Of a stretch of 33,784 bases of DNA, positions 1 through 33,784 are shown in pieces. The stretch's first letter is position 1. Each line of letters begins with the position of its first letter. Position numbers and translations under genes: made by a program. Below the pieces are notes generated by a model, which was given only the letters and a program-made list of their open reading frames with translations, was not told the DNA's origin and did not search any database. The stretch lies in assembly GCA_002772815.1 (NCBI GenBank), contig PFDQ01000042.1, positions 1 through 33,784 of the forward strand, written 5' to 3'. The stretch is from Candidatus Peregrinibacteria bacterium CG10_big_fil_rev_8_21_14_0_10_42_8 (GTDB taxonomy: Bacteria; Patescibacteriota; Gracilibacteria; Peribacterales; Peribacteraceae).

Positions 1-2375
1 CCACCTGTTGCAGGAGTTGTTGCTGCAGCGCTTGGAGCGGATGTTGGTGGTGCTTCATTTGAATCAAACATTGCCATCAATTTCGCCCAAGGAGATGCAG
101 TACCTGCATTTTGTGAATCGATTCGAGACATGGCTTCTGGATTTCCTTCCATAAATAACACATGATCAAATGGATATTTTGCAGTTGGAACTCCAATTTT
201 TTCTGTCCTATTAAGCTCCATTAGGTATAGCAATTGATCAATATTCTTTTTTCGTTGTGATGCCTCCATGCTTCTAAACTTTTTGATTACCGTATATGTA
301 CTTGGGAATTGTGCCTTTAGCTCTTCATCTGTCATCGGCGTTCCATTTTTCAATAGATCAATTTGCATATCCGTAAACTCTACACTGTGATCAATACCCA
401 TTTCAGCGAAAATTCTTTGATACATACGATGATCTAAATACTTCTCTCTAATGTATGCATACCCAATTCCTTCATCATCAGACATACCACCAGCGATATC
501 AAACGGGAGCTGTTGACGTTTCACATCTCGACCACGGTGGATGAAAAATTTCTGCAGTGACATAAAGAAGTATTCTCCGACTTGTTCGTCTGTTACATTA
601 CCCCCTAGGGTATTTAAGTGATCGTAGTAGTCTACTGGAATCTGAGGAGGTGTACCGTTTGGGTTATTTCTCCACACTCTCCATTGGTCATACCAATCGA
701 GTGTTTCACCAACGCCTACCTTGCCCATAAGAGCAAAAGACAGCCTTTCTTTCTCTGGCGTAAGATCATCAAACTGACCTGGGTTTCCTTCGACATCTGA
801 AAGCTCTCGTAACCAATAGTTTGGCAATGTTCGCTCCTCTGGGTTCTTTAGGTTTTCCGAAGCCATAACTTCATCATATTTATCTGTAAATGCATTCCAC
901 CATGCTCTTCCTTTTGTGTGTTGCTGATACATCCCAAGCGCTGCCCCAGCAATTGGTAAAAGCTTCCACATAGGCATTTTTCCTTTAAAAACTCCCTTAA
1001 AGAGATTTCTCGCAACAACAATTGCAGAGATCCACATAAGGCCAGATCCAAGTGGATGAGACCGAATATCCTTCATGTACTCCCATGCATTTGAAACAAA
1101 TCCTTCTGCATTTTGCTCAAATGTTACCTCTTCTTTTAGAGATACTCTTTGACGACTTGATTCAGTCATCAAATTTTCATATTCCAGAAAGCTCTGTGAT
1201 GTTAGAAACAGCACTGCACGAACATCTTCCTCACTCATTACTGGATCTGGAACAATGCCTCCTGCTCTATCTGCATCATTAAAAACAAAATGCCACTTCA
1301 ATGAATCTAGAAATACTTTATTTGAATCCCCGCGAGCACTTGGCATATTTTCACTCAAGAATTGATATGCAATTTCTGGACTTCTACGCCATTCAGCAGC
1401 TGAAGGGATAATCTCTGGTCTTGCAGGATGTCCTTCTGGTGCCTCTCTACCATCTGTCCCTCGGACAACCCCCATACGAGCATCAACATACCGTCGACGA
1501 GTTGCCTCACCAATTTCAACGCCAAATCTTTTAAGCGTTTCCGTTGGGCCAAATTTATCAACGGATAAATCTGTAAATACCTTCTGCGTACGAGCATTTA
1601 AAGGATTAGAAGGTGTTCTTGCTGCACTCAAAAGATCTTCCCTATCTGTAAAACTTGCATTCGATTCATCATCAACACCATTTTTTACAAGGGTCAAATA
1701 CTCTTGCGATGTCAGACTAAGCTTCATTTTAGGGTTCCTATTGCGATCCCCAATGAACTCCATTTCTTTTCCTGGCGGACGAACACCATGTTGCGTCATT
1801 GCAGTATCTATCTTTTTCTGCACATGACGATACCATTCGAGGTTAACTTGGACGAACACCTTATTGTCAAGCTCATTATCACGCGATGAAAGCAGTCTTT
1901 GCTGTCCAATAATTGCAAGGTACTCTCCTCCAAGTGCTGAATCTGAAGCACTACGTCCACTACCATGTATTTCACTTAATATGTCATCATTCAAAAATGA
2001 TTTTAAGAACACACCCATCTTTTCAGGACTTGAATATTTTTCTACAAAATTAAATGGGTCGAATGCATCGATATTACTCTTATCTAGATTTTCATAATCT
2101 GCGGGAACCCCATCTTCTATCATTCCTTCCATAAGAAGTGTTACAAGATATGGTCGTTCCGGAGAATGACTTGTTAATTCTGGATATTCTGAACGTACAA
2201 TATCATTATCATACAAATCCATCGCACTCTTTAGGTGTGGATTATTCGACATTTTCTCATGTGCATCAACAGAATCACGAGCACCTCCAAGGCTTTCTGG
2301 ACCTGTTCCTATATGCTTTTGACAAAGTCTATTTTCTTTCTGTGAGAGCCGATTGTACTGTGAGAAATTTTTCAT
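1..2375 (-). CDS. Large uncharacterised protein, C-terminus truncated by the window edge (>=791 aa)
   Basis: Reverse strand is open from ATG at 2375-2373 (MKNFSQYNRLSQKENRLCQKHIGTGPESLGGARDSVDAHEKM...) to the edge with no stop. It is missing from the ORF track because it has no stop in the window. Contains a hydrophobic hairpin (LGSGLMWISAIVVARNLFKGVFKGKMPMWKLLPIAGAALGMYQQ). Starts 10 nt after the stop of the upstream gene. Confidence 0.85.
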   Translation of the reverse strand, partial: MKNFSQYNRLSQKENRLCQKHIGTGPESLGGARDSVDAHEKMSNNPHLKSAMDLYDNDIVRSEYPELTSHSPERPYLVTLLMEGMIEDGVPADYENLDKSNIDAFDPFNFVEKYSSPEKMGVFLKSFLNDDILSEIHGSGRSASDSALGGEYLAIIGQQRLLSSRDNELDNKVFVQVNLEWYRHVQKKIDTAMTQHGVRPPGKEMEFIGDRNRNPKMKLSLTSQEYLTLVKNGVDDESNASFTDREDLLSAARTPSNPLNARTQKVFTDLSVDKFGPTETLKRFGVEIGEATRRRYVDARMGVVRGTDGREAPEGHPARPEIIPSAAEWRRSPEIAYQFLSENMPSARGDSNKVFLDSLKWHFVFNDADRAGGIVPDPVMSEEDVRAVLFLTSQSFLEYENLMTESSRQRVSLKEEVTFEQNAEGFVSNAWEYMKDIRSHPLGSGLMWISAIVVARNLFKGVFKGKMPMWKLLPIAGAALGMYQQHTKGRAWWNAFTDKYDEVMASENLKNPEERTLPNYWLRELSDVEGNPGQFDDLTPEKERLSFALMGKVGVGETLDWYDQWRVWRNNPNGTPPQIPVDYYDHLNTLGGNVTDEQVGEYFFMSLQKFFIHRGRDVKRQQLPFDIAGGMSDDEGIGYAYIREKYLDHRMYQRIFAEMGIDHSVEFTDMQIDLLKNGTPMTDEELKAQFPSTYTVIKKFRSMEASQRKKNIDQLLYLMELNRTEKIGVPTAKYPFDHVLFMEGNPEAMSRIDSQNAGTASPWAKLMAMFDSNEAPPTSAPSAAATTPATG

Positions 2376-2385
2376 ATGTATAAAA

Positions 2386-4986
2386 TTACACTTCCATTTT
2401 AAGGAAATTAATAAGTCCACTAGTGGTGCCTTTTACGACGCGAGCTGGGTAGGTTACTGGGTTATATGGTGAACCATTTCCAGTTACGAGTGCTTTAGCC
2501 TGCCCACCGATAAACTTTGTCCCATTTACTGGCCATCCAGCAGGATTGTACCAAGGGCCTTTTCCTGCCCATGCTGCTTTCCATTTATCATGTTTTTCTT
2601 GCCGTATACGTATTGGCCTATATGCTCTATCGATAATTTTTTCCATAGTTGCACTATTTTGTGCAAAATATGAATCCTTCTCATTTAAGAGGTACGACTG
2701 TGCTGCTTGCAGCCTTTCTAGTTTTGTCATATCTTTCTTAATACCCATTTTCTCCATTTCTGCCTCCGTTGCTGCTGTAGAGTTATGAAAGCTTAGCTGA
2801 GAGCGCTCTAAGATTGCCGTATGCATACGACGAAGCATTTCTACCATTTCTTGTGAATCATCTGGCAATCGACGAGGATCGCTATCTGGCAATTCTGTTA
2901 GATACTTTGTTCTGAAGTATGCATCTATAAGGCGTGGTAGTGGCACACTTCTACTCATTGAAGTATTTATCTGCTCTCTTGTAAGACCTATGCCTCGTGC
3001 TGAAAATAGACGATTCTGATACTGAACGAGGCTTGGCTTGTGTTTCCAAAGACCAAGAGTCTTTAATGTTCGATAAGATTTATCCTGTTGCCATTCAGCC
3101 GTTGGTGTTGGTTCTCCGTCTGCACCTTTACCAAGCAACCCACGAAGCCCTTGCCCTCTCTCTCTTTCTCCAACGTAGTCGTAGACACTATTCGTTAGCT
3201 CCCCAATATCACGAGCGGACTCTGGCGTGTGGTCTAGCTGGTTCTTCATGTACTGAATTGTTTTTTCAAGTTGCTCTGCACGGACACCTTGGTTTTCAAG
3301 GCCTCTACGGACAATAGCCCAGACTGCTTCCGATCCTCCTGCCTGAGACTTCCCCTTCTCCTCTTCGATCTTATCCTCAGTTTTTTTCAACTCAGCATCA
3401 TAAAATGTCGCATCTCGAAGTCGTGGATTTTTATCTCCAGTAGAATCAGGATGATTAAAAGATTCAATAACTTCTCTTGCAAATCTACTAGCATCAAATT
3501 GATTTCCTGCGGCCAACACTGCGACCTGAACATCAGCTACAGATGGATCTGAAAATACATCGATATATGTAGTAGTACCACCTAGTGTTATTCCTTTTGC
3601 TCTATATGATTGAACTTGGCCTACTGCAGAAATTACCTTTTCTAAGTTATCACGCTCAGCCTGAAGGGCATCAGCATCCTGCTTCATTTTTTTTGCCCAT
3701 CCAGATAGATCTCTTGTTCCTACTGGTGGAGTAGCGGTTCTAATACCATCTATTTGGCCGCTTAGCCATACCAAAGTTCGTGTTGGCTCTGGAGATGGAG
3801 ATTTTGTTGTAGGATCTTGTAATGTCGTAAGCGCTGCTTTTAAATCTCTTTCACTCTCTAGCTTTCGTGCTTTATTTAATAAAGTTTGCACTGCGCCACC
3901 CTTCAAGGCCTCTCTTGTTGTAGGATCTTGCTGAAATACAGAAAGTGCCAAAAGTAGCTCCCTGTTATCCGCAGTACTTTCCAGTAAGCTATCAATAGGC
4001 TGACGGGAATCTATTGCAGCTGTGAGAGTGGATTCAGAAGAAGCTAATGATTGAGTAATACTTCTACCTAAGGTTGCAAAAATTCTACCAGTTATTGCGG
4101 CTGGTGTAATTTGTGTAGCAATATCTATTCCTGTACTGCTCAATATATTATTGATATCAGCAGGATATAAACCTGCAATGTGCGCTTGGAGTGCTGCCCT
4201 ATCCATCCCTGGAGTATCAGGGTAATCCCTAAAGAGCCTTGGCAAATCTACTGACACTGTTGCATTGCCTCCTCCAACCAAAGGAACAGCAGTTAAGTTT
4301 GTATTAGCAAGAGGTAATAGTGGATCTACTACATTTGTTTTTGATTTAAATATTTCATCTATGTCTGCCGCATTTAATGTATGTGATATATCTACCACTG
4401 GCCTAGTAACAATTCCTGCCTGTGCAAGAGTTTTACCATCTAACCGTGCTCGTATTTCTTGATTTGACCCAGATCTCCAAATTGGATTTTGAAGGTCAAC
4501 AGTAATTCTAGTTACAACTGGTGGAGTAGTACTAATTGTCACCCCATAAGAGACCCACTCATTGTTTCCAGCGGGGGAATCGATTGGCCGAATTGATGCG
4601 GGCATATCAGCAATCAATTGTGTGATATCTTTTCTTTCAACATTACGATAAATCACCTGCAACCAAGACTCAGCAATTGCCAACTGCTGCTGCTCCATTG
4701 TTCTTGCACTTGTACCTTCAGGAGTAGCAGGTGCACGTGCGTTTCTCTCTTCTGTAAATTGTGTATTTAGCTGACCTGTTAACTGCGCAGTATTGATTGC
4801 ACCACCACGGGTTCTATTAACAAGGTCTACAATTCTATTGGTAACCTGAAGTTGTTCTGCATTATCGGCAAGTCTATCAAGTGCTGATAAATGCAAAACA
4901 TGACTGATAGCATCCCACTGACGACGAGTAGCATCGCCAATCGCTTCGTTATCCTCCCTATCAAAGTTGATGTTTTTATCAGGCAT
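2386..4986 (-). CDS. Large uncharacterised protein (866 aa)
   Basis: Long ORF with coherent protein-like composition; TGCTATAAT box 10 nt upstream of ATG; no recognisable family. Confidence 0.9.
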   Translation of the reverse strand: MPDKNINFDREDNEAIGDATRRQWDAISHVLHLSALDRLADNAEQLQVTNRIVDLVNRTRGGAINTAQLTGQLNTQFTEERNARAPATPEGTSARTMEQQQLAIAESWLQVIYRNVERKDITQLIADMPASIRPIDSPAGNNEWVSYGVTISTTPPVVTRITVDLQNPIWRSGSNQEIRARLDGKTLAQAGIVTRPVVDISHTLNAADIDEIFKSKTNVVDPLLPLANTNLTAVPLVGGGNATVSVDLPRLFRDYPDTPGMDRAALQAHIAGLYPADINNILSSTGIDIATQITPAAITGRIFATLGRSITQSLASSESTLTAAIDSRQPIDSLLESTADNRELLLALSVFQQDPTTREALKGGAVQTLLNKARKLESERDLKAALTTLQDPTTKSPSPEPTRTLVWLSGQIDGIRTATPPVGTRDLSGWAKKMKQDADALQAERDNLEKVISAVGQVQSYRAKGITLGGTTTYIDVFSDPSVADVQVAVLAAGNQFDASRFAREVIESFNHPDSTGDKNPRLRDATFYDAELKKTEDKIEEEKGKSQAGGSEAVWAIVRRGLENQGVRAEQLEKTIQYMKNQLDHTPESARDIGELTNSVYDYVGERERGQGLRGLLGKGADGEPTPTAEWQQDKSYRTLKTLGLWKHKPSLVQYQNRLFSARGIGLTREQINTSMSRSVPLPRLIDAYFRTKYLTELPDSDPRRLPDDSQEMVEMLRRMHTAILERSQLSFHNSTAATEAEMEKMGIKKDMTKLERLQAAQSYLLNEKDSYFAQNSATMEKIIDRAYRPIRIRQEKHDKWKAAWAGKGPWYNPAGWPVNGTKFIGGQAKALVTGNGSPYNPVTYPARVVKGTTSGLINFLKMEV

Positions 4987-5078
4987 AAATCTACTTATTA
5001 TAGCAGAAATACGCTTTTTTTGGAAGATCTATAATTAGATAGTAACCCTCGTTATCATTTAGCACTGCCTGAAGCCAT

Positions 5079-6212
5079 TTACGTTGCTTTCTCCTTTGCC
5101 TCTTCTTTTTTTACAGTATTCTCCTTTTTTGGATCAGTCTTTTTTTCCTCAGCCTTTTTCTCAGAAGCAGGTGTAGATTTTATAGTCTCATTTGTCGTTT
5201 GATTCTCTTCTTTTTTAGGTCCATCTCCAATGATTTGCTTTTGCATATGCCCCCACAAACTTCCTGCATTATGAGTAGTTTGCATTCTACGAATTGTTTC
5301 TTCTGGTTTTCTGCGAACTGGGCTACTTGCTTTTTTCCATGCTGGTGCAGATGATTTTTGTGCAAGATTTTTTGGCTCCTCATTATCCTCCTCATTATTG
5401 GTAGTATCTTCTTCCGTATTGCTAACTTGTGCAGTTGGAACCCGAGGAGATGACGCTTCCTGATCTGTCATTTTATCCTTACCCAACTCTTCCTTTTTAT
5501 TCCGACTCTCTTTACTGTCTACTGAAGGGGTATAAACTTTTTTTTCTTTCTTTTTTTTATCAGACTTTCGTGCACTTTCTAGTATTTCTTCTCCTACTAA
5601 CTCATTACCTGGCTTAGTTTTAGCTTCATCCTTTTTTGAATTTGGAGAATTTTCAGTTTCTGAAACATCATGTTCATCATCACCATTTTGCCCTAAATAG
5701 GATTTGACCCATTTTATTGTTGCAGGCTTGTGGTACACCAACATGTCATCAATAGCAGACCCTGTTACCATTGCCTTTAGCAATAGTAGTGTCTTATCTA
5801 ACGCAATATCACTTGCGGTCTTTGCTGTTTTTTTTACTATCTCAAAATGCTTTGCAGCTGCAAGTAAATACGACTCACCATCAATAGTTTCACCGGCAGT
5901 TAGTAAAACAGGCAAATTTAGCATATTTGTTTGTCTTCTAGCTTGTGATCCTCCAACCGATAATTCATGAGCTCCACACTCTGATCCCTGTCCAGCCTGA
6001 GATCCAAACTGCTGCAAATCTATTAATATTCTATCTCTATCAGAAAAATAACTTGGATCCTCGATACCCATTCTTGAAAAGTCATCAAGAGTGAGCTTCT
6101 TATTAATTTTATCTCTTGCTACACCAGAAAGATCATTCACTACTGAATTATTTTTATTAGGGGTATTTATACCTGACTCATCATCAATCTCTGATAGTTT
6201 CTTCTCAACCAT
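5079..6212 (-). CDS. Uncharacterised highly charged, low-complexity (K/E/S-rich) protein, ~377 aa
   Basis: Long ORF. TATAAT lies 6 nt upstream of the second ATG (MVEKK), so this start is preferred over 6218. Confidence 0.85.
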   Translation of the reverse strand: MVEKKLSEIDDESGINTPNKNNSVVNDLSGVARDKINKKLTLDDFSRMGIEDPSYFSDRDRILIDLQQFGSQAGQGSECGAHELSVGGSQARRQTNMLNLPVLLTAGETIDGESYLLAAAKHFEIVKKTAKTASDIALDKTLLLLKAMVTGSAIDDMLVYHKPATIKWVKSYLGQNGDDEHDVSETENSPNSKKDEAKTKPGNELVGEEILESARKSDKKKKEKKVYTPSVDSKESRNKKEELGKDKMTDQEASSPRVPTAQVSNTEEDTTNNEEDNEEPKNLAQKSSAPAWKKASSPVRRKPEETIRRMQTTHNAGSLWGHMQKQIIGDGPKKEENQTTNETIKSTPASEKKAEEKKTDPKKENTVKKEEAKEKAT

Positions 6213-6238
6213 ATACATATTATACTATAATTTATGAT

Positions 6239-7864
6239 TTAAGCAATCATCTTCCATCCAGCAAACCCAATAAAAACCGCCGACTGTGTAAACAGCAACA
6301 CCCACGGAAAACCATCAGATGAGGCAGGCTCTTTTTGCTTCAATTGCTGATGAGAAAGTGTATTGAGGGCTAAATACTGTTCTGGAATGATGAAAAGAGA
6401 ACTGCTCTGCGTGTCTAACGACACATTGTTATATCGAGTTGGAAGTGAATATGTCGATAGATTCGATGATATAGATGACTGACTTATTGTATACATTTTT
6501 TGTTCAATAATCTTTGTTATCAAAGAGGAGGTAGATGATGAGAGAACTGATGAAACTACACTCGCAGAAGAGGAACTACTCAAACTCGAAGGTGAACTAG
6601 ATGACGAAGAGAAGACCTGAGACGTCAATGATGCACTGGACAGTTTCTTTTTCTGCAGAACAACGACTTCTTTTGTTTTTATAATCTCATCACCACACAG
6701 TGTTCTTACGGTCAGCTCTACAGGATACACGCCAATATTATCCCAACTATGTGATGGTGGGTTACAACTTTCAGAACTTGTCCCATCTTTGAAATCCCAA
6801 TAACATTCTGCACTTTGAAGCGACCCTTCTTTGGCATCTGCTTTTAAGTTGAGTGTTACTTTTGTGTAGTCCGTACTCCGTCCAGACTGTTCTGATATGA
6901 ATGGTTCAAGTGTGCGTTTTGTATTTTTTTCACGTGGTGACGGTAAGCAATACAGTGCCCTAGACCCATCCCCTTCCCTCCCAAAACTTACCTGCTCCCC
7001 TGTTGTTGAATAGGGTAAATCATCTATTAAAATCTCGTCTTTATACAAAAAAATATGCCCATCATCAGATGGAATGTTTAGCCCTGTCTGATAACGAAAA
7101 AAGACTGTGTGTTCATCTGGTTTTAATGTGTATCCATCCTCATTTCTTGGCTCTATTTCATACGAACGAGAGCCAACTTTTATTTCCCATTTCTGTATAT
7201 CGATATCAGTATTTCCTAGGTTTGCAATTTCTATCCATTCGTAGTCATCAGCATCCTTTGGTCGAGTGAGGATTTCTGAGATGATGACGGGGTGTGAAGA
7301 CTGCGAGGACTGCGAGGACTGAGAGGACTGAGAGGACTGAGAGGACTGAGAGGATGGAATGGGAAAGAGTTCGACGCTTTTCCAGTTTCCTTTTTCTTCT
7401 CCAGAAGCATGAAGGTCTATTCGTTGCATCATAGAAAATGGATCTTTCCCACCAGCAAATGGTTCGCCAATACCATCATCAACAGTGTCGATAACTTCCC
7501 CGTCTGCATCGAGTATTTGTAACAATAATTTTGTATTTGTCAGACTAACAGCAGATGTCACGAGGTCTGGCTGTCTCGTCAGTGCTGATGCCTCTTCGGG
7601 GTAATTGCTTATCAGATAATGCTGATTAGGCACCAGCTCGACATCTTCCTCGAAGAGGATCATCGGAACCTGGCTACCATCCGACCCTCTCTTTGTAATG
7701 CTCCAGCCAGCAAGGCCGATAGTACTCTCAGAAATATTAACTATCTCTATCCACTCATCTGCAGTGGAAACATCTGTTCCTGCCCACATAAGCTCTGAAA
7801 TAACTACCTGAGCATGTACCGCAGAGGGAAAAGCCATAAATAGAGAAAAGAATAATGTGCGCAT
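6239..7864 (-). CDS. Exported surface protein: signal peptide, two lamin-tail-like (LTD) domains, PKD-like domain, Ser-rich stalk, C-terminal TM
   Basis: MRTLFFSLFMAFPSAVHA signal; VVISELMWAGTDVSTADEWIEIVNIS and PVIISEILTRPKDADDYEWIEIANLG LTD motifs; CYWDFKDGTSSESCNPPSHSWDNIGVYPVELTV PKD-like; C-terminal hydrophobic WVLLFTQSAVFIGFAGW. Confidence 0.85.
   Translation of the reverse strand: MRTLFFSLFMAFPSAVHAQVVISELMWAGTDVSTADEWIEIVNISESTIGLAGWSITKRGSDGSQVPMILFEEDVELVPNQHYLISNYPEEASALTRQPDLVTSAVSLTNTKLLLQILDADGEVIDTVDDGIGEPFAGGKDPFSMMQRIDLHASGEEKGNWKSVELFPIPSSQSSQSSQSSQSSQSSQSSHPVIISEILTRPKDADDYEWIEIANLGNTDIDIQKWEIKVGSRSYEIEPRNEDGYTLKPDEHTVFFRYQTGLNIPSDDGHIFLYKDEILIDDLPYSTTGEQVSFGREGDGSRALYCLPSPREKNTKRTLEPFISEQSGRSTDYTKVTLNLKADAKEGSLQSAECYWDFKDGTSSESCNPPSHSWDNIGVYPVELTVRTLCGDEIIKTKEVVVLQKKKLSSASLTSQVFSSSSSSPSSLSSSSSASVVSSVLSSSTSSLITKIIEQKMYTISQSSISSNLSTYSLPTRYNNVSLDTQSSSLFIIPEQYLALNTLSHQQLKQKEPASSDGFPWVLLFTQSAVFIGFAGWKMIA
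7296..7355. repeat. 9-bp tandem repeat (GAGGACTGA/GAGGACTGC) encoding (SQS)n
   Basis: Visible tandem units in ctgcgaggactgcgaggactgagaggactgagaggactgagaggactgagagg. Confidence 0.9.
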
Positions 7865-8195
7865 AGGATGTATAGTTGACCACATATTCAGACGGTCACC
7901 GCAGGAGTTTTCTGGCTCTAGAAAGGGCTATTTGAGATTTTTGGCTACAAGCAGAGCTAAACAACGTTCTGAGTATCTCTAGAACTCATTCGCAATTCCT
8001 TCTTTATTACGGTAATATAGAGATAAGACATATGTTGTCACGAACTGGAGAAGAAGTCGGAAAAGCCTTTGTTTGATTCCAACGCCCGAATGGGCACACA
8101 TGAACACGATCGGATCAAATCATCGATACGCGGCACTCGACCTCTTGGTATCCAGAAGGTGGCAATAGTCGGTTTACTATTTGCTAACTCATAAC

Positions 8196-9761
8196 ATGAA
8201 TACACTCCAATACCTCATCGTATTTGTCGGAATTCTCTCCGGCTCTGGCCTTGGGCTACTTGTTGGTTTCTTCTGGTTCTCTAAAGGCAGAAAAGTCAGC
8301 GACAAAGTACAAGCTCAGATCAATCAAAAAGAGCAAGAGCTCAACAAGATTGAACATAAAATTGCTCACGCAGAAGAGCAGATTAAAACTGCAGAAGCAG
8401 AAGCACGCGCAACATCTAAAGAGATTTTAAGCGAGGCGAAAATCCAAGCTCGAGAAATGGAAAGCAAGCTTGAGCAAAACCAAGCTCGTCTCGAAGAAAA
8501 AGAAAAAGGTCTCGACGAAAAAGTGCAAGAGATCAACCGTCAACGACAAGCAGTCGATAATAAAGCTGCAGAAGTCGAAGAGCTTAAAGGAGAGCTAACC
8601 GATGCTGCTGAAAAGCACAGAGCTGCTCTTGAAAATGTTGCAAAGCTATCTCAAGAAGAGGCAAAAGAGCAACTGACAAAAGAAGTCGAAACAGAGTTTT
8701 CGTCATTTTTTGCAGGTCAAATCAAACTCAAGAAAAAAGAAATGGAAGATAAGTACGAAGAAGATGCAAAAAACATTATGGCAGAAGCTATGCAGCGTTA
8801 TGCTTCTGAAGTTGCAACAGAATCAACATCGACAATTGTGCAGCTACCAAGCGATGACATTAAAGGAAAGATCATTGGTAAAGAAGGGCGAAACATTACA
8901 GCCTTCGAACAAGCAACAGGTGTCGATATTATTATCGACGATACGCCAGGTGCCATTATTATTTCTGGATACGACCTTGCGCGTCGTTACGTTGCAAAAC
9001 TCGCAATGGAAAAACTTATAAAAGATGGACGTATTCAGCCTGCACGTATTGAAGAAGTTGTCGAAAAGATGCGACAAGAAGTAGGAAAAATGATGGTAGA
9101 ATTTGGTAAGCGTGCAACAGAAGAACTCGGCATTACTGGCTACAGCCCAGAGCTACTCAAGATCATCGGACGTCTTCGTTTCCGCACCAGTTACGGACAA
9201 AACATCCTCAAGCACTCTGTTGAGATGGCACATATTGGACGAAGTATGGCAGAAGAAATTGGTGCAGATCCACAGATTGTTGTTGAAGGATGTCTCCTTC
9301 ATGACATGGGTAAGGCACTCGACCACGAAGTGTCTGGTACACACGTAGAAATCGGTGTAGAGATCTGTAAAAAGTTTAAGATCCGTGACGAGGTGACTCA
9401 CTGTGTTGCTGCCCACCATGAAGATATTCCAATAGAAACTGCTGAAGCATTCGTCGTTGCAGCTGCTGACGCCATCTCTGGTGCGCGTCCAGGTGCGAGG
9501 CGGGAATCTATGGAGGCATATGTGAAGAGGCTAAAAGAGCTCGAAGAAACTGCAAAGAGCTTCGAAGGAGTGAGGCGTGCATTTGCCATCTCTGCAGGAC
9601 GAGAGATCCGCGTGTATGTCGATACTGCAAAGATAGACGACCTCGCACAAGAGAAACTTTCAAAAGATATTGCAAAGAAAATTGAAGATGAGCTCACCTA
9701 CCCAGGTGTCATCAAGGTAAACGTTATTCGTGAGCGTCGTATAGAGGCACAAGCGACGTAG
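8196..9761 (+). CDS. rny: Ribonuclease Y
   Basis: N-terminal TM, coiled coil, KH domain (IIGKEGRNITAFEQATGVDIIIDDTP), HD domain (EGCLLHDMGKALDHE, AAHHEDI). Confidence 0.97.
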   Translation: MNTLQYLIVFVGILSGSGLGLLVGFFWFSKGRKVSDKVQAQINQKEQELNKIEHKIAHAEEQIKTAEAEARATSKEILSEAKIQAREMESKLEQNQARLEEKEKGLDEKVQEINRQRQAVDNKAAEVEELKGELTDAAEKHRAALENVAKLSQEEAKEQLTKEVETEFSSFFAGQIKLKKKEMEDKYEEDAKNIMAEAMQRYASEVATESTSTIVQLPSDDIKGKIIGKEGRNITAFEQATGVDIIIDDTPGAIIISGYDLARRYVAKLAMEKLIKDGRIQPARIEEVVEKMRQEVGKMMVEFGKRATEELGITGYSPELLKIIGRLRFRTSYGQNILKHSVEMAHIGRSMAEEIGADPQIVVEGCLLHDMGKALDHEVSGTHVEIGVEICKKFKIRDEVTHCVAAHHEDIPIETAEAFVVAAADAISGARPGARRESMEAYVKRLKELEETAKSFEGVRRAFAISAGREIRVYVDTAKIDDLAQEKLSKDIAKKIEDELTYPGVIKVNVIRERRIEAQAT

Positions 9762-9782
9762 TGCATACTGATCATTAATTGG

Positions 9783-9818
9783 AATATGCCATTTGGTTGT
9801 ACTAAATGGCATATTTTG
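9783..9818 (+). terminator. Rho-independent terminator of rny
   Basis: AATATGCCATTT / AAATGGCATATT 12-bp perfect stem (9783-9794/9804-9815) running into TTTT. Confidence 0.8.
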
Positions 9819-9819
9819 C

Positions 9820-9825
9820 TATAAT
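9820..9825 (+). promoter_or_regulatory. Extended -10 element TGCTATAAT
   Basis: TTTTGCTATAATAA directly after the rny terminator. The same string occurs upstream of 16838 (+), 4986 (-) and the ncRNA candidate. Confidence 0.65.
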
Positions 9826-9850
9826 AATTAGATTTTCCCTAAAAATACAC

Positions 9851-10033
9851 GTGCACAATTGGTTCGAAACTATTGGCGCTCTCGCCTTTGCACTCATTGC
9901 AGTCACCGTTAGTGGTACTGCTGTGCATAATGCACAAACAATACAACAAAAGTTTAACTGGAATGAATTTCCAAAAACAATTATAAAATCTACCTCTTAC
10001 GAATCGTCATGCTTTGCCTTTTTCTATGAGTAA
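9851..10033 (+). CDS. Possible small single-TM protein (GTG start, ~60 aa)
   Basis: VHNWFETIGALAFALIAVTVSGTAVHNAQ...; in frame with the 9806 ORF but downstream of the -10 box; overlaps the next start by 8 nt. Confidence 0.4.
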   Translation: MHNWFETIGALAFALIAVTVSGTAVHNAQTIQQKFNWNEFPKTIIKSTSYESSCFAFFYE

Positions 10034-10754
10034 ATACTACCTATTTGCCGGACTCTCTCTTGTGACAATAACAGGAGCACATACTGCATACATGTCTTCT
10101 CAGGAAGTATTTACCGATCTTGAAATCCCAGAGACGGAAGAATCAGTAAAACCACAGACTACAAATAATGCAGAAAATACCTCTCCTACTATTAGCGATC
10201 CGCTGCCTGTAAATGATTCTACAGAAAAGGATTCTCTACCCGCATTTTTTCGTTCTGGAAAAACACTGGATCAAAATACTATTGAAAAAGCTGCAGAAGA
10301 ACCCCTTGATGTCTTTGAACAAGAGCCAGTGCCAGCTCCTGAAGAAGATGTAGTACAAGAACCTGAAGTCATTGAAGAAGAAATTGTTGAACCTGAAATC
10401 TCTGAGCCAACAGAAGAAGTGACTCATGAGCCATTGCAAGAAGCTGCTCCTCAGCAGTTAATGCATATAAAGATGCTCAGTACATCACGATACTACATTG
10501 CTGGAATTGCAGTTATATTTGCCATTGGTATGTTCGTTCTACTCAGAAAAAAGAAGCCTTCTGCTGCTAGTTCTAGCAATGACACTATCCCTTCTCAAAC
10601 CATTCTAAAACCAGAAGAAAGCTCTCCACGATTAGAGCAAGCGCTGAAGGCAATGGAAAAAGAAGGTATTACTGCAGCAGGCGAGAGGCTCAAAGAAGTA
10701 TCAAACGATACAATAGCATTTGGGGAACCACCACGTGCTAATACCGACCAATAG
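10026..10754 (+). CDS. Uncharacterised membrane protein with acidic E/P-rich ectodomain and C-terminal TM
   Basis: MSKYYLFAGLSLVTITGAH hydrophobic N-terminus; YIAGIAVIFAIGMFVLLRKKK TM. Confidence 0.8.
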   Translation: MSKYYLFAGLSLVTITGAHTAYMSSQEVFTDLEIPETEESVKPQTTNNAENTSPTISDPLPVNDSTEKDSLPAFFRSGKTLDQNTIEKAAEEPLDVFEQEPVPAPEEDVVQEPEVIEEEIVEPEISEPTEEVTHEPLQEAAPQQLMHIKMLSTSRYYIAGIAVIFAIGMFVLLRKKKPSAASSSNDTIPSQTILKPEESSPRLEQALKAMEKEGITAAGERLKEVSNDTIAFGEPPRANTDQ

Positions 10755-10798
10755 TCAGAAATTGAAGAGGGCGCTATACTGTCGTTGCCCTTTTTTCT

Positions 10799-11629
10799 AT
10801 GTTTCAGTTTCTACTTATAGCTATCGCACTAGAACTTGCAGCTTCTCCGATGCCTGCAAGAGCTTTTACCCCTGAAGATATAGCGTTAGACATCAGCCTC
10901 GCAGATTGCGAAGCACTCAATGCCCTCACACCAGAAAAGAAGCAAACCTTCTTTTCTATGACACATTTTATGCAAATATCAGGTGCTCTTTCTTTTGTTA
11001 TTGGACCTCAATGCTCGTATCTCGGAGAAGTGCAAGCAATAGCAATTATCGATGATCCTGCTCTCACTATTGAACCAACAAAAGAAATACTCTACTTCAT
11101 CCCATCTATTCACACTCTTTTTGTTCCACACAACAAGAACAATGCTATTGCCTATGCTATGAAAATTAGTGGTGATGTAGAACCACTTGAATACTTTATG
11201 CAGAACAAGAAGAACATTGCGTCACTTGCCGAGGTTGCAAAAGACTTTGCAGCTTATGCGAAAGATATTCGCAATCCCGTCGCTGTGTCTTCCTCACAAT
11301 CATCTGCATCTACAACTGCTATTGTGCAAAACCCCGTACGAAGACCTATTACCTCAAAAGCAGCCAGCTCTTCCCTAATGATACCTGCAGCTCCAGTATT
11401 CGCTTCGTCATCTTCCCTCAATAGCTTGATAACAAACCCTGTAAACGAAAAGACAACCGAGACACCTCTCACAGAACTACCAGAAATTACTCAAGTATCA
11501 GAGCAATCAATGTTTTCTCACAGTGGATCGGTTTCTGTTTGGCAGGTTGTCATTGGCATTGGTGTCGTTGCGCTACTTATTTATATTTACTTACGAAAAC
11601 GGACACGAGATCTTATTTCGCAAGGATAA
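10799..11629 (+). CDS. Uncharacterised exported protein: signal peptide, Ser-rich region, C-terminal TM
   Basis: MFQFLLIAIALELAASPMPARA signal; SVWQVVIGIGVVALLIYIYLRKR TM anchor; TATACT box 18 nt upstream. Confidence 0.85.
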   Translation: MFQFLLIAIALELAASPMPARAFTPEDIALDISLADCEALNALTPEKKQTFFSMTHFMQISGALSFVIGPQCSYLGEVQAIAIIDDPALTIEPTKEILYFIPSIHTLFVPHNKNNAIAYAMKISGDVEPLEYFMQNKKNIASLAEVAKDFAAYAKDIRNPVAVSSSQSSASTTAIVQNPVRRPITSKAASSSLMIPAAPVFASSSSLNSLITNPVNEKTTETPLTELPEITQVSEQSMFSHSGSVSVWQVVIGIGVVALLIYIYLRKRTRDLISQG

Positions 11630-12605
11630 CTTTTCCTTCAGCAATTCGAATCATATTGTCTTTTTGTAATTTCTCTGCCAGAGACTGAAGCCACTTGAGA
11701 TGCTCTTTTTGGTCCCAATCTATACAAATACGATTGCCTACCTCTTCGAGTGTTAAACCATGTGGTTCATCTCGCAACTCCTCAACAAACTTTCCTCGAA
11801 AGATACGATTTGGGATATACAACGATCCAACCATGCGGCCAGGCTCTTTTCGTATTTTTGCAGTACGAGGTAAAGGGTCTGGTGTTCTATAGGCAGACTT
11901 CATTACTCCTGCCTGTGTCAGAGGGCAGATATCCCACTTTGGACTACGCATAGTACACACCAAAGAACCATAATCCATAAGTGCCGCATGCCACGTCGCA
12001 CATGTGCGACGTGGCATGCCAGTCTGATCCTTCATTGCAACCTGCAAAACTTCATCTGCTATTTTCAATAGATATTTATCGTCTTTCTTCCATGTTCCAT
12101 CTGCATGCTCAGGCCCAATGAACGCTCGATGATAGATTCGACGAATATTTGTGTCTAAACACGCTGTAGGGATATTAAAGGCAAAATTTCTAATAGCTGC
12201 TGCGGTGTAGTGGCCGATACCCGGAAGCTTCTGTAAATCTTCCATTCTCCGTGGAAAGAATTCATTATCCATTTTCCACTTTTCACTTTCCACTTCACGA
12301 GCAGCGTCTCGTAGCCGTAGTGCCCTACTATTATACCCCATTCCTCTCCATGCATGTATTACCTCTCCGTTTGATGCTTCTGCAAGACTTTTTACTGTAG
12401 GAAATCGTTCTAGAAAGCTTTTATAACTTGTTTTCACTCTTTCAACCTGTGTCTGTTGCAACATCACTTCTGATACCAATATCTGATACGCACGCTGTGT
12501 ATCATTTGTGATTTCAAGGTCTCTCCATGGAAGAGTTCTTTTATGATTTCTGTACCATTCATGGATAACTTTCACAAAAATATGTATTTTCTCTGATCGG
12601 TTCAT
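11613..12605 (-). CDS. mutY: A/G-specific adenine glycosylase-like (MutY/HhH-GPD), degenerate Fe-S motif
   Basis: LPWRD, SEVMLQQTQVERV, HhH motif LPGIGHYTAAAI, LDTNIRRIYHR catalytic Asp; TATACT 6 nt upstream of ATG. Confidence 0.9.
   Translation of the reverse strand: MNRSEKIHIFVKVIHEWYRNHKRTLPWRDLEITNDTQRAYQILVSEVMLQQTQVERVKTSYKSFLERFPTVKSLAEASNGEVIHAWRGMGYNSRALRLRDAAREVESEKWKMDNEFFPRRMEDLQKLPGIGHYTAAAIRNFAFNIPTACLDTNIRRIYHRAFIGPEHADGTWKKDDKYLLKIADEVLQVAMKDQTGMPRRTCATWHAALMDYGSLVCTMRSPKWDICPLTQAGVMKSAYRTPDPLPRTAKIRKEPGRMVGSLYIPNRIFRGKFVEELRDEPHGLTLEEVGNRICIDWDQKEHLKWLQSLAEKLQKDNMIRIAEGKVILAK
11986..12019. repeat. 34-bp perfect palindrome inside the mutY-like CDS
   Basis: GCATGCCACGTCGCACATGTGCGACGTGGCATGC equals its own reverse complement. 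Confidence 0.97.
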
Positions 12606-12701
12606 AGAGACAGTATACCCAACTAATAGTCAATTTGATGTATTATTTTGATTATTAAGCCAAAACCAAGACTGAAGCCTAACAAATCTTCAAGAGAATG
12701 T

Positions 12702-12730
12702 TGACTGTACATTGCTTTCTCACTAGACTT
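12702..12730 (+). promoter_or_regulatory. Sigma70-type promoter of tuf
   Basis: TTGACT-N17-TAGACT, giving a ~52-nt 5' leader before the tuf ATG. Confidence 0.7.
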
Positions 12731-12788
12731 TCGCGGCTGATAGGGTAATCTCTATCCTACATTTTGATAACTTTTCCCAAAATTAAAC

Positions 12789-13967
12789 ATGGCTGACCAG
12801 AAGTTTGACCGCAGTAAACCTCACGTTAACGTAGGTACCATTGGACACGTTGACCACGGTAAGACAACACTTACTGCTGCACTATCTATGAACTTCTCCC
12901 CAGAGGGAGGAAAAAAGGATTTCGCAGGAATCGATAACGCTCCAGAGGAACGCGAGCGAGGAATCACTATCTCAACGTCACACGTTGAGTACGAATCTGA
13001 TCTTCGTCACTACGCACACGTTGACTGTCCTGGTCACGCCGACTACGTCAAGAACATGATTACTGGTGCTGCTCAGATGGACGGTGCTATCCTCGTTGTA
13101 TCTGCTGCAGACGGACCGATGCCACAAACACGTGAGCACATCATCTTGGCTCGCCAAGTGAACGTTCCATACATTGTTGTTTTCCTTAATAAGGTAGACA
13201 TGGTGTCAGACCCAGAACTTCTCGAACTCGTAGAAGTTGAGGTTCGTGAACTTCTTTCTAAGTACGACTTCCCTGGAGATACTACTCCAATCATTAAGGG
13301 TTCTGCACTTAAGGCATCTGAAGGAGATCCAGAACAAATTGAAAAGCTTAAAGAACTCTTGCATGCTCTTGATACGCACATCCCAATGCCAGAACGTGAA
13401 ACAGACAAGCCATTCCTTATGCCTGTTGAAGATGTGTTCTCTATTAAGGGACGTGGTACTGTTGCTACTGGTCGTATCGATCAGGGTAAAGTAAACGTTA
13501 ACGATGAAGTAGAGCTTGTTGGTGGAGGTGAAACTCGTAAGGTTGTTGTTACTGGTGTTGAAATGTTCCACAAGCTTCTTGATGAAGGTCTTGCTGGAGA
13601 CAACGTTGGTCTACTCCTTCGTGGAATTGAGCGTGAAGAAATCCAGCGTGGACAGGTTTTGGCTAAGCCAGGATCTATCACTCCTCACACAAAGTTCGAC
13701 TCTGAGGTGTACGTTATGACAAAAGAAGAAGGTGGACGTCACACTCCATTCTTCAAGGGATACAAGCCACAATTCTACATCCGAACAACTGACGTTACAG
13801 GAACAGTTGAACTCGCTGAAAACGTAGAAATGGTTATGCCTGGTGATAACGTAAAATTCACCGTTACACTTGGTACTCCAATCGCTCTTGAAGAAGGTAC
13901 TCGCTTCGCTATCCGTGAAGGTGGACGTACTGTTGGAGCTGGAGTTATTACAAAGATTATTGAATAA
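12789..13967 (+). CDS. tuf: Elongation factor Tu
   Basis: [43 protein letters not shown]; full length 392 aa. Confidence 0.99.
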
Positions 13968-13978
13968 TTGCACTTATA

Positions 13979-14007
13979 GGGGGCGGCACACCGCCCCCGA
14001 CTTTTAT
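13979..14007 (+). terminator. GC-rich hairpin terminator or attenuator between tuf and rpsJ
   Basis: GGGGGCGG-CACA-CCGCCCCC followed by GACTTTTATT. Confidence 0.75.
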
Positions 14008-14036
14008 TACCCCCCTGCTCTTTCCCCTCTACCGCT

Positions 14037-14465
14037 ATGACTCCTTCTAAAGATGAATCAAAGACTGATAAGAAAGCTTCTAAAAAGTCCTCAACAAAGG
14101 ATATAGCGGAATCTGCTACACATGATAGCGGTAAAAAAACTAAAAAAGATGATCAGAAAGTTCAGTCTATTCGCATTCGTTTGAGTGCTTTTGACCATAT
14201 CGTTCTTGATGAAGCGGCTACAAAGATTGTTGATACTGCAGAACGCAGTGGTGCTGTTGTTCATGGACCAACACCACTTCCTACAAAGATTAAAAAGTTT
14301 ACTGTTCAGAGTAGTACCTTCAAACACAAGGATGCTCGAGACCAGTACGAAATGCGTACTCACCGACGTTTGATCGACCTCTCTGAGACAACGTTCAAGA
14401 CTATTGAAAGCCTACAAAGCCTCTCTCTTCCATCTGGTGTGGATATTGAGATCAAGATGGGCTAA
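14037..14465 (+). CDS. rpsJ: 30S ribosomal protein S10 with Lys-rich N-terminal extension
   Basis: IRIRLSAFDHIVLDEAATKIVDTAERSGAVVHGPTPLPTK...; ~42 extra N-terminal residues. Confidence 0.95.
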   Translation: MTPSKDESKTDKKASKKSSTKDIAESATHDSGKKTKKDDQKVQSIRIRLSAFDHIVLDEAATKIVDTAERSGAVVHGPTPLPTKIKKFTVQSSTFKHKDARDQYEMRTHRRLIDLSETTFKTIESLQSLSLPSGVDIEIKMG

Positions 14466-14491
14466 TTTTTATTCCTTACAGCACCTGACAT

Positions 14492-14677
14492 ATGGCTAAG
14501 AGACCTACACCAAAGAAACGCAGAGCAAAAAGCTCAGGCCGTGCTCAACACAGCGAATACCAAAAGAAGCAGATTCGCCGTCTCGAGAATCGTGCAAACT
14601 CTCCATACGCTGTTAAGGCTGAATCGAAGAGTAGCAAGAGTAAAACTGCTAAGACTATTACTCGTGTTAAGGCTTAG
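14492..14677 (+). CDS. Small basic ribosomal protein, probably bL32-like
   Basis: MAKRPTPKKRRAKSSGRAQHSEYQKKQIRRLENR... plus synteny with nusB-rnc; family call uncertain. Confidence 0.6.
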   Translation: MAKRPTPKKRRAKSSGRAQHSEYQKKQIRRLENRANSPYAVKAESKSSKSKTAKTITRVKA

Positions 14678-14679
14678 CT

Positions 14680-15078
14680 ATGGCTCGAAAACGCCACCTC
14701 TCTCGTATTGCAGTCATGCAAGTACTCTTTGAACGGGGTTACAGAGAGATTGACGATAAGAAATCACTTCGAAAAAATATTGAAGAACTTGGAAATGTCG
14801 ATGAGGAATTTGCCCAAACTCTTCTTGAGGGCAGCCTCTCTATGGAAGATGAATTGAAAAAAGAGATTGAATTGAAGGCTCCTGAATGGTCTTTTGATCG
14901 TATGGATCCAATCGCTCGGCCAGTGCTTATTATGGGTGCATTCGAGCTTCTGTATGCCAATGATGCCCCACCTGCAGTTGTCATGAATGAATGCATTGAA
15001 ATAGCGAAGGAATACGGAACAGATGAAACAGGAAAATTTGTAAATGGGGTATTAAACGCTCTCGCAAAAGGCCTATAA
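14680..15078 (+). CDS. nusB: Transcription antitermination factor NusB
   Basis: HLSRIAVMQVLFE, ARPVLIMGAFELLY, VVMNECIEIAKEYGTDETGKFVNGVLNAL. Confidence 0.93.
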   Translation: MARKRHLSRIAVMQVLFERGYREIDDKKSLRKNIEELGNVDEEFAQTLLEGSLSMEDELKKEIELKAPEWSFDRMDPIARPVLIMGAFELLYANDAPPAVVMNECIEIAKEYGTDETGKFVNGVLNALAKGL

Positions 15079-15120
15079 CAAGAGGTTCCATACCGTGCGT
15101 GCATCATCTACACTGTGCCT

Positions 15121-15810
15121 ATGACAGTTCAAAGTTTCGTTAATCTAGAAAAAACTATCGGGTACGTCTTTAAGAATAAAGACCTCGTTGCAACAGCACT
15201 GACACACCGCAGTGCCGTCCGAGAATCCCGTGCACGAGGGCATAATGAGCGCCTAGAATTTCTTGGAGATGCAGTGCTTGAACTCGTCGCTACAGATCAT
15301 CTTTTTCACATTGGACAGAAGACAGAAGGTGAGATGACAAACCTCCGCTCTGCTCTGGTGAATAGAGAAAACCTTGCATCAGTTGCTCAAGAGATCCAAC
15401 TTGGACAATACCTCTTTATGAGCAAGGGTGAAGAACGTAGTGGTGGTCGAGAGAAAGATTCTACCCTTGCAAACGCTGTAGAGGCTCTTATTGGGGCAAT
15501 CTACCTAGACCAAGGCTTTGATAAAGCACAGGACTTCTGTAAAGAGTTTATCCTCACACGACTAAAAGCTCTGCAAGCGGCAGGGAAACACCGAGATGAA
15601 AAAAGTGTCTTTCAGGAAAAAGCACAAGAGATTCACGGGACCACTCCTCACTATGAAGTGACGAGCGAAGAAGGACCTGATCATAATAAGATATTTACCT
15701 GTGCCGCATTTATTGGTGACGACAAGATTGCTGAAGGCACAGGTATTAGCAAGCAAAAAGCAGAAACAGCGGCGGCTGCAGCGGCCATTAAGGAGCAAGG
15801 GTGGTCTTAA
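15121..15810 (+). CDS. rnc: Ribonuclease III
   Basis: NERLEFLGDAVLELVATDHLF signature; C-terminal dsRBD; TACACT 6 nt upstream of ATG. Confidence 0.97.
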   Translation: MTVQSFVNLEKTIGYVFKNKDLVATALTHRSAVRESRARGHNERLEFLGDAVLELVATDHLFHIGQKTEGEMTNLRSALVNRENLASVAQEIQLGQYLFMSKGEERSGGREKDSTLANAVEALIGAIYLDQGFDKAQDFCKEFILTRLKALQAAGKHRDEKSVFQEKAQEIHGTTPHYEVTSEEGPDHNKIFTCAAFIGDDKIAEGTGISKQKAETAAAAAAIKEQGWS

Positions 15811-15814
15811 GTAT

Positions 15815-16064
15815 GTAACTTTTTATCTAAAAAGTTACCAAAAATCTTCGCCACTGATATGAGGCGTGGCTGGACGTTCGTCTGTCAGTTGCGTTTTTTT
15901 GAACGAAAAGAATAACAATATGTACTCTTTTATAGTGCCCGAATGCCTCCGGCACGCCGGGGGTTGAGGGTACGCACAGGTAAGACTGTAGTGTTATTGC
16001 TTTGAGTGAGTTAGCAACTGACTTGATTTTTTCGTCCCTTTTTTATCAAGCTTTCAAAAGTTAC
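15815..16064. ncRNA. Candidate structured rod-like noncoding RNA (strand undetermined)
   Basis: Nested complementary segments: GTAACTTTT/AAAAGTTAC, GTCAGTTGC/GCAACTGAC, AATAACA/TGTTATT, and apical CCTCCGG-CACG-CCGGGGG hairpin. Confidence 0.45.
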
Positions 16065-16070
16065 AAAGGA

Positions 16071-16766
16071 TTACCTTCTATTCCCAGAAAGCATCAACAT
16101 AAACCTTAGAATATAGAGGAACAGGTTGAAGATGTCTAAATACAAACTTATTGCGAGAATAAATGGGTTTGCCCCTACTTTTCCTAGGTGTGCAATTCGT
16201 TGAATGTCGTATGCAGTAAAGAGAGCAAAAACAACTATACCAATCCCAGAGATTGCCATTTCCATTTGTGTTGTCCGAAGAGATGGGACAAAAAATTGAA
16301 GAAGTCCAAACCCAATAAGGCCGATAAGTGCAAAAAATAGTGCCTTCCCCATAACTCCCATATTCCAGCTTGTTGTCTTTGCAAAGACAGCAGCAGAAGC
16401 AGCCATAAATCCAGTTGCACTCAGTGCATTAACGAGAATAGTGCCTCCATTTGCATATCCTGTGAGAACATACAAAATAAAGGGTGTGATCATGAGACCA
16501 GAAAACAATGGTAATACTCCAAATAATACATAGTTTAGAGGGCTTTTATTCACCCACAATCGAGCAGATAGTATGATTCCGAGCTGAATAATCAAGAATA
16601 ATATATGGATGCCAGATGTCATAATTAAATCAATAAAGTGCATTCCAGTATAAACTCCAAGTACTGTCAACCCCATTGCAACTGCGAACAGTCCGTATAC
16701 TTGAGCCTCTGTGCTCTGCGTTAGTGTAATTGGCCGAGAATGTGTTGTGTAAGCTGATTTTTGCAT
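16071..16766 (-). CDS. Bax inhibitor-1 / YccA family membrane protein
   Basis: Seven hydrophobic helices, FTAYDIQRI and ISLYLDIFNLFLYILRFM motifs; TATAAT 9 nt upstream of ATG. Confidence 0.9.
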   Translation of the reverse strand: MQKSAYTTHSRPITLTQSTEAQVYGLFAVAMGLTVLGVYTGMHFIDLIMTSGIHILFLIIQLGIILSARLWVNKSPLNYVLFGVLPLFSGLMITPFILYVLTGYANGGTILVNALSATGFMAASAAVFAKTTSWNMGVMGKALFFALIGLIGFGLLQFFVPSLRTTQMEMAISGIGIVVFALFTAYDIQRIAHLGKVGANPFILAISLYLDIFNLFLYILRFMLMLSGNRR

Positions 16767-16837
16767 AGTAGAGAGATTATACGTATTTGTAGAATATATA
16801 GCAAAGTAATGCAATATTTGCTATAATAAGTAGATTT

Positions 16838-17629
16838 ATGCAGTACATTTCCTTTGTCATATTGAGCTTTATCTCGAAAGCGCATGCCCAAATTGTGCCA
16901 TGCCCAATAGATACATCTACGCTTCCCTGCGATGCTGGAGGAACAGGTAATATTGTTGTTGTAGGTATCTTCCTCAATGGGGCAAAAATTGCATTTGGAA
17001 GTATTCTTTTTGCCATGCTTGTCTTTTACGGTATTAAACTCATTATGGGAGCAGATAACGACAGCACCATTACTGAGTCCTACCACTCCTATGCATATGC
17101 AGCCATTGGAACAATCCTTGCAGGAGGAGCATTTGCTTTTGCCAATACTTTCGCTGTTCAAGGTGTACTTGTCGACGCAGCGCCAACAAATAGCGTCCTT
17201 ATTGGTGTCATCGTTTCTTTTAGAGCACTTATATACTCTGCTCTTGTCTTTAATATCTTCTATCAAGGCTTCCGACTAGTATCATCTCAAGATGAAGGAC
17301 AAGCCGAAAAAGCAAAAAAGCAATTTATTTATGGTCTTGTCGGTGCTGCTATTGCCCTTCTTGCAGAACCAATTGTTTTTGGATTCTCCACAAGCGACTC
17401 TGGTGCAATAGGCGTTCAGGCTGTCGGTATCGCAAACTTCATTGGTACAATTCTTGGAACATTTACTGTCATCGCCATGTTTGTCGCTGGGCTCTATCTT
17501 GTCTTTGCAGTTAATGAACAAAATAGTGACAAGGCGAAGAAAGTGCTTATTGGAGCGCTCATTGTTCTTATTGTTGTCATTATGTCTCTTGCTCTCATTA
17601 ATATTGCGCACAATGCACCTCTTTCTTAA
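16838..17629 (+). CDS. Membrane protein with three VirB2/TrbC (pilin-like) modules
   Basis: Signal peptide MQYISFVILSFISKAHAQ; repeated hydrophobic-loop-hydrophobic modules with SSQDEGQAEKAKKQFIYGLVGAAIAL and NEQNSDKAKKVLIGALIVLIV. Confidence 0.75.
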   Translation: MQYISFVILSFISKAHAQIVPCPIDTSTLPCDAGGTGNIVVVGIFLNGAKIAFGSILFAMLVFYGIKLIMGADNDSTITESYHSYAYAAIGTILAGGAFAFANTFAVQGVLVDAAPTNSVLIGVIVSFRALIYSALVFNIFYQGFRLVSSQDEGQAEKAKKQFIYGLVGAAIALLAEPIVFGFSTSDSGAIGVQAVGIANFIGTILGTFTVIAMFVAGLYLVFAVNEQNSDKAKKVLIGALIVLIVVIMSLALINIAHNAPLS

Positions 17630-17632
17630 ACA

Positions 17633-18439
17633 ATGAACACACTTGCTATTATGACTGGCACACTTACTGCACAGCTTCTTGGAAGGAATGCTGGTGTCGC
17701 TGTTGCAGGTCCACTTGCTGCTATTAACTTTGGTACATTTGGTGGTATTGCTGAAGCGCTCGCTATTAATGCACTGCCATTTATTAATGCTATTGCTGTG
17801 CTCGTTATTGTTATTGCAGGTATTCTTGCAGTAATTGCCCAAGATGAAGGGAGAATTGCCAATGCACGAAAAGTTGTTGCTATGTCGCTTGTTGGAATCA
17901 TTCTCGTTAATGTTGCGGGCGCAATTGCTCTTGCATTCATGCAATCGTACAACTTTGACCTTGGTGCAGACCCTATCGGAGGAGCAAATAGTATCGCAAT
18001 TCAAATATTCGGTATTATTAGTTTTCTTGAAACTCCAGCTGCGGTTATTGCCATTATTACTATCATTTCATACGGTATTAAAGCTGTTGTTGATTACAAT
18101 GGAGACCAAGGAATTGCTGCTTTTAAGAAGGCTGTCATCTCTGTTCTTCTCGGAATTCTCCTTATCACCATCAAATATCTCGTTGCAGATGCAATTACTC
18201 TTGGTAATCCTTCAGGAATTATTACACCAGCAATTCGTGTACTTCTGACAGTACTTGGATTTGTTGCATTCATTGGCGTTGTTGTTATTGCCATCGCTGG
18301 AATTGTGATGATAGTCAATATTGGCGATGAAAGTCGTTATGAAAAAGCAAAGAAAGTTATCATTAGTGTCGTTGCTGGGCTCATTCTTATGGCCATTGTC
18401 TTTGGGCTGCTCAATATCGTCATTACTGGGCTCTTTTAA
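17633..18439 (+). CDS. Paralogous membrane protein with three VirB2/TrbC (pilin-like) modules
   Basis: IAQDEGRIANARKVVAMSLVGIIL, VDYNGDQGIAAFKKAVISVLLGILL, VNIGDESRYEKAKKVIISVVAGLIL. Confidence 0.75.
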   Translation: MNTLAIMTGTLTAQLLGRNAGVAVAGPLAAINFGTFGGIAEALAINALPFINAIAVLVIVIAGILAVIAQDEGRIANARKVVAMSLVGIILVNVAGAIALAFMQSYNFDLGADPIGGANSIAIQIFGIISFLETPAAVIAIITIISYGIKAVVDYNGDQGIAAFKKAVISVLLGILLITIKYLVADAITLGNPSGIITPAIRVLLTVLGFVAFIGVVVIAIAGIVMIVNIGDESRYEKAKKVIISVVAGLILMAIVFGLLNIVITGLF

Positions 18440-19232
18440 TAGACGCGTATATCTGAAGAGCATTATTCGTTTCACGTACATCATGAGTACGCACATATGA
18501 TGCTCCATTATTTACGCATGCAATCGATGCTGCAATAGTTGCTGGGAGACGATCTTCTGGGGGGAGATTTGAAGGACCTGCTAGAAATGATTTTCTCGAT
18601 GGACTGATAAATATAGGCGCAAGTGTTGTAAGCTCTTGTAGGCGACGAATAACCTCAAAGCTGTATGCAGGTTCTGCAGAGATGAAATGCCCCATGCCGG
18701 GGTCTACAATAAGATCTGATTCCTCAATGCCCTGTTTCTTTGCCTCCTCGATGCGACTGAGAAGGAAGTCGTGAATTGTACGTATTACATCGTCATACTC
18801 TCTGGTTTCTATGGTCGTCCGTGCTGTTGCATCTTTTGCATACATAAGAACTAATTTCGCATCTGATTTTGCAACAACGGCAAATAACTTACTGTCTCCT
18901 CTCCCTGCAGTGACGTCATTAATCATACTAACCCCCGCATCAATCGCCTCTTTTGCAATATCTGACACATACGTATCTATAGATAGTATGCTATCTGGCA
19001 TACTGTCTTTTATAACCCTAATAATTGGTATTGTACGAGAAAGCTCTTCATCAAGAGAGACGTCTTTTGATCCAGGTCCAGTAGACTGACCGCCAATTTC
19101 AATAATATCTGCTCCGTGAGCTCTCATCTCTTTAGCCCTGTCTAGAGCAGATGAAAGAGCATTATACTGCCCTCCATCAAAATAGGAGTCTGGCGTTGTA
19201 TTCAGTATGCCAACAATTTGGACTGTGTTCAT
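18423..19232 (-). CDS. folP: Dihydropteroate synthase-like (FolP)
   Basis: ILNTTPDSYFDGG, IGGQSTGPGS, INDVTAG, VDPGMGHF, SPSRKSFL, RTHDV; TATACA 6 nt upstream of ATG. Confidence 0.9.
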   Translation of the reverse strand: MNTVQIVGILNTTPDSYFDGGQYNALSSALDRAKEMRAHGADIIEIGGQSTGPGSKDVSLDEELSRTIPIIRVIKDSMPDSILSIDTYVSDIAKEAIDAGVSMINDVTAGRGDSKLFAVVAKSDAKLVLMYAKDATARTTIETREYDDVIRTIHDFLLSRIEEAKKQGIEESDLIVDPGMGHFISAEPAYSFEVIRRLQELTTLAPIFISPSRKSFLAGPSNLPPEDRLPATIAASIACVNNGASYVRTHDVRETNNALQIYASIKRAQ

Positions 19233-19267
19233 AGAGCATGTATAGGAAAGCATGGTAGACTGGCGCC

Positions 19268-20665
19268 ATGCAAAATATTGACCCTCTTATTTTTCGTGCC
19301 TATGACATTCGTGGGAGAGCAGATACTCAAATAACAGAAGAAGCATGCCTATGGATTGGCCAAGCATTCGGATCAACAGTCAGAGAGATGTATAGCCTAG
19401 ACCATCCAGTTATTGCAGTAGGGCGAGATGCGAGAACACATGGTCCAAAGTTTGAAGAAGCTATTATTGCAGGACTCCTTTCTGCAGGATGCCATGTCAT
19501 GCGCATTGGCCAGACGCCAAGCCCTATAAACTATTTCACTATTTGTGATAAAAAAATTGATGGGGGGGTACAGATTACAGCAAGCCATAATCCAAAAGAG
19601 GACAATGGTATCAAGCTTCAAGTTCGTGATGCCGAAGCGCATAGTGGTGAAGATTTACAAAAGTTGTATAAAAAAATTATACAAAGAGATGTACTCACTG
19701 GTGAAGGATCTATTGAAGAGCTCGATGCTATTACACCGTATATGAACCATCTGACTTCCCTCTTTTCAGATGTCGCCAAAGACATGAAGGTTGTTATTGA
19801 TTCTGGTAATGGTGTTGCAGGACCCGTCTACCAAGAGGTTATAACGATGGTCGGTGCAGAGGTCACTGGTTTATACATAGAGCCAGATGGCACATTTCCA
19901 AATCATGCAGCAGACCCAAGCAAATACGATACCCTCAAAGACCTTCAAGCCACCGTACAAGAAGAGCAGGCAGACATCGGTCTCGCATTTGATGGCGATG
20001 GCGACCGACTTGGGCTTGTTGATGAAAAAGGAAATATTCGCACAGCAGATGAGATACTTTTACTTCTTGCGAAGGACCACCTTACTCGTCATCAAGGAAA
20101 AGCCGTTGTCTTTACCGTAAGCAATTCTGGAGCATTAGAAAGTGAAATCAGCGCATGGGGAGGGAAGCCAATTATGACAACTGTTGGACATTCCTTTGTT
20201 GAGCATGCAATGAGAGACAACAATGCCCTTCTAGGAGGAGAGCAATCTGGACACTTTTTCTGCGGAGAAGATTACTTTGGCTTTGATGATGCACTCGTCT
20301 CTGCACTTCGGATACTCCAGATCCTCAAACAGTCCGGAAAGACTCTCTCTGAACTGTGTGAAGAATTTCCAATAGTGTATCAAGCACCTGAGTTCAGGCC
20401 AGATTGCCCAGATGACAAGAAGACTACCATTGTAAAAAGTGTTACTGAATATTTTAAAAAAGACTACCCTGTTAATGATCTCGATGGTGCACGCATCGAT
20501 TTTGGTAATGGTGCATGGGCAGGAATTAGACAAAGTAATACCAGCCCTAAACTTAGTATTTGTATAGAGGCACGGAGTCCAGAACACTTAGATGAGGTGA
20601 AATCCATTGTATTTGGCCATCTAAAGGCATATCCCGAGATTTCCCTTCCGAGCCATTCATGGTAA
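19268..20665 (+). CDS. Phosphomannomutase/phosphoglucomutase
   Basis: FRAYDIRG, TASHNPKEDNGIK, LAFDGDGDRLGLVDEKG, GGEQSGH. Confidence 0.95.
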   Translation: MQNIDPLIFRAYDIRGRADTQITEEACLWIGQAFGSTVREMYSLDHPVIAVGRDARTHGPKFEEAIIAGLLSAGCHVMRIGQTPSPINYFTICDKKIDGGVQITASHNPKEDNGIKLQVRDAEAHSGEDLQKLYKKIIQRDVLTGEGSIEELDAITPYMNHLTSLFSDVAKDMKVVIDSGNGVAGPVYQEVITMVGAEVTGLYIEPDGTFPNHAADPSKYDTLKDLQATVQEEQADIGLAFDGDGDRLGLVDEKGNIRTADEILLLLAKDHLTRHQGKAVVFTVSNSGALESEISAWGGKPIMTTVGHSFVEHAMRDNNALLGGEQSGHFFCGEDYFGFDDALVSALRILQILKQSGKTLSELCEEFPIVYQAPEFRPDCPDDKKTTIVKSVTEYFKKDYPVNDLDGARIDFGNGAWAGIRQSNTSPKLSICIEARSPEHLDEVKSIVFGHLKAYPEISLPSHSW

Positions 20666-20675
20666 AATAAGGGAG

Positions 20676-20852
20676 ATGTGGCCTAAGAAAAAATCAACGG
20701 AATGCAAAGGAGACAAGACAATTAAGCGTCTTGTGACAGGGCTTATTATCGGTGGTGCTATTGGTTCTGTTGTAGGCAAAAAACTGCTTGAGAAGCACGA
20801 AGAAGAACTCGAAGAACCAAATGACGATGATGATACAACTCCTGAGAACTAG
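20676..20852 (+). CDS. Small single-TM protein with acidic tail (58 aa), absent from the ORF track
   Basis: MWPKKKSTECKGDKTIKRLVTGLIIGGAIGSVVGKKLLEKHEEELEEPNDDDDTTPEN*; TAAAAT 7 nt upstream; YtxH-like appearance. Confidence 0.65.
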   Translation: MWPKKKSTECKGDKTIKRLVTGLIIGGAIGSVVGKKLLEKHEEELEEPNDDDDTTPEN

Positions 20853-21841
20853 TCGTCCATTTCACCAACGATACTTTTTTCAATAAGATCTTTTACCTTT
20901 CGTGAATTTTTTGCATGGGCAAGTGCCCACATCATTTTGACGACTGCACACTCAAACGTCATGTTTCTTCCAGAAATTATCCCAAGCTTCTCTAATACTA
21001 ATTGCTTTTTATACTTATGAAGATCCACCATTCCACGTAATACTTGAGATGTTATACAAATAGGAACATCTTTTGCTGCAACTCTTTCAAGCCAAGGAAA
21101 TAAAGACCTTGAAAGCATCCCTGGTCCATACGTACGAAGTATGATTCCTTCTGGATTCGCATCAAGTGCTGCATTTAAAAATGCCTCAGGCATACCTGGG
21201 TACACAGAAAGAAGTATGACATTAGCATTAAATGATGGCTGACATAACAGTGTTCTCTTCCGACGAACAATACGATGGTCTGCGAGTGTGATCTCTCGAG
21301 TGTAATCTGCAAGAGGAAGACAATTAGGGCTTTCGAATGTATGCAAAAATGATGACTCAACCTTCTTTGCCCTCGTACCACGAAGAACATGTGGCCCAAG
21401 GACAATGCACACTTCTGCGATATCAAGCTGTGCTGTACGAATTGCAAATACGAGATTCATTCTTCCATCGCCTGCTAGGTCATTGATTGGCATTAGTGCC
21501 CCTGTGAGTACAACTGGCTTACGTAATCCTTGTAATGCAAAGCTTAAGGCTGCAGCCGTATAACTCATTGTATTTGTGCCATGAACAACAACAAACCCAT
21601 CAAAATCATCATAGATATCTTTAATAAGTAATGCGATTCCTTCCCAATCTGATGGTGTAATTTCAGATGAGCCCATATTAGCTACTGAAAAGAACTGCAA
21701 CGACACCTCTTTCTGAAGCTCTGGTAAAAAACGATGAACATCAGACAGTGATTCAAGGGGCTCAATGCACCCTGTTTTCTGGTTCACTTTCATCCCGATG
21801 GATCCTCCTACATAGAGGAGAGCAATTTTCGATCTGGCCAT
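20849..21841 (-). CDS. Type I L-asparaginase / GatD-like amidohydrolase, divergent active-site motifs
   Basis: YVGGSIGM, VVVHGTNTMSYTAAALSF, VVLTGALMPINDLAGDGRMNL, RGTRAKK, GIILRTYGPGM. Confidence 0.88.
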   Translation of the reverse strand: MARSKIALLYVGGSIGMKVNQKTGCIEPLESLSDVHRFLPELQKEVSLQFFSVANMGSSEITPSDWEGIALLIKDIYDDFDGFVVVHGTNTMSYTAAALSFALQGLRKPVVLTGALMPINDLAGDGRMNLVFAIRTAQLDIAEVCIVLGPHVLRGTRAKKVESSFLHTFESPNCLPLADYTREITLADHRIVRRKRTLLCQPSFNANVILLSVYPGMPEAFLNAALDANPEGIILRTYGPGMLSRSLFPWLERVAAKDVPICITSQVLRGMVDLHKYKKQLVLEKLGIISGRNMTFECAVVKMMWALAHAKNSRKVKDLIEKSIVGEMDD

Positions 21842-21865
21842 ATATGAATTGTAGAGATCTTGTTG

Positions 21866-22447
21866 TTACGAGCCAAATATTGTGCCTTCAACTTCTTTGA
21901 TCGTTTCCTCAAGCTTTCCCTCCTTATTCACAATTTGGACATCGCAATACGCGGCATGTGCGAGTTCTATTTCCATACTTGCAATTCTGCGCTTTAGCTC
22001 CTCATCGCTTATTGGAGCCCTTTCTGTAATATGTCGTATAAGCTGATCGTGATCTTCTGGCAAAATAAAGATGGACTGGAGGTCGTACCCACTATCATCT
22101 TCCCTGAAATACTGGTGATTACGAATACTATCAAACCCCTGAATATCGACTTCTCGTATGACGATGTCGCCTTTGTCGATATAGGGAATAATCTCATCAA
22201 CAAGCGTTCCATAGCGCTTTTGACCATGCACAACGGCATATTCAAGAACCTTGCCTTCTTCGAGCAATTGGTCAAATTCTTTGTCTGATACGAACTGATA
22301 TAAATCGTCCCCTTCCCCTTCTCTTTTATCTCTTGTTGTCGCACTACGAGGGAAATGGATATCTGGGTGGTTATCTCTCAAGGATTGAAGAATTACACTC
22401 TTTCCTACACCACTCGGGCCGATAAGGAGGACTAATTTACCGCTCAT
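21866..22447 (-). CDS. gmk: Guanylate kinase
   Basis: LLIGPSGVGKSVIL P-loop, SATTRDKREGEGD, VDIQGFDSIR. Confidence 0.95.
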   Translation of the reverse strand: MSGKLVLLIGPSGVGKSVILQSLRDNHPDIHFPRSATTRDKREGEGDDLYQFVSDKEFDQLLEEGKVLEYAVVHGQKRYGTLVDEIIPYIDKGDIVIREVDIQGFDSIRNHQYFREDDSGYDLQSIFILPEDHDQLIRHITERAPISDEELKRRIASMEIELAHAAYCDVQIVNKEGKLEETIKEVEGTIFGS

Positions 22448-22497
22448 TACGGCTAAGTGTACCGTATTTTACCCTTCCATTATAGCCCGATTTTTGC

Positions 22498-22503
22498 TAT
22501 AAT
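22498..22503 (+). promoter_or_regulatory. Extended -10 (TTTTTGCTATAAT) driving the ncRNA candidate
   Basis: TGC-TATAAT at 22498-22503; TTCCAT 17 bp upstream as a weak -35; divergent from the gmk start. Confidence 0.7.
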
Positions 22504-22509
22504 AATCTG

Positions 22510-22898
22510 TTCGGTCTTTAAAAGCATTGTTCGTAGAAAGAGGTGAGGAGTGACGCCTTACAAGCATGGCCTTTTTGGCCTCCTACGCTTGCCGAAGGGC
22601 GCTCGATTGTTCCATGTAGGTCAGGTTATTTCCAGAGACGCAGTCTCTGGACATCAGCTCGTCTGATGTTTTCAGTCACTTCTCGCCCCTTTCTGCTCTG
22701 CGATATGACTATCGCTCCAAACAAACATATAACGGTTTTCTTGTTGACCTACAACAAGACTCGATACCCGAAGCTCGGGTTATAACAAACATACACAAGG
22801 ACTTGTACACCGAATGTACTAAAAGAGTAGATAGGAGATACATCTCGTCAATGTGTCATAAGGGTACTACATCCGTTATTGGAAGCAGTGCCCTTTTT
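22510..22898 (+). ncRNA. Candidate free-standing ~390-nt structured noncoding RNA of unknown family
   Basis: Promoter at 22498; 21-bp helix 22533-22554/22675-22696 (one A-C mismatch, three G-U); hairpins at 22632-22650, 22652-22668, 22700-22715, 22740-22758, 22766-22780; pairing 22615-22623/22745-22753; terminator 22860-22898. No convincing ORF. Confidence 0.7.
22860..22898 (+). terminator. Rho-independent terminator of the ncRNA candidate
   Basis: AAGGGTACT ... AGTGCCCTT (9 bp, one T-G wobble) ending in a five-T run; overlaps the stop of the convergent DUF389 gene. Confidence 0.7.
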
Positions 22899-23580
22899 AC
22901 GATTCATCAGCTTTTTCAATCGCTCGTTCTTCAACTCCTGCAGTATCGATAAACCCAAGAATCCAAAACACCAAGAACCCCGCCATACAAATACCAACAA
23001 GATTTGCAGAAAAGAGTATGAGCGAATTATTGATGAGCAGTGGTTGCCATAATGCAATTCCAATTCCTGCAGCACACAAAGGTGGAAGTAAGGAGACAGC
23101 GACTGCTACTCCAGCAACAGAGCTTGAAAGATTTTCTTTTACCCATGCAAATGACGCTGCAATCCCACTACAGAATGCAATAAAAATATACACTCCTGTA
23201 TTAATGCGTTCTGGAATCCAGTTCACGACTACTCCAGTTTCTGCAAGAACAGTTGTAAGAGCAGCAGATGTCACGATAGCGATAATCACTGATGAGACGA
23301 GTATCTTCAACGATCGCAAAAACCCTCGTGTATTTCCAGATACAAGTGATAGCGAAATAGATAACAACGGGATCAGCAATGGTGCCAAAATCATTCCTCC
23401 AATAATAACTGATACATTATTAATAAGAATACCAGGAGTTACAATAAGGATCGCAAGCATCAGCAAAAGGTAATATCCGCTATGAAACGTTCCTTGCGAG
23501 ATGAGCTTTTCAATAGCTGCGTGTCGCTCCTTACGAGATGAGTCGAGTAGTGATGAATCTTTATGAAAAAGTGTAAACAT
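22897..23580 (-). CDS. DUF389 family membrane protein
   Basis: LLMLAILIVTPGILINNVSVIIGGMILAPLLIPLLSISLSLVSG, AGVAVAVSLLPPLCAAGIGIA; TATAAT 6 nt upstream of ATG. Confidence 0.92.
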   Translation of the reverse strand: MFTLFHKDSSLLDSSRKERHAAIEKLISQGTFHSGYYLLLMLAILIVTPGILINNVSVIIGGMILAPLLIPLLSISLSLVSGNTRGFLRSLKILVSSVIIAIVTSAALTTVLAETGVVVNWIPERINTGVYIFIAFCSGIAASFAWVKENLSSSVAGVAVAVSLLPPLCAAGIGIALWQPLLINNSLILFSANLVGICMAGFLVFWILGFIDTAGVEERAIEKADES

Positions 23581-23900
23581 ACACGCATTATACATAGAGT
23601 TTTCATCCGAGCTAGGGCCTCCTCTTCCTCCTCATCCATCCAACTCCAGCGGCTGCACCTGCACCAATGACTACAATTCCAATACAAAGAGCATATCATG
23701 CTGCGCTTAATTCAGATGATCCCGAAATTCAGGAAGCTGTTGGAAGACTCGGAGGACATTTGTAGAAGTTCGACCATCTTTGTTGATATCAATATAAAGT
23801 GGCTTATTTAAGCCATAAATATTCTTGGTGGACGATACTGGATGACGTTCGAACTCTGACGAGAAGGGCTCTTCGACTCCGCCGCGGCTTCGCTCAGAGT

Positions 23901-23972
23901 CATTCGACTCGAACCGAAAAAAATGGCTTCCCGTGGCTTGCCATGAGCGAGGCTCCGCAGAGCCGAGTCGAA
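23901..23972. repeat. Inverted-repeat (REP-like) element in a gene-poor region
   Basis: CATTCGACTCG / CGAGTCGAATG 11-bp perfect inverted repeat enclosing ATGGC/GCCAT and GGCTC/GAGCC stems. Confidence 0.65.
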
Positions 23973-24098
23973 TGGTGGAGCTAGTCAGTGGAAAGTCGAA
24001 TTTTCGGGAGACATATTAACTGTTCTTTCTGGGCTTATGGAGTTAAATAGGAAGCTGGAGATGTTAGATTTTGAGAGGAATGAGGAAAAGGAGCTTTG

Positions 24099-24515
24099 TT
24101 ATGTGGTATGAGATCGCTTATACCTTTCACGCCATTGCGCCTGTTTTCCCAACAGAATAATTGCATGTATCACATCGACGTTGCTTACGTGATCTTTTTG
24201 TTCTAATTCTTGCAAATGAATGTATTCTTTTTCAGTTAAGCCTTATCTTTCTAGCTCTGCCAACCAATAAAAATGATCAAGTTGTCTCAAATCTTCTCCT
24301 GCAGCTTTACTGCCAAAAAGATTGCGTATGATTAAAGAGGTCTCTTGCAAAACACCATTGACCCCCCTTCTAAGGGAAGGATCGTCAACGATTTTCCTAC
24401 CTGTTATGCAGGCTCTCAGATGCGCTTTATCCTCGTAGAGGGTTTGCATCCTGTCTACTCGATCCTGCATTGCTTCTACAGTTTCCATGAGATAATTATA
24501 CTCAAACATCTTCAC
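24099..24515 (-). pseudogene. Small uncharacterised protein interrupted by an in-frame TAA (90 codons + stop + 47 codons)
   Basis: MKMFEYNYLMETVEAMQDRVDRMQ...HFYWLAELER*GLTEKEYIHLQELEQKDHVSNVDVIHAIILLGKQAQWRERYKRSHTT*; frame is maintained across the TAA at 24243-24245. Confidence 0.5.
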
Positions 24516-24581
24516 TTTTCCATCTTATTGGATACCAGATGTCTATATCGAAACATTGTTCCCGAACCTGACTTTACATAC

Positions 24582-24633
24582 TTCTCGAAAACAAGCGCCT
24601 GTCCTTTTGGCCGACCTTGGTTGTTTTCGAGAA
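24582..24633. repeat. 13-bp perfect inverted repeat with 26-nt spacer
   Basis: TTCTCGAAAACAA (24582-24594) / TTGTTTTCGAGAA (24621-24633). Confidence 0.85.
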
Positions 24634-24773
24634 TGTAGACGTAATGCCACATGGGTCGGTTATTCTATTGTGTTTGAGTTGGCTTGCCAGCCGTAGCCGC
24701 AGCGACCTGCGTGAAAGAATAGTCGACCTTCGCCCTTCGGGACTACGGTCGACAACCTTCGCTGCGCGAAGGT

Positions 24774-24850
24774 TGGTGGAGCTGAGGAGACTTGAACTCC
24801 TGACCCCTTGCATGCCATGCAAGTGCTCTAGCCAACTGAGCTACAGCCCC
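24774..24850 (-). tRNA. tRNA-Ala (anticodon GGC), CCA encoded
   Basis: GGGGCTGTAGCTCAGTTGGCTAGAGCACTTGCATGGCATGCAAGGGGTCAGGAGTTCAAGTCTCCTCAGCTCCACCA; all arms pair. Confidence 0.95.
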
Positions 24851-24910
24851 ACGATGTCGACATTAAACCGAAAACAGGAAGAGTTGGCTAGATCACAAGT
24901 GTTTTTTATA

Positions 24911-24957
24911 CTGCTCGTACGCTAAAGGCGTACTCGACCCAACTGAGCTACAGCCCC
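24911..24957 (-). pseudogene. Truncated tRNA 5' half (acceptor 5' strand, D arm, anticodon-like stem only)
   Basis: GGGGCTGTAGCTCAGTTGGGTCGAGTACGCCTTTAGCGTACGAGCAG; no T arm or 3' acceptor strand follows. Confidence 0.6.
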
Positions 24958-24974
24958 AGTCCGGTATTTTTATA

Positions 24975-25052
24975 TGGTGCGCCCGGCAGGATTTGAACCT
25001 ACGACCTTTTGGACCGCAACCAAACGCTCTATCCGGGCTGAGCTACGGGCGC
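24975..25052 (-). tRNA. tRNA-Arg (anticodon GCG), CCA encoded
   Basis: GCGCCCGTAGCTCAGCCCGGATAGAGCGTTTGGTTGCGGTCCAAAAGGTCGTAGGTTCAAATCCTGCCGGGCGCACCA; TTTGG-TTGCGGT-CCAAA anticodon arm. Confidence 0.95.
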
Positions 25053-25115
25053 ACAGCTCGAAAAGGGTATCACCTACTACTTGGAGAAACAACAAGTTAT
25101 TGCTACAATTACGGC

Positions 25116-25565
25116 ATGAAAGTTACCTTCCTCCTTGGCTCTGTATCCGATACAGACTACGCAAAGAAGATTGCAGGCGTCCTTGATGAATTTGAAATTC
25201 CATCTGAAATCATTGTAGCGAGTGCTCATAAAGTTCCAGAGATGGTTGTTAATATTATCGAAAAACTCAATGCAGACCCTCAGCCACAGGTGGTCATTAC
25301 TGTTGTCGGGATGAGTAATGGCCTCGCAGGAGTCGCAGCAGCTAGCCTTGTTCACCCTGTTGTAAACTGCCCTCCACATGACAACCTTGAAGAGTATATG
25401 ATCGACATTCACAGTAGTCTTCGTATGCCATCTGAAGTTCCTGTCATGACCTGTATGAACTACAAAAATGCAGCAATCGCAGCAGCAAAGATTCTCGGTG
25501 AAGGAAATGTCGACCTCAAACACAAAGTGACTGAACGTATCAAAAAAGTGAAGAGTTCGTATTAA
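25116..25565 (+). CDS. purE: 5-(carboxyamino)imidazole ribonucleotide mutase / AIR carboxylase, class II-like PurE
   Basis: GSVSDTDYAKK, SAHKVPE, GMSNGLAGVAAASLVHPVVNCPP, SSLRMPS; TACAAT 6 nt upstream of the internal ATG. The ORF-track start at 24993 would overlap tRNA-Arg. Confidence 0.92.
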   Translation: MKVTFLLGSVSDTDYAKKIAGVLDEFEIPSEIIVASAHKVPEMVVNIIEKLNADPQPQVVITVVGMSNGLAGVAAASLVHPVVNCPPHDNLEEYMIDIHSSLRMPSEVPVMTCMNYKNAAIAAAKILGEGNVDLKHKVTERIKKVKSSY

Positions 25566-25588
25566 TGTATTTGTGGTACGATAGAGAC

Positions 25589-26158
25589 ATGGGACTCTCT
25601 CTTTTTGAACTACAGGAAAAGCTGAAGACTTGGGATGGCTGTGCTCTTCACAAGCAATCGAATGTTGTGCTTGGTGAAGGAGACCTTCATGCAGACCTCA
25701 TGTTCATTGGTGAAGCACCAGGGAAAAAAGAGAATGAGCTTGGTCGTCCTTTTGTAGGTGCATCTGGGAAATTTTTAGATGACCTAATCGATTCTATCGG
25801 ATGGAACAGACATCAAGTCTACATCAGTAATGTTGTAAAATATCGACCACCAGAAAATAGAGACCCAACAACGGAAGAGAAAAACCAGTGCATGCCATGG
25901 CTTTTAATGGAAATAGGAATCATTAAGCCAAAAGTTATTGTTCCACTTGGCCGTCATGCACTTGGAAACTTCTGCACAGATGTCAGTATTTCGGAAGTGC
26001 ACGGTACTGCCCAACCGTATACAGATGACATCACCATTTTTCCTCTTTATCACCCTGCAACAGCACTGCATAATGGGGGGCTTCGCCAAACATTGAAAGA
26101 TGATTTCCAAAAACTGAAACTATTTTTAGATGAGCATGGCATTACGCCATCTTCTTGA
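25589..26158 (+). CDS. Family 4 uracil-DNA glycosylase-like protein, degenerate Fe-S motif
   Basis: VLGEGDLHADLMFIGEAPGKKENELGRPFVGASGKFLDDL, YISNVVKYRPPENRDPT, PLYHPA; TACGAT 6 nt upstream of ATG. Confidence 0.93.
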   Translation: MGLSLFELQEKLKTWDGCALHKQSNVVLGEGDLHADLMFIGEAPGKKENELGRPFVGASGKFLDDLIDSIGWNRHQVYISNVVKYRPPENRDPTTEEKNQCMPWLLMEIGIIKPKVIVPLGRHALGNFCTDVSISEVHGTAQPYTDDITIFPLYHPATALHNGGLRQTLKDDFQKLKLFLDEHGITPSS

Positions 26159-26174
26159 ATACAAATTTTATACA

Positions 26175-26537
26175 ATGAACTCTCTTCTCTTTGGTATATC
26201 GGTAGCGGCGCTCTTCTCGACAACATCACTTCTCATTGTCCTCTTTCGTGTAAGCCCGTTACTTGCACCAACTCAAGCAATTTTTGCATTCTTTCTGAGT
26301 GTATTCCTGAGCGTATCAACTGTTGGAACCTTGGTATTTATGACCATATGGCAACGCGCGCCTCACCACACATGGGACACAGGAAAACTAACATCCATCT
26401 CTTTTCGTCAGGGTATTTTTCTTGGTACTGCTACAAGCATTCTTCTGATGTTTCACCTTCTTGGACTACTCAACTGGTGGATCACTATTATGATTTATGG
26501 AGTATTTGTACTCATAGAAATGGCACTGGACCACTAA
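26175..26537 (+). CDS. Small multi-TM membrane protein
   Basis: MNSLLFGISVAALFSTTSLLIVLFRVSPLLAP..., four hydrophobic segments. Confidence 0.7.
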   Translation: MNSLLFGISVAALFSTTSLLIVLFRVSPLLAPTQAIFAFFLSVFLSVSTVGTLVFMTIWQRAPHHTWDTGKLTSISFRQGIFLGTATSILLMFHLLGLLNWWITIMIYGVFVLIEMALDH

Positions 26538-26555
26538 AGGTAATATACTCTACGT

Positions 26556-27536
26556 ATGAATTGGTCCGACTACGAAGTAACAATACCGGCTGTAAAAACC
26601 GCAAACGAACTAGAAACTCTAGAGCAAAAGCTTTTTGGGCGTAAGTCAGGACTGATCACAGAAGCATTAAAAGGTATTAAGGATGTTGCACCTGAAAAAA
26701 AGAAAGAATTTGCTGCAGACCTTAACATGTGGAAGAAAAAGCTAACGATCCTTATTGATGAGAAGAAAAAAGAGCTCCTTGGTGCTGATGATGGAGACAG
26801 CATTGATATTAGTCTCAACCTTCCAAAAAAAGAGCGTGGACATCTGCACCTCATTCCAGAGTTTATACGAGAGGTAGAAGAAGTCTTTGGTCGCATGGGT
26901 TTTGATACTGCGTATGGACCAGAGATCGAAACAGAAGAATTTAACTTTAATAAACTCAATATTCCAGCAGACCATCCTGCACGAGATGGACAAGATACCT
27001 TCTGGGCAAAGGGTGTGAAAAATACAGTACTGCGTACGCACACATCACCAGTGCAGATTCGCTACATGCAGGAACATAAACCTCCATTTAGAATGATCTG
27101 CCCAGGTAAGGTATACAGAAAGGATAGTGATGCGACACACTCCCCAATGTTCCATCAATTTGAAGGCCTGATGATAGGGAAAAACATTTCACTCGCAAAT
27201 CTGAAAGCTGTTCTTGTGACATCTCTTCAGGAACTCATCGGCCGTAAAGTGGAATTCCGTTTTCGTACAGGATACTTCCCTTTCGTAGAGCCTGGGATGG
27301 AAATGGATATGATGTGGCAAGGAGACCTCAGTACTAGCCGAGAGGGAAAGTGGCTTGAAATGGGAGGATGTGGAATGGTTCATCCAAATGTACTCGAAGG
27401 TGTTGGGATAGATTCAAAAGAGTGGCAAGGCTTCGCTTTTGGCTTTGGTATCGAACGCCCCCTAATGATTAAACACCAAATACCAGACCTCCGCTCGTTT
27501 TATGAGGGAGACCTTCGGTTCCTAAGACAGTTTTAA
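26556..27536 (+). CDS. pheS: Phenylalanyl-tRNA synthetase alpha subunit
   Basis: HPARDGQDTFW, LRTHTSPVQIRYM, ICPGKVYRKDSDATHSPMFHQFEG, EMGGCGMVHPNVLE, GFGIERP. Confidence 0.97.
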   Translation: MNWSDYEVTIPAVKTANELETLEQKLFGRKSGLITEALKGIKDVAPEKKKEFAADLNMWKKKLTILIDEKKKELLGADDGDSIDISLNLPKKERGHLHLIPEFIREVEEVFGRMGFDTAYGPEIETEEFNFNKLNIPADHPARDGQDTFWAKGVKNTVLRTHTSPVQIRYMQEHKPPFRMICPGKVYRKDSDATHSPMFHQFEGLMIGKNISLANLKAVLVTSLQELIGRKVEFRFRTGYFPFVEPGMEMDMMWQGDLSTSREGKWLEMGGCGMVHPNVLEGVGIDSKEWQGFAFGFGIERPLMIKHQIPDLRSFYEGDLRFLRQF

Positions 27537-27584
27537 GCTATCGCTGGATGGGCGGTGTTACCTGAACAGGTTCCTTATTTTCTG

Positions 27585-28217
27585 TTATAACATCCACTCT
27601 TTCGGATCCTGTGCAAATGTAGCAACTAGATCGAGATCAGCTGCATCAAGTCTCCCCTGCTCTACAGCAACATTCAGAAGTGCAGAGAAATCGGCAACTG
27701 GGTGAAACTGTACATTTGCTTCAGCCGCTTTTTCCTTACTTGCGAGGAGCTCATATGTAAATATAGCAACGACATCATTAACATTGGCACCTCCTTCTTC
27801 CCTGAGAGCATTCACTGTATGAATACTGCTACCTCCTGTTGAAATAAGATCTTCAATGACAACAACGTCAGACCCTGGCTTTAAGTCTCCTTCTATCATC
27901 TTCTTTGCCCCATGCTCTTTTGCCTTACTTCTTACATACACAAATGGAAGACCCATTCTGTCTGCTACGAGTGCTGCCCATCCAATAGCTGCAGTAGCAG
28001 TCCCCGCTAGGCAATCTGGTTCTACTTGCAATGTCTTTACTCTACTTACGAGTGCATCGACAACGAAATTCCTTGCTTCTGGGTGACTATAAATCATCCT
28101 ATTATCACAGTAGATTGGCGATTTAATGCCAGATGCCCACGTAAATGGTGGATCAATGCTAAGCTTTACTGCCCCAATATCTATAAGAAGTTCGGCGATT
28201 CGCTTTCCGTGTGGCAT
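27585..28217 (-). CDS. pyrE: Orotate phosphoribosyltransferase
   Basis: FTWASGIKSPIYCDNR, VIEDLISTGGSS PRPP motif. Confidence 0.95.
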   Translation of the reverse strand: MPHGKRIAELLIDIGAVKLSIDPPFTWASGIKSPIYCDNRMIYSHPEARNFVVDALVSRVKTLQVEPDCLAGTATAAIGWAALVADRMGLPFVYVRSKAKEHGAKKMIEGDLKPGSDVVVIEDLISTGGSSIHTVNALREEGGANVNDVVAIFTYELLASKEKAAEANVQFHPVADFSALLNVAVEQGRLDAADLDLVATFAQDPKEWML

Positions 28218-28282
28218 AAGAATGATGAGTAGTTAGTAGAGTGTCCTCGCATAGAGCGCTAAGCTTCTTCAAGTTTGACACT

Positions 28283-28957
28283 ATGATTACAGAAGATCAA
28301 CAACAACGGCTCGAAGACCTCAAAAATGTCTTTCTGGAGGAAAATACGAAATTAAACCTTTCTGCTCTTCGAGATGAAGATTCCGTCTGGATTGGAAATA
28401 TACTCGATAGCGTTGTTGCGCTTGATCTTGAGATATTCCATAAAAAAGACATAACAATTTTAGATGTTGGTACTGGAGGTGGCTTCCCCCTCCTTCCACT
28501 TGCGATTTGCCTACCAGATACGCAATGTACAGGGCTTGATTCTACCCAGAAGAAACTTGATGCTATCACGCGGATGAAAGATGCTCTTGGTATAGAAAAT
28601 GTACGAATGCTTTCTGGGCGATGCGAAGAAAAAGGACGAAAACAACAACACAGAAACCACTATGATATTGTTACTGCAAGGGCAGTTGCCCCATTAAATG
28701 TTCTTCTTGAGTACTGTAGTCCTTTCGTCAAGCCTGGTGGATACTTCGTTGCATGGAAAAGCATGAAAGTTGATACAGAACTCGAAGAGTCTCTCCTTGC
28801 TCGTGCAGAGCTTTCATGTCATTTAGAAAAGTCTTACGAGTATGAACTTCCAAAAGATTGGGGGAAAAGACAGTTACTTATTTTTAAAAAAACATCTCCA
28901 ACAAGTGAGAAGTATCCACGTAGCACTGGAACACCAAAACTTCAGCCTATTACCTAA
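28283..28957 (+). CDS. rsmG: 16S rRNA (guanine527-N7)-methyltransferase
   Basis: NLSALRDEDSVWIGNILDSV, ILDVGTGGGFPLLPLAI, DIVTARAVAPLNVLLEY. Confidence 0.93.
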   Translation: MITEDQQQRLEDLKNVFLEENTKLNLSALRDEDSVWIGNILDSVVALDLEIFHKKDITILDVGTGGGFPLLPLAICLPDTQCTGLDSTQKKLDAITRMKDALGIENVRMLSGRCEEKGRKQQHRNHYDIVTARAVAPLNVLLEYCSPFVKPGGYFVAWKSMKVDTELEESLLARAELSCHLEKSYEYELPKDWGKRQLLIFKKTSPTSEKYPRSTGTPKLQPIT

Positions 28958-29532
28958 TGCCAAAACGATATATCCCCAACGACAAATGGTCTCGGCGCGC
29001 TGCCGAAGAAGGGTACCGTGCACGCTCTGTCTATAAGCTCATGGAACTTGATGATAAGTTTCATATTATTCGCTCTGGCATGACAGTACTCGACCTCGGT
29101 GCAGCACCTGGAAGTTGGTTACAGTATGCAGCTGAGGAAGTTGGTTCGAAAGGCAGAGTCATTGGCATAGACTTAACAGAGATTGCCCCTATCGATAATG
29201 TGGAAACATATGTCGAAAATATTACAAACATCGAAGCTATACAGAAGATCGTTCCAGAAACTGTCGATCTCATTATTTCAGACCTTGCTCCGAAGACGAG
29301 CGGTATTCGCGATGTCGACCAATGGAAATCAATCGAGCTCAGCCAAGCAGTAGTTGAAACTGCCCAGCAGATACTCCGCCCAGGTGGTAAGTGCATCCTT
29401 AAAGTGCTTCGAGGTGCAGACTTTGACGACTTTATTACTGAGTGCAAAGAGAAATGGAAAAAAGTTAAAATAACGTCTGTGCAAGCTTCTCGCGATCGAA
29501 GCAACGAGATCTATGTGATTTTGTGGAAGTAG
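28957..29532 (+). CDS. rlmE: 23S rRNA 2'-O-ribose methyltransferase (RlmE/FtsJ)
   Basis: RSVYKLMELDDKF, VLDLGAAPGSWLQYA, IISDLAPKTSG; TAATG overlap with rsmG stop. Confidence 0.93.
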   Translation: MPKRYIPNDKWSRRAAEEGYRARSVYKLMELDDKFHIIRSGMTVLDLGAAPGSWLQYAAEEVGSKGRVIGIDLTEIAPIDNVETYVENITNIEAIQKIVPETVDLIISDLAPKTSGIRDVDQWKSIELSQAVVETAQQILRPGGKCILKVLRGADFDDFITECKEKWKKVKITSVQASRDRSNEIYVILWK

Positions 29533-29550
29533 ATCGCTATACTGATACCC

Positions 29551-30306
29551 ATGATCGAACTTAAGGGTGCATCAAAGACTTATGGAAAAACAAAAGTCCT
29601 CAGTGATATTTCGTTTCGCGTTGACCCAGGAGAGTTCGTCTGTATTACGGGGCCTAGTGGTGCAGGGAAATCGACCCTTCTTCATCTCTTAACTGGGGCA
29701 GAAGATATTACAAAGGGAAAGATAGAAGTTGATGGTGTTGATCTTCGGCTTATTCCACCGATAGCACTCCAAATGTTTCGTCGAAAACTTGGCATAGTCT
29801 TTCAAGATTACAAACTCTTAAGCAATAGAACAGTCTCAGAAAACATCGCATTTCCTCTCGAAGTGTGTGGTGCACCAGACGATCATATCGAAAAACGTGT
29901 ACGAAAAGTCCTTGAACTTGTCGACCTGACCAAACACGCACATACACTACCAAATGCTCTTTCAGGTGGAGAGAAAGCTCGTACTGCAATTGGAAGAGCA
30001 ATTGTGCACGATCCAATGATTATTCTTGCAGATGAACCAACTGGAAATGTAGACCCAGATCAATCCGTTAACATTATGAAGCTCTTCCAGCAAATCCATG
30101 ACAGTGGAACAACTATTATCATTGCAACGCACGACTCTGGACTTGTCGATGCCCTCAAGCCTCGTGTGATTCAGCTTGTTGATGGTGAAATTGTTCGTGA
30201 TAGCATTGGAAAGTATTCTCGAAAGGAAAGTATAGAAACGATGAAGACTGCGAAGACTACAACGACTGCAAAGAGGAAAGTAAAAGTGACAGGAATAGCG
30301 TCGTAG
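29551..30306 (+). CDS. ftsE: FtsE-like ABC transporter ATPase
   Basis: GPSGAGKSTLLHLLTG Walker A, FQDYKLL, LSGGEKARTAIGRAI, ILADEPTGNVD; TATACT 7 nt upstream. Confidence 0.85.
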   Translation: MIELKGASKTYGKTKVLSDISFRVDPGEFVCITGPSGAGKSTLLHLLTGAEDITKGKIEVDGVDLRLIPPIALQMFRRKLGIVFQDYKLLSNRTVSENIAFPLEVCGAPDDHIEKRVRKVLELVDLTKHAHTLPNALSGGEKARTAIGRAIVHDPMIILADEPTGNVDPDQSVNIMKLFQQIHDSGTTIIIATHDSGLVDALKPRVIQLVDGEIVRDSIGKYSRKESIETMKTAKTTTTAKRKVKVTGIAS

Positions 30307-30322
30307 ATCAACAGACCTATTC

Positions 30323-30820
30323 TTATAACTCCTCTGTTCCCTTTGAATCTTTTGACTCTTTTGAATCTTGTGACTCCTTTGCATCCTGTGTTTCCTGTGA
30401 CTCCTTTGCTTCTTTTTCCGCTTTCTTCTTTCCGTTATCCCCTCCTGTAGGATACCACCTCACAAGTGCAGTAGAGACAATAAGGAAATATACCATTTCT
30501 GGTAATACTGCTTTCCATGGCATCTGCACTCTAGAAAGCACAATGACATCGATTAAGAAAATCATAAAATGCATCAAGAGAAGCATGATAATGATCGATC
30601 CATATTTTCGTGGCCTTGCAAATGCCAGAAGTGCACCAAGTCCAAATACTGAAAACAATGCTCCAATAATCATTGTGAGATACTGATGAACATTGTCAAG
30701 CGGTGGCAATTGGAAGATATCTGCCACGATATTTGGCGTCATAAAGAAGATATATGCCGCATACATGTTTGCTGCACACACAACGAGGAGAACGAGCCTA
30801 ATCATGAATCCATTTTTCAT
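30323..30820 (-). CDS. Uncharacterised 4-TM membrane protein with repetitive charged C-tail
   Basis: MKNGFMIRLVLLVVCAANMYAAYIFF...; tail KESQETQDAKESQDSKESKDSKGTEEL; TAATCT 7 nt upstream of ATG. Confidence 0.8.
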   Translation of the reverse strand: MKNGFMIRLVLLVVCAANMYAAYIFFMTPNIVADIFQLPPLDNVHQYLTMIIGALFSVFGLGALLAFARPRKYGSIIIMLLLMHFMIFLIDVIVLSRVQMPWKAVLPEMVYFLIVSTALVRWYPTGGDNGKKKAEKEAKESQETQDAKESQDSKESKDSKGTEEL

Positions 30821-30849
30821 TAGACCCAGATTAAGGCTATACTTCGGCC

Positions 30850-31908
30850 ATGACAAGCTACAAAGACTCTGGAGTCGACATAGAGGCAGGGAATGACGCA
30901 TCGCGTATTGCGTACACGCATGCAAAATCTACATTTGCTAGCCGATCAGGCAAAATAGGTGCAGCTGTTACAGAAGATGGTGGCTTTGCAGGAATGCTTG
31001 ATATGGGTGATTTCTTCCTCGTCCAGAATGATGATGGAACAGGGTCAAAGATGGATCTTGCTCTCGCAATGAACACTTTTGACACCATTGGCTATGACCT
31101 CCTTGCAATGGTGGTGGATGATGCCATCTGTACAGGAGCTGAAGTTATCTCTGTCAGCAATACTCTTGATGTCAGCTTTGTGGATAATCAGATGATAGAC
31201 TCGTTACTAGAAGGGCTCGCAAAAGCATGCATTGAACAGCAGATTGTTATCCCGGGAGGGGAAATAGCAGAAGTACCAGGTGCCGTAAATTCCCCTGTGT
31301 GGAATGCAACATCTGTCGGCATTGTCGCAAAAGGCAAAGTTATTGACGGAAAGAATATTGCAGAAGGAGACGTTGTTATTGCACTTCAGTCTGGTGTTGC
31401 ACGAAGTAATGGCTTTAGTCTCATTCGTAAAATCCTCAAAGACACTCAAGGTCCAAACTGGTTTAATGAAGTATGGCGTGGGCAAACATGGGGCAAGATT
31501 ATGCTTACTCCGAGTGTTATTTATCACGGTGCACTACTGCGTCTTCTTGGCCGACATGGCGAAGAGCGTAAAGTGAATATAAAAGGAATCGCTCATGTTA
31601 CTGGCGGTGGCATTGCAGAAAACTTGAAGCGAACACTCAAAGCATCTGGCACAGGTGCTATTCTTGATAACCTCTTTGCTCCACATGATGCACTAAAAGA
31701 CTTAATAGAACTTGGTAATGTATCAATCAATGAAGCATACAAAACATGGAATATGGGAAATGGGATGTTGGTTATTGTCGATGCAGCAGATGTCGATACG
31801 GTCATCACAGAACTGAAAAACGGAGGAATAACAGCACAAGTCGCTGGAAACATTACACGTAATGCTGACGTGCAGGTTACTGCGTTTGATGGATCTGTTT
31901 TAGCTTAG
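30850..31908 (+). CDS. purM: Phosphoribosylformylglycinamidine cyclo-ligase
   Basis: YKDSGVDIEAG, VQNDDGTGSKMDLAL, GGEIAEVPG, IAHVTGGGIAENLKR; TATACT 6 nt upstream. Confidence 0.95.
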   Translation: MTSYKDSGVDIEAGNDASRIAYTHAKSTFASRSGKIGAAVTEDGGFAGMLDMGDFFLVQNDDGTGSKMDLALAMNTFDTIGYDLLAMVVDDAICTGAEVISVSNTLDVSFVDNQMIDSLLEGLAKACIEQQIVIPGGEIAEVPGAVNSPVWNATSVGIVAKGKVIDGKNIAEGDVVIALQSGVARSNGFSLIRKILKDTQGPNWFNEVWRGQTWGKIMLTPSVIYHGALLRLLGRHGEERKVNIKGIAHVTGGGIAENLKRTLKASGTGAILDNLFAPHDALKDLIELGNVSINEAYKTWNMGNGMLVIVDAADVDTVITELKNGGITAQVAGNITRNADVQVTAFDGSVLA

Positions 31909-31965
31909 TCTTGGGCTAAAAAAGATTCTTGCATATGTGATCACCCTAGGAATAGTATACTTCTT

Positions 31966-32865
31966 ATGCAGAGCAATACTGTGTTTGAGGCTGACTGGAA
32001 TAGTGCAGTCAGTCCTGAGCGCCTTTTTTTAGAATTACATTCAGACAATAATGATCACCCAAACATCACTCCTGACAAACAAAGCTTTGTTCCCACATCT
32101 CTAAAAAATATACGACGTGCTACTCAAATCCTCATTCTTGCGACCATTGCAGAAACTCCATTTATTCTCAATAAAGAAGTCGAGCAACCAACACCTATTG
32201 TTCAATACCAAGGACCGTCATACGTACAATACGTATCGATTAAGAGAAATGATCTACTTTTCCCTGATGATCCTATTAATGAGATTATTGATAGTCTAGA
32301 CTCTGATGAAAGGTACGAAGCATTCCTCAAGAAAAACAGTTCAGGATATTTCCCTATGACACCATGGACCTTCCTTAGTAGTTACGCCTATAGCCCACAG
32401 TCTTTACAGGAACATAACTGGAAAGCACCCTGTAATGGATTCGCAGAATTTGCATGTGAAGTAGGAACACGTCATGGAAAGAAGATGTACCTTCTTGGAT
32501 TATGGCCAGATGGAGAGCGTGCACCTTCTACTGAAGGTAACACTTTAGAAGAGCACAAACATCGCTCATCGTGGCACCTCATTGCATTCTATAAATCCTA
32601 CAACGAACAGGCGCAAGAATACCAATACGTTATCTTTGATAACGATACCGTGACAACACTAGAACCTGGCCAACTGCTCTCTTCATATACTAAAGACAAA
32701 TATTACGATGTCATCAAACCAATGGGCGGCATTGCAGAATGGAAACGAGTTCCAGACGACTGGAGAGCAAAGATTGCAAGGCACATTGGCACAACCATTG
32801 AAGAGGACGACATTAAGGCAACAGCGAGAAAACCTATGCAGAGTATTTCTATTGCAAAGAAGTAA
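31966..32865 (+). CDS. Uncharacterised protein, possible transglutaminase/papain-like Cys-His-Asp enzyme
   Basis: PCNGFAEFA, SSWHLIAFYKS and YVIFDNDTV in order and at plausible spacing; possible N-terminal hydrophobic segment. Confidence 0.75.
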   Translation: MQSNTVFEADWNSAVSPERLFLELHSDNNDHPNITPDKQSFVPTSLKNIRRATQILILATIAETPFILNKEVEQPTPIVQYQGPSYVQYVSIKRNDLLFPDDPINEIIDSLDSDERYEAFLKKNSSGYFPMTPWTFLSSYAYSPQSLQEHNWKAPCNGFAEFACEVGTRHGKKMYLLGLWPDGERAPSTEGNTLEEHKHRSSWHLIAFYKSYNEQAQEYQYVIFDNDTVTTLEPGQLLSSYTKDKYYDVIKPMGGIAEWKRVPDDWRAKIARHIGTTIEEDDIKATARKPMQSISIAKK

Positions 32866-32980
32866 TTTTTAATTATGATAGAGTCAATGACTCACCAGAA
32901 TCTTATTATTAAGCTCAACCTCGTCTGCCTTATGGCGGAAGGGCGGTTGCGTGCATAATTAGGTTTCACTCTCACGTACG

Positions 32981-33012
32981 AACTCCCCTTCCAAGCCGGA
33001 GTTTCTTTTTTA
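32981..33012 (+). terminator. Hairpin with T-rich tract
   Basis: AACTCC-ccttccaagcc-GGAGTT followed by TCTTTTTTATTT. Confidence 0.6.
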
Positions 33013-33032
33013 TTTATTTTCTTTTTTATCCC

Positions 33033-33242
33033 ATGGAAAACAATCAAGTAGAAAACGAACGAAGTATATTTAATAACCAAGAACGCGCAGATATGGGTAG
33101 AAGACTAGGTGCCAAAATAGTGCAACCAACCGAATCTATTAACTCTGTTCAAGAAGAGATACGATCTGAACCTATTATTGAAGAAGCTACAGACAAACAT
33201 ACGTACTCTGGAGACTTCTACGATCTAGGATGTACTGATTGA
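33033..33242 (+). CDS. Small uncharacterised acidic protein (69 aa)
   Basis: MENNQVENERSIFNNQERADMGRRLGAK...; followed by its own terminator. Confidence 0.6.
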   Translation: MENNQVENERSIFNNQERADMGRRLGAKIVQPTESINSVQEEIRSEPIIEEATDKHTYSGDFYDLGCTD

Positions 33243-33268
33243 TGTATACATTTTTTATTCATACGATG

Positions 33269-33305
33269 AAAGACTAGTTATCGCTTCTGGTAGCTAGTCT
33301 TTTTG
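33269..33305 (+). terminator. Rho-independent terminator
   Basis: AAAGACTAG ... CTAGTCTTT then TTT. Confidence 0.8.
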
Positions 33306-33323
33306 TACACATATTTTATACAG

Positions 33324-33623
33324 CTAATACAATACCTGAAGAAAAGATTGGAAAGCACCAAAGGCAATCAGTGGCAATCCACTTCCAAGTAACGACTGTA
33401 GATATTTCTTCCTTCGAAAATTTTTGTAGCCAAGATATAAAGCGCTGCCCAGTAAGCCAATACATATCATACACATAGTAGCGAAAAATACCCATGCCGC
33501 TGCTGTCTCGCCTGCATCAAATGCCATGACACTGAGCCCTACCACCGAGAGCAGGAGCATTGTTGATAGTAGGATGAGAACAATATCGAAGAATACGACA
33601 AAAATAGGGATGATTTTATGCAT
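33324..33623 (-). CDS. Small multi-TM membrane protein
   Basis: MHKIIPIFVVFFDIVLILLSTMLLLSVVGLSVMAF...; TACACT 7 nt upstream of this ATG. The longer track ORF would overlap tRNA-Gln. Confidence 0.7.
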   Translation of the reverse strand: MHKIIPIFVVFFDIVLILLSTMLLLSVVGLSVMAFDAGETAAAWVFFATMCMICIGLLGSALYLGYKNFRRKKYLQSLLGSGLPLIAFGAFQSFLQVLY

Positions 33624-33684
33624 ATAAGACAGTGTAATGCATTGAATTCCTCCGCGCGAGCGATATACTGCAGACGGTAGATTA

Positions 33685-33759
33685 TGGGGCGTCGCCAAGT
33701 GGTAAGGCACTGGTTTCTGGTACCAGCATTCGGGGGTTCGAATCCCTCCGCCCCAGCCA
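33685..33759 (+). tRNA. tRNA-Gln (anticodon CTG), CCA encoded
   Basis: TGGGGCGTCGCCAAGTGGTAAGGCACTGGTTTCTGGTACCAGCATTCGGGGGTTCGAATCCCTCCGCCCCAGCCA; TATACT upstream. Confidence 0.96.
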
Positions 33760-33784
33760 TCCGAGACAATTTGGTCGCTGGCGC

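Follow-up and report, generated by a model that had tools for sequence, protein, structure and literature searches.

A candidate new class of stand-alone structured RNA in Candidatus Peribacteraceae

OLE, ROOL and GOLLD are large orphan RNAs whose kissing loops are partly intermolecular, and ROOL and GOLLD have no known function (PMC12286853). Over long untranslated RNAs, Nus factors assembled on a boxA element raise processivity (PMC5725501, PMC7862264); the boxA consensus GYTCTTTAANA is that of Gammaproteobacteria (PMC5725501). The window analysed here, a 33,784-nucleotide stretch of a Candidatus Peregrinibacteria genome (contig PFDQ01000042.1), probably carries a stand-alone gene whose product is a stable structured RNA that acts in trans and belongs to a new class; a single copy is found in practically all Candidatus Peribacteraceae. 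Its existence and fold are well supported, whereas its action in trans as a stable RNA is what we infer from the gene layout and from boxA. As a kind, the stand-alone ornate noncoding RNA is known; the class itself has no known relative.

The gene and its leader

The gene occupies positions 22498-22898 of the window on the forward strand, from an extended -10 and a boxA-like 5' end to an intrinsic terminator, and is predicted to yield a folded noncoding RNA of about 390 bases between two protein genes, gmk and DUF389. Its features, with the evidence for each, are as follows.

21866-22447, - strand: gmk (guanylate kinase), divergent neighbour outside the RNA (open reading frame list, homologous loci)
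22498-22503, + strand: -10 element TATAAT, extended -10 TGCTATAAT (sequence, TGC-TATAAT)
22513-22523, + strand: boxA-like element GGTCTTTAAAA, inferred 5' end of the transcript (gammaproteobacterial consensus GYTCTTTAANA)
22533-22554, + strand: P1 5' strand; its outer part GTAGAAAG is the 5' copy of GCAGGGAG (sequence, covariation)
22556-22561, + strand: P2 5' strand, pairing with 22620-22625 (covariation)
22565-22569, + strand: P3 5' strand CATGG, pairing with 22612-22616 (covariation)
22612-22616, + strand: P3 3' strand CCATG (covariation)
22620-22625, + strand: P2 3' strand GTCAGG (covariation)
22632-22650, + strand: P4 hairpin CCAGAGAC-gca-GTCTCTGG (covariation)
22652-22668, + strand: P5 hairpin CATCAG-ctcgt-CTGATG (covariation), very variable in length among homologues
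22675-22696, + strand: P1 3' strand; its outer part CTTTCTGC is the shared strand S (sequence, covariation)
22700-22715, + strand: P6 hairpin GCGATA-TGAC-TATCGC, loop kissing P10 (homologue comparison, loop permutations)
22719-22729, + strand: A-rich linker AACAAACATA, conserved as ACAAACAnACA (homologues)
22740-22758, + strand: variable hairpin CTTGTTG-accta-CAACAAG, not conserved (homologues)
22766-22780, + strand: P8 hairpin ACCCGA-agc-TCGGGT (homologues, motif search)
22785-22798, + strand: second A-rich linker ACAAACATACACAA (homologues)
22799-22819, + strand: H-type pseudoknot, S1 GG 22799-22800/CC 22810-22811 and S2 GTACA 22805-22809/TGTAC 22815-22819 (49 homologues)
22827-22834, + strand: 3' copy GTAGATAG of the P1 5' strand, consensus GTAGGGAG; 7 of its 8 bases can pair with S
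22837-22857, + strand: P10 hairpin GATACAT-CTCGTCA-ATGTGTC, loop GUCA 22847-22850 with UGAC 22706-22709 (loop permutations)
22860-22898, + strand: intrinsic terminator AAGGGTACT...AGTGCCCTT, stem 22860-22868/22887-22895, then a T run
22897-23595, - strand: DUF389 membrane protein gene, convergent neighbour outside the RNA, present at 11 loci only

A sequence-only reading of the window had proposed a noncoding RNA here, structured, free-standing and some 390 nt long, and every sequence element that it named, the -10, the Rho-independent terminator and five perfect hairpins (CCAGAGAC/GTCTCTGG, CATCAG/CTGATG, GCGATA/TATCGC, CTTGTTG/CAACAAG and ACCCGA/TCGGGT) among them, is where it was placed. 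The proposal itself is borne out by the existence of homologues, by covarying helices and by a folding energy of -138 kcal/mol for this strand, against -100.9 +/- 6.3 kcal/mol for dinucleotide shuffles (z = -5.9, matched by 0 of 100). A coding role, which that reading had also doubted, was rejected: the sole notable open reading frame (80 aa) overlaps a region with many indels among homologues. In the homologues a -10-like hexamer lies immediately upstream of boxA, and terminator-like stems follow P10.

The boxA-like element, absent from the sequence-only reading, lies a few nucleotides into the leader of this untranslated transcript; as scored against GYTCTTT, which comes from a gammaproteobacterial consensus, 51 of 55 homologues have it with no more than one mismatch and at a nearly fixed position. 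Among the other four, L040 was scored at an incorrect position, and its leader reads GATTTGTTCTTTAACA. The rnpB genes of five genomes of the same family (L132-L136, from G002, G001, G003, G008 and G005) likewise start with CCGCTCTTT, which is boxA-like, or with a sequence close to it, and GTTCTTT-like sequences also stand in the leaders of two tmRNA genes from other families (L022, L023). Since boxA follows the -10 in these 51 homologues and also stands at the start of rnpB, the gene bears the transcription signature of a stable RNA. It may be that boxA is a general mark of stable RNA genes in these genomes.

Helices, kissing loops and a pseudoknot

The five helices of the first half of the RNA, P1-P5, covary strongly. 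Among 27 distinct sequences, 94.2% of their pairs are standard against 80.2 +/- 0.7 in shuffled alignments, both sides have changed in 32 of 46 pairs, and the covariation score is 0.446 in an alignment that was fitted to the structure and so favours it, compared with 0.182 +/- 0.010 after shuffling and at most 0.119 when the strands are slid by 1-3 columns. Alignment fitting accounts neither for the outcome of the slid controls nor for the large number of compensatory pairs in P2, P4 and P5. One of the 27 rows is an antisense reading of L043; dropping it, which leaves 26 sequences, does not alter the result. The long helix for which covariation had been proposed as the test, 22533-22554 with 22675-22696, does have its 21 pairs and one mismatch, although its inner part does not hold across the family: the interior of P1 is a replaceable module, different or shorter in many members, which the first reading had overlooked. 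Sequence conservation of the inner P1 strand exceeds the needs of pairing. In four homologous cores (L043, L045, L047, L050) P5 forms an extended, nearly perfect hairpin (CCCCGCACCTTTTTCCG...) that looks like dispersed inverted repeats inserted into the RNA.

The conserved tertiary features appear to be a kissing pair between P6 and P10 and the H-type pseudoknot. At least 4 Watson-Crick base pairs form in 46 of 48 own-loop pairs, compared with 64% when loops are swapped between species, and none of 20,000 permutations equals the own-loop pairing, counts that overstate certainty, the limits of the loops and pseudoknot segments having been set by hand and the sequences being related to one another. 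The P6 loop, UGAC in the window, is UGACCA in many other members, and the two loops change together (UGACCA/UGGUCA, CGACU/AGUCG, GCCAAC/GUUGGC, GGCU/AGCC, GACG/CGUC); in five inspected loci (L033, L036, L037, L048, L049) neither a standard P10 nor a matching P6 loop was seen. Kissing within one molecule and kissing between two would both be compatible with the sequences. The H-type pseudoknot averages 9.3 bp in 49 homologues against 5.4 in shuffles and reaches at least 9 bp in 38 of the 49 segments against 8.6% of shuffles; that of the window has 7 bp, with a weak first stem of 2 bp, and the segment containing it is picked up at 22785-22855 by a covariance model of the pseudoknot-to-P10 segment (R3). 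Several early alignments of the 3' domain (A4-A8) were discarded, MAFFT having shifted P10 or the pseudoknot stems, and a further one (A9) was passed over so that the model would retain its P10 columns.

A different pseudoknot had been put forward from the window sequence, joining TGTAGGTCA (22615-22623) to TGACCTACA (22745-22753) as a kissing loop with the ACCTA hairpin. We reject it: the 9-bp complementarity exists in this genome alone, the best complementarity of the same segment in three congeners being 4, 4 and 5 bp, its 5' partner overlaps the 3' strands of the covarying helices P2 and P3, and its 3' partner lies in the variable hairpin.

Possible modes of action

The P1 5' strand GCAGGGAG is repeated as GTAGGGAG between the pseudoknot and P10, a second copy that had gone unnoticed in the sequence-only reading. 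In 52 sequences a single CTCCCTGC can pair with the 5' copy at 400 of 416 positions and with the 3' copy at 404 of 416, and both copies and the shared strand are conserved in sequence beyond the needs of pairing. The second copy of GUAGGGAG, able to replace the P1 5' strand, most likely makes contact with a protein or with another RNA molecule.

Taken together, these sequence-supported elements would make up a transcription unit started by its own -10, with boxA at the very 5' end and a fold of two domains, the first closed by P1 around its replaceable interior and the second a set of hairpins on ACAAACA linkers; the H-type pseudoknot and the P6-P10 kissing pair would tie this fold together, and the intrinsic terminator would end the RNA. 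NusB and S10 may load on boxA as they do on pre-rRNA, which would carry polymerase through the untranslated, folded RNA and let the RNA fold correctly, and the finished RNA may then act in trans as a housekeeping RNA, either in a ribonucleoprotein or as an RNA-only oligomer in the manner of OLE, ROOL and GOLLD. It is tempting, if tentative, to see here a new lineage-specific housekeeping RNA machine of Peribacteraceae, a ribonucleoprotein with its own protein partner or an RNA-only oligomer joined by kissing loops, made through rRNA-type antitermination and perhaps as indispensable as RNase P or tmRNA.

The conserved strands also allow the RNA to be read as a regulator that acts in trans, either through base pairing or by sequestering an RNA-binding protein, a reading that we consider unlikely. 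Its purine-rich strand GUAGGGAG looks like a Shine-Dalgarno sequence and its pyrimidine-rich strand CUCCCUGC like an anti-Shine-Dalgarno sequence, AGGGA agrees with ANGGA, the CsrA-type site, and the conservation in 52 homologues of both copies and the shared strand would suit such a role. CsrA sponges, however, present many GGA hairpin loops, whereas there are two or three GGA here, mostly in stems, and the length and tertiary structure of the RNA exceed those of most small regulators.

Having two copies of one strand invites a further proposal, that the 3' copy of GUAGGGAG displaces the P1 5' strand and refolds the RNA as a two-state switch. The near-equal match of the two copies to the shared strand fits it, and the two states lie within about 4 kcal/mol of one another in the window and in three homologues (L024, L027, L035). 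In most other members tested, however, the state with the 5' copy is favoured by about 5 to 18 kcal/mol, complementarity flanking the 3' copy is no better than chance (p = 0.28), and the flanks do not covary. A strand-exchange switch between the GCAGGGAG copies is thus possible but not supported across the family; we judge it improbable, and contact with a protein or other molecule more likely.

We are equally doubtful that the RNA is a strongly diverged version of a universal RNA, above all SRP RNA, or else RNase P RNA, tmRNA or 6S RNA. Rfam 15 scans of the window and eight homologous loci gave no gathering-score match to the RNA among 4227 families, including OLE, ROOL, GOLLD and the other orphan RNA models; the only gathering-score matches in the window were three tRNAs outside the RNA region (24777-24850, 24978-25052 and 33685-33756, two of them shortly past the convergent DUF389 gene). 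Permissive scans returned RUF4, DUF805b and microRNA families far below their gathering scores, which we dismiss as chance matches. The locus was thought from its sequence to be neither RNase P RNA nor tmRNA, and this is upheld: there is no RF00010 match and it is not the sole RNase P RNA, rnpB lying elsewhere in five genomes that carry it (G001, G002, G003, G005, G008); nor was there a match to RF00023, the model of tmRNA with its tRNA-like domain and tag reading frame, and ssrA lies elsewhere in six (G001-G003, G006, G008, G009). It likewise shows neither a match to RF00013 nor the long hairpin with central bubble of 6S RNA, a separate 6S RNA being present in G007 and G008, which also carry the new RNA.

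For SRP RNA the same reading holds in part. There was no match to RF00169 or RF01854, models of an RNA whose helix 8 has a GNRA-type loop and conserved internal loops, and a GGAA-type helix 8 motif was not seen by eye, as had been noted before; SRP RNA nevertheless keeps a low weight as a candidate, in that the small and large bacterial models match nothing in 19 genomes of the class (G000-G010, G057-G064), although they match many control genomes, and leave the SRP RNA of these genomes unaccounted for. In these genomes SRP RNA is either very diverged or missing. Failure of the Rfam models is more likely than identity of our RNA with SRP RNA, because families of the class without our RNA yield no SRP RNA match either. 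Literature searches on RNAs of Patescibacteria and Peribacteria found nothing relevant, and the suggestion of a new RNA class, made from the sequence, gains support from the empty Rfam scan together with conservation and covariation.

Distribution and comparison with known systems

The stand-alone RNA gene was found as a single copy in 58 of 74 genomes of the GTDB family Candidatus Peribacteraceae, which are all 58 with a readable locus; in the other 16, gmk is either unmatched, matched only weakly or in part, or at the very end of its contig. Comparison with homologous regions, as the sequence-only reading had proposed, began with blastn, which gave partial matches in the same genus and family, many of them upstream of gmk. 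A covariance model of P1-P5 (R1), built on eight aligned homologous cores, with part of the long P5 insert of one of them (L003) removed, matched a full-length core in 27 of the 74 genomes and none in any other family of a 288-genome class sample; retrained (R2), it gave no credible copy elsewhere in the class (353 genomes) or among 380 genomes sampled across the phylum, in large scans that score few candidates per genome and could miss weak members. The restricted range suggested by R1 and R2 was wrong: the two models undercounted, since what lies inside P1 can be exchanged for other sequence. Upstream of gmk in genomes lacking a full R1 match we read a -10, boxA, GCAGGGAG...CTCCCTGC, P6, ACAAACA linkers, pseudoknot, GTAGGGAG, P10 and terminator, and reading this region or other contigs added 31 genomes. 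In the class scan R3 matched 45 family genomes; its matches in G031 and G010 (family) and in G070, the sole one outside the family, were spurious on inspection. A P8 motif search of 84,980 species genomes hit ten contigs, all labelled Candidatus Peribacteria, Peribacteraceae, Peribacter or Peregrinibacteria and all agreeing in length with contigs of this family found in the other scans. Phage origin was rejected, phage records and viral contigs being without a match.

The usual site is upstream of gmk and divergent from it, with a downstream neighbour that varies (DUF389, L-asparaginase, tRNA/purE genes). Orientation is inverted in at least three genomes (G018, G026, G027), and two genomes that share a genus (G052, G028) are without the RNA upstream of gmk (L107, L108), the gene lying on another contig (L188, L189) with boxA and the main fold elements kept. 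That the RNA controls gmk, DUF389 or another neighbour in cis, as a leader, an attenuator or a riboswitch, is therefore hardly credible, even though it usually adjoins gmk: besides these varied neighbours, inversions and relocations, it is transcribed away from gmk at most loci, is ended by its own terminator, and does not lie on the same strand upstream of a conserved gene. Eleven genomes, including the single-contig G031 and other nearly complete ones, have neither a gmk match nor a confirmed copy of the RNA (G004, G024, G031, G040, G044, G050, G054, G055, G056, G111, G112), and the two seem to be missing together. Besides gmk, G053 has two additional, distant guanylate-kinase-like matches side by side (C21:943-2074).

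Large structured noncoding RNAs kept across a whole family are rare, and those without a known function have proved to be RNA complexes or new mechanisms. The host lineage, one within Patescibacteria, has genomes of roughly 1 Mb and has shed much else, yet this RNA is kept in single copy with an rRNA-type transcription signature. Its promoter, ends, fold and 58 homologues now define a concrete target, and the case suggests that Rfam is blind to stable RNAs of candidate phyla.

Set beside known systems, the RNA is like 6S RNA (RF00013) in standing alone and in its long closing helix, and unlike it in the absence of a central-bubble hairpin and of a model match, with 6S RNA at other loci in two carriers. 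It is similar in length to RNase P RNA (RF00010) and tmRNA (RF00023) and, like them, has several domains with pseudoknots, rnpB of the family sharing the boxA-like start; it differs in lacking their core motifs and any model match, and in that relatives carrying it have separate rnpB and ssrA genes. With the leaders of pre-rRNA and of CRISPR arrays it has in common a boxA-like element near the 5' end of a long untranslated RNA (PMC5725501, PMC7862264), although what lies downstream is neither rRNA nor a CRISPR array and boxA comes a few bases after the inferred start. Closest in style, though not homologous by Rfam, are OLE, ROOL and GOLLD, noncoding RNAs that stand alone, are structured, contain pseudoknots as well as kissing loops and do not obviously control a neighbour (PMC12286853), traits that the present RNA appears to share. 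It differs from them in having no sequence or model match, in being shorter and in its boxA-like leader, and it is chromosomal and retained by its family, whereas ROOL and GOLLD are phage-borne near tRNA islands (PMC12286853).
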